From the NCBI RefSeq assembly GCF_009754915.1, contig NZ_WPIK01000005.1, positions 1 to 64,000 of the forward strand: 64,000 nucleotides of DNA. The letters are read 5' to 3'. The notes under the pieces were generated by a model. That model made no database searches and was not told the origin of the DNA. It was given only the letters and a program-made list of their open reading frames with translations. Made by a program: the position numbers and the translations under genes. Below are positions 1 to 64,000 of the stretch, in pieces. This stretch comes from Mucilaginibacter arboris. Its GTDB lineage: Bacteria; Bacteroidota; Bacteroidia; Sphingobacteriales; Sphingobacteriaceae. Each line of letters begins with the position of its first letter. The first letter of the stretch is position 1.

Positions 1-132
1 TTATAAAACATTTGGCTAAGAATCTTTTTAGCCTAAACAACATCAACTAAATAAGTATCTTACTAAGTCATAGTAGTACGAATTATTATGATATTATATA
101 TATATTGCCAAAACTTATCACAAATCTATATT

Positions 133-603
133 ATGAAAAAACCTCTCCTTTTAATTACACTAATACTTATAGTTTTTGTTCCTAATTCAAAATTGTTTGC
201 ACAATCAACTTATAAAACTGCAGTTGGGTTAGGTATCGATTTTGGTAATGGCGGAGCAACTGTTGGCCCAACCATTAAGCACTTTTTTAATGATAAAAAT
301 GCTTTGCAAGGCGAAATCCTTTTGGGTGACGGTTATTTCAGTTTAGGGGCTTTTTACCAATATCACCAGTCATTTAAAGAAGCACCTGAATTAAAATGGT
401 ATTTAGGTGTAGGCCCGCAGGTTTTTTTAGATGGGGATGCTAACGCTGCCTTTGCTTTAAGGCCAATGGCTGGTTTAGATTATAAAATAAAAACGCTTCC
501 TTTAAGCGTCAATATTGATTTCAGGCCAATAGTCTTTATTAGTGATGGACTTGAGTTTGAAGCTGCACGCTTTGGTTTTGGCTTAAAGTACGTTTTTAAA
601 TAA
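133..603 (+). CDS. Secreted/outer-membrane beta-barrel-like protein, unknown function
   Basis: 156 residues. An upstream in-frame ATG at 88 exists, but the start at 133 (MKKPLLLITL) gives a clean signal peptide ending near KLFAQ. The mature part is a run of short alternating strands rich in Gly and aromatics and ends in YVFK, as in small OmpW/opacity-like barrels. No enzyme motif is visible. It is convergent with the response regulator that follows. Alternatively it is a periplasmic beta protein. The barrel fold is inferred; the signal peptide is seen. Confidence 0.6.
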   Translation: MKKPLLLITLILIVFVPNSKLFAQSTYKTAVGLGIDFGNGGATVGPTIKHFFNDKNALQGEILLGDGYFSLGAFYQYHQSFKEAPELKWYLGVGPQVFLDGDANAAFALRPMAGLDYKIKTLPLSVNIDFRPIVFISDGLEFEAARFGFGLKYVFK

Positions 604-631
604 ATAGGTTATGTTAAAAATTACTTAAATT

Positions 632-1321
632 TTACTCCAACACAAACTTATAACCAATCCCTCTAACCGTTTGCAAAAACTGCGGCGAATCCGGGTTTTC
701 CTCAATTTTTTTGCGCAAACGCACAATATGCATATCCAAAGTTCGGGTATTTACATCCGCGTTGTAGCCCCAAACTTCCATCATCAATTCTTCCCGGTGG
801 ATTACCTTGTTCCGATTTTTAAGGAAGTAAAGCAAAATCCGATTTTCCAGAATGGTTAATTCTACCTTTTTGCCATCTTTAATCAGCGTATGCGTGTTCG
901 GCTGATGTTCCATATTGGCAAAACGATAGCTTTCACTTTTATCACTGCTTGCTGTGTATTTTAACTTGTTTTCAATTAAAGCAGCCAGTACATCCATGTT
1001 AAAAGGTTTGGTTACATAATCAGAAACGCCAACATTGTAAGCTTCTATTTTATCTACATCCTGCGCTTTGGCAGTCATCATAATTACCAGTTTATCGTAA
1101 CCTTTGCTGCGTATTTCCTGACAAACATCCGCGCCTTGTTTGCCGGGCAGCATCCAATCCAGCAATACAATATCCGGTTGTTGTTCCAAAATCAGTTTTT
1201 CTGCTGTTAGGCCATCTGCTGCCTCTAAAACCGTATAACCTTCGGACCCTAAACGTTCTGCAACCAGAAAGCGCAGGTTCTCATCATCTTCTACTAGCGC
1301 AATTTTAATCTCTTTACTCAT
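632..1321 (-). CDS. OmpR/PhoB-family response regulator
   Basis: 229 residues. Receiver domain (about 5-118) with the acidic pair D12/D13, phospho-acceptor D55 in IVLLDWMLPG, T83 and K105 in TKPFN; winged-helix DNA-binding domain (about 130-228) ending RGIGYKFVLE. It is the partner of the histidine kinase immediately upstream (2-bp gap), so the two are co-transcribed. The kinase phosphorylates D55 and the dimer should bind DNA as a regulator. The regulon cannot be read from the sequence. The sensor partner resembles RprX-type kinases of Bacteroidota, but I do not assign a symbol. Confidence 0.93.
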   Translation of the reverse strand: MSKEIKIALVEDDENLRFLVAERLGSEGYTVLEAADGLTAEKLILEQQPDIVLLDWMLPGKQGADVCQEIRSKGYDKLVIMMTAKAQDVDKIEAYNVGVSDYVTKPFNMDVLAALIENKLKYTASSDKSESYRFANMEHQPNTHTLIKDGKKVELTILENRILLYFLKNRNKVIHREELMMEVWGYNADVNTRTLDMHIVRLRKKIEENPDSPQFLQTVRGIGYKFVLE

Positions 1322-1323
1322 TA

Positions 1324-2982
1324 TTAATGTTCATAAGGAAGTGCAACCACAAATTCGGAACCTTTGCCAATACTGCTTTTAACACTAATTTCTCCGTGCA
1401 TAAAATTAACCAGTTCTTTGCAAAATGCAAGCCCTAAACCTACGCTTCCGTTTTGGTTATACTGATTTTGTATCCGGTAAAATTTTTTAAAGATATTGTT
1501 TAATTCAGCTTGGTCAATGCCGATGCCTTGATCTTTAAATTTAAAGATAACTTCTTTTTTATTCTTTTCAATTTTTATTGCTAATTCTTTCCGTTCGGGC
1601 GGCGAATATTTATAAGCATTTTCCATCAGGTTCTGGTAAATACTCCCTAACAAAACCGGGTCGGTAAAAAAAGCATGGATATCCGAATCTGTATAACTGA
1701 TATTAAAGGATGGATATTTTATCCTTAAAGATTCGATCTGGCTTTTGGTAAACTGGTCCAGATCTATTTGCTGGCTCTTAATCTGAATTGATTTATTTTC
1801 TAACTGCGTAAAAGACAGCAACTTATTCATCAGCTCGTTTAGCTTATCCGCTTCTTCATTTAAAATCTTACCATAATGAATGCGCTGCCTTTCGCTCAGT
1901 TCGTTCTTGCTTTGCAAATTAGAACCGGCAATTTTAATTACGCTTACCGGCGTTTTAAATTCATGTGTAAAATTATTGATAAAATCATACTGTAACTTAA
2001 ATAATTTTAAGTTAACGTTGAGGTTGCGGTAAATCAGCAGTGCAATAGTCAGCAGGAAAAAATAGATCAACATTACGCCAAAAGCAATAGGCAAAAAACT
2101 TTTGATGATTTCATGTGTAAGGAAACTTTTATTAGTCCGGAAATATAATTTATAATTAGAAAAGGCGCCGGGAAAAGCTATCTCTGTAGTAAACTTCTCC
2201 TGGTCGTTATCTATAGGATCATAAACTAAAGGACGGATAGTAATGGATTGATACAAACCAGGATTAGTGTTGCGGATTTTTAAAGCAAACGGATCCAGGT
2301 AAAACGTAAACATGTTTTGCTTATGGTTAAAAACTGGTTTATTGATCCGCAGTAATTCTTTATATAATTTGAGTTCCTGCCTTAAAGGAATATTTAAATA
2401 ACTAATTTTATTGGGGCGGATGTTGTAAAAATTTTTGCGAAGGTCTATGTCCGGACTGCTGATTTTAGCTGTATCTACATCTTCAATATAATCAGACAAT
2501 TGTAAAGACATTTGGTTAAAATCAGCATCGTTTAATTTTTTCTTTTTTAAGGCTTTTACCTGTGGCAAGCCATTGCTGTTTTTACCAGGTAAAAAACTAT
2601 AAACTGAGTTTATATAAATACTGAGGTGGTTAGTACGAAAAGAAAAACGTTTGAGGTTGTTGCTGATATCCAGGTCGTAAAAAGTAACATTTTTAACAAA
2701 CGGATATTTACTAAAAACAGACCCGGAATATTTGGCAGCAGATGTTACGTTGAGAAAACCATTGTAAGAGGTAATTTCGGCAATTTTATTTTGAAAGAAA
2801 TCGTTGTACGGCCTTATCGTTTGCTCCAGTACATCTACCTTTCTGGAACCGAATTCGTTCTCAATATACCGGCGCGTTAATTTATATGATAAAAGAAGTA
2901 TGGCAATTACAAAAGCGGAGATCAGGATTACAAAAGCAGTTACCAGTAAAAAGTTTTTCCGGTAAGCTCTTTTGTCTTTCAT
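1324..2982 (-). CDS. Membrane sensor histidine kinase
   Basis: 552 residues from ATG at 2982 (a TTG one codon earlier is less likely). TM1 about 12-33, a roughly 265-residue periplasmic sensor region, TM2 about 297-319, then a DHp helix with the phospho-acceptor His in NNFTHEFKTP (near residue 340), N-box NLMENAYKYS, G1 DQGIGI and G2 GSVGLGLA. All catalytic boxes are intact. It lies between the response regulator and the S9-like lipoprotein on one strand, with short gaps of 2 and 27 bp, so the three probably form one operon. The ligand is unknown. The adjacent exported protein could be a sensory partner, which is inference. Confidence 0.93.
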   Translation of the reverse strand: MKDKRAYRKNFLLVTAFVILISAFVIAILLLSYKLTRRYIENEFGSRKVDVLEQTIRPYNDFFQNKIAEITSYNGFLNVTSAAKYSGSVFSKYPFVKNVTFYDLDISNNLKRFSFRTNHLSIYINSVYSFLPGKNSNGLPQVKALKKKKLNDADFNQMSLQLSDYIEDVDTAKISSPDIDLRKNFYNIRPNKISYLNIPLRQELKLYKELLRINKPVFNHKQNMFTFYLDPFALKIRNTNPGLYQSITIRPLVYDPIDNDQEKFTTEIAFPGAFSNYKLYFRTNKSFLTHEIIKSFLPIAFGVMLIYFFLLTIALLIYRNLNVNLKLFKLQYDFINNFTHEFKTPVSVIKIAGSNLQSKNELSERQRIHYGKILNEEADKLNELMNKLLSFTQLENKSIQIKSQQIDLDQFTKSQIESLRIKYPSFNISYTDSDIHAFFTDPVLLGSIYQNLMENAYKYSPPERKELAIKIEKNKKEVIFKFKDQGIGIDQAELNNIFKKFYRIQNQYNQNGSVGLGLAFCKELVNFMHGEISVKSSIGKGSEFVVALPYEH

Positions 2983-3009
2983 CAAGTCAGGATATTTTTA
3001 GAAGTGGCA

Positions 3010-4899
3010 TTACTTCTTGTTTTTCAGGTTGTTTTCCAAAAAACTTTCGATTTCGGCATACATGGCCAACCTGTTGTTTTCATTCTTAAAATAAGTCCGT
3101 TCGTTTTCTTTCAGAACATATTTTACTGGAACATCACGGCTGCGCAAGTCGCGTACAAATTGGTTGAGTTCGCTAATATTTGCCCTTGGGTCTTTTGCTC
3201 CCTGAAAGATCAGTAAAGGTACTTTTATTTTATCTGTATGAAAAACCGGCGAAATTGCACGGAGCATATCCGCATCTTTATCCGGGTTGCCTACCATTTC
3301 ATACGTCATGCTTAAATAAGGCTTTAAAAACGGCGGCACGTCTTTTATAAAGGTAAAAAAGTTAATTAACCCATATTGTACTACAGCACACTGGTATAAA
3401 CCAGGATTAAAAGAAACCCCGTGCAAAGCAGAAAACCCGCCAAAACCACCGCCGTAAATGCCAATTTGTTTAGGGTTTGCTATTTTATTTTCAATCAGCC
3501 ATTTTACGCCATCGGTAATATCCTGCTGCATTTTTCCGCCCACTTCTTTAAAACCTGCACTCATAAATGCTTTACCATAACCGGTAGAACCACGATAATT
3601 TACCTGAAAAACAGCATAACCCCGGTTAGCCAAAAATTGCACTTCGGCATTATAACCCCAGCTATTACGGCTCCAGGGGCCACCGTGCGGCATCATAATT
3701 ACCGGCAGGTCTGTTTGCTTTGATGTTTGCGGTAAAGTAAGGTAACCATTAATCAGCAAACCATCTGATGCCTTATAGGTAACCGGTTTCATGGCGCACA
3801 TTTCTTCAGGCTTAATATCCGGGTTAAAATCTGTTAATTTAGTAAGCCTTTTGGCATCTGCTTCATACAAATAAACAGAACCAGGACTACGGTCAGTGTA
3901 AGTGCTAATCAACAGTTTATTTTCGGATGTATCACGGTCGATAATCTTAATTTCGTTATCCGGTAAAAGTTTCGACAGGTTTTCATAAATCAGTTTTATA
4001 TCCTGGTTCATAAAATGTCTTTCAGGTTTTGCTCCTTCCCAGTTAACTATATCTAAGCGGTGTTTGTTCCTCGAATAATTTACTTCGCCAATGTCTGCCG
4101 TTTTCCGGTCGTAAATCATCTTTACTTCTTTACCTGTTTCTGCATCAATTTCTACCAGAGCAGTTTTATCACGGTTTAAGTTTGACAGGGCATAAAAATG
4201 ATTCCCCTGATTTTTTATAAAAGCAATAGGCGTTACAGAATTTCTGAAATTATTGCTGATAATGGGTTTAAAAGGATGGTTATCATCCTGCCGGAACAAT
4301 ATCGTTTCGTTTACACCGTCTGATGCTTTTGCCAGGCGGATGTTTCCATTAGAAGCAGGATACCATTCAGTTATATTTCCCGGATTTTTAATATAAAGTT
4401 TTAGTTCTCCGGTTTGTGTATTTAGTTTATAAACATCAAAAGTAGCAGAATCTCGTTTGTTCATCGCAATATTGATCCAGTCTTTGTTGTTATTGCTGCG
4501 GCTGATTAACCTCAGCCTTACTTTTGCTAAAGACAATAATTTCTTCAGCTTCCTGTCCTGCATATTCATTGCAAAAAGCTGATACTGGTTTAAGTCGATC
4601 AGATCTTTATTAAAAACAAGTTCATTGTTTAGTGTCCAGAAATAATCTTTAACAGGATAATCAGCAAAAGAGGTAACCTGGCTTTCTTTACCATCAGCAA
4701 CAGATTGTACGTAGATGTTAAGCTTGTCCTTATATAATTTAAGGTAAGAAATGTATTTTCCGTTCGGAGAAATATGAAAAGCACTTTTCTCGGGTGTTTT
4801 AAAAAAACTAATGACCGGAATTTTTCTGACATGGTTAATACAGGCGTTAAAAACCACCGCAACCAAGCATAGTGTTAACAAGTAATAACGCCTTCTCAT
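3010..4899 (-). CDS. S9 prolyl-oligopeptidase-like lipoprotein, catalytic Ser and His missing
   Basis: 629 residues from ATG at 4899 (an earlier GTG at 4977 gives a poor N-terminus). Hydrophobic leader with a weak lipobox (VVFNAC), then beta-propeller-like sequence (about 40-350), then an alpha/beta-hydrolase domain (about 385-625). The S9 nucleophile elbow GxSxGG reads GGGFGG, so the Ser position (about 485) is Gly. The acid in GAKDPR (about D570) is kept. The usual Gly-His-Gly near the C-terminus reads ERTYF, so the His is also gone. The reading frame is intact, so this looks like a maintained pseudo-peptidase. It sits upstream of the kinase/regulator pair. Confidence 0.85.
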   Translation of the reverse strand: MRRRYYLLTLCLVAVVFNACINHVRKIPVISFFKTPEKSAFHISPNGKYISYLKLYKDKLNIYVQSVADGKESQVTSFADYPVKDYFWTLNNELVFNKDLIDLNQYQLFAMNMQDRKLKKLLSLAKVRLRLISRSNNNKDWINIAMNKRDSATFDVYKLNTQTGELKLYIKNPGNITEWYPASNGNIRLAKASDGVNETILFRQDDNHPFKPIISNNFRNSVTPIAFIKNQGNHFYALSNLNRDKTALVEIDAETGKEVKMIYDRKTADIGEVNYSRNKHRLDIVNWEGAKPERHFMNQDIKLIYENLSKLLPDNEIKIIDRDTSENKLLISTYTDRSPGSVYLYEADAKRLTKLTDFNPDIKPEEMCAMKPVTYKASDGLLINGYLTLPQTSKQTDLPVIMMPHGGPWSRNSWGYNAEVQFLANRGYAVFQVNYRGSTGYGKAFMSAGFKEVGGKMQQDITDGVKWLIENKIANPKQIGIYGGGFGGFSALHGVSFNPGLYQCAVVQYGLINFFTFIKDVPPFLKPYLSMTYEMVGNPDKDADMLRAISPVFHTDKIKVPLLIFQGAKDPRANISELNQFVRDLRSRDVPVKYVLKENERTYFKNENNRLAMYAEIESFLENNLKNKK

Positions 4900-5043
4900 T
4901 AGGTTTAGGGAAACTATATCCGGATAATTTGATTGGGTTAAATTAGAAATTAAGAAAGAATTTAAGTCAACTGTCACTACAATTTTACCCCTTGCAATTC
5001 TTCTCTGTTATAAGTTTAGCTTCTTTTAAATCAGGAATTAGTT

Positions 5044-5051
5044 TATTTTTG
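5044..5051 (+). promoter_or_regulatory. Candidate -7 box TATTTTTG
   Basis: Exact match to the Bacteroidota -7 consensus TAnnTTTG, ending 6 nt before the ATG of the TPR protein at 5058. No good -33 TTTG was found at the usual 19-21 nt. It would give an almost leaderless mRNA. Confidence 0.4.
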
Positions 5052-5057
5052 ATCAGG

Positions 5058-6860
5058 ATGAAGCTGTTTTTATCACTACTATTTTCATGTTTCTTTTTAA
5101 CTGCAACTGCTCAGTCTGATGATGTGCTGCTGGCCCGGCAATATATGGCATCCGGAGAAAAAGATAAAGCCAGCCAGCTTTACCAGAAGCTGTTTAAACA
5201 GGATAATGAAACGTATTTTAAACCTTATTGTTACAGTTTGATCAGCTTGAAAAAACTGGACGAAGCCGAAAACTTAACCAAAAAAATGGTTAAAAAGCAT
5301 CCGGAAAATTGGGATTATACCATTACTTTAGGTAGCATTTATACTGAAAAAGGCGAGGTTCCTAAAGCGGAAACGGTTTATAAAGAAATATTAAAAAACC
5401 TTCCGGCAGATGAAGGCCAGATCAGCATGATTGCAAACCAGCTTTATCAGGCCGGAAATACAGATTATACCATAAAGGTTTTTTTACAAGGCAGGGCAAT
5501 TTTACACAACGAACAGGCTTTTGCTATTCCTTTAATCAGCATGTACCGTTTTCAGCATAATAAAATGATGATGGCTGCCGAATATTTGAACATGCTCTCT
5601 TATAATCCCGATTATCTTTATCAGGCGCAAAATAATATCGCCAGCCAATTTGATGGCGCGGCAGATTACGAAGTTTTTAAGGGTTTACTGCTGGATAAAA
5701 TACAGAAAAACCCGCAAGCCTTGGTATTTATTCAATTACTTACCTGGCAATATCTTCAGCAAAAAGAGTATGATTTGGCCTTAAACCAGGTTATTGCCCT
5801 TTCAAAAAGACAAAAAGATAATGGCGAACAGGTTTTCCAGTTGTGCCAGACTTTAAACGGTAACGAAGCGTACGACGCTGCCATTCGTGGTTACGAATTT
5901 ATTATTGCTAAAGGAAAAGAGCAGGAATATTATATTCCGGCACGAATTGAACTGTTAAACACTAAAAATTTAAAAGTTACTTCCGGTAAATTCCAGCAGC
6001 AGGATTTGATCAGCCTGGAAAAAGATTACCAGGATTTGTTGTCGGAATTTGGCCGTAACAGCAGTACTGCTTTTGCCATGCAAAAATTAGCAAGGTTACA
6101 GGCATTTAAGTTGCATAAAACAACTGAAGCCGAAAAACTGCTGGAACAAGCTGTTCAGATACAAGGTTTACGTCCAAATTTATTAGCTGATTGTAAAATG
6201 GATTTGGGCGATGTTTATTTGCTAAACAACCAACCCTGGGAAGCAACTTTATTGTACAGCCAGGTTGAAAAAGCTTTTCCTAATACCAATGTTGCCCAGG
6301 AAGCGAAATTCAGGAACGCGCGCCTGGCTTATTTTACAGGCGATTTTAACTGGGCAAAAGCGCAATTAGATGTTTTAAAAGCGGCAACATCACAATTAAT
6401 TGCCAACGATGCGCTTAACCTTTCGCTTTTAATTACCGATAATACTACTTTTGATACCACTGGCAATGCGCTTAAGATGTATGCCCGCGCTGATTTTCTC
6501 ATCTACAAAGAACAAGCTGACCGCGCTTTAATTACTTTGGACAGCATTGACCGTGTTTATCCCGGAAATACTTTGGCCGATGATATTTTAATGGCTAAGG
6601 CACGAATTTTTATCCAGCAAAAACAGTACCCAGCTGCCATTATCCCTTTACAAAAAATTGTGGACGAACATCCAACCGAACTTTGGGCTGATGACGCTGT
6701 TTTTATGATGGCAGATTTGTACGAAAACCGGCTGAACAACAAACCAAAAGCACAAATTTTGTATCAAAAGATTATTACGGATTATCCTTCCAGCTTATGG
6801 ATTAACGATGCACGTAAAAAATTCAGGGTACTAAGAGGAGATGCAACGCCCAGTTCCTGA
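5058..6860 (+). CDS. Secreted tetratricopeptide-repeat protein
   Basis: 600 residues from ATG at 5058, chosen because it gives signal peptide MKLFLSLLFSCFFLTATAQ; an upstream in-frame ATG at 4992 would add 22 residues before it. Nearly the whole mature protein is TPR-like helical repeats: several N-terminal units starting at LARQYMASGEKDKASQLYQ, and a C-terminal set resembling YbgF/BamD-type repeats (EQADRALITLDSI, KQYPAAIIPLQKI). It is likely a periplasmic scaffold for protein assembly. It is first in a tight run with the DUF4286 gene (21-bp gap) and rmlC. Confidence 0.85.
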   Translation: MKLFLSLLFSCFFLTATAQSDDVLLARQYMASGEKDKASQLYQKLFKQDNETYFKPYCYSLISLKKLDEAENLTKKMVKKHPENWDYTITLGSIYTEKGEVPKAETVYKEILKNLPADEGQISMIANQLYQAGNTDYTIKVFLQGRAILHNEQAFAIPLISMYRFQHNKMMMAAEYLNMLSYNPDYLYQAQNNIASQFDGAADYEVFKGLLLDKIQKNPQALVFIQLLTWQYLQQKEYDLALNQVIALSKRQKDNGEQVFQLCQTLNGNEAYDAAIRGYEFIIAKGKEQEYYIPARIELLNTKNLKVTSGKFQQQDLISLEKDYQDLLSEFGRNSSTAFAMQKLARLQAFKLHKTTEAEKLLEQAVQIQGLRPNLLADCKMDLGDVYLLNNQPWEATLLYSQVEKAFPNTNVAQEAKFRNARLAYFTGDFNWAKAQLDVLKAATSQLIANDALNLSLLITDNTTFDTTGNALKMYARADFLIYKEQADRALITLDSIDRVYPGNTLADDILMAKARIFIQQKQYPAAIIPLQKIVDEHPTELWADDAVFMMADLYENRLNNKPKAQILYQKIITDYPSSLWINDARKKFRVLRGDATPSS

Positions 6861-6881
6861 TAAAAATCCTAATTTTACAGC

Positions 6882-7190
6882 ATGTTCATTTACAATATTA
6901 CCATTTTGATTGAGGAATCAATTGAGCAGGAATGGTTAAGCTGGGTAAAGATAAACTTTATCCAAACGGTAATGGAAACCGGATTTTTTCAATCATACCA
7001 AATGTTGCAGGTAACCGATTCTCCAAATGAAGGCTTAACTTACTGCGTGCAATTTCGTACCAACGAAATATCATCGCTTCAATCTTACCAAAGCTTATAC
7101 GCGCCGCAAATTGAAAGCGAACAGCAACTGGCTTTTGCAAACCAATTGGTTACTTTTAGTTCTACCATGAAAATTATCGACGAACAATGA
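6882..7190 (+). CDS. DUF4286 family protein
   Basis: 102 residues. Small alpha/beta protein beginning MFIYNITILIEESIEQEW, the conserved start of the DUF4286 family of Bacteroidota. No signal peptide and no catalytic motif are seen; the function is unknown. Its stop overlaps the start of rmlC (ATGA at 7187-7190), so translation is probably coupled. Confidence 0.85.
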   Translation: MFIYNITILIEESIEQEWLSWVKINFIQTVMETGFFQSYQMLQVTDSPNEGLTYCVQFRTNEISSLQSYQSLYAPQIESEQQLAFANQLVTFSSTMKIIDEQ

Positions 7191-7735
7191 ATATCAGCAC
7201 TACAAAAATTGAAGGGTTAATCATTATAGAACCTCGCATTTTCCCTGACGACCGTGGTTATTTTTACGAAAGTTACAGCGAGAAGAAATACCGTGAAGCT
7301 GGTATTGATGCTACTTTTGTTCAGGATAATCAATCATTCTCCCAAAAAGGGGCATTGCGCGGATTACACGGACAGGCAGATCCTTTTGCCCAAGGCAAAT
7401 TAGTACGCGTATTACAAGGAAGGGTTTTAGATGTTGCAGTTGATATCCGTAAAAATTCGCCAACTTTTGGCCAATATGTTACTGTTGAATTAACCGGAGA
7501 AAACCACAAACAATTTTGGGTCCCGCCTGGCTTTTTACATGGTTTTGTTACTTTGGAAGATGATACCATTTTCACTTATAAAGTAACCAATTATTACGAT
7601 AAAGCTTCGGAAATTGGTGTTTTATGGAACGATCCGACTTTAAATATTGATTGGCAGACAGATTTATCTAACGTTTTGCTATCTCCAAAAGATACCGTTT
7701 TACCAGCTTTTGCAGATTTTAAAAGTCCGTTTTAA
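7187..7735 (+). CDS. rfbC: dTDP-4-dehydrorhamnose 3,5-epimerase
   Basis: 182 residues, a full-length RmlC cupin. It epimerises dTDP-4-dehydro-6-deoxyglucose at C3 and C5 in dTDP-L-rhamnose synthesis for surface polysaccharides. Visible motifs: FPDDRGYFYES, LRGLH with catalytic His61, PPGFLHGF (His118) and the Tyr pair in KVTNYYDKASE. The rmlA, rmlB and rmlD genes are not in the window, so the pathway is split across the chromosome. The gene is translationally coupled to DUF4286 and convergent with the phosphoesterase at 7739, 3 bp away. Confidence 0.93.
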   Translation: MNISTTKIEGLIIIEPRIFPDDRGYFYESYSEKKYREAGIDATFVQDNQSFSQKGALRGLHGQADPFAQGKLVRVLQGRVLDVAVDIRKNSPTFGQYVTVELTGENHKQFWVPPGFLHGFVTLEDDTIFTYKVTNYYDKASEIGVLWNDPTLNIDWQTDLSNVLLSPKDTVLPAFADFKSPF

Positions 7736-7738
7736 GCT

Positions 7739-8497
7739 TTAGCTTTTTAAAGATTTGGGCATTCGGCCATACAATAAACCTTGCGCCCAATCTTCTCTTC
7801 CATTTTTTCTTGCTGTTTCCGAAGCTGCATTCCAATCATAACTGCAGTTAATTTGTTCTATGTTGATGCTGTTTTTACCTGCATAAATTAAAGCATATTT
7901 AGCATGTGGCGTCATAGATTCCATTGCAAAACGGACTTTTGCATTTCCTAAATAAGCAGGCAAACCAACACTTCCGGGGTTTAAAATAATTTTTCCGTTA
8001 GAAAGCCAGATCACACGGTTAACATGAGAATGTCCGCACAAAATAATTTGTTCTTTAATATTTGCTGTTTTGGCAACCAGTTCTTCATCTTTATAAACAA
8101 AAACGCCGTTTTCCGTTACTTCTTCCAGCAAATACGCGTTGTCGCTTTCGGGCGTTCCATGGCAGGCAAAAATTAAACGATCAATACTTTGTGTTGAAGG
8201 AAGGCTTTTTAACCAATCAATGCTTCTTTTATCAAGGTTTTTTTTGACTTGCTCCAGCGTTTCATCTTGAGTGGACTGATCCAGGTTTTCCAGAATGTCC
8301 CGGTCTTTATTTCCGCTGATGCAGATCATCTGTCGTCCAAAAATTAAATCAGCCGTTTTTTGCGGTTCTAAAGGACCAAAAACATGATCGCCGAGGTTCA
8401 CAATTACATCTACTTTTCGTAATTGTATATCTTCTAAAACTGCTTTTAAAGCAAGTGAGTTTCCGTGAATATCCGAAATAACAGCATAAGTTTTCAT
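7739..8497 (-). CDS. Metallophosphoesterase (YfcE-like, calcineurin fold)
   Basis: 252 residues. Dinuclear metal motifs in order: DIHGN (D9, H11), GDHVFGP, GNKDRD (the GN-H/D box), then CHGTPE and GHSHVNR near residues 140 and 169. The first 200 residues are the calcineurin-like fold. The substrate is probably a phosphodiester or small phosphoester; it cannot be told from sequence. A repeat copy (8506-8517) sits just upstream. Confidence 0.85.
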   Translation of the reverse strand: MKTYAVISDIHGNSLALKAVLEDIQLRKVDVIVNLGDHVFGPLEPQKTADLIFGRQMICISGNKDRDILENLDQSTQDETLEQVKKNLDKRSIDWLKSLPSTQSIDRLIFACHGTPESDNAYLLEEVTENGVFVYKDEELVAKTANIKEQIILCGHSHVNRVIWLSNGKIILNPGSVGLPAYLGNAKVRFAMESMTPHAKYALIYAGKNSINIEQINCSYDWNAASETARKNGREDWAQGLLYGRMPKSLKS

Positions 8498-8505
8498 GAT
8501 ACAGG

Positions 8506-8517
8506 TGCTTCTTTTAT
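8506..8517 (-). repeat. Dispersed 12-bp motif copy (GAAG form)
   Basis: TGCTTCTTTTAT in the 42-bp gap between the OmpA-like gene and the phosphoesterase. The opposite half-arm TAAAA follows at 8523. Confidence 0.7.
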
Positions 8518-8539
8518 GCCGATAAAATTGATGTCCGTT

Positions 8540-9355
8540 TTACTTTGTCGAAATCAGATTGTACAATTCGTCTAATTTCGGACTTAATACAATTTCAATC
8601 CTGCGGTTTTTTGCTAAAGCTTCCGGCGTTGTTCCGGGATCAATTGGCTGGTACTGGCTTTTTCCGGTTGCTGTTAATCGCTGCGGATCAACCTTTTCTA
8701 CTTCCGTTAAATAACGCGTAACAGAAGTTGCACGCAAAACGCTCAAGTCCCAGTTATCTTTAATCTGCCCTAAATTATTTACTTTTTTATTGTCTGTGTG
8801 GCCTTCAACCGCAATATTAATGTCTGGTTCTTTGTTCAGCACTTCTGCAAATTGTTTTAAAGCAGCTTTACCATTTTCGTTGATAACAATACTTCCCGAA
8901 GGAAAAAGCAGTTTATCAGCCAGCGAAACATAAACTTTCCCGTTCCTGATATCAACTGTTAAACCACTATTCTGAAAGCCTAAAAGCGCTTGTTGCAGCT
9001 TGTTGCGCAAAGCATTGGTAGCTTCATCGCGTTTGCGCAAGGTTTCTTCAACTTCCTGTAAACGTGCTTCGCGTTTCTGCAAATCTCCGGAAAGCTGGCT
9101 CACTCTGGAAGAACTTGCACTAAAATTATTGTTCAGCACATTGTATTTCTCTGTTAATTCTGCCATTTCACGGTGTATTCTTGCCGTATCTGTTTGCAAC
9201 AGTGTTAATTGTTCTTCTAATGTTGAAATCCGTTGTGTTAACGAATCGCGCTGTGCCAATAAACCTTTATATTTTTTTGGTGATAAAACCACGCACGATT
9301 GCAATGCCAGCAATAACACGCAAAAATTAAAAATGTACAGAACACTTTTTTTCAT
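8540..9355 (-). CDS. OmpA-family peptidoglycan-binding lipoprotein
   Basis: 271 residues. Signal peptide with lipobox LQSC (Cys about 21), a coiled-coil stretch (about 32-115, heptads such as TQRISTLEEQLTLLQ), then an OmpA C-terminal domain (about 135-255) with the peptidoglycan-binding core VEGHTDN and NRRIEIVLSP. It should anchor the outer membrane to peptidoglycan. 8 bp downstream of the DUF2461 gene on the same strand, hence probably co-transcribed with it. Confidence 0.9.
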   Translation of the reverse strand: MKKSVLYIFNFCVLLLALQSCVVLSPKKYKGLLAQRDSLTQRISTLEEQLTLLQTDTARIHREMAELTEKYNVLNNNFSASSSRVSQLSGDLQKREARLQEVEETLRKRDEATNALRNKLQQALLGFQNSGLTVDIRNGKVYVSLADKLLFPSGSIVINENGKAALKQFAEVLNKEPDINIAVEGHTDNKKVNNLGQIKDNWDLSVLRATSVTRYLTEVEKVDPQRLTATGKSQYQPIDPGTTPEALAKNRRIEIVLSPKLDELYNLISTK

Positions 9356-9363
9356 GATAACAA

Positions 9364-10023
9364 TTAATGAAGGGCCTGGATGAGGAAATGATTTAGCGGT
9401 TGAATTTTAGCAAGATATTTAACAACATTTTGTATGGCCATTTTATCCATTAGTTCTTCATTATTTAGGTGATGGATAGCAGCAAAACTTTTCAGCTTTA
9501 ATAAATTGAGATAAGGATGATCGGCTTCGTAACCTTTCGGGTTATTTTTTAACTGTTCCTGTTGATCGAATGCAGAAAAATCATCGATAAAAGAAGCATC
9601 ACTAATAATGGCATTTAAGGCGGCGCCATTGTAATCTATTTCCTGCCGGATAGCTTTTAAATGTTCGGGCGTTGGCATCCAATAACCGCCGCCGACAAAA
9701 GATTTATCTGGCTGGATATGCAAATAATACCCAAGTTCTGTATTTCCGCTTCCGGTTTTTATGTTGATGCCGAAATTACTTTTATAAGGCGTTTTATCTT
9801 TACTGAAACGAATATCGCGATAAATTCGCATCACACATTTTTTAGGATCGGTATCTGCATTTACCTGCGGATCTGTTTTTGCAAGTTGCCGGATGAGTTG
9901 TTTGGTAAAATCCAGTACGTTTTCACGTGCATCTTCATAAACTGCTTTATTTGCTGTAAACCAGTCGCGGTTATTATTTTCTGCTAAGCTTTTTAAAAAA
10001 TCAAACGTTTCAGCTTTAATCAT
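9364..10023 (-). CDS. DUF2461 family protein
   Basis: 219 residues from ATG at 10023 (a TTG five codons upstream is not preferred). Signature LAENNNRDWFTANKAVYE near the N-terminus and MRIYRDIRFSKDKTPYKSNFG around residue 70 identify DUF2461, a widespread cytoplasmic family of unknown function. No membrane segment is seen. Confidence 0.9.
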   Translation of the reverse strand: MIKAETFDFLKSLAENNNRDWFTANKAVYEDARENVLDFTKQLIRQLAKTDPQVNADTDPKKCVMRIYRDIRFSKDKTPYKSNFGINIKTGSGNTELGYYLHIQPDKSFVGGGYWMPTPEHLKAIRQEIDYNGAALNAIISDASFIDDFSAFDQQEQLKNNPKGYEADHPYLNLLKLKSFAAIHHLNNEELMDKMAIQNVVKYLAKIQPLNHFLIQALH

Positions 10024-10051
10024 TTTAAATTTGGTCAATAAATAACTGCCA

Positions 10052-10063
10052 TAAAAGAAGCAT
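10052..10063 (+). repeat. Dispersed 12-bp motif copy (GAAG form)
   Basis: TAAAAGAAGCAT between the small membrane protein (ends 10095) and DUF2461 (starts 10023), preceded by GCCA. Confidence 0.75.
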
Positions 10064-10094
10064 TTAAAAGTTTATCAAACTAAAAACGAATTGA

Positions 10095-10370
10095 CTAATT
10101 TAAGTTTAGCTTTTCGTTCCGCATATTCAGGGCAATATTTTTACGCCTGAACCTTTTATACCAAATAAATCCTACCACAGCAACCGCCAGATAAGGTGCT
10201 GCCAATAAAACCATAATGCCTTTATTCAAACCATCGGCTTTGTTATTGCCGCTATTATGCGAAGTTTCTGCATTGGCTGCACACATGGCACATTGTGCTT
10301 TTACAGGTTCGGTGCTTAAAAAAAGCAGCGCAAGCACAAAAGCTACAAATATTTTTTTCAGGGTTTTCAT
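10095..10370 (-). CDS. Small secreted/membrane protein at the end of the respiratory operon
   Basis: 91 residues from ATG at 10370 (a second ATG two codons upstream). Signal peptide ending VKAQ, then CAMCAAN, a short polar linker and one membrane helix (about 52-71) followed by a basic tail. The CxxC right after the signal peptide may bind metal or be redox active. It comes last in the act-cox cluster, so a role in oxidase assembly is possible but not shown. Confidence 0.7.
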   Translation of the reverse strand: MKTLKKIFVAFVLALLFLSTEPVKAQCAMCAANAETSHNSGNNKADGLNKGIMVLLAAPYLAVAVVGFIWYKRFRRKNIALNMRNEKLNLN

Positions 10371-10417
10371 CAGCATAATTCTTAATAAAAATGGAAGATC
10401 ATTACTCTGCTTACCAA

Positions 10418-10440
10418 TTTTTAGGTGATAAAAGAAGCAT
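10418..10440 (+). repeat. Dispersed motif copy with upstream half-arm
   Basis: TTTTTA, then GGTGA, then TAAAAGAAGCAT. It lies between DUF420 and the small membrane protein, the only intergenic copy inside the respiratory block and close to its 3' end. Confidence 0.8.
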
Positions 10441-10463
10441 TATAATCCACAACAAAAATAACG

Positions 10464-11057
10464 CTAAAATTGGTAATAAGGCGAAATCATGATGTAAACA
10501 ATAACACCGGTTACGGTAACATAAAACCAAATAGGCCAGGTCCAGCGTACAATTTTCCGGTGCTTATTGATCTGGTTTTGCAAACCAAAATTAAAGCTGA
10601 ACAAAATTAATGGTAAAACAATTGCTGCAAGTATAATATGACTGATTAAAATAGCATAATATACAAATCTTAAATTTCCTGTTGCCATTTTTTCTGCGGA
10701 GGAAAGCAAATGATCGCCATTTAAATCGCCATAACGTGTTTCTGGTGCCAAATAGTGGAAAACAATATAAAAAACCAGAAAAAGGGAAGACAATGCAAAG
10801 GCTGTAATATTAATCCTTTTGTGCATTACAATATTTTTCTGTTTGATAAAAAAGAGTGATAAAAGAAGTAAAATACTACAAGTTCCGTTTAGATAAGCAT
10901 TAATTAAAGGTAATTTATAAGTAAATGACGGTAAAACCGCAGGAACGGGCAGCACTTTCAAAATTAATATTACAACTACTGCAAATACAAATATGGAAAT
11001 ACCAATTATAAAACGAAAGATTTGCTTGTCCTGAATTTTGTTTGTTTTGTTTTCCAT
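10464..11057 (-). CDS. DUF420 membrane protein (CtaM-like oxidase assembly factor)
   Basis: 197 residues from ATG at 11057, overlapping the sco stop by one base. Five membrane helices; conserved residues in GTCSILLL, HKRINI, VFHYL and ISHIILA fit DUF420, a family linked in Firmicutes to heme-copper oxidase maturation. An acidic insert (RYGDLNGDHLLSSAEK) lies between helices 3 and 4. Its place in the cox cluster supports a role in oxidase assembly. Confidence 0.85.
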   Translation of the reverse strand: MENKTNKIQDKQIFRFIIGISIFVFAVVVILILKVLPVPAVLPSFTYKLPLINAYLNGTCSILLLLSLFFIKQKNIVMHKRINITAFALSSLFLVFYIVFHYLAPETRYGDLNGDHLLSSAEKMATGNLRFVYYAILISHIILAAIVLPLILFSFNFGLQNQINKHRKIVRWTWPIWFYVTVTGVIVYIMISPYYQF

Positions 11058-11764
11058 CAATATAAGTTACTTTTAATTTTACGAAGTTCTTCGGCAATCA
11101 ACACTTTTATTTCATCATTCAATTTTGTCATTTCGTTTACAGAAGTACCGTTGTAATAACCCCTTATCCTTCTGTCCTGATCTACAAGAATCAGTTTTTC
11201 ACTATAAACAAAATTTTCGGGATTGTTATTACCATTGACAGCAGTTACCAAAAAACCATTACGGCTTAAAGGATAAATAGTTGAAGTATCGCCGGTTAAA
11301 AACTTCCACTGGTTTTCATCTGCTTTTAAAGAAGTGGCATATTTTTTTAAAACTGATGCATTGTCTGTAGCCGGATCAACGGTTATAGAAACAAATTTTA
11401 GAATGTTGTTTTTTTTATAAGCTGTTGCCAGATCAGCTACATTTTTGTTAATTTCTTTACACAACGTTGGGCATTGGGTAAAAAAGAAATTGACGAGGAG
11501 TATTTTTCCTTCAAAGTTTTTTTGAGTAATCAACTTGTTTTCCTGATCGTATAATTTAAAATCAGGGATTTGGTGGTAAATAGTATCGTAAATTACTTGT
11601 CCCCTTACTTTATGAAAAGTTTTTGCAACTTGTTTAGGACCGTAAACAGGAAGTGGCTTATAGCGGTTTTTGCCTTTGGCCTGAAGTAAATAATACAAAA
11701 ATCCTGGTACTATTAGTATAAGCACCAGGATTACAAATCTTTTTACTACTTTAAAGTTAGCCAT
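11057..11764 (-). CDS. SCO1/SenC copper chaperone
   Basis: 235 residues from ATG at 11764. N-terminal membrane anchor (about 8-28), then a thioredoxin fold with copper-binding CPTLCK and a later conserved SITVDPATD. SCO proteins deliver copper to the CuA site of oxidase subunit II, here encoded by coxB in the same operon. The distal copper His is not obvious in the usual context and should be checked by alignment. Confidence 0.9.
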   Translation of the reverse strand: MANFKVVKRFVILVLILIVPGFLYYLLQAKGKNRYKPLPVYGPKQVAKTFHKVRGQVIYDTIYHQIPDFKLYDQENKLITQKNFEGKILLVNFFFTQCPTLCKEINKNVADLATAYKKNNILKFVSITVDPATDNASVLKKYATSLKADENQWKFLTGDTSTIYPLSRNGFLVTAVNGNNNPENFVYSEKLILVDQDRRIRGYYNGTSVNEMTKLNDEIKVLIAEELRKIKSNLY

Positions 11765-12105
11765 TAAAGCCTTGTAAATAACCAATAATTACTTTCGTTG
11801 GTTAAAACAAGTATCAGCCCAATTATAAATATAGTTGGCACAAGAATGGAATAAGCCAAGCCAATTTTTTCAAACCTTAAGTGCATAAAGTAGGCAACAA
11901 TATAAAATGCTTTAGCTAACGTAAGCATGATATATATGGGGTTTGCTATTCCTTGTTTTAAAACATGGTGCGGAACAAGGTACAATGCAATAATAAACTC
12001 AATAGCTGTTATGCCCAGCAGTACAAAAAATACCTGCCAAATTTTACCTTTTGAAAGTGATTCATGATCTTCTTCATGATGAACGTTTGAAGGTTCTGTG
12101 CTCAT
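11764..12105 (-). CDS. Cytochrome c oxidase subunit IV family protein
   Basis: 113 residues from ATG at 12105 (MSTEPS). An upstream in-frame start at 12162 overlaps subunit III and is rejected. A His/Glu-rich N-terminus is followed by three membrane helices with YIMLTLAKAFYIVAYFMHLRFE, typical of bacterial subunit IV (prokaryotic COX4). The start/stop overlap with sco indicates one transcript. Confidence 0.88.
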   Translation of the reverse strand: MSTEPSNVHHEEDHESLSKGKIWQVFFVLLGITAIEFIIALYLVPHHVLKQGIANPIYIMLTLAKAFYIVAYFMHLRFEKIGLAYSILVPTIFIIGLILVLTNESNYWLFTRL

Positions 12106-12125
12106 ACTATTTTTATTTAAAAAAT

Positions 12126-12812
12126 TTAAACCAGATAGAAAAACGTAAATACAAAAACCCATACCAAATCTACAAAGTGCCAGTACAAGCCTACTTTTTC
12201 TACCATTAAGTAACTTCCGCGTTTTTCGTAAGTACCTTTTATAACATTAATCAAAATGACAATATTAATAATAACACCGCTAAATACGTGGAAACCATGA
12301 AACCCGGTTATCGTAAAAAACAGATTGGTAAAATTAGTACCTGTATCTAAGCCTGTAGCACTCTTAAACGGGTTACTTCCCCACCATGCCCCTTCTTCGT
12401 GTAAGTGCGTCCATTCTAAAGCCTGGCAGCTTAAAAATATAATACCACCAATTACAGTTAAAATCATCCAATTAACTACTTCCTTTTTAGCGCCCCTATG
12501 GCCGGCTTCTACAGCCAATACCATAGTTACAGAACTCATGATCAGGATAAAGGTCATCAATCCTACAAAAACCAGTGGCGCACCATGTTCTTTTATAAAA
12601 GGGATAGATTGAAAAACTTCATCTGGCATTGGCCACGCTTTAGCACTAAAGCGTAAAGCACCGTAAGCAATCAATAATGCAGAAAAGGTAAAGGCATCAG
12701 ACAGTAAAAAGAACCACATCATCATTTTTCCATATTCTATAGAAAATGGAGAGCGGCCACCTGCCCAGGGTGTAGTTTTAATTCGATCGATAGGTGCTAC
12801 AGTTGTACTCAT
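12126..12812 (-). CDS. ctaE: Cytochrome c oxidase subunit III
   Basis: 228 residues, a COX3 fold with about five to six membrane helices. Signature residues: MMMWFFLLSDAFTFS, the Glu-His pair in QALEWTHLHEEGAWWG, TGFHGFHVFSG and YWHFVDLVWVFVF near the C-terminus. It stabilises the subunit I active site and proton uptake. A second, shorter subunit III-like gene lies directly upstream, as is usual in this phylum. Confidence 0.93.
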   Translation of the reverse strand: MSTTVAPIDRIKTTPWAGGRSPFSIEYGKMMMWFFLLSDAFTFSALLIAYGALRFSAKAWPMPDEVFQSIPFIKEHGAPLVFVGLMTFILIMSSVTMVLAVEAGHRGAKKEVVNWMILTVIGGIIFLSCQALEWTHLHEEGAWWGSNPFKSATGLDTGTNFTNLFFTITGFHGFHVFSGVIINIVILINVIKGTYEKRGSYLMVEKVGLYWHFVDLVWVFVFTFFYLV

Positions 12813-12832
12813 CTAAGTTAGGTATAGAATTA

Positions 12833-13411
12833 TTATTGATTCAAAAGTAAAAAAACATAAAGATATATCCACAAAATATCTACAAAATGCCAAAAAATGG
12901 ATGCCATTTCTAAACGAAAAATATTTTTAACAGGAGGAGCGTTTTTATAACTGCCAACTAAACTGTTAATCACTAAAATTAGGCCAGCTAAAATATGGAC
13001 TAAATGAACGCCTGTAAATATATAGATAAATGATTGTGAAGCGTTAGGGTTAATTAAGTAAACACCCATTTTTACCAATACTGTCCATGCATAAAATTGT
13101 AGGCAAAAGAAGCCTATTCCCAATATTAGGGTTAGCCACAAATACTGCCGCTGTTTGCTAAACTGCAGTTGCTTTGCTGCGCGAAAAGCTAAATACATAG
13201 TTCCGCTGCTTAATAAAATTACAATTGTACTGTATATAAAAGCATGTGGAAGGATAATTTTGATTCCTTTATCTGCTGATCCTTGTGTGTAAACAATAAA
13301 ACCACTGGTAAAAGCAGCAAAAAGCATAAATGAGGTGATGATAAACAACCACATATTAAACTTTTTAGGCTGAAGGTTTAACTTCTCTTTATCTATTACT
13401 GACTGACTCAT
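12833..13411 (-). CDS. Second subunit III-like oxidase protein
   Basis: 192 residues from ATG at 13411 (MSQSVI); an upstream start would run into ctaB. About five membrane helices with NMWLFIITSFMLFAAF, GVHLVHILAGL and EMASIFWHFVDILWIYLY, the COX3 C-terminal signature. It is shorter than ctaE and may be a paralog that pairs with it in the complex. The gap to ctaB is 4 bp. Confidence 0.88.
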   Translation of the reverse strand: MSQSVIDKEKLNLQPKKFNMWLFIITSFMLFAAFTSGFIVYTQGSADKGIKIILPHAFIYSTIVILLSSGTMYLAFRAAKQLQFSKQRQYLWLTLILGIGFFCLQFYAWTVLVKMGVYLINPNASQSFIYIFTGVHLVHILAGLILVINSLVGSYKNAPPVKNIFRLEMASIFWHFVDILWIYLYVFLLLNQ

Positions 13412-13415
13412 TTTT

Positions 13416-14273
13416 CTACTTTCCAACAAAATCAAATAATAATGCCAACTGAACAATTGGCAGGTAAAAGAAAGAGCTATACATTAATTTTTTTGCTGAA
13501 CTTATATCTTGTTTCAGCAATAGATTAAACGCAAAATATAAAAACGCAAAACTGCACAATAATGAAACGGCACCGACATATAAACCGCCAAAATTATAAT
13601 ATGTTGGCAATAAACTTACCGGAACTAAAATTAATGTAAATAAAAATGTTATTGCTGCACTTGTTGCATCGCGTTTTCCTGATGGTAATAAACGGAAACC
13701 TGCTAATTTATAATCATCATCCAATACCCAGGCAATTGCCCAAAAATGAGGAAACTGCCAAACAAATTGTATCCCAAATAAAACAAGGGCTATATAATCT
13801 ATTTTTGGATGAGCTGCCACATATCCGATTAATGGCGGTAATGCTCCAGGAATTGCACCGATAAAAACAGCAACAGGAGATTTTCTTTTAGCAGGTGTAT
13901 AAATAAAAGCATACAAAAAAATAGAAAACACAGAAAGATAGCCAGTTGTTAAGTTGAGGTGCCCTAAAATATAAGTGCCAGCGATACCCATAAAAAGGCT
14001 TAGCACCAAAGCTTGTCCGTTAGTCATTCTTCCGGAAGGCAATGGCCTGTCAGCAGTTCTAAGCATTAACTTATCCAGGTCTTTCTCTATAATTTCGTTA
14101 AACCCATTTGCTGCACCAGTAACTAAAAATCCGCCTATAATTAATAGTGCCCAGTTTTTCCAAACTATCTCGCCATTTACTTTACTACCGATTAGAAAAG
14201 ATATAGAAGCAGAAAAAACAACCAGAAAAGTAAGGCGAAACTTGATCAGTTTAGAAAAATCACTCCATCTCAT
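13416..14273 (-). CDS. ctaB: Protoheme IX farnesyltransferase (heme O synthase)
   Basis: 285 residues, UbiA-type membrane prenyltransferase with eight to nine helices. The first Asp-rich loop reads NGFNEIIEKDLDKLMLRT followed by RPLPSGR; the second, DDDYKLAGFRLLP, binds the diphosphate through Mg. It converts heme B to heme O. Its start overlaps the end of ctaA by 14 bp, so the two heme A synthesis genes are coupled. Confidence 0.95.
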   Translation of the reverse strand: MRWSDFSKLIKFRLTFLVVFSASISFLIGSKVNGEIVWKNWALLIIGGFLVTGAANGFNEIIEKDLDKLMLRTADRPLPSGRMTNGQALVLSLFMGIAGTYILGHLNLTTGYLSVFSIFLYAFIYTPAKRKSPVAVFIGAIPGALPPLIGYVAAHPKIDYIALVLFGIQFVWQFPHFWAIAWVLDDDYKLAGFRLLPSGKRDATSAAITFLFTLILVPVSLLPTYYNFGGLYVGAVSLLCSFAFLYFAFNLLLKQDISSAKKLMYSSFFYLPIVQLALLFDFVGK

Positions 14274-15339
14274 ATTTCGCTCCTAACGTTTCTGCTGATT
14301 TAAACAAGTTCAGCAATAAATAAAATTGTGCACCAAATAATAAACTTGCCAATATAATGTGGGCAATTTGCGCTACAGGCGGTAAACTCCAATAAGTTAA
14401 TATTGCACCGGCAAAGGCTTGTAACATAATAATAACAAAACTTGCGCTCATTAACTGTTGCTGAACAGAGCTTTTGATAAAGTTTTTTCGGATAACCAAA
14501 TACAGCAGCACATTTACAATTATTACAATTAATGCCAAGTTTTTATGGTTATCTAAAACCTTACTTGCACCATTTATCCATTCCTGCCTAAAACTTCCAT
14601 TTAATCTTCCAGAATATTCGTCTATTTTCTCTCTCACTTCTGTCCCAATGGTAATCTGTACAATGTCTAATATTAATGCTGCACCAGTTATAATAAGTAC
14701 AAATGCTTTTGTTTTTATCTTTTTATTGAGATGCAATAATTTGGATTGGTGCCAGGTATAAATTGAAATTGCCAATATACCTAAAGCAATAAGCATGTGT
14801 GCAGTTACAATCCAGGGAACAAGGTTTGACGATACCACAATTGATCCGAGCCATGCCTGAAAAGCAACGAGAACAAGATTAATTACACTTAAAAAAACAA
14901 TTACCTTACTATTTTTCCAGTAGTAAAAAGAGTATGCGGCTGTTAACAAGAGGAGTATTCCTGTAATAGCGCCTATTAGCCTGTTAATATATTCGGTCCA
15001 GGTTTTAGCAGCATTAAATTGTTCCTGCTGATGGTTTACAATAGAAGCATCTGATTTTATTTTGGAAGCCAGAGAAGTATAACCAAAAGCATTAAGCAGT
15101 TTCGCAAAATGTTGGTTCTTTTTTAATTGATTTGCAGCAAATTGGGTACGATAGTTTGCAGGTAATTGTGCTTCTTTTACGGGTGGAATATATTGTCCGA
15201 AACATTTCGGCCAATCAGGGCAGCCCATTCCGGAACCTGTACTTCTTACCACACCACCTGCTAAAATCAATACAAATAGTGCAACTATGGATAACAAATT
15301 AATAAACTGAAACCTTTTTTCGGCTTTTGAATACTTCAA
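14260..15339 (-). CDS. ctaA: Heme A synthase (COX15/CtaA)
   Basis: 359 residues, eight membrane helices. N-terminal signature VLILAGGVVRSTGSGMGCPDWPKC with the Cys pair, then EYINRLIGAITG and the heme-ligand His in VTAHMLIALG and AQIAHIILA. It oxidises the C8 methyl of heme O to the formyl of heme A. The only in-frame start in the right place is TTG at 15339, since an ATG is not available before a stop. An 11-bp match to the dispersed motif at 15169-15179 encodes Val-Lys-Glu-Ala and is probably coincidental. Confidence 0.93.
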   Translation of the reverse strand: MKYSKAEKRFQFINLLSIVALFVLILAGGVVRSTGSGMGCPDWPKCFGQYIPPVKEAQLPANYRTQFAANQLKKNQHFAKLLNAFGYTSLASKIKSDASIVNHQQEQFNAAKTWTEYINRLIGAITGILLLLTAAYSFYYWKNSKVIVFLSVINLVLVAFQAWLGSIVVSSNLVPWIVTAHMLIALGILAISIYTWHQSKLLHLNKKIKTKAFVLIITGAALILDIVQITIGTEVREKIDEYSGRLNGSFRQEWINGASKVLDNHKNLALIVIIVNVLLYLVIRKNFIKSSVQQQLMSASFVIIMLQAFAGAILTYWSLPPVAQIAHIILASLLFGAQFYLLLNLFKSAETLGAKYEME

Positions 15340-15358
15340 GTTGATGTTAAAAAATTAA

Positions 15359-15396
15359 GGGTATTTAAGAGGATACAAGCTCCTGCATAAATACCC
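15359..15396 (-). terminator. Hairpin between ctaD and ctaA
   Basis: GGGTATTTA (15359-15367) pairs with TAAATACCC (15388-15396), with an inner AGGA/TCCT. Read on the minus strand it is followed by TTAATTTTTT. It could partly terminate transcription after ctaD or stabilise the 3' end. Confidence 0.55.
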
Positions 15397-15423
15397 TCAA
15401 TCAAATTAATAATAAATGTATGA

Positions 15424-17310
15424 TTACTTTACTTCCTGAGAATTTTGCTTAATCCACTCTGATTGTAATTTTTCTACATCCGGGTCATCTTCAAAATCAT
15501 GTGGTAAATTTGAAGTCATGGTTTGTGAGAAAGGAACGGTCTGAGGAATAAAATCCTGGTCGTGCCCTGGCTTACTGTAATCATAAGACCAGCGATAAAC
15601 TGTTGGAATTTCTCCCGGCCAGTTTCCATGAATTCGTTCTACCGGTGTTGTCCATTCTAATGTATTGGCATTCCAAGGATTTTGTGTTGCTTTTTTACCG
15701 TGAAATATGGAATAAAAGAAGTTAAACAAAAATGCCACTTGTGCCAATGCAGACATAATTGCTGCCCAGGTAATAAATGTATTTACAGATAACCATTGCT
15801 TCATAGATTCAAACTCTGTAAAAGCATAATATCTACGTGGTACACCGTCTAAACCCATAAAGTGCATGGGGAAGAAAACAAGATAGGCTCCGATAAATGT
15901 CAACCAAAAGTGTAAATAACCTAACTTCTCGTCCATTAATCTGCCAAACATTTTAGGAAACCAATGATAAACACCTGCAAGCATACCAAAAATTGCAGCA
16001 GAGCCCATTACTAAGTGAAAGTGCGCAACTACAAAATAGGTATCATGTAAGTTTATATCCAACGCTGCATTACCTAAAAATATGCCGGTTAACCCTCCGG
16101 AAATAAAGAAGGAAACCAAACCAATAGCAAACATCATTGCGGGAGTAAACCGAATGTTTCCACGCCATAAAGTTGCTAACCAGTTGAACGTTTTTACTGC
16201 TGATGGTACTGCAATAATTAATGTAGTTATCATGAAAACACCACCGATAAACGGATTCATTCCCGTAACAAACATGTGATGACCCCATACAATGAATGAC
16301 AAAACAGTAATACCAATTAAAGAATACACCATTGCATGGTAACCAAAAATAGGTTTACGCGAGTTAACAGCCATTACTTCGGATGCTATACCCATTGCAG
16401 GCATAATAACAATGTAAACTTCGGGGTGGCCCAGAAACCAGAATAAGTGTTCAAATAAAATTGGACTTCCTCCTTCATTTGGCAATACTGCACCATTTAA
16501 AACAATGTCAGAAAGATAGAAGCTTGTTCCCATACTTCTGTCAAATATTAACAACACTACGCCCGCTACTAATACAGGGAAAGAAAGTACACCTAATATT
16601 GCAGTTAAAAAAAATGCCCAAATTGTTAAAGGCATTTTCCACAAATCCATTCCCTTTGTACGCATATTTAATACCGTACTGATATAATTGATACCACCCA
16701 TTAACTGAGAAGCCACAAACAGAACCATACTGGCTAACCACAAAGTCATGCCCATTTCCGAGCCTGGCATTGCTTTTGGTAAAGCAGATAAAGGAGGATA
16801 AATAGTCCATCCACCACCTGCAGGGCCTTTTTGTACAAAAAATGAACTCAACATGATTACACAAGCTGTAAAGAAAAACCAGTATGATAACATGTTCAAA
16901 AATGGGGAAGCCATATCACGTGCCCCTAATTGTAGTGGAATTAAAAGGTTACTAAATGTACCGCTTAATCCTGCAGTTAATACAAAGAATACCATAATGG
17001 TACCATGTATAGTAACCAAGGAAAGATAGAAATTAGGGTCTAAACGGCCTTCAGGAGCAAAACGGCCTAATAAAGTTTCTAAAAATGGAAAAGCTGTATT
17101 TGGATAAGCTAACTGAATACGAAAAAGTACAGATAAAATCATTGCAATTACACCCATGATAATACCAGTTATCAGGAATTGCTTTGCAATCATTTTATGG
17201 TCCTGACTAAAAATATATTTTGTCAGAAAAGTTTCGTGATGATGATGTTCGCCATGCTCCTCATGGCTGTGAACTGATGCCGGATTATTAACTGTTAATG
17301 CTGTTGCCAT
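15424..17310 (-). CDS. ctaD: Cytochrome c oxidase subunit I (A1-type, caa3-like)
   Basis: 628 residues, 12 or more helices. Heme and CuB ligands are intact: TIHGTIMVFF, GHPEVYI (CuB His, cross-linked Tyr and the Glu of the D channel, i.e. A1 type), WGHHMFV and VVAHFHLVMG. A His/Glu-rich N-terminus (HEEHGEHHHHE) and a roughly 100-residue C-terminal extension exceed the core family length. It reduces O2 to water and pumps protons. 13 bp after coxB, in the act-cox operon. Confidence 0.97.
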   Translation of the reverse strand: MATALTVNNPASVHSHEEHGEHHHHETFLTKYIFSQDHKMIAKQFLITGIIMGVIAMILSVLFRIQLAYPNTAFPFLETLLGRFAPEGRLDPNFYLSLVTIHGTIMVFFVLTAGLSGTFSNLLIPLQLGARDMASPFLNMLSYWFFFTACVIMLSSFFVQKGPAGGGWTIYPPLSALPKAMPGSEMGMTLWLASMVLFVASQLMGGINYISTVLNMRTKGMDLWKMPLTIWAFFLTAILGVLSFPVLVAGVVLLIFDRSMGTSFYLSDIVLNGAVLPNEGGSPILFEHLFWFLGHPEVYIVIMPAMGIASEVMAVNSRKPIFGYHAMVYSLIGITVLSFIVWGHHMFVTGMNPFIGGVFMITTLIIAVPSAVKTFNWLATLWRGNIRFTPAMMFAIGLVSFFISGGLTGIFLGNAALDINLHDTYFVVAHFHLVMGSAAIFGMLAGVYHWFPKMFGRLMDEKLGYLHFWLTFIGAYLVFFPMHFMGLDGVPRRYYAFTEFESMKQWLSVNTFITWAAIMSALAQVAFLFNFFYSIFHGKKATQNPWNANTLEWTTPVERIHGNWPGEIPTVYRWSYDYSKPGHDQDFIPQTVPFSQTMTSNLPHDFEDDPDVEKLQSEWIKQNSQEVK

Positions 17311-17322
17311 AATCTCTTGTCC

Positions 17323-18546
17323 TTATAATTTATTAAAAGCTAATTTATTTTTGATAACAGAATCAGCCGGTTGTACTACTGTCATTTTTAATTCCTTTTT
17401 CAACTGGTCATTCAAATAAGGTTTTTGTTTGGATAACCAGTCCTGGTATTCTGCTTCTTTTACCACCCTAAAAACCTTCTGCATATTGAAGTGGTTTCCA
17501 CCACAAATTTTATTACAATAAAGCTTATACTCAAAAGTAGGATTATCCAACTTTGTACGCATTTCATCTGTTGTAATGGTTGGTATAAACTGAAAAAATG
17601 TTGGTAAACCAGGTACTGCGTTTATTTGTACGCGAAACCAGGGTAAATAAAAACTGTGTATAACATCTTGCGCAATAAGGTTGATACGAAGTGGTTTGTT
17701 TACCGGAACTACAATCTCATCGGCAGTTAAGTCATCATAGCTGTTTTTATCCTTATAATCTACGCCTACTTTATTGTTTGCAGAATAAAGCTTTGCATTT
17801 TTCAAGCCCAGTTTTCCGTCCTTTCCAGGATATCGCACTTCCCAGGCAAACTGGTGTGCTGTTATATCAACATTTAAAGCTGAACGCTGCTCGGATACGG
17901 GAACATCCATAATACTTTTCCATGTTAATGACCCAAAAACTACTAATATTGTCAATACAATAGCTGGTATTATCGTCCAAAGCTTTTCGATGGTATTATT
18001 ATGTGGTAAAAAATGCGCCTTTCTTAATTGAGAGCCTCGATAGATATAAGCGAAAGTAAACAGCATAATTTGGGTACCAACGAAAACAATCGTTGTAATG
18101 ATCAACGTAATGTTAAACATCTCATCAATTCTGACACCATGTTTTGAAGCCGCATCAGGAAGAATCATACTACCATGTACTGTATACTCCCAATAGGCAC
18201 CATATAAACCCACTATTAAGAACAATCCGAAACACATTGCCATGATCTTATTCCAATCAATCCCTTTTTTACTTTGCATTTGTAAAGTAAGATCATAAAT
18301 TTTAAGGATTCGGCCAAGGATTGCTATAACAATACATATTAGCAAAAATATAAGTACATTATAACCAATGCCCATCCACATTGCATCACTTGCCATAGAT
18401 CCGTCTATTGCTATTGTAGGTGCATTTACACTTGTTGGTGCAGTACTAGTACTACCTTGTGCGAATAAATTGTTTGTTAAAAACAGCAGTAAAAAACTAA
18501 TACTGCTAAATATTATTTTTAAATAAGTTGATCTTTCAAATTTCAT
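17323..18546 (-). CDS. coxB: Cytochrome c oxidase subunit II (CuA)
   Basis: 407 residues. Signal peptide ending LFAQ, an extra helix (about 57-81), then the two usual subunit II helices and a cupredoxin domain. CuA ligands: His in DVIHSFYLPW and CNKICGGNHFNM (C-x3-C-x3-H-x2-M). Unlike true caa3 subunit II there is no fused cytochrome c, so the electron donor must be a separate cytochrome or the Act complex heme subunits. Longer than the classical subunit by the N-terminal helices. Confidence 0.95.
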   Translation of the reverse strand: MKFERSTYLKIIFSSISFLLLFLTNNLFAQGSTSTAPTSVNAPTIAIDGSMASDAMWMGIGYNVLIFLLICIVIAILGRILKIYDLTLQMQSKKGIDWNKIMAMCFGLFLIVGLYGAYWEYTVHGSMILPDAASKHGVRIDEMFNITLIITTIVFVGTQIMLFTFAYIYRGSQLRKAHFLPHNNTIEKLWTIIPAIVLTILVVFGSLTWKSIMDVPVSEQRSALNVDITAHQFAWEVRYPGKDGKLGLKNAKLYSANNKVGVDYKDKNSYDDLTADEIVVPVNKPLRINLIAQDVIHSFYLPWFRVQINAVPGLPTFFQFIPTITTDEMRTKLDNPTFEYKLYCNKICGGNHFNMQKVFRVVKEAEYQDWLSKQKPYLNDQLKKELKMTVVQPADSVIKNKLAFNKL

Positions 18547-18591
18547 TTTAAAGATTTTATAAATTTTCCTGAGCCTTCAGATTGATCTTTT

Positions 18592-19845
18592 TTAAATATG
18601 GTGATTTAAGCTCTCTTCCAGGAACGGATGTTTTTTAGGAATAAGTGACACTTTACTTAAAGCATTTAACATTAAAAAAGTAAATAAACCTACAAAGCCT
18701 AAAGCGATACCAACTTCTTCAACACCAAATCCTCTTCCTTCCGCCCCTACAGTTCCTGGCATAACCATCAGATAGTAATCTAACCAATGGCCACAAAGAA
18801 CAACAATACAAACATATTTTAATACAGTTGGGGCTCTTTTTGCATCACGTGACATTAATAGTAATACCGGGCTACAAAAGTTTAATACAATGTTTAGCCA
18901 AAACCATGGTTTAAATTCAGGCTCCCATCTTTCATAATAATAAACTGTTTCTTCAGGTATATTAGCATAATAGGTAAGTAATAATTGAGCGAACCATAGA
19001 TAGGTCCAAAAAATGGAGAATGCAAAAACTAATTTACCCATATCGTGCAAATGATTTTCAGTAACCCAATCCATATAACCATTTTGTCTAAGGATTATAA
19101 CTACTAAAGCAATCAATGCCAGTCCGCTAACCCACATAGCAGCAAAATTATACCAACCAAACAGGGTTGAAAAATAATAATGTGCCTCTAAAGACATGAT
19201 TGCATCAAAAGCAAAAACAGGATAAGTAAAACCAAATATCGCCAGAAAAACAGCAGAAATACCAAAGCTCTTATTGTAATTAGACATTCCGCCTAATTCA
19301 TCCTCTTTTCTTGAATACTTTACAAGCATTAATCCAATTATAGAATATAGAATTAAAAATATAACAAGTCTCGCTAAAAAGAAAGGTATATTTAAATATC
19401 CTGCTTTTGCTGCAACTTCGGCATTATAAGTTCCACTCCCTTTAATAGTAACCCCTTTAGTGGCCCATTGTGCATATAAGTTAGGCTCAAATATCTTTTT
19501 ACCTTCTTCTATAACTGAGTGATTTGTAAATAAGCCTATGGTAATAATTGCAATCAGAAACAAGCTTGCGTAGGGCAATACTTTAGCAAATGCTTGAGGA
19601 ACTCGAAGAATTGAAGAAGACCAACCTGCTTGTGATACATATTGTATGGCACAAAATAAAACACCAGCCATGCAAACGCAAGCAAAATAATAGCTCATCA
19701 GTAATAAGTTTGCAAAGATCCGCTCCGTTTGACCTGTCAATAATCCAAATAAAATAGCTAACAAACCAATTGCAATGGCTATCAAGCTATAGGTTTTAGC
19801 TTTCCCCGAAAATTCAAATTGTTGGTCGTAATTAATAGCTTTCAT
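18592..19845 (-). CDS. actF: Alternative complex III subunit ActF
   Basis: 417 residues from ATG at 19845 (MKAINYDQQFEF), chosen because the earlier ATG at 19884 overlaps actE by 26 bp. Ten or so membrane helices of the NrfD-related ActF type, with FDAIMSLEAHYYFSTLFGWY and LHDMGKLVFAFSIFWTYLWF. It is a quinol-side membrane subunit of the quinol:cytochrome c oxidoreductase. 46 bp upstream of coxB, which ties the complex to the oxidase. Confidence 0.93.
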   Translation of the reverse strand: MKAINYDQQFEFSGKAKTYSLIAIAIGLLAILFGLLTGQTERIFANLLLMSYYFACVCMAGVLFCAIQYVSQAGWSSSILRVPQAFAKVLPYASLFLIAIITIGLFTNHSVIEEGKKIFEPNLYAQWATKGVTIKGSGTYNAEVAAKAGYLNIPFFLARLVIFLILYSIIGLMLVKYSRKEDELGGMSNYNKSFGISAVFLAIFGFTYPVFAFDAIMSLEAHYYFSTLFGWYNFAAMWVSGLALIALVVIILRQNGYMDWVTENHLHDMGKLVFAFSIFWTYLWFAQLLLTYYANIPEETVYYYERWEPEFKPWFWLNIVLNFCSPVLLLMSRDAKRAPTVLKYVCIVVLCGHWLDYYLMVMPGTVGAEGRGFGVEEVGIALGFVGLFTFLMLNALSKVSLIPKKHPFLEESLNHHI

Positions 19846-19858
19846 CAATTTGTCGATA

Positions 19859-20437
19859 TTATAATTTTTGTAATTGGTGAACATACAGCACTACTTTCCA
19901 GCGCTCATCAGGAGCTAACTGAGAAGCATAAGAACCCATAGCATTTAACCCATAAGTGATTGTATGATAAATTTTTCCATCTGTAAGGTCTTTCATAGCA
20001 CCCCCTCTGGATGAATTACCTTTTGAATACGATGGAGGAGCAGGAAAACCATGTTGCACAACTAATCCATCACCCTGGCCTTGTATACCATGGCATGGCG
20101 AACAAAAGTGTTCAAATAAAATTTTACCATCAGCAAGACTTTGCTTAGTAGCTATGTATTTATTTACTACCTCTACACTTGCTCTCTCATATCCCTCTTT
20201 TGTATTTGGATAATCAAACCGAACGAAACCAATTGGTATAGTACCTGCAGGTGGAAGCTGCGCAGTTTTTCCATCTTTAAAATTAGTATTAGGCTGGTCA
20301 GGATCATAAGCAATATGTTCATACATGTTAGGTGCATATTCCCATCCGGTGCTGCGTTTATCTTTACCGCAAGCAGTAAGTAAAACAGATACGACAGTAA
20401 CTACTGCAATTATACTGAGTATCTTAAATTTATTCAT
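19859..20437 (-). CDS. actE: Alternative complex III monoheme cytochrome c ActE
   Basis: 192 residues from ATG at 20437 (an upstream ATG at 20458 lies deeper in actD). Lipoprotein signal with lipobox LTAC, then a class I cytochrome c domain (about 100-190): heme site CSPCH and distal Met in LNAMGSYA. It hands electrons to the oxidase. It overlaps actD by 8 bp. Confidence 0.93.
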   Translation of the reverse strand: MNKFKILSIIAVVTVVSVLLTACGKDKRSTGWEYAPNMYEHIAYDPDQPNTNFKDGKTAQLPPAGTIPIGFVRFDYPNTKEGYERASVEVVNKYIATKQSLADGKILFEHFCSPCHGIQGQGDGLVVQHGFPAPPSYSKGNSSRGGAMKDLTDGKIYHTITYGLNAMGSYASQLAPDERWKVVLYVHQLQKL

Positions 20438-20966
20438 AGCTAATATATTTTCTGTCATTATGCTTAATTTCTACAGCACCCGCTGATTTTAGTACAGAAT
20501 CAATCTGATTATGATCATAATTAGTCTTTGCGTTTATAGCAATTACAAAACGATCATCCGTAGCCCTTAAGTCCATTACTCTCGGTGTACGGCCCGGAAA
20601 AAGATGATTCGAATAAAAATAAGTGAAGACCATACCAAAAGAACTGAATAACACGGTCCATTCAAAACAAATAGGTACAAAATCAGGAACTGCAAAATGC
20701 GGTTTACCTCCAATATTCATAGGCCAATCATGAACAAGCATATAATATAGCATACAAAAAGCCACTGTACAACCAGTACAGCCAAAGATAAATGCAGCAA
20801 TTGGTAAACGAGATTCTTTTATACCTAACTTATTTTCAATACCATGGATTGGCATTGGGGTAAAGACATCGTAAATAGAAATACCTTTTTCTTTAAGGTT
20901 GTCGATGCCCTTCATCATATCATCAGGATCATCAAAGATACCAAGTATATATTTCGTACTATTCAT
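20430..20966 (-). CDS. actD: Alternative complex III subunit ActD (DUF3341)
   Basis: 178 residues. Ferredoxin-like N-terminus (YILGIFDDPDDMMKGIDNLKEKG), two membrane helices (about 56-80 and 100-122) and a C-terminal soluble part (FVIAINAKTNYD). This is the DUF3341 layout of ActD, a structural subunit. 2 bp after actC. Confidence 0.93.
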   Translation of the reverse strand: MNSTKYILGIFDDPDDMMKGIDNLKEKGISIYDVFTPMPIHGIENKLGIKESRLPIAAFIFGCTGCTVAFCMLYYMLVHDWPMNIGGKPHFAVPDFVPICFEWTVLFSSFGMVFTYFYSNHLFPGRTPRVMDLRATDDRFVIAINAKTNYDHNQIDSVLKSAGAVEIKHNDRKYISYE

Positions 20967-20968
20967 AA

Positions 20969-22441
20969 TTAAGTATTTTGGTATTCAGCTTGTTCAATAC
21001 TGTCATATTTTATTAAACTATCCTTGTAGTATTCTACCTGGGCAGTATCTATATTTCCATGTTTTAAAAGTTTCTTTTTCTCTTGTTCGCTGGAACTTTT
21101 TAAAAGTAATTTCACTTCTGCCATTGCTACAGATGGTAATACGCGTAAAAACAGTAAAAACATGGTAAAGAATAAGCCAATTGATCCAATAAAAACGCTT
21201 ACATCTACCCATGTTGGATGAAACATAGCCCAGCTAGATGGAAGGAAATCCCGATGAAGTGATACTACAATGATTACAAAACGCTCAAACCACATACCGA
21301 TATTTACAATGATAGATAAAGCCCATGATATGGCAATATTTGTCCTAACACTTTTAAACCACATTAATTGTGTCATTAGTACATTACACCCATACATCAT
21401 ACAGCCTGCCCACCAGTAAGGCCCTATAAATCTATTTAAGAAAGTATATTGCTCATATTCACCTCCAGAGTAATACGCAATAAAAAACTCTGTAAGATAG
21501 GCCACACCCACAATTGATCCTGTTGTTAGGATAATTTTGTTCATAGATTCAATATGAAACATAGTGATGTAATTCTCTAATCCTAACACCTTTCGGGTTA
21601 CTAATAATAAAGTTTGAACCATAGCAAACCCCGAGAATATAGCCCCGGCAACGAAATAGGGTGGAAAAATAGTAGTATGCCAACCTGGTTCAAGGGAAGT
21701 TGCAAAGTCCATTGATACAATTGTATGTACTGAAAGTACTAATGGGGTTGCAACACCTGCAAGTACAAGGGACACTGCTTCAAATCGTTGCCATGTTTTA
21801 ACTGAACCATTCCATCCAAATGACATTACAGAATAAATTTTACGTCGTATGCCAGTTGACCTGTCACGAATTGTTGCAATATCAGGCAATAAACCTGTGT
21901 ACCAAAAAACTAAGGATACAGAGAAGTAAGTAGAGATAGCGAACACGTCCCAAACGAGTGGGGAATTAAAATTTACCCATAAAGAGCCATATTGATTAGG
22001 TAAAGGCAAAGTGTATAGTGCCATCCATGGACGCCCCATGTGAGAAACAACATAAGTTGCCGCACAGATAACGGCAAAAATGGTCATAGCCTCAGCAGAA
22101 CGGTTGATTGAATTACGCCAATTTTGACGGAATAGTAAAAGTACAGCAGAAATCAACGTACCAGCGTGGCCAATACCTACCCACCAAACAAAGCCTGTAA
22201 TATCCCAGGCCCAACCTACTGTTTTGTTTAAACCCCATGCACCAATGCCATACCAAAATGTATAACTAACTGCACATAACCACAGCAATGCTCCTAAAGA
22301 CGCAACGCTAAAGCCAATCCACCAGGCTTTATTAGGCATATTTTCAACAGGAAACAGAATATCATTTGTTATTTTAGAATAAGTGATATTATCCCCTGTT
22401 ATTAAAGGTTCCCTGATTATAGATTCGTGTTGAGATGACAT
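20969..22441 (-). CDS. actC: Alternative complex III subunit ActC (NrfD/PsrC family)
   Basis: 490 residues with about ten membrane helices. PsrC-like conserved segments: WWVGIGHAGTLISAVLLLFRQNWR, VVSHMGRPWMALY, SIVSMDFATSLEPGWHTTIFPPYFVAGA and the C-terminal SWAMFHPTWVD. It forms the quinol site on the periplasmic side next to ActB. 26 bp after actB. Confidence 0.95.
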   Translation of the reverse strand: MSSQHESIIREPLITGDNITYSKITNDILFPVENMPNKAWWIGFSVASLGALLWLCAVSYTFWYGIGAWGLNKTVGWAWDITGFVWWVGIGHAGTLISAVLLLFRQNWRNSINRSAEAMTIFAVICAATYVVSHMGRPWMALYTLPLPNQYGSLWVNFNSPLVWDVFAISTYFSVSLVFWYTGLLPDIATIRDRSTGIRRKIYSVMSFGWNGSVKTWQRFEAVSLVLAGVATPLVLSVHTIVSMDFATSLEPGWHTTIFPPYFVAGAIFSGFAMVQTLLLVTRKVLGLENYITMFHIESMNKIILTTGSIVGVAYLTEFFIAYYSGGEYEQYTFLNRFIGPYWWAGCMMYGCNVLMTQLMWFKSVRTNIAISWALSIIVNIGMWFERFVIIVVSLHRDFLPSSWAMFHPTWVDVSVFIGSIGLFFTMFLLFLRVLPSVAMAEVKLLLKSSSEQEKKKLLKHGNIDTAQVEYYKDSLIKYDSIEQAEYQNT

Positions 22442-22467
22442 ACTACTTATGTTTCGTTAAGTTATAA

Positions 22468-25400
22468 TTAAGCCAGAGTTTCATTAACATTTCTTACTTT
22501 AACCTGATAGCCAACTCCAGGCTGGGTGTTAAGTTCTTCCAATACGTAATAAGTACGCTCACTTTTTAATGCTTTAGAAACTACTGAGTCAGGATCATTA
22601 ACATTTCCAAAAATAATGGCATTGGTTGGACAAGTTTGCTGACAAGCAGTTTTAACTTCCCCGTCTTTTAACGCCCGTTGGTCAATTTTTGCTTTAAGTT
22701 TTCCACCTTGAATACGTTGGATACACATAGTACATTTTTCCATTACCCCACGGAAACGAGTGGTAACATCGGGATTTAATACTAATTGTGTATGCTCGTT
22801 GTTAAGATAATTATCAAAACGGGAATCATTCCAGTAATTGAACCAATTGAACCTTCTAACCTTGTACGGACAGTTATTCGCGCAATAGCGTGTCCCTACA
22901 CAACGGTTATATGCCATATGGTTTAACCCTTCTGATGAGTGAACAGTTGCAAGAACCGGACAAACGGTTTCACAAGGGGCATGATCACAATGCTGGCAAA
23001 GCATCGGCTGATGTATTACCGAAACATTATCCAAATCTTCCAGCTTATCGATTTCCCTTTCTTCAGTTACATTTTCATTGCCCTCTTTAAAACTGTAATA
23101 ACGATCAATACGTATCCAGTGCATTTCCCGTCTGCGACGAACTTCATCCTTTCCAACTACCGGAATATTATTTTCTACATTACAGGCAACTATACAAGCT
23201 CCGCAACCTGTACAGGCATTTAAATCAATGGCCATTACCCAATTATATTCAGGGCGGTTATATTCTGGCCAAAGCGTATAGGTTTTATGTTCTGCTTCGT
23301 GACGGCCATTAGCTGACGAAGGATCTTTCAAATACTTATCAAAAGACGTTTCGCGGATAATATTCCGTCCTTCATAGGAATGATGCGTTTGTGTCTGAGC
23401 TAAAATATAGACATCACCTGTGGTAGAAATGGAAGCTGGTGCAGCGGTTTGAAAAGTGCCGTTTTTAAAAGTAAAGAAAGGAAAAGCATTTTTACCAACA
23501 CCCGTCCCAACTTTTCCGCTTAATGTCCGTCCATATCCTAACGCAACAGAAATAGTTCCCTGAGCTTGGCCTGGTTGTAATAAAACAGGCAATTCTACTG
23601 TATGGCTTCCGGAAGAAACTTTTAATACATCACCTTCTTTTATGCCTAATTTTTCTGCAAATTTTGGTGCAATAGCAACAAAATTATCCCAGGTAACTTT
23701 AGAAACAGGCTCCGGAAGTTCCTGCAACCATGGGTTGTTCGCTTTTCTGCCATCTCCCATGTTAACAGTTTCATAAACTAGCAACTCTACTGCATTTGCA
23801 CCGCTTGCTGTTAACTGGTTACTGCGGTTGATAATATTTTGTGCAATAACATTTAAATCTTTATTAAACGTATAAGCAGTTACTGGCGCTCCTGCTGTTT
23901 TTACCACACCATTTTGTAAGAGTGTTTCCCAGCCTGCTTGTCCCGTAAGGCCAACTTGTGGAAGTATATTTGTTTCCCAGTTATTTTTTACAAATGAATA
24001 ATAATCTTTAACTGGATTATCAGTCCAAATCAATAAACTTTGTTCTGCCTGGCGGGTATTATAAACGGGATTGATAGTTGGTTGAACAATGGTATAATAA
24101 CCAGCAAAGATATTATCATCGCCCCAAGTTTCTAAGTAATGATTTTTAGCCGCTATAATGTCACATAACGAAGATGTTTCATCATTTCGATCAGAAAAAG
24201 AAACTTTTAAAGGTACTTTAGCTAATGCTTGGGTAAAATCTTTGGCATTAAAGTAATTATAAGCCGGGTTTGCATCCATAAAGAATACAGCACCAACTTC
24301 ACCACGTTTCATTTCATTGATAAACTCAACAAATTCGGCATCATTACCAGCATATTGATAAGATGGGTTATCAAGGTCTATAGTAGTTCCATAACTTCCA
24401 AGCAAAGAGTTAATGGCATTAACCAAAACCTGCATAGCTACATCATTGCAACCGCATACAACTAACGATCTGCCTTTTGCTGCCAACAACTCTTTTGCAA
24501 CTAAAGTTATAGCAGTATCCGCTGCTTTATTACTTAATTGTTTTGAGCCAGGAAGTGTAGTACCAGAAATTGCATTGTATAAATTAATTATTGCAAGGCC
24601 TTCTTCTGATGGTTTAATCTGGATACGGGTATCTGCATTTGTTCCTGTCATAGTCATGCCAGCTTCGAACTGCACATGTCGCGACATTTTTTTATTTTGT
24701 AACGATGTATTGTTTCTATTGCTAACCCACTGGCGCATATACTCAACAGGAGAAATCCATGTTCCCAGGAAATCAGCACCAAAACTTACAATTACATCTG
24801 CTTTTTCGAAATGATAATGTGGCAAAACAGCTTTTCCGAAACTGTTTTGATTCGCCTGAATGATACCTGTGTAAGAGATAGCATCATAATTGATTTGTTT
24901 TGTTGTTGGAAATTTAGCAGTAAACGCAGCAATAACCGCTTTAGTAGAAGGACTGTGAACTGTAGAAGAAACAATTCGTATTTTTTTACCGCTTGCAGCT
25001 ACAGTAGCTAATTCTCTTTTGATAAAGCCATCAACTGCGTCCCAGCTTGATTCATCTTTTTGTAATACCGGATTTTGCAACCTGGTTACATCATACAAAT
25101 CTAAAACAGAAGCCTGGCCTTGCGCACTTAAACTGCCACCGCCAATCAGGTCTTCTGGGTTTCCTTCAATTTTAATTGGACGGCCTTCTCTCGTTTTTAC
25201 CAGAATGCCCTGGCCATTATAACTTGAAGTATAAAAATTTGCAACACCAGGAGTAACTTCCTCCGGTTTAATTAAATAAGGAATTGATTTATGTACCGGA
25301 ACTTTTTGGCAGGCAGCTAAAGTTACTGCCCCAACTCCAAATCCCAATGCTTTTAAGAAATCACGCCGCGGGGTTTTGGCAGATAAACCTGCTCCGCTTA

Positions 25401-25512
25401 AAACTTCTTCTATTGGAAGTGGTTCAGCAAACTCGCTTTTGTTCATCTCCATGAACTCAGGGGAATTATTCAACTCCTCTAAACCTTTCCAGTATTTTTT
25501 ATTGCTTTCCAT
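22468..25512 (-). CDS. actB: Alternative complex III iron-sulfur subunit ActB
   Basis: 1014 residues. A Tat-type signal appears at about 48-70 (TPRRDFLKALGFGVG), then a large molybdopterin-oxidoreductase-like domain that in this family carries no Mo cofactor, then a ferredoxin domain (about 760-1000) with cysteine clusters CTGCGACIVAC, CQHCDHAPCETVC, CVGTRYCANNC and CTMCIQ...CQQTC, enough for several [Fe-S] clusters. It carries electrons from ActC toward the heme subunits. Length and order are normal for the family. Confidence 0.96.
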   Translation of the reverse strand: MESNKKYWKGLEELNNSPEFMEMNKSEFAEPLPIEEVLSGAGLSAKTPRRDFLKALGFGVGAVTLAACQKVPVHKSIPYLIKPEEVTPGVANFYTSSYNGQGILVKTREGRPIKIEGNPEDLIGGGSLSAQGQASVLDLYDVTRLQNPVLQKDESSWDAVDGFIKRELATVAASGKKIRIVSSTVHSPSTKAVIAAFTAKFPTTKQINYDAISYTGIIQANQNSFGKAVLPHYHFEKADVIVSFGADFLGTWISPVEYMRQWVSNRNNTSLQNKKMSRHVQFEAGMTMTGTNADTRIQIKPSEEGLAIINLYNAISGTTLPGSKQLSNKAADTAITLVAKELLAAKGRSLVVCGCNDVAMQVLVNAINSLLGSYGTTIDLDNPSYQYAGNDAEFVEFINEMKRGEVGAVFFMDANPAYNYFNAKDFTQALAKVPLKVSFSDRNDETSSLCDIIAAKNHYLETWGDDNIFAGYYTIVQPTINPVYNTRQAEQSLLIWTDNPVKDYYSFVKNNWETNILPQVGLTGQAGWETLLQNGVVKTAGAPVTAYTFNKDLNVIAQNIINRSNQLTASGANAVELLVYETVNMGDGRKANNPWLQELPEPVSKVTWDNFVAIAPKFAEKLGIKEGDVLKVSSGSHTVELPVLLQPGQAQGTISVALGYGRTLSGKVGTGVGKNAFPFFTFKNGTFQTAAPASISTTGDVYILAQTQTHHSYEGRNIIRETSFDKYLKDPSSANGRHEAEHKTYTLWPEYNRPEYNWVMAIDLNACTGCGACIVACNVENNIPVVGKDEVRRRREMHWIRIDRYYSFKEGNENVTEEREIDKLEDLDNVSVIHQPMLCQHCDHAPCETVCPVLATVHSSEGLNHMAYNRCVGTRYCANNCPYKVRRFNWFNYWNDSRFDNYLNNEHTQLVLNPDVTTRFRGVMEKCTMCIQRIQGGKLKAKIDQRALKDGEVKTACQQTCPTNAIIFGNVNDPDSVVSKALKSERTYYVLEELNTQPGVGYQVKVRNVNETLA

Positions 25513-25555
25513 TTAAGCTTTGTAAACTATAATTGTAAATGCTTTTTGTTAAAAA

Positions 25556-26827
25556 TTAATAATGACACTTGCCACACTCAATACCGCCTAATGATGCTTC
25601 TGTAACTCTTTCGCCACGTTTAATACGATCATGAACATCAGTCATGCGGTCATAGTAGGCATTACCTTTAAAGTTAACTTCTGTACGTTTATGGCACTGG
25701 ATACACCATTTCATGGTTAAAGGGGAATATTGATAAACTTCCTGCATTTCCTGGATCGGGCCATGGCAAGCCTGGCATTTAATTCCGCCTACTTTAACGT
25801 GCTGGGAGTGGTTGAAATAAGCAAAGTCTGGCAGGTTATGAATACGGACCCATTGAATTGGCTTTGCTTTCGTACTGTCGTATTTTTGTGTTTGCGGATC
25901 GTAACCTAAAGCATTATAGATTTTTTGTATCTCGGGAGACTCTGTTTTAACTACTTTATGGCAGTTCATGCAAACATTTAAAGAAGGAATAGAAGCATTC
26001 TTAGATTTATAGGCACCTGAATGGCAATACTGGCAATCTATTTTCATTGCGCCCGCATGCAACTGGTGGGAATATTTGATTGGCTGCACCGGTTGATAGC
26101 CTTGGTGCACGTTAGTATTCCAAAGTGTTACCCAAGTCCAGCTTCCTAATCCAACTACCAAACAAAGCACTACAAAAAATACAAACTTTTTATTTTTAGC
26201 TAATATTTTAACTGTTGCTAAACGGTCAACCGCTGGTTTTTCTTCTTCTTCTGTATCTTCCGGAAGAATACCTTGTTTTTGCAAAAGCAACCTTTCCAAA
26301 GTACCAATTACCCTGTTTAAAACAAGAATAATCAGGAAGGCAATAACAATTACACCAATTAAACCAAGCAGCATTACATTGCTTGGGCCAGAATCAGCAA
26401 CTGCACCAGAACCATCACCTGTAGGGGTAGCTTTAGCTGCTTGTACTTTTTTCCACTGATCTTTTACATATCCCAAAATGTCTTTTACATCCTGATCGCT
26501 CAGGTTTGTAAATACACTCATTTGAGATTGGTTGTATTCGTTATAAATAGTAAGCGCCTTCGGATTTTTTGCAGCAATTAACGCTTGGTTATTCTGGATC
26601 CATTTGATCAAATAAGCTTCATCAGGTTCTGAAGTAATGGTTGGGCCTAAAGCAGGGCCAGTCATGCGGATATCAATTTTATGGCATGAACCGCAATTGC
26701 TGCTTTTAAACAGCGCCTCTCCTTTTGCCGGGTCCTGGGCATGGGCAGTGGTGCCAAAAGCAACAAAAGCTGCAACAATGAACAGTAACCTTGAAATCTG
26801 CTTTAAAAGCAATGAGACATTTCTCAT
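25556..26827 (-). CDS. actA: Alternative complex III multiheme cytochrome c ActA
   Basis: 423 residues from ATG at 26827 (MRNVSLLL), which gives a signal peptide ending TAHAQ; an upstream in-frame start at 26893 is not needed. An N-terminal monoheme cytochrome c domain (CGSCH), a helix (about 150-172), a second helix (about 218-238), then a pentaheme domain with CQYCH, CMNCH, CQACH, CIQCH and CGKCH. Six heme sites in all; many ActA have five, so the extra N-terminal cytochrome domain is the Bacteroidota form. First gene of the operon. Confidence 0.95.
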   Translation of the reverse strand: MRNVSLLLKQISRLLFIVAAFVAFGTTAHAQDPAKGEALFKSSNCGSCHKIDIRMTGPALGPTITSEPDEAYLIKWIQNNQALIAAKNPKALTIYNEYNQSQMSVFTNLSDQDVKDILGYVKDQWKKVQAAKATPTGDGSGAVADSGPSNVMLLGLIGVIVIAFLIILVLNRVIGTLERLLLQKQGILPEDTEEEEKPAVDRLATVKILAKNKKFVFFVVLCLVVGLGSWTWVTLWNTNVHQGYQPVQPIKYSHQLHAGAMKIDCQYCHSGAYKSKNASIPSLNVCMNCHKVVKTESPEIQKIYNALGYDPQTQKYDSTKAKPIQWVRIHNLPDFAYFNHSQHVKVGGIKCQACHGPIQEMQEVYQYSPLTMKWCIQCHKRTEVNFKGNAYYDRMTDVHDRIKRGERVTEASLGGIECGKCHY

Positions 26828-26905
26828 AGGGTGTATATATGCTTTAATAGTTATTGAAGAACCGAAATTGTTGAAACAACCTGTATTTACCACAATTCCA
26901 GTTCA

Positions 26906-26939
26906 CAAAAGTATAATTTATAAAAGTACCAGTGACAAT
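26906..26939 (-). promoter_or_regulatory. Candidate promoter of the act-cox operon
   Basis: On the minus strand: -7 box TACTTTTG (26906-26913), exact consensus, with ATTG (26936-26939) 22 nt upstream in place of TTTG. It would give a leader of about 75 nt before actA. No operator was recognised. Confidence 0.45.
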
Positions 26940-27040
26940 TTGATGACTGTTAAAACCAATTTATATCCATTCTAAATAAAGCGGAAAAACGGTCTTTTTT
27001 ATACAGTTTAAGCATATTTTAACAGATTATGTTTTAACTC

Positions 27041-27052
27041 ATGCTTCTTTTA
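27041..27052 (-). repeat. Dispersed 12-bp motif copy (GAAG form)
   Basis: ATGCTTCTTTTA followed by TGGCA and TAAAA. It sits just after the deoxyhypusine synthase-like gene and upstream of the act promoter, so it may mark the end of that transcript. Confidence 0.8.
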
Positions 27053-27077
27053 TGGCATAAAAATTTGATTATATAAA

Positions 27078-28058
27078 TTATTGTTTTAAAATCCAGGCAA
27101 ATATTAACGGAACTACAATAGTTGCATCAGATTCTACAATAAACTTAGGTGTATGTATATCTAATTTGCCCCAGGTTATTTTTTCGTTAGGAACGGCGCC
27201 AGAATATGAACCATAAGAAGTAGTAGAATCAGAAACCTGGCAGAAATAACTCCAGAAAGGGATTTTATCCATTTCCAAATCCTGGTAAAGCATCGGCACA
27301 ACACAAATCGGAAAATCGCCTGCAATACCGCCGCCAATCTGGAAAAAGCCTATTCCTTTACCACCAGAATTTTTGATATACCAATCCGCCAGCCAAGCCA
27401 TGTATTCAATCCCGCTTTTCATGGTGCTTGCTTTGATCTCGTTTTTGATGACGTAAGAAGCAAAGATATTCCCCATGGTTGAATCTTCCCATCCCGGAAC
27501 TACAATCGGCAGGTTTTTCTCAGCAGCAGCCAACATCCATGAATTTACCGGATCGATTTCATAATACTGCTCCAGCTCTCCGCTTAATAAAATTTTGTAC
27601 ATGTATTCATGCGGAAAATAACGCTCGCCACTGGTGTCGGCATCTTTCCAGATTTTATAAATATGTTTTTGCAAACGGCGGAAAGCTTCTTCTTCAGGAA
27701 TACAAGTATCAGTAACGCGGTTGTAATGGTTTTCTAACAAATCCCATTCGTCCTGCGGACTTAAATCACGGTAATTAGGCACGCGTTTGTAATGAGAATG
27801 TGCAACCAGGTTCATAATATCTTCTTCCAGGTTTGCCCCGGTACAGGAAATAATAGCAATTTTATCCTGGCGGATCATTTCTGCCAAAGAAATTCCAAGT
27901 TCTGCCGTACTCATTGCCCCGGCTATGGTTACCATCATTTTGCCGCCTTCCAGCAAATGCGTTTCGTAACCTTTTGCTGCATCTACCATAGCTGCGGCGT
28001 TAAAATGGAGGTATTGTTTTTCTATGAATTGAGATATTGGCCCTCGTTCTGTACTCAT
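27078..28058 (-). CDS. Deoxyhypusine synthase-family protein
   Basis: 326 residues. The NAD-binding and active-site pattern of the DHS family is present: LVAHSHYKRVPNYRDLS, GWEDSTMGN, IGGGIAGDFPICVVPML, and SGAVPNEKITWGKL in which the Lys matches the catalytic Lys of deoxyhypusine synthase. Bacteria lack eIF5A, so the product is more likely homospermidine or another polyamine conjugate; the real reaction is not known here. It stands alone, with -7 box at 28079. Confidence 0.88.
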   Translation of the reverse strand: MSTERGPISQFIEKQYLHFNAAAMVDAAKGYETHLLEGGKMMVTIAGAMSTAELGISLAEMIRQDKIAIISCTGANLEEDIMNLVAHSHYKRVPNYRDLSPQDEWDLLENHYNRVTDTCIPEEEAFRRLQKHIYKIWKDADTSGERYFPHEYMYKILLSGELEQYYEIDPVNSWMLAAAEKNLPIVVPGWEDSTMGNIFASYVIKNEIKASTMKSGIEYMAWLADWYIKNSGGKGIGFFQIGGGIAGDFPICVVPMLYQDLEMDKIPFWSYFCQVSDSTTSYGSYSGAVPNEKITWGKLDIHTPKFIVESDATIVVPLIFAWILKQ

Positions 28059-28078
28059 TGTGTTATCTTAAATTTTTG

Positions 28079-28086
28079 CAAATATA
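28079..28086 (-). promoter_or_regulatory. Candidate -7 box TATATTTG
   Basis: Exact TAnnTTTG on the minus strand, 20 nt before the start at 28058. No clear -33 element is visible. Confidence 0.4.
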
Positions 28087-28166
28087 CATTTGAACGAACG
28101 GAATTTCATCCTTAAATATAATCAGCCCGTAGAAGCGGCAGATATTTTATCTTCGCATCAAATTTC

Positions 28167-29285
28167 ATGAAACGAATACTGTTTTTACTGCCCTTTTTTT
28201 TGTGTGCCCAATTTTCATTTGCACAATCCCGGTTTATACGAAAGCTCTTTTTAGAAAAAGACAGCAGTAAAAGAAGCAGTTTGCTGCCTTTGCCGCTCGT
28301 AGCTTATGCACAGGAAACCGGACTGGAAATTGGTTTTGCCGCTTTATATTCTTTTTATGCTGATACTTCAAACCACAACACCAAAGTTTCAAACCTGTAT
28401 TTTCCTGTTTCTTATACTTTTAAAAACCAAAGCCGCATCAGCTTAAAAACGGATTATTGGCTGTCGGGAAATACCTACCATTTAACCGGCGATATTGGCT
28501 ACTCCAACTTTCCTTTTAATTTTTACGGAATTGGGAACAATACCAGTGCTGCGAATAAAGATTTATTGGTACAAAAACGTTTCCACCTGATTGCCGGAGC
28601 AGAAAAAGCTGTTTTTAACCATGTTTTTTTAGGGTTGAATTTGGATTACGAGCAGGATGCTTTTAAAGATGAACAGCCGGGAGGTATTTTTTCTACCACC
28701 GCTATTCCTGGCAAACAAGGCGGCGGAAATTTATTTTACGGGCCAAGTTTAATTTTTGATAACCGAAACACCAATACTTACACTTTAAACGGATTGTATG
28801 TAAATGTTAACGGCGGATTGATCAGCAAGATTAACCGTTCCAATTACAATGGTGGCTATTTCAATTTTGATTTCCGTCAGTTTAATTCGTTAACAAAAAA
28901 ACTGGTTTTAGCTTTTAACGGAAGTTACGAGTTTACAACCGGCAGCAATACGCCTTTTTATTTGCTGCAAACGCTGGGAAACGACCAGTTGATGCGTGGT
29001 TATTACGGCGGACGTTTTCGGGATAGAAATATTTTAGCATTACAATCAGAATTGCGTTACCGATTAAGCGACCGCATAGCAATGGTTGTCTTTGGAGGAA
29101 CAGGAACTGTTTACAATACAAGCTTCAGCTTTAATGATTTGAAACCGAATTACGGTGGCGGTTTGCGTTACTTTTTTGATGTAGAAAAAGGGATCAGCAT
29201 TCGTGCCGATTATGGCGTTGGCGAAAAACCGGCAGGCGAAAAACGACAATCAGGTTTTTATTTAAGTTTGGGCGAAGCTTTTTAG
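28167..29285 (+). CDS. Omp85/BamA-type outer-membrane surface antigen
   Basis: 372 residues. Signal peptide ending FSFAQ, no POTRA domain, then a 16-strand-like barrel with the bacterial surface antigen signature GYYGGRFRDRN (compare the RGF motif of Omp85) and C-terminal GGLRYFFDVEKGISIRADYG. It is shorter than BamA, as in stand-alone patatin-less or D15-like proteins; probably a transporter or assembly barrel. An 11-bp motif match at 28268-28278 is in coding sequence (Ser-Lys-Arg-Ser frame). Confidence 0.85.
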   Translation: MKRILFLLPFFLCAQFSFAQSRFIRKLFLEKDSSKRSSLLPLPLVAYAQETGLEIGFAALYSFYADTSNHNTKVSNLYFPVSYTFKNQSRISLKTDYWLSGNTYHLTGDIGYSNFPFNFYGIGNNTSAANKDLLVQKRFHLIAGAEKAVFNHVFLGLNLDYEQDAFKDEQPGGIFSTTAIPGKQGGGNLFYGPSLIFDNRNTNTYTLNGLYVNVNGGLISKINRSNYNGGYFNFDFRQFNSLTKKLVLAFNGSYEFTTGSNTPFYLLQTLGNDQLMRGYYGGRFRDRNILALQSELRYRLSDRIAMVVFGGTGTVYNTSFSFNDLKPNYGGGLRYFFDVEKGISIRADYGVGEKPAGEKRQSGFYLSLGEAF

Positions 29286-29301
29286 GTGGTAAAAGAAGCA
29301 T
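29281..29301 (+). repeat. Dispersed motif copy at a convergent gene end
   Basis: TTTAGGTGG then TAAAAGAAGCAT (29290-29301). It fills the whole 15-bp gap between the Omp85 stop and the methyltransferase stop. Confidence 0.8.
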
Positions 29302-30086
29302 CAAAACTTCACCTTAAAATCTTCCTTTACCTGATCTTTTTTAAAGAACACCAATCCGATCCAAAACAGATCAACCGTTACCGTAACTTGTGGATGTTGT
29401 TTAATTTTTTTCCAGGCAGCTTTCATGCCTTCGCTCCAATAAATATCATCAAAAACAATAACGGTTTTATCGTAAGCTTTTGGCAAAATCCAATCGAAAT
29501 ATCTTAAAGTAGCTTCTTCGGTATGGTTGCCGTCAATAAAAACAAAAGCTGTTTGCTGTACTTTTTCCAGCACTTCCGGTAAAACACTATCAAAGTTCCC
29601 AACTAATAAACTGATATTCTTTGCATCCAAAATTTCAAAATTTTTAGCAGCTACAGCTGCAATTTCCTGGCAACCTTCAATCGTTGTTAATTGTGCTGAA
29701 GGATTTGCCTGATGCAGATACAAGGAAGTTATACCGAGGCAGGTTCCCAGCTCAATCAAATTTGGGGGTTGAAGATGGGCAACCAATCGAAAGATCAGTT
29801 GCGCCAGCCGCTGTGGTTTTAAAGCATTTTTGGCGATGGTGCGTACTTCTTTTACCACATCTTTATTGATGTGCGAACCGGCACCTAAATCAACAACCTT
29901 AACTTTGGCTTTGCTTTGCAACAATTGCTGCCTGATCTGTTCTATTGACAGGTATTCGGTTTTGGCACTAAAATCGTATATTACATTATCAATAAGTTCA
30001 TACACAAAGGGAGAATGCACGCCATGCCTGCTCTTTGCGGTAAAGTAATGTTTAAGGTAATCGCTGGCAAATCTCCAGTTGAACAT
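29301..30086 (-). CDS. Class I SAM-dependent methyltransferase
   Basis: 261 residues from ATG at 30086 (MFNWRF); an earlier TTG is rejected because the -7 box at 30091 fits this ATG. A first GxGxG-like VVDLGAGSH (about 70) and a second LIELGTCLGITS (about 110) look like motif I; FIDGNHTEEATLRYF and VFDDIYWSEGM are later strands of the methyltransferase_24 / O-methyltransferase type. Substrate unknown. Confidence 0.85.
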   Translation of the reverse strand: MFNWRFASDYLKHYFTAKSRHGVHSPFVYELIDNVIYDFSAKTEYLSIEQIRQQLLQSKAKVKVVDLGAGSHINKDVVKEVRTIAKNALKPQRLAQLIFRLVAHLQPPNLIELGTCLGITSLYLHQANPSAQLTTIEGCQEIAAVAAKNFEILDAKNISLLVGNFDSVLPEVLEKVQQTAFVFIDGNHTEEATLRYFDWILPKAYDKTVIVFDDIYWSEGMKAAWKKIKQHPQVTVTVDLFWIGLVFFKKDQVKEDFKVKF

Positions 30087-30109
30087 ACGCCAAAGATAAT
30101 TTATATTTG
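30078..30109 (+). promoter_or_regulatory. Promoter for the transglutaminase-like gene
   Basis: GTTG (30078-30081), 20-nt spacer, TATATTTG (30102-30109). The -7 box is exact and the spacer is in range; the leader to ATG 30142 would be about 28 nt. Confidence 0.5.
30091..30098 (-). promoter_or_regulatory. -7 box TATCTTTG abutting the methyltransferase start
   Basis: Exact TAnnTTTG on the minus strand, 4 nt before the ATG at 30086. It overlaps the region of the divergent plus-strand promoter, so the two may compete. Confidence 0.5.
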
Positions 30110-30141
30110 AAATAATTGTTGTTTTTAACCGGTTTCGTTTT

Positions 30142-31017
30142 ATGATCAATCCATCTGAAATAGCCTCTTTAGTAAAACTCCTGGACGATCCGGACCAGGA
30201 AATATTTAATCATGTGCACGAAAAGTTGTTTTCTTATGGTGCAGAAGTGGTCAGTCATTTAGAAGCTGCGTGGGAAAGTGCTTTCGATCCGGTTTTACAG
30301 GAACGTATTGCCGGATTAGTACACGAAATACAGTTTTCCAGCCTGAAAAACGATTTAAAACTTTGGTGCCAGAGCGGCTCTTTTGATCTGTTGCGCGGCG
30401 CGCTTATTATGAACAAATACCAATACCCAGATTTAGACGAGCAAAAAGTTATTAATGAAATTGAAGCGATTAAGCGTGATATCTGGCTGCAAATGCTCTA
30501 CGAATCAAGTGCAGTAGAAAAAATTAAGCTAATGAACCATGTCTTTTATAACATTTATGGTTTTAGCGGTAACACAGCCAATCATCAGGATCCGCAGAAT
30601 TCGTATCTCAGCCAGGTAATGGAAATGAAGAAGGGAAACCAGATTTCGCTGGCAGTAATTTATTCTGTAATTGCGCAAAAGCTGGACATTCCGGTTTTTG
30701 GTGTGAATTTGCCGCAGCATTTTATTTTGGCTTATGTAGATGAAAGTATACAGCCAGAAGTAGAAAACGGCATTTTATTCTACATCAACACGTTTAACAA
30801 AGGCTTCATTTTCGGGAAACGCGATGTAGATATGTTTTTAAAACAACTCAACCTGAAACCTGAAAAACAGTATTACGAACCTTGCAGTAACCTGGATATT
30901 ATTAAACGCATTATCAGAAATTTAATCAGTTCTTATGAAAATTCCGGTTTGACTGAAAAGGTAGAAGAGTTAACGGAATTGCTGATGATTGTGAGTGAAG
31001 AGCATCCGCATTCTTAA
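30142..31017 (+). CDS. SirB1-type transglutaminase-like protein
   Basis: 291 residues. Helical N-terminus (about 1-95), then the SirB1/transglutaminase-like core with GNQISLAVIYSVIAQKLDIPVFGVNLPQHFILAY, where the His is conserved; the Cys expected before this His is replaced within the Ser-Leu-Ala segment, as in the inactive SirB1 clade. C-terminal helices end the protein. The cellular role is unknown. The gene starts opposite the methyltransferase. Confidence 0.85.
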   Translation: MINPSEIASLVKLLDDPDQEIFNHVHEKLFSYGAEVVSHLEAAWESAFDPVLQERIAGLVHEIQFSSLKNDLKLWCQSGSFDLLRGALIMNKYQYPDLDEQKVINEIEAIKRDIWLQMLYESSAVEKIKLMNHVFYNIYGFSGNTANHQDPQNSYLSQVMEMKKGNQISLAVIYSVIAQKLDIPVFGVNLPQHFILAYVDESIQPEVENGILFYINTFNKGFIFGKRDVDMFLKQLNLKPEKQYYEPCSNLDIIKRIIRNLISSYENSGLTEKVEELTELLMIVSEEHPHS

Positions 31018-31061
31018 GGAAGGTTTGAAGGCGAAAGGATAAAGGTTTAAAAGTAAAAGCA

Positions 31062-31105
31062 ATACTGTTTTTATCACCTAAATTTTAGTGTGGTAAAAAC
31101 AGCAT
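31062..31105 (+). terminator. Hairpin built from two ACAG-form motif copies
   Basis: Left arm ATACTGTTTTTATCAC (31062-31077), right arm GTGTGGTAAAAACAGCAT (31088-31105). Both arms are the ACAG form. It is located between convergent transglutaminase-like and prfB genes, so it can act in both directions. Confidence 0.65.
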
Positions 31106-31168
31106 GTTTATACAGAAAAATATAAACAATAAAGGCAACCTTTTACCTTCTTACCTTTTACCTCTAAC

Positions 31169-32258
31169 CTAATTATTCCCGCCAAATTCCATCAAAAAAG
31201 CTTTCAAAAATTCATCCAGATCGCCATCCAAAACACCTTGCGCATTAGAAGTTTCGTGTCCGGTGCGCACATCTTTTACTAATTTATAAGGATGCAAAAC
31301 GTAGTTTCTGATTTGTGAACCCCATTCAATTTTCATTTTTGCACCTTCAATCGCGTTGGTAATTTCCATCCTTTTGCGCAATTCCGCCTCGTACAATTGC
31401 GATTTTAATAAACGAATTGCATTTTCTTTATTCTGCAACTGTGAGCGTGATTCCTGGTTTTTAATGATGATGCCCGAAGGTTTGTGATACAACCTAACTG
31501 CCGTTTCCACCTTGTTCACGTTCTGGCCGCCAGCACCACCGGAGCGAAAAGTTTCAAACTCAATATCAGCCGGGTTTACATCAATTTCAATCGTATCATC
31601 CACCAGCGGATAAACATAAACCGATGCAAAAGAAGTATGGCGCTTGGCATTACTATCAAACGGAGAAATACGCACCAAACGATGCACGCCGTTTTCGCCT
31701 TTTAAATAACCGTAAGCAAAATCTCCTTCTATTTGCAGCGTAACTGTTTTTACACCAGCAACTTCACCTTCCTGAAAATCCTGTTCACTTACTTTATAAC
31801 CATGTTTTTGCGCCCACATCACGTACATCCGCATCAGCATACTTGCCCAGTCGCAGCTTTCTGTTCCGCCTGCTCCCGCTGTAATTTGTAAAACCGCATT
31901 CAACTGATCTTCATCCGCAGAAAGCATGTTTTTAAATTCCAGGTCTTCCAGTAATTTTAACGTGGTTTGATATTGTTCGTCGGCTTCCTCATCTGTAAAA
32001 TCGCCGGATTGGTTCATTTCATACATTACCACAGTATCATCTACCGCAGTTTCTACAGCTTTAAAAGCATCCGTCCATGTTTTTTTACTTTTCATGGAAG
32101 CCAGCACTTTTTCTGCTTTTTTAGGATCGTCCCAAAAATCGGGAGCCATCGTTAGGTCTTCTTCTTCTTTTAAGCGATATAATTTCGTATCGACGTCAAA
32201 GATGCCTCCTCAGGGAAGTTACTCGATCCCTCAAGTCTTGAACTTGTTCTTTTGTCAT
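31169..32258 (-). CDS. prfB: Peptide chain release factor 2, with programmed +1 frameshift
   Basis: Read as two parts: 32258-32199 (20 codons from ATG) and 32197-31169 (342 codons), 362 residues in all. The first part ends in CTT directly before an in-frame TGA (32198-32196); skipping one T continues as GAC. An AGGAGG (complement of 32205-32210) lies 3 nt before CTT, the classic stimulator. RF2 itself supplies the TGA decoding, giving autoregulation. Motifs: [16 protein letters not shown] with the GGQ tripeptide. The strong Shine-Dalgarno inside the gene contrasts with its absence before other genes here. Confidence 0.96.
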
Positions 32259-32262
32259 GCCG

Positions 32263-32295
32263 CAAAGATAGAAATTTGAATTTGGCGGAAGCAAT
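32263..32295 (-). promoter_or_regulatory. prfB promoter
   Basis: Minus strand: ATTG (32292-32295), 21-nt spacer, TATCTTTG (32263-32270). The -7 box ends 4 nt before the ATG at 32258, so the mRNA may be leaderless. Confidence 0.55.
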
Positions 32296-32309
32296 CAGCA
32301 AAACACCAA

Positions 32310-32332
32310 TTTTTAGGCGGTAAAAACAGCAT
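32310..32332 (+). repeat. Dispersed motif copy (ACAG form)
   Basis: TTTTTA, GGCGG, TAAAAACAGCAT, between the divergent prfB and LVIVD genes. Confidence 0.75.
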
Positions 32333-32406
32333 TAAAATTTTCCTGATTGGTTGTAGCACACCAACAGTTTGCTTCGTATTGTTAATTATAAACTTAAAAA
32401 ATTACC

Positions 32407-33648
32407 ATGATGAAACAACCGATACTCTTTTTATCGATACTTTTTTTAACAGGCATTTCTTTGCTTGCTTCCTGTTCAAAAGATAATAACTTAGAACATT
32501 ACACCTATTACAAACCGGTTTTTAAAAGCAAGGCCGAGGTAAGGGCAAATATTAAAAGCGGGCCGGTTAGAAACGTGGTGGAAGCCGGAAAGATTTTTAT
32601 CCGCGACAATTATCTGTTTTTGGTGGATGTAAACAGAGGTGTGCATGTTGTTGATGTTACTAACGTGGATCAGCCGCGCAAAGTTGCTTTTATCCTGATT
32701 CCTGGCTGTGCCGATATTGCGGTAAGAGGTAATTTTTTATATGCGGATTGTGATAAAGATTTGGTTACGATAGATATCAGCAACCCAACTTCCGCCAGTT
32801 TAAAAAAGGTGATCCCGAATATCTTTCCCGAAAAATTTTACTATAACTATTACAACGGCTATTCTGCTGATACTACAAAAATGGTTGCCGACTGGATTCG
32901 GGTTGATACTGCTTATGTTAAAAATATAAACCCGCAACCTAATGTGTTATATGCAGCCAGCAGTCCTTCCAATGCTGCAACAACTACCAACGGAACCGGC
33001 GGCTCTATGTCCCGGTTTGGTTTACTGAATGATCGTATGTATGCAGTCAGCAATTACGACCTAAAAGTTTTTAATATGGCTGATGCTTCCAATCCGGTTT
33101 TTGTTAAAAATACAATTTTGAACCAGGGAAGTATTGAAACTATATTTCCTTACGGCAATAATCTGTTTATTGGTTCTCAAAGCGGCATGTTTATTTACGA
33201 TACGGCAAATCCTGATAATCCGGTTAAATTATCACAATTTACACATGCAAGAAGCTGTGATCCGGTTATTGCAGATAACAATACAGCTTACGTTACTTTA
33301 CATGCCGGAACGACTTGCGGCGGCTATTCCAACCAGTTAGATGTACTTGATATAACTTCCTTAACCAATCCTGTTTTTATTAAAACTTATGCTTTAACCA
33401 GTCCGAGAGGTTTATCAAAAGATAAAAACCTGCTACTAATTTGCGATGGCACAGCAGGCTTAAAAATTTTTGACGCAGCAAATGCCAGCGATATTTGGTT
33501 AATAAAGCAACTTCCGAATATGGATGCGCAAGATGTAATTACTTATAAAGGCACAGCAATTGTTACCACCACCAAAGGTTTATATTTTGTAGATTACCGT
33601 GATCCGGTTAATGCAAAAGTTACCGGTGTTATTCCGGTTAGTAAATAA
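32407..33648 (+). CDS. LVIVD-repeat lipoprotein
   Basis: 413 residues. Signal peptide with lipobox LLASC (Cys about 23), then beta-propeller-like LVIVD repeats (NYLFLVDVNRGVHVVDVTNVDQPRKV; NFLYADCDKDLVTIDISNPTSAS; NLFIGSQSGMFIYDTANPDNPV). Surface lipoproteins of this type are common in Bacteroidota; the ligand is unknown. A terminator and a motif copy follow the stop. Confidence 0.88.
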   Translation: MMKQPILFLSILFLTGISLLASCSKDNNLEHYTYYKPVFKSKAEVRANIKSGPVRNVVEAGKIFIRDNYLFLVDVNRGVHVVDVTNVDQPRKVAFILIPGCADIAVRGNFLYADCDKDLVTIDISNPTSASLKKVIPNIFPEKFYYNYYNGYSADTTKMVADWIRVDTAYVKNINPQPNVLYAASSPSNAATTTNGTGGSMSRFGLLNDRMYAVSNYDLKVFNMADASNPVFVKNTILNQGSIETIFPYGNNLFIGSQSGMFIYDTANPDNPVKLSQFTHARSCDPVIADNNTAYVTLHAGTTCGGYSNQLDVLDITSLTNPVFIKTYALTSPRGLSKDKNLLLICDGTAGLKIFDAANASDIWLIKQLPNMDAQDVITYKGTAIVTTTKGLYFVDYRDPVNAKVTGVIPVSK

Positions 33649-33654
33649 CCTTAA

Positions 33655-33677
33655 ATGCTTCTTTTATCACCCTAAAA
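33655..33677 (-). repeat. Dispersed motif copy after the LVIVD gene
   Basis: ATGCTTCTTTTA, TCACC, CTAAAA. It starts 7 nt past the stop codon. Confidence 0.75.
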
Positions 33678-33715
33678 TATACAATATGTAATCTTGTGGT
33701 TTAATCAAAACTATT

Positions 33716-33744
33716 GAGAACAATTTAAGCAACTGTTCTCTTTT
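33716..33744 (+). terminator. Rho-independent terminator of the LVIVD gene
   Basis: GAGAACA (33716-33722) pairs with TGTTCTC (33734-33740) and is followed by TTTT. It lies just before the pgi promoter. Confidence 0.55.
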
Positions 33745-33749
33745 AATAT

Positions 33750-33757
33750 TAGTTTTG
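33750..33757 (+). promoter_or_regulatory. pgi -7 box TAGTTTTG
   Basis: Exact TAnnTTTG, 16 nt before the pgi ATG. The -33 element is weak (TTTA at 33724, 22-nt spacer). Confidence 0.45.
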
Positions 33758-33773
33758 AATTAAAACCCTAATC

Positions 33774-35420
33774 ATGTTACCGAAAATAAATTTTACCGAA
33801 ACAGAAGCATTTCGCTATCTCTCCGATTACTTTCCAACCATGGCAGAACAACAGATGAAAGATTTGTTTGCTGCCGACCCAGACCGTTTTAAAAAATTCT
33901 CCATCACGTTTGAAGACATTTTGTTTGATTTCTCCAAAAACCGCATTGATGATAAAACGATGGCGCTTTTAACTCAATTGGCCAAAGAATGTAAGCTAAA
34001 GGAAGCAATCGAAGCAATGTTTTCGGGCGAGAAAATTAATGAAACTGAAGGCCGCGCCGTTTTGCATACTGCATTAAGAAACGTAAGCAATAAACCACTA
34101 ACTGTTGATGGTGAGAATATTACAGAAGAGGTAAACAAAGTTTTAAAGCAGATGGAAACTTTTTCTAACTCTGTTATTTCCGGCGAATGGAAAGGTTACA
34201 AGGGCGATGAAATTACAGATGTTGTAAATATTGGAATCGGCGGATCGGATTTAGGTCCGGTGATGGTTACCGAAGCTTTAAAATCCTACAAAACTCGTTT
34301 AAACCTGCACTTTGTTTCTAATGTTGACGGAACGCACATTGAAGAAACTTTAAAGACTTTAAATCCGGCAACAACGCTGTTTTTAGTGGCTTCCAAAACT
34401 TTTACCACACAGGAAACCATGACAAACGCGCACACTGCACGCGATTGGTTTATTAAAAGCGGTGGGAAAGATGAAGATGTTGCCAAGCATTTTGCGGCGC
34501 TATCAACCAATGCTAAAGCAGTGGAAGCTTTTGGCATCGATACTAAAAATATGTTTGTTTTTTGGGATTGGGTTGGCGGAAGATATTCTTTATGGAGTGC
34601 AATTGGTCTTTCTATCGCTTTAAGCATTGGTTTTGATAACTTTAAAGAACTGCTAACGGGCGCACATGCAGCGGATGAGCATTTCAGGACTACTGATTTC
34701 GAACAAAATATTTCTGTTATGTTAGGCGTTCTTGGTATTTGGTACAATAACTTTTTCGGATCAGAAACAGAAGCTATTCTACCTTACGATCAATACCTGC
34801 ACCGTTTTGCTGCTTATTTTCAGCAGGGCGATATGGAAAGCAACGGTAAACATGTGGACCGGAACGGTAATGAAGTGGATTACTCTACCGGGCCAATTAT
34901 CTGGGGCGAACCCGGCACAAACGGGCAACATGCTTTCTACCAGTTAATTCATCAAGGAACCAAATTAATTCCTTGCGATTTTATTGCGCCTGCACAAAGT
35001 CATAACCCAACTGGCGAGCATCATCCAATCTTGTTATCCAACTTCTTTGCACAAACCGAAGCGTTGATGAACGGCAAAACCGAAGAAGAAGTAACCGCAG
35101 AATTAAAAGCTTCCGGCAAAACCGCAGAAGAGATTGAAAAACTAGCGTCTTTTAAAGTTTTTGAGGGCAACCGGCCAACCAATTCTATTTTGCTTAAAAA
35201 GATCACGCCGCGCTCTTTAGGCAGCCTGATCGCTTTTTACGAACATAAAATATTTGTACAAGGCATTATCTGGAACATTTTCAGTTTCGACCAATGGGGC
35301 GTAGAATTAGGCAAACAATTAGCCGTAAAAATTCAGAAAGAATTAAAAGGTGATGAAACAGTTTCTGATCATGATTCTTCTACTAATGGTTTGATTAATC
35401 AGTATAAGGATTGGCGGTAA
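33774..35420 (+). CDS. pgi: Glucose-6-phosphate isomerase
   Basis: 548 residues, full length for the large bacterial PGI. It interconverts glucose-6-P and fructose-6-P. Sugar-isomerase domains with [18 protein letters not shown] (about 150), [28 protein letters not shown] (catalytic Glu/His region) and KQLAVKIQ near the end. It is followed by a motif-built terminator and precedes the ParD/ParE-like module. Confidence 0.97.
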
Positions 35421-35433
35421 AGAATTTAGGCGG

Positions 35434-35469
35434 TAAAAGAAGCATCTGTAAATTGCAGATGCTTCTTTA
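35434..35469 (+). terminator. pgi terminator made of two motif arms
   Basis: Left arm AAAGAAGCATCTG (35436-35448), 7-nt loop, right arm CAGATGCTTCTTT (35456-35468). The left arm carries the full motif with upstream TTTAGGCGG; the right arm is followed by AAATTTAT. Confidence 0.7.
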
Positions 35470-35504
35470 AATTTATAATTTTAACTTGATTAAAAGTTAC
35501 AATA

Positions 35505-35747
35505 ATGGCATTACAATTTATTCATGATATAAAAGGTAACACAACTGGTGTATTTATTCCGATTGAGGAATGGCAGGATTTAAAAACAAAATATACTGAT
35601 TTACAAAAGGAAGAAGCTGAAAATACAGCAGAGCTTGCACCTTGGCAAAAACAAGTTATCGATGACAGGTTAAATGATTACTATAACAATCAGGAGGATG
35701 TAAGCGATTTTGATAAAACTTTGGATGATGTTGAAAAAAACCTATGA
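35505..35747 (+). CDS. Antitoxin-like partner of a RelE/ParE toxin
   Basis: 80 residues, acidic C-terminal half, N-terminal beta segment (ALQFIHDIKGNTTGVFIPIEEWQDLK) seen in small Bacteroidota antitoxins that neighbour RelE/ParE toxins. ATGA overlap (35744-35747) with the next gene marks a toxin-antitoxin pair. Confidence 0.75.
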   Translation: MALQFIHDIKGNTTGVFIPIEEWQDLKTKYTDLQKEEAENTAELAPWQKQVIDDRLNDYYNNQEDVSDFDKTLDDVEKNL

Positions 35748-36031
35748 GTTATACTTTTGTAAACAGGCCTGCTGTTAGTCTTGATATTATTAGCGCAGTT
35801 AACTATTATAAAAGTATTAATCCACAACTTGCAAAACAGTTTTTATTTCGCATTCGTGAAGCCAAAACTTACATCGTTAAATTTCCATTTGGCTTTCCAA
35901 TAAAATACAAAGAAGTTAGAACGCTATTGCCAAAACAGTTTCATTATTTTATTCATGAGGACAAAAAGCAAATTATAGTTCTTACCATTATCCATGCTTA
36001 TAAAAACCCTGCTGATTATTCTGGAAGATAG
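35744..36031 (+). CDS. RelE/ParE-superfamily toxin
   Basis: 95 residues. Fits the ParE/RelE plasmid-stabilisation fold: VNRPAVSLDIISAVNYYKSINPQLAKQF, then FPFGFPIKYKEVRTLLPKQFHYFIHEDKKQIIVLTIIHAYKNP. Coupled to the gene before it. It probably blocks translation or gyrase when free; which target cannot be told. Confidence 0.8.
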   Translation: MSYTFVNRPAVSLDIISAVNYYKSINPQLAKQFLFRIREAKTYIVKFPFGFPIKYKEVRTLLPKQFHYFIHEDKKQIIVLTIIHAYKNPADYSGR

Positions 36032-36052
36032 CAACAGGCGAGGACTCTAATT

Positions 36053-36091
36053 ATACTTCTTTTACACCCCTTTTTTCACAAACTTAAACTG
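36053..36091 (-). repeat. Copy A of a 39-bp direct repeat: relic of the cyclotransferase 3' end
   Basis: 35 of 39 bases match 36879-36917, the end of the glutaminyl cyclotransferase gene. Read on the minus strand it still encodes QFKFVKKGV and a stop. With copy B it brackets the HEPN/MNT genes. Confidence 0.7.
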
Positions 36092-36094
36092 AAC

Positions 36095-36207
36095 TATATA
36101 AAGTCTAATATATTTTTTCAATTAAAATAGTTTTCCCTCAATAGGTTACAGTTAAAAATACTTAAGATTCCAAAAGTTAATTGTAAATTTCTAATGGACT
36201 TTATATA
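36095..36207. repeat. 11-bp inverted repeat in the 186-bp gap
   Basis: TATATAAAGTC (36095-36105) and GACTTTATATA (36197-36207), perfect, 91 bp apart, in the gap between the ParE-like toxin and the HEPN gene. It may be a footprint of the inserted module. Confidence 0.5.
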
Positions 36208-36216
36208 ATTTCAATT

Positions 36217-36555
36217 CTATTTTTCCTCCAACAACTTTTTAACTTCTGCTTGTAATACGGGAAGATGATTTACAACAACATTCCAAATCACGATATCATT
36301 CACATTATCATAAGCATGAATTACTTTGTTGCGAAGATCAACAATCATTCTTGCATAAGAAATCTCAACAGAAGGATTAATTTTCAATAATTTATTTACA
36401 GCTTCTCCAATAATTTCGAGTTCTCGTTCTACAGCACGCCGTTTGGTTTTACTGGCTTTATATTCTGTAAATATTCGTTTTCCTTCCAAATGTTCGTCAA
36501 TGGATATTATTGCTTGTAAAACGTCAGCAAGCAACTTCTTCTCCTGAAGGTTCAT
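36217..36555 (-). CDS. HepT-like HEPN ribonuclease toxin (DUF86)
   Basis: 112 residues, all-helical HEPN fold with the RNase motif R-x4-H-x-Y in LRNKVIHAYDNV (about residue 79). It cuts RNA when not held by its MNT partner, which overlaps it upstream by 4 bp (ATGA). The MNT antitoxin is known to AMPylate the Tyr of this motif. Confidence 0.88.
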   Translation of the reverse strand: MNLQEKKLLADVLQAIISIDEHLEGKRIFTEYKASKTKRRAVERELEIIGEAVNKLLKINPSVEISYARMIVDLRNKVIHAYDNVNDIVIWNVVVNHLPVLQAEVKKLLEEK

Positions 36556-36854
36556 AAAACAAGCAGCTTGTTACTATCAATACTTTCAATCAAATATGGA
36601 TTGTTTAGTGTCTCTTCTGCAACCAATTCTACTTGTAATTTCAATAAATCCTGCAATGCATATAAGAGTTTGAAATAGTTATTTCCGTAAGTTTGAAAAT
36701 CCATATTAGGAGAAAAACGGATTAAAAAATCTACATCACTATCAGCCTTCATTTTACCAGATGCAGCACTGCCAAAAAGATAAGCTTGTTCTACGCCATA
36801 AGTGCGCATCAGCTTTTGTATTTCGGGAAGGTTATTTTTAATCAAAGGTTGCAT
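36552..36854 (-). CDS. MntA-like nucleotidyltransferase antitoxin
   Basis: 100 residues, minimal nucleotidyltransferase: GSAASGKMKADSDVDFL carries the GS-x9-DxD catalytic motif. First gene of the MNT/HEPN pair. The pair is bracketed by a 39-bp direct repeat, which suggests arrival as a block. Confidence 0.9.
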   Translation of the reverse strand: MQPLIKNNLPEIQKLMRTYGVEQAYLFGSAASGKMKADSDVDFLIRFSPNMDFQTYGNNYFKLLYALQDLLKLQVELVAEETLNNPYLIESIDSNKLLVL

Positions 36855-36878
36855 ACTACCTAATAGATTTTATTTCAA

Positions 36879-36917
36879 ATACTTCTTTTACACACCTTTT
36901 TTCATAAACTTCACCTG
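36879..36917 (-). repeat. Copy B of the 39-bp direct repeat
   Basis: Includes the last nine codons and the stop (36888-36890) of the cyclotransferase gene plus 9 bp past it. Partner of copy A at 36053-36091. Confidence 0.7.
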
Positions 36918-37964
36918 GAATAATTTGCCCCATTTTTTACCGGTTACAAAAATGCGGTTGGTAGCGGCATCATAAGCAATACCGTTTAAAACATCATTTC
37001 CCGGATCTGTATTGGCTGGCCTTTGTTCCATCGGATAAATATTTTTCATATCTATCCGTTGCATTACAGCACCGGTTTTAGGGTTTATGGCCAGAATGGT
37101 ATCTTTGGTATAAACATTGGCATAAATTTTACCGTCGATGTATTCCAGTTCGTTCAGGTTATCGATCTGGCCTTTATCGTCATAAACATCAATGGAACCC
37201 GTTAAAGTGTATTTATTTTTATCCAGGAAATAAATTCGGTTAGAACCATCTGTATTTAAAATCCGTTTTCCATCAAAACATAATCCCCAGCCTTCACGAC
37301 CAACGGTGTAAGAAAAAGTGGAGAGCTGTTTAAAGGTTTTTGCATCATAAACAAAGCCTATTTGTTCTTTGTAAGTTAACTGGATAATTTTATCGCTTAT
37401 CATGGTGATGCCTTCGCCAAAATACAAGGGATTAAGTTTTACAGACTGTAACACCCTGCCTGTAGCTACGTCAACTTTTCTCAGGCTGGAATGGCCATAA
37501 TCGCCCCCACTTTCATAAAAAAAGCCGTTATGATATTCCAGTCCTTCAGTATAACAAGCCGTATCATGCGGAAATACTTTTTCTACCTGGTAAGTCAGTT
37601 CTTCCGGTGCTTTAGCCGCTAACAAAACAATGTTGGTACTTACCGGCGTACCGCTTTTTCCCTGGTAAACAGTTGCCGTTATTTGTTTGATGCCTAAAGG
37701 AAGTGTATCCGTTTTTAAGGTAAAAGCTGATAAATCTTTTTTAGCACCTAAACGATTGTTATCTAACTGATAAACCACCGAATCTACCTGGTAACCTTGC
37801 GGCGCATTGATTTGAAGCAGTACATCTTTTCCTGCAGAAACATTGCTGCCAGCTTCTAAATTGATGGATAAAGAAGCATTATCTTCCTGGTTATTGGTTT
37901 TGTTGCGGCAAGCGTACAAACTTAAAACGGTGCAAAAACTTAAAAGAATTATTTTTTTATTCAT
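36888..37964 (-). CDS. Glutaminyl-peptide cyclotransferase (beta-propeller type)
   Basis: 358 residues. Lipoprotein signal with lipobox LYAC (Cys 19), a short Ig-like region, then a five-bladed propeller of the plant-type QC family: PHDTACYTEGLEYHNGFFYESGG, YFGEGITMISDKIIQLTYKE, VGREGWGLCFDGK, LNELEYIDGKIYANVY. It would turn N-terminal Gln of exported proteins to pyroglutamate, protecting them; many Bacteroidota export proteins with Gln after the signal peptide. Confidence 0.9.
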   Translation of the reverse strand: MNKKIILLSFCTVLSLYACRNKTNNQEDNASLSINLEAGSNVSAGKDVLLQINAPQGYQVDSVVYQLDNNRLGAKKDLSAFTLKTDTLPLGIKQITATVYQGKSGTPVSTNIVLLAAKAPEELTYQVEKVFPHDTACYTEGLEYHNGFFYESGGDYGHSSLRKVDVATGRVLQSVKLNPLYFGEGITMISDKIIQLTYKEQIGFVYDAKTFKQLSTFSYTVGREGWGLCFDGKRILNTDGSNRIYFLDKNKYTLTGSIDVYDDKGQIDNLNELEYIDGKIYANVYTKDTILAINPKTGAVMQRIDMKNIYPMEQRPANTDPGNDVLNGIAYDAATNRIFVTGKKWGKLFQVKFMKKGV

Positions 37965-38025
37965 TGTTATATTTTATTCTAAATTATTCTGCGTTAATAA
38001 ACGCCAGAAAAGTAGTACGCTATGC

Positions 38026-38490
38026 TTCCCCTCTTGAGAGGGGTTAGGGGTGTGTTCTTCTCTTTATTTATCAACTTCATTAAAAGCTGCAATATAAGCT
38101 TCCAATGTTCTTAAAATGTTAAACATATCGGTTTTTACTTCGTACTCGGTAAAACGTAAAACATTTAGTTTATAATTTGTTAACTCTTGAGTTCTGTTTA
38201 AATCTTTATCTGTAATTTCTTCATGATATCTTCCGTCAATTTCAATTACCAGATTTAACTCCGCACAGTAAAAATCTACAATATAATTTAATAAAGGTTT
38301 TTGGCGATGAAAATCATATCCGTAAAACTGCTTTGCTTTTAATTCCTGCCAAAGCTTAATTTCTCCTGGTGTGCTGTTGTTGCGGAGGTCTCGGGAAAGT
38401 TGTTTTAGTTTTGGATTGTAGGGAATGATTTTTCTTGGCATAAATCAACTTTAAAAAAGGACACACCCCTAACCCCTCTCAAGAGGGGAA
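38026..38490. mobile_element. DUF559 cassette with perfect 30-bp terminal inverted repeats
   Basis: Left end TTCCCCTCTTGAGAGGGG plus TTAGGGGTGTGT (38026-38055), right end its exact reverse complement (38461-38490). Each end also holds a hairpin CCCCTCT-tg-AGAGGGG. Between them lies only the DUF559 gene. No clear target duplication was found at the borders. Confidence 0.6.
38064..38441 (-). CDS. DUF559 endonuclease-like protein
   Basis: 125 residues. DUF559 (Vsr-like PD-(D/E)xK fold) with KLWQELKAKQFYGYDFHRQKPLLNYIVDFYCAELNLVIEIDG: the D in VDFYC, the E in VIEIDG and the His in RYHEE match the family. Start ATG at 38441 is 20 bp inside the right inverted repeat. Such genes often travel as single-gene units; here the repeat ends support that. 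Enzyme activity is inferred from the fold. Confidence 0.88.
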   Translation of the reverse strand: MPRKIIPYNPKLKQLSRDLRNNSTPGEIKLWQELKAKQFYGYDFHRQKPLLNYIVDFYCAELNLVIEIDGRYHEEITDKDLNRTQELTNYKLNVLRFTEYEVKTDMFNILRTLEAYIAAFNEVDK

Positions 38491-38538
38491 ATCGCTCACA
38501 GATACAGCAAATTTAAATACTCCTGGTAATTTAATCAA

Positions 38539-38907
38539 TCAATAAGGGTCAGGCCAGAAAGCATTCTGAATATGGTTTAAACGGTAATTACCTTGCTTAT
38601 CAAACAAGATGGCAATAATATCAAAACGTGCTTCTCCGTTAAAATCCATCAGTTCTATAAATTCATCGGCTGCACTTACTAATAACGCTTGTTTTTCGGT
38701 ATCTACAAAATCTTCTGGTTCACCAAAAGCGTTGCCTGTCCGCGTTTTTACTTCTACAAAAATGATGGTTTTATGCTGATAAGCAATCAAATCAACTTCT
38801 GCCTTGCCGAAACGCCAGTTCTGATCCAAAATTTCATAACCCGCACTTTCCAGATATTGTTTGGCCAGCTCCTCGCCTTTTCGACCTAAGTTATTGTGTT
38901 CTGCCAT
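38539..38907 (-). CDS. UPF0102 family protein YraN
   Basis: 122 residues. PD-(D/E)xK-like fold: GRKGEELAKQYLESAGYEILDQNWRFGKAEVDLIAY then IIFVEVKTR. The family is widespread and its role is unsettled (Holliday-junction or RNA processing-related suggestions). The start overlaps the dnaG stop by one base, so both are on one transcript. Confidence 0.92.
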   Translation of the reverse strand: MAEHNNLGRKGEELAKQYLESAGYEILDQNWRFGKAEVDLIAYQHKTIIFVEVKTRTGNAFGEPEDFVDTEKQALLVSAADEFIELMDFNGEARFDIIAILFDKQGNYRLNHIQNAFWPDPY

Positions 38908-40820
38908 TATTTTAAAATAACAGAACCTAAAAAGTCGGAAATGTTTTTCTCTACTTTTTTCATGTGCTGATACTGGTTCAGCAAAATATCTACATCTGCT
39001 TCTTCGGTTGTTTTTTGAAGTTCCCGGCGGATACCTTCCAAAATCTGGTCAACTTTTCTCTTTTTAAGATGAAAAATGGCCCCCAGAATAGTAGCCTTCA
39101 TATTATCCTGTTCGCCTGCCACCAGGATTTTGTGCATTTCGTACCAGTTTTCGCTCAAACTATAAGGCGTAGAAACCATAGAAACAGCCAGATCAGCAAC
39201 GGAACGGTCAGGATGATGGATAAAAAAGGTCTCGTCTGGCAAGCGGCCATTTTCCAGTTCCTGCCGGTAAAGTTCAACCACATTCTTGCTTTCCGGGTTC
39301 TCAAATTCCACATCGCTTAATTCGGCAATCATAAACGGACCGATGTAAGTATTGGCAATGCCATCCCAATCGATCATTTTATTGCCATAAGTAATCAGCA
39401 ATCGCACAATTTCTTTTTCCTGCGTGTCTTCTGCGGATACTGTTTTTACCGGTATATTTTCGGTAACCGACGTTTCTGAAACCGGTTTGTAAGCTGGCTG
39501 GTCCTGCTTTTTTGATTTTGCCAGCCGCATTTTGTTCAGCTCGGTCAGCAGCGAACGCTCATCCATTTGCAGCAGCAAACTGCATTCCTTTACAAAAACA
39601 GAAGCTTTGATCGAATCCGGAATTTTTGCGATGCTTTCTACGATTTCCCGGATTACCTCTGCTTTTTTGATCGGATCATTTCCGGCATCTTTCAGCAGTG
39701 TGCTTGTTTTATAGAGGATAAAATCTTTTTGATGCTGATCGATATAGGTTTTAAAAGCAGCCGTTCCAACTTTCCGTACAAAAGAATCCGGATCATGCCC
39801 ATCCGGAAAAGTAACTACTTTTACGTTCAAACCTTCTTCCAAAATCAAATCCAAACCGCGTAATGCAGCTTTGATACCGGCCGCATCGCCATCATACAAA
39901 ATGGTAATGTTTTTGGTGGAACGGCCAATCAAGCGGATTTGCTCAACCGTTAACGACGTTCCGGAAGATGCTACCACGTTTTCAATTCCCGCCTGGTACA
40001 CAGAAATCACATCGGCATAACCTTCTACCAAATAACAATTATCGGTTTCGCGAATGGCTTTTTTAGCGAAGTATAAACCATAAAGGATGCTGGATTTATG
40101 GTAGATTTCTGATTCCGGCGAGTTGACATATTTTGGAACACTTTTGTCGTTCTTCAAAGTCCTTCCACCAAAACCAACTACACGGCCGGTAAAGCTGTGG
40201 ATCGGGAACATTACGCGGCCGCGGTAACGGTCGTACAAAGTTCCGTTATCACGTTTTACCGATAAACCGCTTTCCAATAAAAATTCCTGCTGATAATTCT
40301 GCTTGATGGCCGCCGTACTAAACGCATCCCAATTATCCGGAGAGTAACCTAATTCAAACTTGCGGATAATATCTTCCCGAAATCCCCGCTCTTTAAAATA
40401 ACTTAAACCGATGTTCTGGCCTTCGGCCGTTTCCAACAAACTCTCCTGAAAAAATTTGGCCGCAAAAGCAGAAACTACCATCAGGCTTTCGCGGCGGTTG
40501 TCTTCTTCTTTGTTTTCGGGCGTTTGCTGGTCTTCTTCTACCTCGATATTGTACTTTTTGGCGAGCCATTTCAGCGCTTCAGGATACGTGAATTTCTCGT
40601 GCTCCATCAAAAAAGTAACCGCAGAACCGCCAAGACCTGTAGAAAAATCCTTGAAAATACCTTTTACGGGAGAAACGGTGAAGGAAGGCGTTTTCTCATT
40701 GGCAAAAGGTGAAAGACCAACATAATTGGCACCACGTTTTTTCAACTGTACAAACTCGCCGATTACTTCGGCAATATCTGTTGCTTCAAAAATTTTATCT
40801 ATCGTGGCTTTCTTGATCAT
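38907..40820 (-). CDS. dnaG: DNA primase with a zinc-ligand-free CHC2 domain
   Basis: 637 residues from ATG at 40820. CHC2 domain (about 30-95), primase catalytic core with TOPRIM (about 255-345: VEGYADVIS, ILYDGDAAG), C-terminal helicase-binding region. The usual zinc ligands C-H-C-C are S37, A40, D58 and T61 in GLSPFANEKTPSF and FKDFSTG. It makes RNA primers for replication. TOPRIM acidic residues are intact, so it should be active without this zinc. Confidence 0.95.
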   Translation of the reverse strand: MIKKATIDKIFEATDIAEVIGEFVQLKKRGANYVGLSPFANEKTPSFTVSPVKGIFKDFSTGLGGSAVTFLMEHEKFTYPEALKWLAKKYNIEVEEDQQTPENKEEDNRRESLMVVSAFAAKFFQESLLETAEGQNIGLSYFKERGFREDIIRKFELGYSPDNWDAFSTAAIKQNYQQEFLLESGLSVKRDNGTLYDRYRGRVMFPIHSFTGRVVGFGGRTLKNDKSVPKYVNSPESEIYHKSSILYGLYFAKKAIRETDNCYLVEGYADVISVYQAGIENVVASSGTSLTVEQIRLIGRSTKNITILYDGDAAGIKAALRGLDLILEEGLNVKVVTFPDGHDPDSFVRKVGTAAFKTYIDQHQKDFILYKTSTLLKDAGNDPIKKAEVIREIVESIAKIPDSIKASVFVKECSLLLQMDERSLLTELNKMRLAKSKKQDQPAYKPVSETSVTENIPVKTVSAEDTQEKEIVRLLITYGNKMIDWDGIANTYIGPFMIAELSDVEFENPESKNVVELYRQELENGRLPDETFFIHHPDRSVADLAVSMVSTPYSLSENWYEMHKILVAGEQDNMKATILGAIFHLKKRKVDQILEGIRRELQKTTEEADVDILLNQYQHMKKVEKNISDFLGSVILK

Positions 40821-40826
40821 CAAAAA

Positions 40827-40834
40827 CAAAAATA
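40827..40834 (-). promoter_or_regulatory. dnaG -7 box TATTTTTG
   Basis: Exact TAnnTTTG on the minus strand, 6 nt before the dnaG ATG. No clear -33 element. Confidence 0.4.
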
Positions 40835-40889
40835 AGGTTTTGGTTTGATACGACATTCCGCAGAAGCCGTTTTACACCTTAAACTATTG

Positions 40890-40906
40890 ATGCTTCTTTT
40901 ATCACC
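40890..40906 (-). repeat. Dispersed motif copy between dnaG and asnS
   Basis: ATGCTTCTTTTATCACC, followed by TGTTTTTAGG. This gap is divergent, so here the motif is not a gene-end terminator. Confidence 0.8.
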
Positions 40907-40999
40907 TGTTTTTAGGGTTTTTCAAAACCTCGTTATCAAATTCTAAATTATTCTGTTTGAATTAATCGTATTTTCGCCGCTCAAAAAAAGTATTTTAAG

Positions 41000-42448
41000 A
41001 TGAGCCAACGAACAAAAATCAAGGCGCTTTTGCAAAGCGGGCAAACCGGATTTGAAACTACAGTAAAAGGCTGGGTGCGTACTTTCCGCAACAATCAGTT
41101 TATTGCTTTAAATGATGGCTCAACCAATAATAACCTGCAAATTGTTGTTGATTTTGAAAATACCGACCCGGCACTTTTAAAACGTTTGACAACCGGCGCA
41201 GCAATCAGCGTAACCGGACAAGTAGTTGCTTCGCTGGGAAAAGGACAAAAAGTAGAGGTAAAAGCAGCATCGATAGAAATCCTGGGCGATTCTGATCCGG
41301 AGAAATTTCCGCTTCAACCCAAAAAACACAGTCTGGAATTTCTGCGGGAAATTGCACATTTGCGTTTCCGTACCAATACTTTTGGCGCTGTTTTTAGGGT
41401 AAGGAATACGCTGGCTTTTGCCGTTCACCAGTTTTTTCAGGAACGCGGATTTGTTTACCTCAACACACCCATTATCACTGCTTCGGATGCGGAAGGTGCA
41501 GGCGAAACTTTCCACGTAACTAATTTCGATCTAAATAATATCCCCAAAACTGCTGAAGGAGAAGTTGATTACAAAGAAGATTTCTTCGGAAAAGCAACAA
41601 ATTTAACCGTTTCCGGCCAGCTGGAAGGCGAACTGGGCGCTATGGCTTTAAGCGATATTTATACTTTCGGGCCAACTTTTCGTGCTGAAAATTCTAATAC
41701 GACAAGACATTTAGCCGAGTTCTGGATGATCGAACCGGAAATGGCTTTTTATGATCTGGAAGATAATGCAAACCTGGCAGAAGAGTTGTTAAAATACGTG
41801 ATAAAAGAAGCATTGGAAAAAAATGCAGAAGACCTGGAATTTTTAGCACAGCGTTTGGCCGAAGAAGAAAAGCAGAAACCGCAGCAGGAACGCTCGGAAA
41901 TGACTTTGCTGGAAAAGCTGAAATTTTGTTTAGACAACGATTTTGAGCGCTTAACTTATACGGAAGCGATTGATATTTTGAAAAACTCTTCCCAAAATAA
42001 AAAGAAGAAATTTAATTATTTGATTGAAAGCTGGGGCGCAGATTTACAATCAGAGCACGAACGTTACCTGGTTGAAAAACACTTTAAAAAACCGGTGATC
42101 TTAACCGATTACCCGGCAGAAATTAAAGCTTTTTACATGCGCCAGAACGAGCCGGATGCTGAAGGAAGAAAAACAGTACGTGCAATGGATATTTTATTCC
42201 CGGGAATTGGCGAAATGGTTGGCGGCTCGCAACGTGAAGAACGTTTGGATAAACTGGAGCAGCGCATGGACGAAATGGGCATTCCAAAAGAAGAATTAGA
42301 TTGGTATTTGGATACACGCAGGTTTGGTACTTGTCCGCACGCCGGTTTTGGTTTAGGTTTTGAACGATTGGTTCAATTTGTTACTGGTATGGGAAATATT
42401 CGTGATGTAATTCCTTTCCCTCGTTTTCCAAAAAATGCGGAGTTTTAA
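41000..42448 (+). CDS. asnS: Asparaginyl-tRNA synthetase
   Basis: 482 residues. OB-fold anticodon domain (about 15-120: [19 protein letters not shown]), then the class II core: [24 protein letters not shown] (motif 2), and [27 protein letters not shown] (motif 3). Charges tRNA-Asn with Asn. A roughly 75-residue insert rich in Glu/Lys ([21 protein letters not shown]) is typical of the Bacteroidota/Firmicutes form. The motif match at 41802 encodes Ile-Lys-Glu-Ala and is likely chance. Confidence 0.97.
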
Positions 42449-42497
42449 GGAAGGCGAAAGGTAAAGGGTTGAAAGGTTAAAGGCAGAAAAAATAAAA

Positions 42498-43022
42498 ATG
42501 AACCCAGAAATCACCATCCAAAAAGTACAACCAGAAGAAGCGGCACAATTCGCAAAGTTTAGTGCTGATCTGTTTTCTGAAACTTTTGCGGAGTTCAACG
42601 ATCCGAAGGATATGGAAAATTATCTTGCCGAGGCTTTCAACATAAATAAAATCGAGGAGGAATTAACTAACCCGCACACATACTGTTTTTATGCCAGTAA
42701 AAACAGTATGCCTATTGGCGGTATCAAATTCATTGTTGATACTGCCGATGCTTCTTTTACCGGTATAAAATCAGCAGAAATTTCAAGACTGTATGTTGCA
42801 AAAGCTTATCATAACCAAAAAATTGGTGCAATGTTAATGCAGTATGCAATTGATTGGGCTTTGCAAAATAAGACTGAAAAATTATGGCTGGGCGTTTGGG
42901 AAAAGAACCAGAAAGCAATTGATTTTTATCTGCAATGGGGATTTACAAAAACAGGAATTGTGGATTTTAAACTTGGAAATGATTTGCAGCAAGATTGGCT
43001 GATGGAAAAACAGTTGCGCTAA
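42498..43022 (+). CDS. GNAT-family N-acetyltransferase
   Basis: 174 residues. Acetyl-CoA site RLYVAKAYHNQKIGAMLMQYAIDWAL (Q/R-x-x-G-x-A/G at about 105-112) and the WLGVWEKNQKAIDFYLQWGF strand typical of GNAT. Substrate unknown. The coding sequence contains an ACAG-form palindrome (42680-42709) and a GAAG motif (42748-42759) within 80 bp, in frames unrelated to Lys-Glu-Ala. Confidence 0.88.
   Translation: MNPEITIQKVQPEEAAQFAKFSADLFSETFAEFNDPKDMENYLAEAFNINKIEEELTNPHTYCFYASKNSMPIGGIKFIVDTADASFTGIKSAEISRLYVAKAYHNQKIGAMLMQYAIDWALQNKTEKLWLGVWEKNQKAIDFYLQWGFTKTGIVDFKLGNDLQQDWLMEKQLR
42680..42763. repeat. Motif palindrome and single copy inside the GNAT gene
   Basis: ATACTGTTTTTA (42680-42691) and TAAAAACAGTAT (42698-42709) are exact inverted arms with a 6-nt centre. 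ATGCTTCTTTTACCGG (42748-42763) follows 38 bp later. Confidence 0.7.
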
Positions 43023-43026
43023 TTTT

Positions 43027-43971
43027 TTACTTTTCTTCCTGATAATCTTTATGCAATACTAAAAAGCTGGCGCGTTCTTCTTTGTGAAAAGGAACATCCC
43101 AGTTTCCCTGATAGCTTATTTTTGTTGGCAATAGTTCGCCATCAAAACGGTTTAGTTCGATATCCATTTGTACATTAAAATCCATTACAAAGTTTTTAAA
43201 TTTCATATCCACATATCTTCCTAAAATCTGAAAATTACGCCGGTCAAAAATTGTGGTTAATTCTTTGATCATCACGTCGTCTTTTTGCCCATCAAGTAAA
43301 TCAGGACGCTGGATAACCTTAAAACGATAAACCGGAATTGAATCCAGATAAGTTCCCCTGGCAAATTCATAACGATACAAGTTCTTCATATCCGGAGAAA
43401 AAATCTCTGTTTTTTTGCTGATAAAAGGAATACCGCTGATTGGCCGTCCCGGACTAAAAATCAAAGTTTTTAATTTGTCTTTGTACGATTCATTTTTCCC
43501 GCCGGCATTAGGCGAACCTCCGCCTTTTACAAAATCAGAATTGTACGCATTCATAAAAATGTAATCGAACATTTCTACGGTATATAATTCATATTTTCCG
43601 TTATGCTTGTAAACCTGTCCACTGTCAAGCCTGGCTAAATATTGAATCTTGTGCTTTCCGGATACATTGCTATGGCTTAGTTTCCGGTAAATCTTACCTT
43701 CTACCTTATCGTTTTTGTTATAAGTATAAACCCTGTTTTCTGCGGTAAAAGCATATTTTTTCATGTTGCGGAAAGCTTCATAAAAGCTGGTATCGCGCAG
43801 GATCTGGTCAATAAAATCCTGTACATACAAGCCGCCTCTCGCACGAACGGTTGCAACTGCTGTATCTACTACAATTGTTTTTACGGTATCCGGGTTAAAT
43901 CTTTTAATCTCTTGAGAAAAAGCGCAGGAGAACGAAACCAGTAGCAGGAACAGCGCGGCGGCTTTTTTCAT
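43027..43971 (-). CDS. Secreted protein of unknown function
   Basis: 314 residues. Signal peptide ending CAFSQ. The middle is basic and rich in Tyr/Asn; the C-terminal 90 residues repeat beta-like elements (FQILGRYVDMKFKNFVMDFNVQMDIELNRFDGELLPTKISYQGNW), reminiscent of Bacteroidota proteins with carboxypeptidase-regulatory or outer-membrane domains, but no family is recognised. A strong promoter lies upstream. Confidence 0.7.
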   Translation of the reverse strand: MKKAAALFLLLVSFSCAFSQEIKRFNPDTVKTIVVDTAVATVRARGGLYVQDFIDQILRDTSFYEAFRNMKKYAFTAENRVYTYNKNDKVEGKIYRKLSHSNVSGKHKIQYLARLDSGQVYKHNGKYELYTVEMFDYIFMNAYNSDFVKGGGSPNAGGKNESYKDKLKTLIFSPGRPISGIPFISKKTEIFSPDMKNLYRYEFARGTYLDSIPVYRFKVIQRPDLLDGQKDDVMIKELTTIFDRRNFQILGRYVDMKFKNFVMDFNVQMDIELNRFDGELLPTKISYQGNWDVPFHKEERASFLVLHKDYQEEK

Positions 43972-43987
43972 AACTTAATTATTACGG

Positions 43988-44018
43988 CAAAAGTAAAGGA
44001 TTAAAACACAGCAGCAAA
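43988..44018 (-). promoter_or_regulatory. Strong Bacteroidota promoter for the secreted protein
   Basis: Minus strand: TTTG (44015-44018), 19-nt spacer, TACTTTTG (43988-43995). Both boxes match consensus exactly. 16 nt lie between the -7 box and ATG 43971. Confidence 0.65.
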
Positions 44019-44032
44019 ACCAGCGGAATTAT

Positions 44033-44104
44033 CAAAACGGATATAAATTGAAATGCAAAGGCAACTTTAACCAGTACCGTACGCAAAAACGGATATAAAA
44101 ATTG
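44033..44104 (+). repeat. Direct repeat of CGGATATAAA with A-tracts
   Basis: CAAAACGGATATAAATTG (44033-44050) and CAAAAACGGATATAAAAATTG (44084-44104), 51 bp apart, between the divergent secreted-protein genes. It could be a tandem operator. Confidence 0.45.
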
Positions 44105-44204
44105 CGTAAAAACACCTGTACAATTACAGTTTTATTACGATTAAAACAGCTCTCTTGATTGTAGAAATTTACACTCATAATCCACAAGGATTAACAGTGT
44201 AATT

Positions 44205-44522
44205 ATGAAAAAAATATTATTTATCGTCCTGTTAAGTGCAGGAACAGTTGTACACGCACAACAACAAACAAAAGTTAATAACCCAATTAAAGGATGTTGG
44301 GTTGTAGAAAACAATGTTAGATCTCCGAAAAAACAAGTGGTTAAATTTTATAACGCCAATCTACAGTTGATCTACCAGGAAGATTATGACAGGAAAGTTT
44401 TAAACTATTCCAGGAAACACGTCCGGAAAATGCTTGACCGTGCTTTGCTTACTGTTTTAAATAGCCAGAACAGCTTTGACAAAACTGCCTCAATGGCAAA
44501 CATCATCAGGCATCGTCATTAA
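44205..44522 (+). CDS. Small secreted basic protein
   Basis: 105 residues. Signal peptide ending VVHAQ, then a basic domain (KGCWVVENNVRSPKKQVVKFYNANLQLIYQEDYDRKV) seen in short Bacteroidota exported proteins of unknown role. One Cys. C-terminus IIRHRH. No partner gene is obvious. Confidence 0.65.
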   Translation: MKKILFIVLLSAGTVVHAQQQTKVNNPIKGCWVVENNVRSPKKQVVKFYNANLQLIYQEDYDRKVLNYSRKHVRKMLDRALLTVLNSQNSFDKTASMANIIRHRH

Positions 44523-44938
44523 ACCACCCTAATTTTTTACCCTGTTAAATAATCATTTTTTGTCTTCCGATATCGATAATCTGATGAACATTTTATATGT
44601 TTTGGACCATGTAAAACTTTACATCGACGTCATGCTGTCGGTACGCTTTTTGAACTTTTTAAGAAGGCTTGCCCGTTTACTGATCACGTAAAAACACGGT
44701 ATGCTATTTACAACCTATTTTTATCAACTTTTTATTTGAATAAAAGCCAGAAAACATCTGCTTTTAAAAAGATGGACGGCACTTTCTTTTATACAAAACG
44801 CCGCAATACTTACCTTTTTATTTACCGTAATAACACGTTTCTAAAACAAGCTTTTTAACGGTTTCCCACCTTTACAAGTTGGAATAAATTTGATAAGAAT
44901 AACAATCCAATTATCAATTTATTTAAAATCCAATTATC
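44523..44938. other. 416-bp gene-free stretch with a palindrome
   Basis: No convincing ORF. It holds a 16-bp palindrome ATGTAAA-ac-TTTACAT (44609-44624), which could be a regulator site, and the promoter of the next gene (44862-44892). A weak, altered motif-like word (GTAAAAACACGGTATGC) is at about 44688. Nothing else is seen. Confidence 0.5.
44862..44892 (+). promoter_or_regulatory. Promoter of the NTF2-like gene
   Basis: TTTC (44862-44865), 19-nt spacer, TAAATTTG (44885-44892). Exact -7 box; one mismatch in the -33 box. Leader about 42 nt. Confidence 0.5.
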
Positions 44939-45370
44939 ATGAAAACCATTAAAATTTTCTCACTTACTTTAAGCTTGCTTTTTTTATTAACAAATGTTAA
45001 AGCAGGCAAACCTCATCCTCATGCCATGTATTCTGTGAAGTTTTCCATCACTGCATTTATTGATGCGGATACCCGCGGCATTTGCGATGGCCTTACAGAT
45101 ATTATTGCCGATAATGCAAAGTTTAGTATAATTCGTGGCGATGACATGTGGAGTTTTAACAAAAAACAGCTTGTTGATCACATGGAAAGCATGAGCGGCA
45201 TAAAGCAAAATTGCACAACAAGTTGGAATATTGTAGAATCTTTTAACAGCTATGTTTTGATAAAAGTAAAAATGAAATATCCAACATTTTCACGTTATAA
45301 TTATGTGACGATGAATGAATGCAGCGACGGATGGAAAATCACAAACATATCAAGTATTTTTATCCAGTGA
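44939..45370 (+). CDS. Secreted NTF2-like (putative lumazine-binding type) protein
   Basis: 143 residues. Signal peptide ending NVKAG. The rest follows the NTF2-like cone: helix with DADTRGICDGLTDIIADNAKFSIIRGDDMWSFNKKQLVDHMES, then strands SWNIVESFNSYVLIKVKMKYP and YVTMNECSDGWKITNISSIF. Ligand unknown. Ends at a strong terminator. Confidence 0.75.
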   Translation: MKTIKIFSLTLSLLFLLTNVKAGKPHPHAMYSVKFSITAFIDADTRGICDGLTDIIADNAKFSIIRGDDMWSFNKKQLVDHMESMSGIKQNCTTSWNIVESFNSYVLIKVKMKYPTFSRYNYVTMNECSDGWKITNISSIFIQ

Positions 45371-45394
45371 AACAACTTTTGCCATTTCGGCCCC

Positions 45395-45452
45395 AGGGAG
45401 AAATCTTCATCAAGAAAGATTAACTTGTAAAGATCAAAGAAGATTTCTCCCT
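45395..45452 (+). terminator. Terminator after the NTF2-like gene
   Basis: AGGGAGAAATCTTC (45395-45408) and GAAGATTTCTCCCT (45439-45452), a perfect 14-bp stem with a 30-nt loop, followed by TCACTTTTAATT. It shares nothing with the dispersed motif. Confidence 0.65.
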
Positions 45453-45489
45453 TCACTTTTAATTAACAATCACAACAATTTTATACTTG

Positions 45490-45501
45490 TAAAAGAAGCA
45501 T
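45490..45501 (+). repeat. Dispersed 12-bp motif copy
   Basis: TAAAAGAAGCAT, 5 bp from the end of the M20 gene, in a convergent gap that already has another terminator. Confidence 0.75.
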
Positions 45502-45505
45502 CGGT

Positions 45506-46690
45506 TTAATTGCCCAATTGCTTTACGGCTAAATAAGCCATTAAACCCGTACTCAATTCTAACGCACTTTCATCAATATCAAAAGTTGGCGTATGCACGG
45601 AAGAAGTAATACCACGTTCTTCGTTCCTTGTTCCTAAACGATAAAAACAAGCATCGGCAACTTGCGAATAATAAGCAAAATCTTCGGCAGCCATCCAGAT
45701 ATCCAGGTCTTCCACGTTTTCTTTTCCCAGGTAATCTTCTGCAAAACCACGAACGCTGGCTGTTAGTTTTTCTTCATTGATTAAAAAAGGATAACCTTTT
45801 CTAATCTCAAAATCGCAGCTTCCGCCCATACTTTCGGCCATGCCTTCCGCCATTTTTTTCATCCGGATATGCGCTTCTGCACGCCAGTTTTCATCCATCG
45901 TGCGGAACGTTCCTTCCAGATAAACTTCATTGGGAATAACGTTTGTTGCCCCGTTTGCAATTACTTTTCCAAAAGACAAAACAGAAGGTGATTTTGGATC
46001 AGCAAAACGGCTAACAACCTGTTGTAATGCCGTTAAAATATGTGCAGTGATAATTACCGGATCAATATTCTGTTGCGGCTGAGCGCCGTGGCCGCCTTTT
46101 CCTTTTACGGTTACATAAATTTCATCCGTAGAAGCCATGTATTTCCCGGCACGAAAACCTACTTTTCCGGCATTTATCAAAGGCATTACATGCTGCCCGA
46201 TCACGGCTTGCGGTTTCGGGTTTTCCAGAACGCCTTCTTTAATCATTAGGCTTGCTCCGCCGGGAAGTTTTTCTTCTGCCGGCTGAAAAATAAACTTTAC
46301 CGTTCCGCCAAATTCTGCTTTTAACTGATTTAGAATATTAACCGTTCCTAATAACGATGAAGTATGAACATCATGGCCGCAAGCGTGCATTACTCCCGGA
46401 TTTTTTGATTTGTACGGAACATTATTCGCTTCGGTAATGGGCAATGCGTCCATATCTCCGCGTAAAGCAACTACCTGCTCAGAAGGCTTATCACCTTTTA
46501 ACAAAGCTACTAAGCCGTTTCCCGCCATTCTTTCATAAGAAATTCCAAGTTTATCCAATTTAGAAGCAACAAATGCACGTGTATTTTCTTCGTGAAAAGA
46601 AAGTTCAGGATTTTCGTGGAGATATCTTCGGTTTGCAATTACTTCCTGATGGATGTTTTTTGCAAGCTCCTGTATTTTAGTTTTTATCAT
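45506..46690 (-). CDS. M20-family metallo-amidohydrolase
   Basis: 394 residues from ATG at 46690; an upstream in-frame start falls inside the SPOR-like gene. IAA-amino acid hydrolase / hippuricase type: ALRGDMDALPITE, HACGHDVHTSSLLG, FQPAEEKLPGGASLM and the late AAEDFAYYS. All metal ligands (H, D, E, H) are present. It probably removes acyl groups from amino acids. It overlaps the SPOR gene by 14 bp. Confidence 0.93.
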   Translation of the reverse strand: MIKTKIQELAKNIHQEVIANRRYLHENPELSFHEENTRAFVASKLDKLGISYERMAGNGLVALLKGDKPSEQVVALRGDMDALPITEANNVPYKSKNPGVMHACGHDVHTSSLLGTVNILNQLKAEFGGTVKFIFQPAEEKLPGGASLMIKEGVLENPKPQAVIGQHVMPLINAGKVGFRAGKYMASTDEIYVTVKGKGGHGAQPQQNIDPVIITAHILTALQQVVSRFADPKSPSVLSFGKVIANGATNVIPNEVYLEGTFRTMDENWRAEAHIRMKKMAEGMAESMGGSCDFEIRKGYPFLINEEKLTASVRGFAEDYLGKENVEDLDIWMAAEDFAYYSQVADACFYRLGTRNEERGITSSVHTPTFDIDESALELSTGLMAYLAVKQLGN

Positions 46691-47162
46691 CGGTGGTATC
46701 CAGTTTTGAGGGATTGATTTTCTCTGAAACAAGAAACAATGTTGGGAACTGCGGACGTAAATCGCGCATTAGTTTTTGTGCTTCCAGCCTTGTCCGGAAA
46801 TCTCCTGCCTTGATCTTATAATTTGGTTCCTGGTAAATAATGTAAGTCCTTAAATCAGGATGCATTTGGTTAAACTCGGCTTGTTTAGCGTAAATTTCCT
46901 TACGGTCTGAGCTGATAAAAAACTGAACGCGATAACCCCATCCGGAACCGCTTCCTATTTTTCCTGAGGCAGATTTATCCGTTAATAAACGATGTGCAAT
47001 TAAGGTATCAATCCTCGGGTCTTTAATTACTTCAACTTCACCACGGGTTTGTGCAAACGAAAAAGAAATACCTGTTAAAAAAAACACTGCTAAAAGAAGC
47101 ATCCGGGCTGGTAAACCTGTCCGGATGCTTCTTTTATTAACTAAATCTTGATAGATACTCAT
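46677..47162 (-). CDS. SPOR-like secreted protein
   Basis: 161 residues if started at ATG 47162, 141 if started at ATG 47102. Signal peptide MLLLAVFFLTGISFSFAQ; the longer start adds the basic n-region (Lys-Arg-Ser-Ile-Arg) that signal peptides need, so it is preferred. C-terminal SPOR-like domain GYRVQFFISSDRKEIYAKQAEFNQ...YKIKAGDFRTRLEAQKLMRDLR, binding peptidoglycan. The N-terminus is encoded by a motif hairpin (47091-47136). Confidence 0.75.
   Translation of the reverse strand: MSIYQDLVNKRSIRTGLPARMLLLAVFFLTGISFSFAQTRGEVEVIKDPRIDTLIAHRLLTDKSASGKIGSGSGWGYRVQFFISSDRKEIYAKQAEFNQMHPDLRTYIIYQEPNYKIKAGDFRTRLEAQKLMRDLRPQFPTLFLVSEKINPSKLDTTDDKN
47091..47136 (-). terminator. Motif hairpin, probable secA terminator, inside the SPOR gene start
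   Basis: TAAAAGAAGCATCCGG (47091-47106) and CCGGATGCTTCTTTTA (47121-47136), perfect 16-bp stem, 14-nt loop. On the minus strand the following bases are GCAGTGTTTTTTTT. It lies 48 bp after the secA stop. Confidence 0.75.
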
Positions 47163-47183
47163 GTTATTTTGACTGACACTTGT

Positions 47184-50100
47184 TTAGGCAGTTCCAATAC
47201 CATGGCAGTTTTTATATTTTTTGCCGCTTCCGCAAGGGCAAGGATCATTACGGCCAATCTTTGGCTCTACTTTTACCGGCGTTGGTTTTTGTAATTCACG
47301 CGTATCTTCATCTGGCACACCATTCGTTTCGTGTACTAATTGCGGTTTAGTGGTACGCATCTGGCGTAAATCCATTTTAGGTTCCGGCCTTGCTTCGCGG
47401 ATTTCTTCCGGCTGCTGTTGTACCGGAATGCCTCCTTTAAATAAGAAACTAACAATCTCTTTATTTACGTTGGATAGCATCTGGCGGAACAACTCAAAAG
47501 CCTCGAACTTGTAAACCAATAATGGGTCTTTTTGCTCGTAAACTGCATTTTGTACAGATTGCTTCAGCTCGTCCATTTCACGCAGATGCTCTTTCCAGGC
47601 ATCATCAATAAAAGTAAGCACTACGTTTTTCTCGAAAGATTTAACCACTTCGTGGCCTTCGTTTTCTACCGCTTTTTGCAAAGGAACAGCAACCTGGATG
47701 CCATGAACACCATCAGTAAACGGAACAATGATATTTTCGATCATGTTGCCGCGGGTATCAAAAACATCTTTTAAAACCGGATATGCCTGTTTTGCAATTG
47801 CTTCTGATTTCCGTTTGTAGTAATCCGTAATTTCATGGAAAGCTGTTTCTACCAGAACCTGGTTTGTTTTAGATGCAAATTCATCATGCGTAATAGCAGT
47901 ATCTACAGAAAACAAACGAATCATTTCTAACTGAAAACCTTCAAAGTTGTTTGCGTCTTTAAATTCGGTAACTACATCTTCTGCAACATCAAAAATGGTA
48001 TTGTTTAAATCAACGTCTAAACGTTCGCCAAACAAAGCGTTTTTACGGCGCGTGTAAATTACAGTACGCTGCGAGTTCATCACGTCATCATATTCCAGCA
48101 AACGCTTACGGATGCCAAAGTTGTTTTCTTCCACTTTTTTCTGTGCACGTTCGATAGATTTAGTGATCATGGAATGCTGGATCACTTCTCCATCTTCAAT
48201 TCCCATCCGAACCATCAAACCCGAAATACGTTCGGACCCAAACAACCGCATCAGGTCATCTTCTAACGAAACGAAGAACTGGGAAGAACCCGGATCGCCC
48301 TGACGACCAGAACGGCCACGTAACTGACGGTCAACCCGACGGGATTCATGCCGTTCTGTACCCACAATAGCCAAACCGCCAACTTCTTTTACGCCTTCGC
48401 CTAATTTAATATCTGTACCACGGCCAGCCATATTGGTAGCAATGGTTACCGTGCTTGCTTTACCGGCTTCGGCTACAATATCTGCTTCTTTCTGGTGCAT
48501 TTTCGCATTCAGAACGTTGTGTTTGATGCCTCGCAGTTTCAGCATCCGGCTTAATAATTCTGAAATTTCTACCGAAGTTGTACCAACCAGAACCGGACGG
48601 CCTGCTTTTGTTAAAGCTACAATTTCATCGGCAACAGCATTATATTTTTCGCGGATGGTACGGTAAACCAAATCCTGGCGGTCTTCGCGGCTTGCAGGTG
48701 TATTGGTTGGAATTTCAACTACATCCAGTTTGTAAATTTCCCAGAACTCACCTGCTTCTGTTACGGCCGTACCCGTCATGCCGCAAAGTTTGTGGTACAT
48801 GCGGAAGTAATTTTGCAAAGTAACCGTAGCAAAAGTTTGTGAAGCATCTTCTACTTTCACATTTTCTTTAGCTTCGATTGCTTGGTGCAAACCATCAGAA
48901 TAACGGCGGCCATCCAAAACACGGCCGGTTTGTTCATCCACAATTTTTACTTTGCCGTCATCCAGAATATATTCGGTATCCCGTTCAAACAAAGTATAAG
49001 CTTTTAACAATTGGTTAACGGAGTGGATACGCTCTGATTTAATCGAAAAATCGCGCATCAGCTCGTCTTTTTTAGCTACTTTTTCTTCGGAAGATAAACT
49101 TGATTTTTCAATCTCGGCAACTTCTGTTCCTACGTCTGGCATTACAAAGAAATGTGGGTCTTCTCCGGAAGTGGTGATCAGTTCAATACCTTTTTCAGTC
49201 AGTTCTACTTGGTTGTTTTTTTCATCGATTACAAAAAACAGTTCGGCATCAACTTTAGGCATTTCCTTGTTCTGGTCCTGCATGTAATAGTTTTCAGTTT
49301 TGTTGAGTACTTGTTTGATGCCACTCTCACTCAAAAACTTAATCAATGCTTTATTTTTTGGTAAACCACGATGCGCGCGCAATAAAGCTAAACCCCCTTC
49401 ATCGACACCTGATTTATTCTCTGCAATTTGCTTTTTTGCTTCGTTTAATTTTGTGGTGATATAACTTTTCTGTGCATTTACCAAACGTTCGATACGCGGT
49501 TTCAAATCATAAAACTCATGCTCATCACCACGCGGAACCGGACCGGAAATGATCAAAGGCGTACGGGCATCGTCAATTAAAACTGAATCAACCTCATCCA
49601 CCATTGCGTAATGCAATTTGCGTTGTACTAATTCTTCCGGACTGCGTGTCATATTGTCACGCAGGTAATCAAAACCAAACTCGTTATTGGTACCGAAAGT
49701 AATATCTGCTAAATAAGCATTCCTGCGTTCTTCTGAATTTGGTTCGTGCCTGTCAATACAATCAACCGATAAACCATGAAACTCGTACAATGGCCCCATC
49801 CATTCGCTATCCCGACGGGCCAAATAATCATTTACGGTAACAATATGTACACCTTGTCCGGCCAAAGCATTTAAGTAAGCAGGCAAAGTAGCAACTAAGG
49901 TTTTACCTTCACCCGTTGCCATTTCTGCAATTTTTCCCTGATGCAAAACGATACCGCCAATCAACTGAACATCATAATGTACCATATTCCAGGTAACTTC
50001 GTTTCCGGCAGCAATCCAGGTATTATGGTGGATCGCTTTATTGCCAGAAATCAGCACATTCTTTTTATAAGCAGCCAGTTCACGGTCAAAGTCCGTAGCG

Positions 50101-50492
50101 GTAACTTCTAACGTCTTGTTATTGGCTAAACGCTTTGCCGTTTCTTTAACTACCGCAAAAGCTTCAGGCAAAATCTCCATCAGGATAGCTTCCAGCTCTG
50201 TATTGCGGTCTTTTTCCAGCTTATCAATTTCCGTGTAAAGTTCTACTTTGCGGTTAACTTCTAAGGTTTGGTCATTCTCTACCTCATCTTTTGCAGCTTG
50301 TATTTGTGCATCTGTTTTTTCTAAACCAGCTTTAATACGCGCTTTAAAATCAAGCGTTTTTGCACGCAGCTCATCATTACTGATCTGATCCAGCTTTGAA
50401 AATTCTGCTTTTATTTTTTCTACTAAAGGTTGTACACCTTTAACGTCTCTCTCCGATTTATTTCCGAAAAGTTTACTGATAAATCCCAACAT
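47184..50492 (-). CDS. secA: Preprotein translocase ATPase SecA
   Basis: 1102 residues from ATG at 50492 ([11 protein letters not shown]); the in-frame extension to 50555 is not needed. Motor domains with MATGEGKT (Walker A), [20 protein letters not shown] (Walker B / DEAD), [21 protein letters not shown], and a C-terminal zinc site [14 protein letters not shown] that contacts SecB and lipids. A roughly 130-residue insert after the first motor domain ([20 protein letters not shown]... to EKSSLSSEE) is the Bacteroidota type. It drives Sec export. Confidence 0.97.
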
Positions 50493-50683
50493 GTTGTAAT
50501 CTCTAAGATAAAATACTCCGTTTGCAACAATTACGCCAACGGTAACCGAAGCCATAATGGCAGGTAAAAATACGGATTTCGATTGAAAAACCGTATTTAC
50601 TATAGAATAGCTTTAGAGAAAACAGAAAATACTTCTTTTGTTACTTATTATTGCAGGCCCTGTTTAACATTTATCCCAGGAAA

Positions 50684-50783
50684 ATCCTGATGCTTCTTTT
50701 ATCGCATCAAAATGGAAGTTTATCCGTTGCTGCCGTACAAAAGGCAATGGCGTTGCCAATTTTTAGGTGATAAAAGAAGCATC
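50684..50783 (+). repeat. Composite repeat unit 1
   Basis: Starts ATCCTGATGCTTCTTTTATC, ends GGTGATAAAAGAAGCATC. Inverted ends of about 14 bp frame a roughly 70-bp interior with CGCATCAAAATGG near the left end and CGTACAAAA in the middle. Confidence 0.7.
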
Positions 50784-50854
50784 GCCAATAAAATAAAGGG
50801 AACCAAGTTTAAACAGCTTCTTAAGGAAAAAGAACAATTGCTTTTTTCTTGTGC

Positions 50855-50917
50855 GTTCTTTTGCTTGATCAAAAGAACCAAAAATCAAGAATGCCGGATC
50901 GCCTCCGGGCGGCATTC
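50855..50917. repeat. REP-like GC-rich block with hairpins
   Basis: GTTCTTTTGCTTGATCAAAAGAAC-type near-palindrome (50855-50878), then GAATGCCG (50889-50896) pairing with CGGCATTC (50910-50917). G+C is well above the surroundings through to 50970. It looks like an intergenic repeat inserted between the two motif units. Confidence 0.55.
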
Positions 50918-50978
50918 AGCCCTGCGCGCCTGGGTGGCTACCTTTCTGGCGCCATACTGATTAGCGCCGTACGGATTG

Positions 50979-51071
50979 ATCCTGATGCTTCTTTTACCGC
51001 ATAAAAATGGGTGTTTGTCCTTGCTTTCGTACAAAAAGCCTTAAAGATTTTTAGGTGATAAAAGAAGCATA
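50979..51071 (+). repeat. Composite repeat unit 2
   Basis: Starts ATCCTGATGCTTCTTTTACC, ends GGTGATAAAAGAAGCATA. The interior matches unit 1 (CGCATAAAAATGG, GTTTGTCC, TTGCT, CGTACAAAA) with small differences. Confidence 0.7.
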
Positions 51072-51150
51072 TCAAACATCCCGAACAGCATTTAAACAGC
51101 CTTTACTTTCAATCAAAAGTGTAAAAACGAATCGTTAAGAAGCATATTGT

Positions 51151-51158
51151 TATATTTG
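51151..51158 (+). promoter_or_regulatory. DUF433 -7 box TATATTTG
   Basis: Exact TAnnTTTG, 5 nt before ATG 51164. No clear -33 element. Confidence 0.4.
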
Positions 51159-51163
51159 TGATT

Positions 51164-51407
51164 ATGGAAAAGCTATCAGATTTTATTAGCGTTGACCCCA
51201 ATATCCAGTTTGGAAAACCAGTGTTTAAAGGAACGCGTGTACCTGTTCAAAGCTTATTTTGGCATTTGCAGGAAGGAATTTCTATTCATGATTTTTTGGG
51301 AAGATTTTTCAAGTGTGAGTTTTGAGCAGGCACAACGGGTAATTGCATGGGGCGCAAAACATTTTGAACTACCTGAAAGCGTTTTGGATGAAACTATTAT
51401 TGGATGA
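51164..51407 (+). pseudogene. DUF433 antitoxin-like gene broken by a +1 frameshift
   Basis: Reading from ATG 51164 gives MEKLSDFISVDPNIQFGKPV, GTRVPVQSLFWHLQEGISIHDFL, then a stop at 51323. One base more downstream the frame continues EDFSSVSFEQAQRVIAWGAKHFELPESVLDETIIG to the TGA at 51405. Joined, it is a normal 80-residue DUF433 protein. The extra base is probably in the T6G3 run at 51292-51300. It overlaps the toxin start by 20 bp. A sequencing error is possible. Confidence 0.75.
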
Positions 51408-51729
51408 AAACCTTCCCGTTAAGTTAAAATACCGCTTTATTGATCGTGGTTTTGATGTAAAAACCATTAAAGATATGCAGTGGCCGGGAAAGCAAAACGG
51501 TGAATTGCTGAAGCTAATACTTGAGCATAATTTTACTGCTTTAATTACGATTGATAATAACTTATCTTCTCAGCAAAACTTTAAGAATTATTCATTGAAA
51601 GTTGTTGTACTTATTGCACCTACTAACACTTATCCCAGAATCATGGATTTTTTTGATGCAATTGTCGATAAAATTCATGAAGATTTTACTGTTCCGCAAA
51701 GTGTTGTTCATCCAAAGTATAAATTGTAG
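51388..51729 (+). CDS. DUF5615 PIN-like toxin
   Basis: 113 residues from ATG at 51388 (MKLLLDENLPVKLKYRFIDRGFDVKTIKDMQWPGKQNGE). The LLDENLP start and later LITIDNNLSSQQNF, LIAPTN match DUF5615/Mut7-C-type PIN-like RNases that pair with DUF433. It is intact although its antitoxin gene is shifted, which would be harmful unless the shift is recoded or a sequencing fault. Overlap with DUF433 supports one operon. Confidence 0.85.
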   Translation: MKLLLDENLPVKLKYRFIDRGFDVKTIKDMQWPGKQNGELLKLILEHNFTALITIDNNLSSQQNFKNYSLKVVVLIAPTNTYPRIMDFFDAIVDKIHEDFTVPQSVVHPKYKL

Positions 51730-51765
51730 CAGCAACAAAATGGCATAATTTCTAACAGCAAATTC

Positions 51766-51773
51766 TATCTTTG
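51766..51773 (+). promoter_or_regulatory. purD -7 box TATCTTTG
   Basis: Exact TAnnTTTG, 4 nt (GCAC) before the purD ATG. Confidence 0.45.
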
Positions 51774-51777
51774 GCAC

Positions 51778-53052
51778 ATGAATATCCTGCTTCTTGGTTC
51801 AGGCGGAAGAGAAAGTGCTTTTGCCTGGAAGTTATCCCAAAGTCCAAAATGTGAGTCTTTATTTATTGCGCCAGGCAATGCCGGGACCGGAATTTATGGG
51901 CAAAACGTTAACCTCAACGTAACAGACTTTGAAGGGATCAAAAATTTGGTGCTTAAAAACAGTATTGATTTAGTTTTGGTTGGACCGGAAGAACCTCTGG
52001 TAAAAGGTATTCATGATTTTTTTCTGGAAGATGAATTCCTGAAACATATTCCTGTTATCGGCCCGCAAAAAGCAGCCGCACAATTAGAAGGAAGCAAAGA
52101 TTTTTCCAAAGAATTTATGTTTAAAAACAGCATTCCAACCGCTGCTTCCAAAACGTTTACTTTAGAAACTTTAGAAGAAGGCCGCGCCTATTTAGCAACA
52201 CACGGATTGCCAATTGTGTTAAAAGCGGATGGCTTAGCGGCCGGAAAAGGCGTTTTAATTTGTACCAGTTGGGATGAAGCACAAGAAGAATTTACATCAA
52301 TGTTACGCGATGCGAAGTTTGGCGCAGCAAGTTCTAAAGTTGTAGTCGAGCAATTTTTGCAAGGCATTGAACTTTCTGTTTTTGTATTGACGGACGGAAA
52401 AAACTATAAAATTTTACCGGAGGCCAAAGATTACAAACGCATTGGCGAAGGCGATACCGGTTTAAATACCGGCGGCATGGGTTCTGTTTCGCCCGTCCCG
52501 TTTGCTGATGCTGCTTTTATGGCTAAAGTTGAAGAAAGAATTGTTATTCCAACTATAGAAGGTTTAAAGCGAGAAAACATTCCTTATAAAGGTTTCATTT
52601 TTATTGGCCTGATGAATTGTGGCGGCGAACCTTATGTCATCGAATACAACTGCCGCATGGGCGATCCGGAAACAGAAAGTGTTTTGCCCCGGATTGAAAA
52701 TGATCTGGTAGAAGTTTTACAAGCCGTTGCAGATGAAAAACTGGATGAAATCAACCTTAAAATTTCTGATCAGTTTGCGGCTACTGTAGTTTGCGTTGCT
52801 GCCGGTTATCCCGGAGAATATGTTAAAGATAAAGTGATTACCGGTATTGAAAATGTTCGCGGTTCTTTTGTTTTTCATGCGGGAACCAAACTGGAAAACG
52901 AAGAAGTTAAAACTTCCGGCGGACGGGTTTTAGCGGTAACCAGTTTACAAGATACTTTATTTGATGCCTTGCAACAAGCCACTTTAGATGCTGCAAGAAT
53001 TTACTGGGACGGACGGGTTTTTAGAAAAGATATTGGCTTCGACCTGATTTAA
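51778..53052 (+). CDS. purD: Phosphoribosylamine-glycine ligase
   Basis: 424 residues, full length GARS. ATP-grasp ligase of the purine pathway: GSGGRESAFAWKL and PGNAGT at the N-terminus, KADGLAAGKGV (P-loop like), NTGGMGSVSP, EYNCRMGDPETESVLPR (metal-binding Glu/Asn). It joins phosphoribosylamine and glycine. Other pur genes are not in the window. Confidence 0.97.
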   Translation: MNILLLGSGGRESAFAWKLSQSPKCESLFIAPGNAGTGIYGQNVNLNVTDFEGIKNLVLKNSIDLVLVGPEEPLVKGIHDFFLEDEFLKHIPVIGPQKAAAQLEGSKDFSKEFMFKNSIPTAASKTFTLETLEEGRAYLATHGLPIVLKADGLAAGKGVLICTSWDEAQEEFTSMLRDAKFGAASSKVVVEQFLQGIELSVFVLTDGKNYKILPEAKDYKRIGEGDTGLNTGGMGSVSPVPFADAAFMAKVEERIVIPTIEGLKRENIPYKGFIFIGLMNCGGEPYVIEYNCRMGDPETESVLPRIENDLVEVLQAVADEKLDEINLKISDQFAATVVCVAAGYPGEYVKDKVITGIENVRGSFVFHAGTKLENEEVKTSGGRVLAVTSLQDTLFDALQQATLDAARIYWDGRVFRKDIGFDLI

Positions 53053-53055
53053 TCA

Positions 53056-53078
53056 TTTTTACCTGATAAAAGAAGCAT
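53056..53078 (+). repeat. Dispersed motif copy overlapping the cupin start codon
   Basis: TTTTTA, CCTGA, TAAAAGAAGCAT (53067-53078); the last AT plus G (53079) is the ATG of the next gene. Confidence 0.75.
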
Positions 53079-53421
53079 GAAGAACCACAGCGATATTTTT
53101 ATAAGAGATGACGGGCAAAGCTGGGACCATACCGATCCGGGTGTTAAAAGAAAAATTCTGGCTTACAATGAAGATTTAATGCTGGTAAAAGTAGCCTTTG
53201 AAACTGGCGCAATTGGAACAGCTCATCAACATATTCACACACAAACCACTTGTTTATTAAGTGGAAAGTTTGAAGTTACTATCGACGGAAAAACAGAAAT
53301 TTTAAATGCCGGTGATAGCTTTTACGTTCCTCCGGTAAGTATGCACGGCGTGGTTTGTTTGGAGGAAGGTATTTTGCTGGATGCTTTTAATCCTCGAAGA
53401 GAAGATTTTTTGAAAGATTGA
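53077..53421 (+). CDS. Cupin-domain protein
   Basis: 114 residues, a single cupin barrel: GTAHQHIHTQTTCLLSGKFEVTIDG (motif 1, His/His/Thr) and LNAGDSFYVPPVSMHGVVCLEEG (motif 2, with His). Similar to small sugar- or metal-binding cupins next to degradation genes; function not known. The start codon lies in the dispersed motif. Confidence 0.85.
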   Translation: MKNHSDIFIRDDGQSWDHTDPGVKRKILAYNEDLMLVKVAFETGAIGTAHQHIHTQTTCLLSGKFEVTIDGKTEILNAGDSFYVPPVSMHGVVCLEEGILLDAFNPRREDFLKD

Positions 53422-53466
53422 AAATATGTTATCGGCAAAAGTGCTTCTACTGAAAACCCAAATTTA

Positions 53467-53518
53467 AGCTGATAAAAGAAGCATCAGGTTATTAAACCTG
53501 ATGCTTCTTTTATCAGCT
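53467..53518 (+). terminator. Perfect 24-bp motif hairpin between cupin and thioredoxin genes
   Basis: Arms 53467-53490 and 53495-53518 are exact reverse complements with a 4-nt loop (ATTA). Each arm holds the 12-bp word; a T-rich GTTTTTCTT follows on the plus strand. Confidence 0.85.
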
Positions 53519-53525
53519 GTTTTTC

Positions 53526-54641
53526 TTACTTCAGCAATTTTGCCAGCGTTTGCTCCAGGTCATCGCCCCGCAAATCTTTAGCAATAATTTTTCCGCTTGG
53601 ATCAACCAAAAAATTTCCCGGAATAGAATGCACGCCGTATAAAGCTGCTACTTCATTGTCCCAAAATTTAAGGTCAGAAACATGGTTCCAAGTTAAGCCA
53701 TCAGCTTTAATAGCTTGTAACCAGGCATCTTTTCCGTTTGGACGATCTAAAGAAACGCCTAAAACCGTAAAATTTTTGTTTTTATACTGATTGTAAACCT
53801 TTACCACATTCGGGTTTTCCTGCCGACAAGGTCCACACCAGGAAGCCCAGAAATCAATCAACACATATTTTCCTTTAAAAGAAGACAAAGAAACAGGTTT
53901 GCCGGAAGGGTCGTTTTGTGTAAAATTGGGCGCAACAGAACCTATAGACGTGGATTTTAACTGATCCAGCACTACTTTATAGTTTTTGCCGTTTTCGCTG
54001 GTTTGTACGGCTGGCGACAGGCTGCTAAATAAAGGGATTACTTCATTATAATCAGGCGAAGGCCCGCCAAAAGAACGTAAAGCATCCATACTAACAAAGG
54101 ATGACGGGTTTTGCTGGATATACTTTTTCAGGATGCTTTTTTGCTCGGCCTGCAATTCTTTAAACTTATCGGCCAGTTTCGGGCGGTCTGCTTCTGTGGC
54201 CTTTTGGTATTCGTTGTTCAAAATTACGGCTTTGTCCATTACCGGTTTTATAGCGGCTGCCAGCTTTGCATTATCTTCATTTAATTTAGAACCGGTAATT
54301 TTAGCTTTTTTTACAGAATCTGTTCCATTAATCAAAATGCTGCCGTTTTCCAGATACATGGTTAATACATCCGCGCCAGGTCCTAAATTGTTAATCCCAA
54401 TCCCAGAATGGTCAAGCAGTAATAATGCCTGCGTTGGTTCGGCTAAACTGCCTTTAAATTCAAAAATACCATCAATTAAGGCAACAGAATCAACCGAATT
54501 TTGTCCGTTTACGCGGCGCAGTAAATAAGCTTTTGCAGGCGGTTCCAGCTTTCCTACCTTACCTTTTACATCGTAATTTCCTGTTTGTGCATTAGCCAGC
54601 AAAGGCAAAGAAGCCAGCATTAAAAACAAAATTTTCTTCAT
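53526..54641 (-). CDS. TlpA-like thiol-disulfide oxidoreductase with DUF4369
   Basis: 371 residues from ATG at 54641; an upstream in-frame start at 54779 has no signal peptide. Signal peptide ending LLANAQ, DUF4369 domain (about 22-120: GNYDVKGKVGKLEPPAKAYLLR), a helical linker, then a thioredoxin fold with active site WASWCGPCRQ and cis-Pro in HSIPGNFLVDP. A periplasmic thiol-disulfide exchange protein. Confidence 0.92.
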   Translation of the reverse strand: MKKILFLMLASLPLLANAQTGNYDVKGKVGKLEPPAKAYLLRRVNGQNSVDSVALIDGIFEFKGSLAEPTQALLLLDHSGIGINNLGPGADVLTMYLENGSILINGTDSVKKAKITGSKLNEDNAKLAAAIKPVMDKAVILNNEYQKATEADRPKLADKFKELQAEQKSILKKYIQQNPSSFVSMDALRSFGGPSPDYNEVIPLFSSLSPAVQTSENGKNYKVVLDQLKSTSIGSVAPNFTQNDPSGKPVSLSSFKGKYVLIDFWASWCGPCRQENPNVVKVYNQYKNKNFTVLGVSLDRPNGKDAWLQAIKADGLTWNHVSDLKFWDNEVAALYGVHSIPGNFLVDPSGKIIAKDLRGDDLEQTLAKLLK

Positions 54642-54654
54642 GTTATATTTTATG

Positions 54655-54670
54655 TTGATAAAAGAAGCAC
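54655..54670 (+). repeat. Dispersed motif copy (last base C)
   Basis: TTGATAAAAGAAGCAC, in the 5' region of the TlpA-like gene, opposite strand. Confidence 0.6.
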
Positions 54671-54782
54671 TGTTATAAAGTTTAAAAGACGAAAAGGCCG
54701 GAAGCCGGAAAGTAAAAACAAACTTAAAACAAGCATCCAAACTCTCTGACTTAACCATTTTCAAACTAAAATCATCCATCTA

Positions 54783-54805
54783 TTTTTAGGTGATAAAAGA
54801 AGCAT
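54783..54805 (+). repeat. Dispersed motif copy with full upstream half-arm
   Basis: TTTTTA, GGTGA, TAAAAGAAGCAT (54794-54805), 20 bp from the arginase-like stop. Confidence 0.8.
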
Positions 54806-54825
54806 CTCACTTATTTTATAAATCA

Positions 54826-56010
54826 TTAAATCAGTTTTTGATAAGTGCGCCACCATAAATCTGGCATTTCGCCTGATACAGCCAGCAAGTAATCATCGTA
54901 ATGACAAGGTACCCAATGAAAGCGTTCATTTTTAGATCCTGCTGTTGGATACGGAATTTGCATCCACCAACGCTCAGACTTTTTACTTTTTACAAAAACC
55001 AATTCGTGCTCTTTATGCTTTAAACTCGTTTTATAGATCAAATATTGTGATTTAGGATGCAAGGGGAAATCTTTTTTCCGGTTGTAAAAGCCATCAATAA
55101 AATACCAGATCATTTGCGATAGCAATGCCGCTGTTTGTCCGTTGCTATCATAAGCCGGGTTAAATTCATAAAAACCAATCGAACTTAATTTATCATTAAA
55201 ACCGGCATAACGGCAAATCTGGCAGGCATCTTCTCCATAAAAACCATTTGGAACAGCGTTAAAATTAGCTTGTGCATCGGATGAACGGATAGCGCCAATA
55301 TCAAAACTAATCATGCTGGCATTGCGGATTATTGGTTCTGCTAATTGTATTTTCCCGGTTAAAGAACCTAAACGATGGGCATCAAAAAACAGCTTGTCCA
55401 TCATCAGCAACCGTTCCTGGTTTACAAAATACGTTTGATACCCGAGATTGCTGTAATTGAACAGCATATCCGGTTCGTGCATAAATATTTTGTTGAGGTA
55501 AGCGGATGAAGTCGTTTCAATACTATCTGGAAAAGTATCATCTTCCATATCCAAATGTGCATCAACAATTACCAGATCAACTTTTTGTTCCAGCACTTCA
55601 TAAGCCAAATATTGAGCATAAGTTAAATCCTGGCTGCCGCCGATAATAATTGGCAGAATATCCATTTTAATTAATTCTGCAACAACAGTTTTTAGGGCGA
55701 TGTAAGTATCCGTTACACTTTCTCCGCGGCGGATATTTCCTAAATCTACAATATGTGTTTTGTAACCGCCCTCGTACAACTGGTACAGCTTTTCGCGTAC
55801 ATAATCCGGCCCTAATGCACAACCACTATTTCCATCGGCATTGCGGTCCTCCTGCACACCAATGATGGCCAAATCCGGTTTCTGGTTTTCCAGGTCAGGA
55901 AAATGATCGGTAAAAACAGCAATACAAGTGCCCAGCCGGCCTTTTATTGCATCATTTTCGGTCAGCAAACGTGCGGCATCAACAGGCGTAAAAAAATCAA
56001 TTAAAGACAT
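54826..56010 (-). CDS. Arginase-family protein with altered metal site
   Basis: 394 residues, about 60-80 longer than usual arginase/agmatinase/formimidoylglutamase. The family core is clear, but of the six Mn ligands the first His motif reads GGSQDLT (Gln 127 for His), VDAHLDMEDD keeps D150, H152, D154, and SFDIGAIR keeps one Asp (237) but has Gly 239 for the second. The C-terminal 70 residues (KHKEHELVFVKSKKSERWWMQIPYP) are specific to Bacteroidota homologs. Activity is doubtful; a binding role is possible. Confidence 0.88.
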   Translation of the reverse strand: MSLIDFFTPVDAARLLTENDAIKGRLGTCIAVFTDHFPDLENQKPDLAIIGVQEDRNADGNSGCALGPDYVREKLYQLYEGGYKTHIVDLGNIRRGESVTDTYIALKTVVAELIKMDILPIIIGGSQDLTYAQYLAYEVLEQKVDLVIVDAHLDMEDDTFPDSIETTSSAYLNKIFMHEPDMLFNYSNLGYQTYFVNQERLLMMDKLFFDAHRLGSLTGKIQLAEPIIRNASMISFDIGAIRSSDAQANFNAVPNGFYGEDACQICRYAGFNDKLSSIGFYEFNPAYDSNGQTAALLSQMIWYFIDGFYNRKKDFPLHPKSQYLIYKTSLKHKEHELVFVKSKKSERWWMQIPYPTAGSKNERFHWVPCHYDDYLLAVSGEMPDLWWRTYQKLI

Positions 56011-56125
56011 TTAAGCAGCTTAATTCTGGTCAAATATCTGTTATTTCTTATAAAGTATTCAATTTTATGCTGGTAAAAGAAGTACCGGTGAGTTTATTTA
56101 ACTGCAGATCATGCTGTTTATTGAG

Positions 56126-56665
56126 CTATTTAACCGCAACAGATTTAGTTTTGAAAACAATATCATTATTTTCAAAAGCACTGTACGTAATTTTAACAAA
56201 GCCTTTTTTGGCAGGGTCTTTTACAATTGGTTTTAAATTGGCTTCCCACTGGTTGCAATGTGTGCTAATTGGCTGAACGGCCATCTCCCAAAAACCGTGT
56301 TTAAAAGTATAAACATCAAAGGCATTCCAGCAACCGTTAAACCATTCATGCAAAACGCCAACCTCATCTTTCCCATCGTTGTTCAAGTCGCCTAAATTAT
56401 ACAGTGTGCCGCCAATAGCGCCTTTTACTTTTATAGTTGGAATTTTAGGGTCGGCAAATTTCAGGACAACCGCACAGCCGCCTATACAATCCATTTTAGC
56501 AGAATCTATTTTAGGAAGAATTAACCAAACCAATTGCTGCTTACGTTTTATGGTGAAGCTTCCTTTAAGTTTAGGCTGAGGGTTTGGCTTAGGCTGATAA
56601 TTTAAGCCCAGGCTGGCCCAAGCTATATTTGCCAAAATAAAAAGTTGTATTTTAGGGATCAGCAT
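56126..56665 (-). CDS. Secreted protein with an EF-hand-like/FG-GAP loop
   Basis: 179 residues. Hydrophobic N-terminus resembling a signal (MLIPKIQLFILANIAWASLG). Calcium-loop-like DLNNDGKDEV in the middle, as in FG-GAP and dockerin-like repeats, and a Cys pair in MDCIGGCAV. Function unknown. It is followed by an isolated weak motif copy near 56073. Confidence 0.6.
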   Translation of the reverse strand: MLIPKIQLFILANIAWASLGLNYQPKPNPQPKLKGSFTIKRKQQLVWLILPKIDSAKMDCIGGCAVVLKFADPKIPTIKVKGAIGGTLYNLGDLNNDGKDEVGVLHEWFNGCWNAFDVYTFKHGFWEMAVQPISTHCNQWEANLKPIVKDPAKKGFVKITYSAFENNDIVFKTKSVAVK

Positions 56666-56790
56666 GTTTAATACTTTTTCTTAAAAAACTCGTTTTCAGT
56701 CAATGGGCGTAAAAAAATCAACCCTAAACACCTTCAAGCAAAATAGCAATGCCCGGATAGCTCTTATTTATTGCTGAGCGGCCAACTTTT

Positions 56791-56808
56791 ATGCGGTAAA
56801 AACAGCAT
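56791..56808 (+). repeat. Dispersed motif copy (ACAG form)
   Basis: ATGCGG then TAAAAACAGCAT (56797-56808), preceded by ACTTTT, 5 bp from the YXWGXW stop. Confidence 0.7.
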
Positions 56809-56812
56809 CAAA

Positions 56813-57112
56813 TTATTTCCAGTGGCCTTGCACCCATATATAGCCTTTTGGCACATGGCGCCAATGCCCTTTAACATAAAAAGCTTTATCTCTGGGCGGC
56901 GTTTCCCAGTGCCCACCTTCCCAAACGTAACCTTTCGGATCGCGCTTCCATTCGTCGCTTACCCAAGCATGTTTTGACGAAGGTGCTGGCGGACGAACAG
57001 CAACTGCCTGCGGCGTAACTGGTTTTTTACGAACAATAATTTGTGCATTTACCGCTACCGTTGCTGCAAAAACGAATATCGATAACGCTACTGATTTTAA
57101 GACCGTTTTCAT
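56813..57112 (-). CDS. YXWGXW-repeat secreted protein
   Basis: 99 residues. Signal peptide ending VNAQ, then several W-G-H-W repeats: GYVWEGGHWETPP, AFYVKGHWRHVP, GYIWVQGHWK. It matches the YXWGXW family of small exported proteins of unknown function. A -7 box at 57118 abuts the start. Confidence 0.85.
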   Translation of the reverse strand: MKTVLKSVALSIFVFAATVAVNAQIIVRKKPVTPQAVAVRPPAPSSKHAWVSDEWKRDPKGYVWEGGHWETPPRDKAFYVKGHWRHVPKGYIWVQGHWK

Positions 57113-57117
57113 TGTTT

Positions 57118-57125
57118 CAAAATTA
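57118..57125 (-). promoter_or_regulatory. -7 box TAATTTTG of the YXWGXW gene
   Basis: Exact TAnnTTTG on the minus strand, 5 nt before ATG 57112. Confidence 0.4.
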
Positions 57126-57299
57126 TCAAACAGAAAACCAATTATTTAGCCACGTTGTTTGGTTGCTGCGTGCGCTAAAATTATATTGTCGCCTAAACAA
57201 TAAAAAACTATCGGTTTAAAAATAACACTAATTCAATTTAACGCCCATCTTATCGCTGTGCTAATTGTTTATGTTTGGCGTAATAATATTCCACTTTTT

Positions 57300-58274
57300 A
57301 TGATTTTGGTAACAGGTGCAACAGGTTTTTTAGGTTCCGAATTATGCCGGCAACTATTTTTATCCGGTAAAAACAGCATTCGATGCACCAAACGTTCCAC
57401 TTCGGTTGTTCCGAAAATTTTGCTTCCTTTTCAAAAACAAATCGTTTGGGTTGAAGCAGATTTACTCGAAATTGATGCCCTAAACGAAGCATTAGAAGGC
57501 ATTACCGAAGTTTACCATTGTGCAGCGCTGGTTTCTTTTGATCCTTCCCTTAAAAAAAAGCTGATTAAAAACAATGTAGAAGGCACGGCAAACCTGGTTA
57601 ATTTATGTGTTGAAAAAGGCATCCGTTTACTGCATGTAAGTTCCATTGCTGCCGTTGGCGAAGGAAAACCCGGCGAACTCATCAACGAGAAACATCACCT
57701 GGAAGAATCGCCAAAAGATAACGCTTACGCGATGTCTAAATACGAAAGCGAAATGGAGGTTTGGCGCGGCATGGCCGAAGGCTTGAATGCCGCAATTGTT
57801 AACCCGTCATTAATTATTGGTAAAAATGCCGGTAAAGAAGGCACCGGTCAAATTTTTGAAACCGTAAGAAAAGGCTTAAAATTTTATACTTCCGGCAGTT
57901 GCGGTTTGGTGGATGTGGAAGACGTGGCCAAAACCATGATCCTACTGATGGAAAGCAAGATCAGCAATGAACGCTTCATTATCAATGCCGAAAACTGGAA
58001 CTACAAAACGCTTTTTGATGAAATTGCCGATCACTTCAACCTAAAACCACCTTCCCTAAAAGCTAAACCCTGGATGTTAGGTTTAGCCTGGCGCGCTTCA
58101 GCTTTAGGTACTTTTTTTACCGGTAAAAAAATCGGAGTCGATAAAGTTACCGCACAATCTGCCAGCCGCATACAGGATTACGATAATTGCAAGGTAAAAG
58201 AAGCATTGGGCTTTGAGTTTAAACCGGTAAAGCAATCGATAGCGGAAATTTGCGCAGTCCTTAAATCCAACTGA
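57300..58274 (+). CDS. NAD(P)-dependent epimerase/dehydratase (extended SDR)
   Basis: 324 residues from ATG at 57300. Rossmann start MILVTGATGFLGSE, active-site YAMSKYESE (Tyr-x3-Lys) with the Ser in HVSSIAAVG. Resembles dihydroflavonol-reductase-like SDRs. Substrate unknown. It contains an ACAG match (57368) and a GAAG match (58195); the second encodes Val-Lys-Glu-Ala and is likely chance. Confidence 0.88.
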   Translation: MILVTGATGFLGSELCRQLFLSGKNSIRCTKRSTSVVPKILLPFQKQIVWVEADLLEIDALNEALEGITEVYHCAALVSFDPSLKKKLIKNNVEGTANLVNLCVEKGIRLLHVSSIAAVGEGKPGELINEKHHLEESPKDNAYAMSKYESEMEVWRGMAEGLNAAIVNPSLIIGKNAGKEGTGQIFETVRKGLKFYTSGSCGLVDVEDVAKTMILLMESKISNERFIINAENWNYKTLFDEIADHFNLKPPSLKAKPWMLGLAWRASALGTFFTGKKIGVDKVTAQSASRIQDYDNCKVKEALGFEFKPVKQSIAEICAVLKSN

Positions 58275-58300
58275 AAAACATTTCCTTCCATAATTAAGGC

Positions 58301-58308
58301 TATTTTTG
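58301..58308 (+). promoter_or_regulatory. -7 box TATTTTTG, 3 nt before the thioesterase start
   Basis: Exact TAnnTTTG immediately ahead of ATG 58312. If used, the transcript would begin at or in the start codon. Confidence 0.35.
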
Positions 58309-58311
58309 CAA

Positions 58312-58704
58312 ATGACCATTGATGAACGCATTGAAAATAGTGTAACGCGGGTTTTTAAAACGGTTTTTCCAAACACCACCAACCATTACGATACGCTTTT
58401 TGGCGGTACGGCCATGGCCTTGATGGACGAAGTCGCTTTTATGACGGCTACCCGTTTTAGCAGAAAACGGTTGGTTACGGTTTCTTCTGACAAGATCAAT
58501 TTTACGGTACCAATTCCCGCGGGAACAATTATCGAATTGGTTGGGCGTGTAATGCACGTTGGCCGGACCAGTATGAAAGTAAAAGTGGAAATTTTTGTGG
58601 AACAGATGTATGAAGAAGAACGCTACCGGGCTATCCATGGCGAATTTACTTTTGTTGCTGTAGATGAAAATAAAAAACCTACGCCTATTTTAAGTGAACA
58701 CTAA
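58312..58704 (+). CDS. Acyl-CoA thioesterase (hotdog fold)
   Basis: 130 residues from ATG at 58312 (a TTG two codons earlier lies in the -7 box). TtIP/YciA-type hotdog: NHYDTLFGGTAMALMDEVAFMTATR, with the catalytic Asp/Asn in the GGTAMALMDEVA helix, then VSSDKINFTVPIPAGTIIELVG. It hydrolyses acyl-CoA. It comes 37 bp after the epimerase. Confidence 0.9.
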   Translation: MTIDERIENSVTRVFKTVFPNTTNHYDTLFGGTAMALMDEVAFMTATRFSRKRLVTVSSDKINFTVPIPAGTIIELVGRVMHVGRTSMKVKVEIFVEQMYEEERYRAIHGEFTFVAVDENKKPTPILSEH

Positions 58705-58715
58705 AAAATAGGGCA

Positions 58716-58727
58716 TAAAAGAAGCAT
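58716..58727 (+). repeat. Dispersed 12-bp motif copy after the thioesterase
   Basis: AAATAGGGCA then TAAAAGAAGCAT, 12 bp past the stop codon. Confidence 0.75.
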
Positions 58728-58816
58728 GGATAGTTAATGGTTCATTGCTAATACCATTAATGCTGATAGCTAATTACTCATTCCTCAAACCTTATCGCTC
58801 TTACCTAAAAAAACTG

Positions 58817-58824
58817 CACCTTTG
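58817..58824 (+). promoter_or_regulatory. Weak -7 box CACCTTTG of the SerB-SerA gene
   Basis: One mismatch to TAnnTTTG, followed by GCGCC as often seen in Bacteroidota promoters; 20 nt before ATG 58845. Confidence 0.3.
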
Positions 58825-58844
58825 CGCCTTCTTTACTTTTAAAT

Positions 58845-60134
58845 ATGAGCCAATATTTCATCATCGATTTCGACAGCACGTTTACACAAGTTGAAGCGCT
58901 TGACGAACTCGCCCGAATCTCTTTAAAAGATGATCCCCGAAGGGAAGAAGTTTATAAACAAATTGAAGATTTAACAAATGCGGCAATGGAAGGCCGCTTA
59001 TCTTTCTCAGAAAGTTTGGCTGGCCGTGTTAAATTGTTGCAGGCTAATAAAAGTCATTTAGATTTATTGGTGAAGCATTTGCGCAAAAAAGTTTCTGCTT
59101 CGTTTTCCCGCAACCGTAATTTTTTTAAAGAACATCAGGACGAAGTATTGATCGTTTCTGGTGGGTTTAAAGAATTTATTACGCCTGTAGTTACCAAATA
59201 TCATATTAAAACCGAAAATATTTATGCCAATACTTTTGAGTTTGATGAACAGGGAAATATTGTTGGTTACGACCGCAGCAATCCGCTTTCGCAGGAAGGC
59301 GGCAAAGTAAAACTGCTGCGCGAACTGAATTTACAGGGAGATTTGTTTGGTATTGGCGACGGGCATTCAGATTTTCAGTTAAAAGAATTTGGGTTGATCA
59401 AAAAGTTTTTTGCCTTTACAGAAAACATTGAACGCAAAACCATCATCGAAAAAGCAGATTATGTTACGCCAAGTTTTGATGAATTTTTATACATTAACAA
59501 GTTTGCGCGTGCAATTTCTTATCCTAAAAACCGCATTAAATGTTTAGTTGCAGGCGAGGTTGCCGATGAAGCCGTAATTCAGTTAGCAAAAGAAGGTTAC
59601 AACATCCGCATCCGCTCAAAAATAGAACGAAAATATTTAGAGGAAGCCGGGATTTTATTTTGTGATGAAGATACGCAGCCAACAGAAAAGCAGTTGGAAG
59701 AAGCTGGCCGATTAAAAGTGATTGGTTGTTTCGGCAAAGCAAACCGCAAAATGGCAGAGTTTGCCTGCGAAAAAGGCATTATTATTTTTGACGATGTTAA
59801 ACACAATCCGCGCAATACAGATTTTATCCCCAAACGGGTAATGGATTTTATGAACGAAGGGAAAACGCATACCAGCGCTAATTTTCCTGATTTGCAGCCG
59901 CCGCGCATTAATAATGCACATCGGCTAATCCATATTCATAAAAACGTTCCTGGTATCCTGGCAAAAATTAATGATGTTTTTGCCCGCCATCACATTAATA
60001 TTGTTGGCGAATTTTTGGTAACTAACGCACAAATTGGTTACGTAATTACAGATGTAAATGCAGGTTACGGCCAGCAGGTTTTAACCGAGCTGAAGCAGAT
60101 TGAGCATACAATTAAGTTCAGGTTGTTGTATTAG
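58845..60134 (+). CDS. SerB-SerA fusion lacking the NAD-binding domain
   Basis: 429 residues. Residues 1-210: HAD phosphoserine phosphatase with D8/D10 (DFDST), S105 (VSGGF), K154 (GGKVKLL) and GDGHSDF (D172). Residues 230-320: the first lobe of D-3-phosphoglycerate dehydrogenase (IKCLVAGEVADEA, LKVIGCFGKANRKM). It then jumps to NEGKTHTSANFPDLQPPRIN and an ACT domain 360-429 (HIHKNVPGILAKINDVFA). The Rossmann NAD domain with GxGxxG and catalytic Arg/Glu/His is absent. Full Bacteroidota fusions are about 600 residues. It likely works as a serine-regulated phosphatase. Confidence 0.85.
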   Translation: MSQYFIIDFDSTFTQVEALDELARISLKDDPRREEVYKQIEDLTNAAMEGRLSFSESLAGRVKLLQANKSHLDLLVKHLRKKVSASFSRNRNFFKEHQDEVLIVSGGFKEFITPVVTKYHIKTENIYANTFEFDEQGNIVGYDRSNPLSQEGGKVKLLRELNLQGDLFGIGDGHSDFQLKEFGLIKKFFAFTENIERKTIIEKADYVTPSFDEFLYINKFARAISYPKNRIKCLVAGEVADEAVIQLAKEGYNIRIRSKIERKYLEEAGILFCDEDTQPTEKQLEEAGRLKVIGCFGKANRKMAEFACEKGIIIFDDVKHNPRNTDFIPKRVMDFMNEGKTHTSANFPDLQPPRINNAHRLIHIHKNVPGILAKINDVFARHHINIVGEFLVTNAQIGYVITDVNAGYGQQVLTELKQIEHTIKFRLLY

Positions 60135-60146
60135 TTAGGCTTTTTT

Positions 60147-60223
60147 GTCATGCCGAACTCGTTTCGGCATCCCATCAGACAGGTTTAAATACTTGAGAGA
60201 TCCTGAAACGAGTTCAGGATGAC
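60147..60223 (+). repeat. REP-like paired hairpins
   Basis: GTCATGCCGAACTCGTTTCGGCAT-type stem at 60147-60170 and ATCCTGAAACGAGTTCAGGATGAC-type stem at 60200-60223, 29 bp apart. It resembles the widely scattered TCATGCTGAA...TTCAGGATGAC intergenic repeats of Bacteroidota, and sits in a convergent gap. Confidence 0.65.
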
Positions 60224-60224
60224 A

Positions 60225-60239
60225 ATGCTTCTTTTATCG
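60225..60239 (-). repeat. Dispersed motif copy beside the REP-like repeat
   Basis: ATGCTTCTTTTATCG, 1 bp from the REP-like element and 6 bp from the UspA stop. Confidence 0.75.
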
Positions 60240-60244
60240 TATAA

Positions 60245-60715
60245 TTATTTGTCCTTTAACGGAACAATCATCACCGGAATTTCTGTATGACGTGTAACAT
60301 CTTCAGCTACACTTCCGGTAAAAAAACGATTAAAACCAGTTCGGCCGTGAGAGCCAACTACAATTAAATCTGCTTTAAATTTTGCCGCTGTATCTACTAA
60401 TACCGTTGCTGCATCGCCGGTTTCTAAAAACTGCGAAATATTATGCCCTTCGCCGTATTGCGCTACATAACGCTGCATTACGTTTTTGGCTGCTGCATCC
60501 TGTGCATTCATAATATCTACCGGCGGCATGTTGGTTAACATGTCAATTTCTCCGCCTACAATGCCCGTTGTTACTGGTGGAACAATCATTGGTTCTACAA
60601 CTTCAACCAAGCCTACTTCTGCATTTAAAAGTTTAGCCAATGCAAATCCGTAAGCAGCAGCTTTTTCTGACTGATAGCTGTCATCAATCCCGATTAATAT
60701 CTTTTTGAATTCCAT
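60245..60715 (-). CDS. Universal stress protein UspA family
   Basis: 156 residues from ATG at 60715; an upstream ATG at 60781 lies in the dispersed motif and would add 22 odd residues. UspA fold: ILIGIDDSYQSEKAAAYGFALAK at the start and ATP-binding GSHGRTGFNRFFTGSVAEDV (G-2x-G-9x-G-S) at the end. Single domain. Confidence 0.92.
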   Translation of the reverse strand: MEFKKILIGIDDSYQSEKAAAYGFALAKLLNAEVGLVEVVEPMIVPPVTTGIVGGEIDMLTNMPPVDIMNAQDAAAKNVMQRYVAQYGEGHNISQFLETGDAATVLVDTAAKFKADLIVVGSHGRTGFNRFFTGSVAEDVTRHTEIPVMIVPLKDK

Positions 60716-60764
60716 GATCTGCTGAATTATGCCACATATATAAGATTTTTTAACTGAATTTTTT

Positions 60765-60781
60765 ACTGCTAAAAGAAGCAT
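60765..60781 (+). repeat. Dispersed motif copy upstream of UspA
   Basis: ACTGC then TAAAAGAAGCAT. The 17 bases match 47086-47102 exactly (complement of the SPOR start). Confidence 0.75.
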
Positions 60782-60870
60782 TCAAAAAAGCAATTGAACT
60801 GCTTGCAATCATCTTTAAAGAAAACAAACAAAAAATCGTAATTTGCGTCGATAAAACAAACAATAAAGTT

Positions 60871-61941
60871 ATGGTATCAGATACGCTTGACATCCAAATT
60901 AGCAAAGCAGAAACCTCACGCTTACCACAAATAGATTATAGCAATTTAGTTTTCGGGCAAAACTTTAGCGACCACATGCTGGTTGCCGATTATGCAGACG
61001 GACAATGGCAGAACTTCCAGATCTTGCCTTATGGCGAGATTAAAATGAGCCCGGCAATGTCTGTATTACATTACGGGCAAACTTTTTTTGAAGGATTAAA
61101 AGCTTATAAACTGGCAGACGGCCGCGTTTCTATTTTCCGCCCAAATAAAAATGCGGAGCGTTTTAACAAATCAGCAGAACGTTTGTGCATGCCGCAACTA
61201 CCGGAAGATTTATTTGTACAAAGCATTGCTGCTTTGGTTGAATTAGACCAGCAATGGATCCCGGACAAAGAAAACCACTCTTTGTACATCCGTCCGTTTA
61301 TGTTTGCTACCGAAGCTGCTTTGGGCGTACATCCATCTGCTACTTATAAATTTTGCGTTCTAACCTGCCCGGTTGGCCCGTATTTTTCCAAGTATTTAAA
61401 GGTAAAGGTAGAAACTGAATATGCACGCGCCTGCGATGGCGGTTTTGGCTTTGCAAAAGCAGCAGGCAATTATGCAGGTTCTATGTTACCGGCAAAAAAA
61501 GCTGCAGAAGAAGGTTTTGACCAGATTATCTGGACAGATGCCCGCGAACATGCTTTTGTAGAAGAGCTAGGCGCTGCCAATATTGTATTTGTAATGGATG
61601 GAAAAATAGTTACACCATCAACCCGCGATACGATTTTAAAAGGTGTAACACGGGACAGCATTTTAGAAATTGCAAAAAGCTGGAACGTTCCGGTTGAAGA
61701 ACGCCGTGTTGCTGTGGCTGAAATTTTAGACGGCATAAAAAACGGAAAAGTAACCGAAGCTTTTGGTGTAGGAACTGCAGCAACCATTACTTCGATTGCA
61801 GAAATTGGTTTTAAAGGAGAAGTTTATACCTTGCCAGATCCGGCAAAAGGAGAATTTGCTGCAAAATTGCGCCGTACTTTAGATGACATTAAATACGGCC
61901 GTACAGAAGATATCAACAACTGGAATTATATTGTATCCTAA
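60871..61941 (+). CDS. ilvE: Branched-chain amino-acid aminotransferase
   Basis: 356 residues, large (eukaryote-like) BCAT. PLP Lys at K196 in GFAKAAGNYAGS, LHYGQTFFEGLKAY, the EELGAANI(F) segment and GTAATITSI near the end. It transaminates Leu, Ile, Val with 2-oxoglutarate. It stands alone, ending at a motif hairpin. Confidence 0.96.
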   Translation: MVSDTLDIQISKAETSRLPQIDYSNLVFGQNFSDHMLVADYADGQWQNFQILPYGEIKMSPAMSVLHYGQTFFEGLKAYKLADGRVSIFRPNKNAERFNKSAERLCMPQLPEDLFVQSIAALVELDQQWIPDKENHSLYIRPFMFATEAALGVHPSATYKFCVLTCPVGPYFSKYLKVKVETEYARACDGGFGFAKAAGNYAGSMLPAKKAAEEGFDQIIWTDAREHAFVEELGAANIVFVMDGKIVTPSTRDTILKGVTRDSILEIAKSWNVPVEERRVAVAEILDGIKNGKVTEAFGVGTAATITSIAEIGFKGEVYTLPDPAKGEFAAKLRRTLDDIKYGRTEDINNWNYIVS

Positions 61942-61952
61942 ATTTTATAGGA

Positions 61953-61992
61953 TAAAAGAAGCATTGGTTTTAATAATCCTGTGCTTCTTTTA
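61953..61992 (+). terminator. Motif inverted pair at the ilvE / AsmA-like junction
   Basis: TAAAAGAAGCA (61953-61963) and TGCTTCTTTTA (61982-61992), 18-nt loop. The right arm is also the last codons (Lys-Glu-Ala) of the AsmA-like gene, so part may be chance. Confidence 0.5.
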
Positions 61993-63787
61993 ACTGCCTT
62001 TTTAAACGGCGCACTTGCCTTCGCTCCTGCCTGGCGGCTTTATTTATTTCGCGCTGGTCTTTATTTTGTTTATAATCCTCAACCCTTCGCCTCAGGTTAT
62101 GTTCAATTTCTGCCGATAAACCTATAGATCCTTTAATTCCGGCATAAACAGACCGCCAAAGCAATCCCAGGTAAGAAGTATTTTCCGGCCGTTCAAAAAC
62201 AACCGTTTCTACACGCGGCGGACTGTTAAATGTTGGATTATTGCGGATCAGGACAAAAGCATTGGCCAATATGGAGATAAAAGACATGCGCCTGAGCGCG
62301 TTCTTTTCGTCCTGTTTCAATAAAACCACATTCAAATCACGGTATAAAAAAGCAACTGTACCGGTAGCTTTTGTGGCATCCGCCTGCATATCAAAATTAA
62401 GCGAAGTTACAATGCCATTTGTAAACTGTATCAGCCCCAATGTTTTAGTAGCCGGATTAAGGTTAACCAGGTTCATGGGCGCGAGGCTGCCTTTGTAATA
62501 TAAAATGTTTGCAGGATTGGCCGGATCAAAATGCAGGTTAATATTTAACTTGCCGTAGCCCATTAAATTAGCAGTAAGGTTTGCCGTTAAGTTTCTGTTT
62601 GCACGAAGCGTATCTTTACCGGTAAGAATATTATGAACATAACCATTCAGCCGCTCAAAAGTAATGGCTCCGCGAAGTTTGGTTTTAGCGCTTATTTCTG
62701 TATAAATTACATCAATATCTTCCAGGCGCAGCGTTTGGACCGCCATATCTTTGCGGACATTCTTCAAAAGTGTGTATAAACCGCTTTTTGATGAATCTGT
62801 ATGTATTTTAGGTAAAGTACGGTTATAAAAAATATTTGCCCTGCCACCAAAAACAGTAATATCGGAGGCAATAAAATTGCGATAACTGATAAAAGATTGA
62901 TAATCAAAATGATTAATGCGGACTGAATCTGTTGTAAACTCAAAATTACTGCGTTTCAGTGCTGCCTTACCAACAGATGAGGTTATCAATTTTTGTGGCA
63001 TAAAAACAGCATTGGTTATTTTTATGCTCGATTTCGAACTGGAAAAAGTAACTGCCTTTGCCTTATAGTTATATAAACGGTTATCAGTTTGGCCGCTATA
63101 ATTGTTAAATACAACGGTTATATCTTTGCAGAAGTTAAACCTGCTTTTATCATTCTGGCTTGCAGAATCAATTAACATATCTGTTGCTTTAAGGTCAATT
63201 TCTTTTAAATGCCTCACCCTTACCTGATGATCTGTTTCCTCCCGCGACCGAAGGCTGGTATTGCTAAATAGAATTTGCCCTACATGAACTGATTTTAAAG
63301 TGCCTGCAATACGCTGGTAAAACGTTTTTTTACTGCTGTCTGGCAAGTCGTGGTTTCTAAATGGCTGATAAATAGCCTGAATAGCAGGGTTACTAATTAC
63401 AACTTCATCCATATCCAACTCCTTTTTAAAATATAATTTAAACGGATGGATATGCTTCAGCACAATTTTATCAACCGAAAGTGTATATAAATTATTAGGC
63501 GCTTTGCCTGCCTTTTTTAAGCGGTTAAAAACAGCAGTATCGGGTTTTAGCGTGAGATGATCTATTATAATACGGCCCCTAATTACATGGATGCTGCTGC
63601 CTGTAAATTCAGCCTGGTACAAACCATTGCTAAGCTTAAAAACTGTTTTTTTAAGTTGTGCCGATAAAACAGGAGAAAAATAAAGGTTAATAACCACTGC
63701 AGCCATCAATATTAAAAACAGCAACACTAACAGTGGTAAACCTAATTTTTTAAACCATTTGTTGTTTGTTAACTTTTTAAACTTCAT
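61970..63787 (-). CDS. AsmA/DUF748-like membrane-anchored protein
   Basis: 605 residues. One N-terminal membrane helix (about 14-36), then a long beta-rich periplasmic region with repeated short strands (LSVDKIVLKHIHPFKLYFKKELDMDEVVISNPAIQ; LRLEDIDVIYTEIS; TANLMGYGKLNINLHFD), as in AsmA/TamB-type lipid-transfer proteins, and a basic helical C-terminus (KAARQERRQVRRLKRQLKE). It probably spans the periplasm to help outer-membrane lipid transport. An ACAG motif match is at 63001. Confidence 0.75.
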   Translation of the reverse strand: MKFKKLTNNKWFKKLGLPLLVLLFLILMAAVVINLYFSPVLSAQLKKTVFKLSNGLYQAEFTGSSIHVIRGRIIIDHLTLKPDTAVFNRLKKAGKAPNNLYTLSVDKIVLKHIHPFKLYFKKELDMDEVVISNPAIQAIYQPFRNHDLPDSSKKTFYQRIAGTLKSVHVGQILFSNTSLRSREETDHQVRVRHLKEIDLKATDMLIDSASQNDKSRFNFCKDITVVFNNYSGQTDNRLYNYKAKAVTFSSSKSSIKITNAVFMPQKLITSSVGKAALKRSNFEFTTDSVRINHFDYQSFISYRNFIASDITVFGGRANIFYNRTLPKIHTDSSKSGLYTLLKNVRKDMAVQTLRLEDIDVIYTEISAKTKLRGAITFERLNGYVHNILTGKDTLRANRNLTANLTANLMGYGKLNINLHFDPANPANILYYKGSLAPMNLVNLNPATKTLGLIQFTNGIVTSLNFDMQADATKATGTVAFLYRDLNVVLLKQDEKNALRRMSFISILANAFVLIRNNPTFNSPPRVETVVFERPENTSYLGLLWRSVYAGIKGSIGLSAEIEHNLRRRVEDYKQNKDQREINKAARQERRQVRRLKRQLKEAQDY

Positions 63788-64000
63788 TCTAATCGTCTTC
63801 CTGCCGACTTTATTTATACGTTAACATTTTAGAAAACCAGTACAATATATAGAATAGTTTTTTAAAAGATACGTTTTCTAATGCTAAGCACGAGTTACTT
63901 GTAATAATATTATCAATCGTTTAATAGCTAAATGCTGCCAATCTGTCATTTTATTAAATAACATTTTCTTACTTTTGCATTCTTAATTTTTTATGATGAA
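63788..64000 (+). promoter_or_regulatory. Promoter and start of a gene cut by the window edge
   Basis: -7 box TACTTTTG at 63970-63977, exact consensus, followed by a T-rich leader and ATGATG at 63993. Only two or three codons are visible, so no product can be named. The remaining 180 bp show nothing clear. Confidence 0.4.

Follow-up and report, generated by a model that had tools for sequence, protein, structure and literature searches.

The 12-mer ATGCTTCTTTTA, which recurs throughout the genome of Mucilaginibacter arboris, forms, together with its close variants AT(G/A)CT(TC/GT)TTTTA, a following nC and an AT tract, what is probably a genus-specific DNA-uptake signal working as a functional analogue of the neisserial DUS and the pasteurellacean USS. 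The motif is abundant, has a defined structure, is restricted to a single genus and shows no strand bias, and its copies within genes originated by base substitution and are conserved as DNA. From this genome structure we infer the receptor, the uptake and the drive that such a signal entails; a similar footprint would be expected from sequence-specific chromosomal functions of another kind, if they had thousands of sites.

Searching the 4.16-Mb genome returned 1,947 exact copies of the 12-mer (about one per 2.1 kb) against one copy of the reversed control word, with 982 on the forward and 965 on the reverse strand. While such whole-genome counts come from searches, the remaining observations refer to DNA that was read as stretches, about 689 kb of this genome and 300 kb and 96 kb of the sister genomes G001 and G002, respectively. 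The 689 kb contained 355 copies, compared with 0.4-7.8 expected under Markov models of orders 1-5, an expectation that varies with the background model; the excess over the fifth-order model is about 45-fold. Orientation is balanced along the contigs in 50-kb windows. The layout obtained from 242 exact copies in 464 kb consists of ATGCTTCTTTTA, then nC (with the C at +13), a few loosely constrained positions and an AT tract at +18 to +24, resembling the Haemophilus USS, in which a core is likewise followed by an AT tract. Between genes this tract is rich in A, whereas within genes its letters are just A or T. The close variants are abundant and share this C and tract; in copies with a single mismatch, the mismatches fall very unevenly across the positions. 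Using simple longest-ORF gene calls, 59 of the 242 copies (24%) were placed within ORFs, in four combinations of frame and strand, and motif density amounted to 36.6 per 10 kb between genes versus 4.1 in core genes; density was slightly higher in core than in accessory genes, a difference that was not significant.

All three genomes of the genus are rich in the motif, with 1,118 copies in G001 and 2,114 in G002, while every other sampled genome of the family (248) and of the class holds 0-11. A scan of named genomes with the 24-nt long form returned, among the matches listed, the G001 and G002 assemblies only. No motif dialects came to light in about 34 other genera, each sampled over up to 20 kb, and one apparent hit (G347) was rejected as repeated gene segments. 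The long form had no exact counterpart among viral contigs, in a collection from which phages of this genus may be absent. Within the genus, the ratio of the GT dialect (ATACTGTTTTTA) to the main form is higher in G001 (L131-L145) than in the genome studied here, and some orthologous sites of the two genomes have switched between the TC and GT forms.

The window, by which we mean the whole 64,000-nucleotide stretch of DNA analysed (contig NZ_WPIK01000005.1, positions 1 to 64,000), contains several genic copies. Those in a class II tRNA synthetase gene (41802-41813, minus strand) and at 42748-42759 (plus strand) are identical in both sister genomes, the copy at 58195-58206 (minus strand) differs from both by one mismatch in an ungapped alignment, and another lies in a DUF2461 gene (9588-9599, minus strand). 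When 21 genic copies were aligned to G001, identity was 0.94 in the core and about 0.94 in the tract but about 0.72 in the flanks, and none of the 21 fell into an alignment gap. The core was identical to G001 in 12 of the 21, compared with 11% of random genic 12-mers and 16% of composition-matched 12-mers; at one genic site the motif had been lost through many changes. A larger set of 148 ungapped aligned sites (93 genic) carried an accepted variant in both species at 110, including switches of 2-4 letters. Proteins from as many as 11 other genera align ungapped at the motif codons of glmS, rlmI and panC, with 1-10 base differences within the 12-mer; the region around a fifth site, a variant motif in an oxyR-like gene, has some gaps. 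Given these ungapped alignments with sister species and outgroups and the conservation at the DNA level, the motif arose by substitution in existing genes and has been kept as DNA, and its copies change by substitution into other accepted variants rather than by insertion. As a side reading, the panC site (L156:2921-3757), where the motif imposes VKEAS in all three species on a stretch that is variable in other genera, is a DNA motif shaping a protein.

Two units upstream of secA carry the motif as inverted pairs. Unit 1 (50684-50783, plus strand), an inner inverted motif pair with its interior, has motif cores at 50690-50701 on the plus strand and, with the canonical tail TCACCTAAAAAT, at 50771-50782 on the minus strand; unit 2 (50979-51071, plus strand) has cores at 50985-50996 (plus) and 51059-51070 (minus), its inverted end terminating at 51070 and its right flank running to about 51105. 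The common starts, interior and ends described in the earlier note were borne out, in that 50684-50725 and 50979-51020 share 88% identity across 42 nt, the middles (50727-50745 and 51021-51039) share 84%, and 50759-50782 and 51047-51070 are completely identical (100%) across 24 nt. The inverted ends are also present, but instead of the proposed 14 bp or so they form arms of 24-25 nt that are 88% complementary. Allowing up to two mismatches, GATGCTTCTTTTA occurs 56 times in the window versus 3.6 expected and a maximum of 9 in 100 shuffles, and chance is excluded as the origin of this abundance. An interior found nowhere else had been set beforehand as the outcome that would speak for a simple local duplication. 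With unit 1 as query, however, the genome search gave about two dozen full-length matches of 72-84% identity, interior included, so that the interior recurs genome-wide. In the sampled DNA, plus/minus motif pairs cluster at 74-91 nucleotides start to start and minus/plus pairs do not.

The earlier note took these units for a small non-autonomous element, and they do belong to one, which is dispersed, but its boundaries lie further out than claimed. Matches in G002 to copy 1 begin near 50655-50660 and end near 50823-50838, and the aligned copies of this genome reveal outer inverted ends of the type AAGC/GGCC-n-GTTTAAATTT, roughly 20 nt in length, which in copy 1 (50655-50826, ends approximate) lie at about 50656-50676 and 50803-50823. 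Since the matches run outward to outer inverted ends, both units form the inner portion of an imperfectly palindromic element that is dispersed and measures about 155-170 bp, and the genome-wide motif is the inner inverted pair of this element, not its ends. A strict outer-end pattern found few pairs, which span 155-167 bp and all enclose an inverted motif pair. Copy 1 folds as a single long hairpin (z -3.5), and an Rfam search gave no match. The element shares with MITEs that it is short, dispersed, imperfectly palindromic and non-coding with outer inverted ends, and it has the dispersed copies with terminal inverted repeats by which MITEs are recognised; unlike them, it contains an inner inverted pair of a genome-wide motif, and a clean target duplication was not found. 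At the secA site, both units are missing from G002, which has there an unrelated 67-nt spacer that bears a motif copy of its own; other sites are diverged or partly deleted, with no clean empty site or target-site duplication among them. Within the best explanation, this MITE-like element would be one vehicle spreading motif copies in intergenic DNA.

A GC-rich block does separate the two units, as the earlier note had it (approximately 50842-50975), but the block is a dispersed repeat in its own right: G001 and G002 contain dozens of matches to it at 80-92%, and the sampled DNA of this genome holds two further copies. The block takes the place of the left flank of unit 2. Copies of this repeat (GCCGGATCGCCTCCGGGCGGCATTC...) in the sister genomes often occur as inverted neighbouring pairs. 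Some composite units (L066:9048-9165, L075:5355-5474, L160:7709-7828 and L074:17019-17147) hold a near-perfect palindrome, CACTAAAGACCTATAAGGTTTT-AAAACCTTATAGGTCTTTAGTG, in their interior, a repeat nested in a repeat.

Other origins and functions were weighed for the units and the motif. That one 95-bp unit was simply duplicated locally upstream of secA agrees with the adjacency of the two units and their likeness of about 80%, but is scarcely credible given that full-length relatives are dispersed in this genome, with others in a sister genome, and that some of them match unit 1 at 84%, compared with 80% for unit 2. An alternative in which the motif is a REP, the composite units are REPIN-like doublets moved by TnpA-REP (RAYT) and the single copies are solo REPs draws on the dispersed family of inverted pairs with fixed spacing and related interiors, and on two Y1 transposase genes in the genome, one of which is followed, about 100 bp past its 3' end, by a composite unit. 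The IS200-like type of these genes was seen in the two unit-rich genomes (this one, G000, and G002) and not in the unit-poor G001, a comparison of three genomes only. However, a quarter of the copies lie inside genes, where they occur in several frames, align without gaps to sister species and outgroups, and are conserved as DNA; copies are neither restricted to extragenic DNA nor spread by insertion, and the repeat ends outside the motif. Because genic copies were born by substitution and conserved between sister species, the proposal of the earlier note that single motif copies are solo ends is contradicted, and REP/RAYT transposition offers no explanation for them. Nor did its suggestion of a TnpA-REP/RAYT transposase recognising these ends find support, as the two Y1/RAYT-type genes do not track the motif: they are single-copy here, while many relatives that lack the motif also have such genes, one of them as many as 10, and linkage of RAYT to the motif was thus rejected as not specific. 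We consider this alternative quite improbable, although a Y1/RAYT-type enzyme may have a role in the spread of the 155-170-bp element. The IS200-like Y1 transposase gene (L161:9592-10216) is single-copy, with a composite unit just past its 3' end and variant motifs on its 5' side, motifs being present in most intergenic regions of this genome.

A transcription signal repeated between genes, either a terminator or a promoter element, would explain why three quarters of the copies are intergenic and why head-to-head pairs form strong hairpins ending in U-runs. The pair at 53473-53512, located between convergent genes, is a perfect 24-bp terminator-like hairpin (-39.8 kcal/mol, z -12.6); that at 47091-47136 forms a hairpin and adjoins the start of an SPOR-domain ORF, and a third, with one mismatch in its second copy, lies at 35434-35470 after a gene ending at 35420. 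Such close terminator-like hairpin pairs, however, hold only 14 of 554 sites, intergenic density is similar for divergent (30 in 10.8 kb), co-directional (91 in 30.7 kb) and convergent (49 in 12.6 kb) genes, and conserved genic copies occur in both orientations. We regard this explanation as highly improbable, and a promoter or terminator as the main role of the motif was rejected because the location does not fit. The main remaining rival is an intracellular genome-wide signal under selection, namely binding sites for an abundant protein that organises the chromosome, or a signal of the Chi or KOPS kind for recombination or segregation. Such a signal would be sequence-specific, dense and conserved as DNA between species, as the motif is, and the AT tract suggests bending. 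By contrast, the absence of strand bias is unlike Chi or KOPS (a strand-biased signal of that kind was rejected on this ground), a 12-nt core plus tract confined to one genus is atypical for conserved chromosome systems, and the intergenic excess is strong, about 37 per 10 kb versus 4 within core genes. We therefore hold an intracellular role to be unlikely.

A role in DNA uptake is proposed on the basis that the traits of the motif match those published for DNA-uptake sequences. Sequence-specific uptake has been established for two families of proteobacteria (PMC1626085, PMC1939737, PMC3630211), and its sequences lie within and between genes with an excess in non-coding DNA, have no orientation bias, form few inverted repeats and grow in number by point mutation (PMC1939737). 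The motif is likewise an over-represented word without orientation bias, genic and intergenic with a non-coding excess, and evolves by point mutation. DUS dialects are set apart by a few letters and may occur side by side, and terminator-like inverted pairs of DUS are found (PMC3630211). The motif resembles the DUS of Neisseriaceae (10-12 nt, with dialects and the ComP receptor) in its 12-nt core, its equal use of both strands, its genic and intergenic copies, its few-letter variants coexisting in one genome and its occasional inverted pairs as hairpins; it differs in being unrelated in sequence, in the AT tract after the core, in its occurrence in Bacteroidota and in a pilus platform gene not being detected. 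With the USS of Pasteurellaceae it shares a rigid core, an AT-rich tract loose in letters and origin by point mutation in existing sequence, whereas its core is of another sequence and length, it shows one AT tract instead of two, and most of its copies are intergenic; 65% of USS in H. influenzae are genic (PMC1939737). In the same phylum, transformation of Riemerella anatipestifer (Flavobacteriales) depends on ComEC, DprA, ComF, RecA and proteins of unknown function, with no pilus homologues (PMC8459023), and R. columbina prefers its own DNA, with only poly-A words listed as candidates and no specific motif (PMC7965970). Bacteroidota, ComEC and an apparent absence of pilus homologues are common to Riemerella and the present genus, but no specific motif was found in the former, and its DUF5689 surface protein family, needed for transformation, was not detected in the genomes of this genus.

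In the proposed pathway, a surface receptor of competent cells would bind the motif, such that DNA of close kin would be preferentially taken up, pass through ComEC and recombine into the chromosome. Alleles that carry or gain the motif would be favoured in uptake, and the motif would accumulate and be maintained wherever the sequence tolerates it because of this preference. ComEC is encoded in all three genomes of the genus but also in nearly all relatives and is therefore no distinguishing trait of the genus. Known DUS/USS receptors act within type IV pilus-type machinery, with a minor pilin binding the motif. Of this machinery, the platform family T2SSF (PilC family) was not found in the three genomes but was found in controls and in four other genera; hence, the motif is filed as putatively working like DUS and USS and is assigned to neither of these known systems. 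A report of an uptake motif in Bacteroidota was not found in open-access full texts. On balance, we lean towards regarding the motif as the first DNA-uptake signal in this phylum, in which genus-specific self-DNA recognition would have evolved independently of Neisseriaceae and Pasteurellaceae and would operate with no type IV pilus. Its two dialects, TC and GT, would coexist in proportions that differ from one sister species to another. If so, self-recognition by a repeated DNA word would be a recurrent outcome of natural competence, with an independent case in another phylum, and the apparent absence of the pilus platform would indicate a different uptake receptor. The system would provide a new test of whether such motifs accumulate through uptake drive or through selection for recombination with kin, and could serve as a model for the measured preference of R. 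columbina for its own DNA, for which no motif was identified.

Further features of the window were noted. Beside the units, at 51165-51729, lies a small gene pair, the second with a DUF5615 domain, which is likely toxin-antitoxin-like and is apparently absent between secA and purD in G001. The longest motif desert of contig C45 (10428-27040, 16.6 kb) was considered as a mobile island and rejected as such because it contains a dense respiratory operon with alternative complex III and cytochrome oxidase genes (NrfD, COX1, COX2, COX3, CtaA and Sco1). Another dispersed repeat of about 100 bp occupies 60141-60246 and forms tandem-like clusters in G001 (C1:370547-371705).
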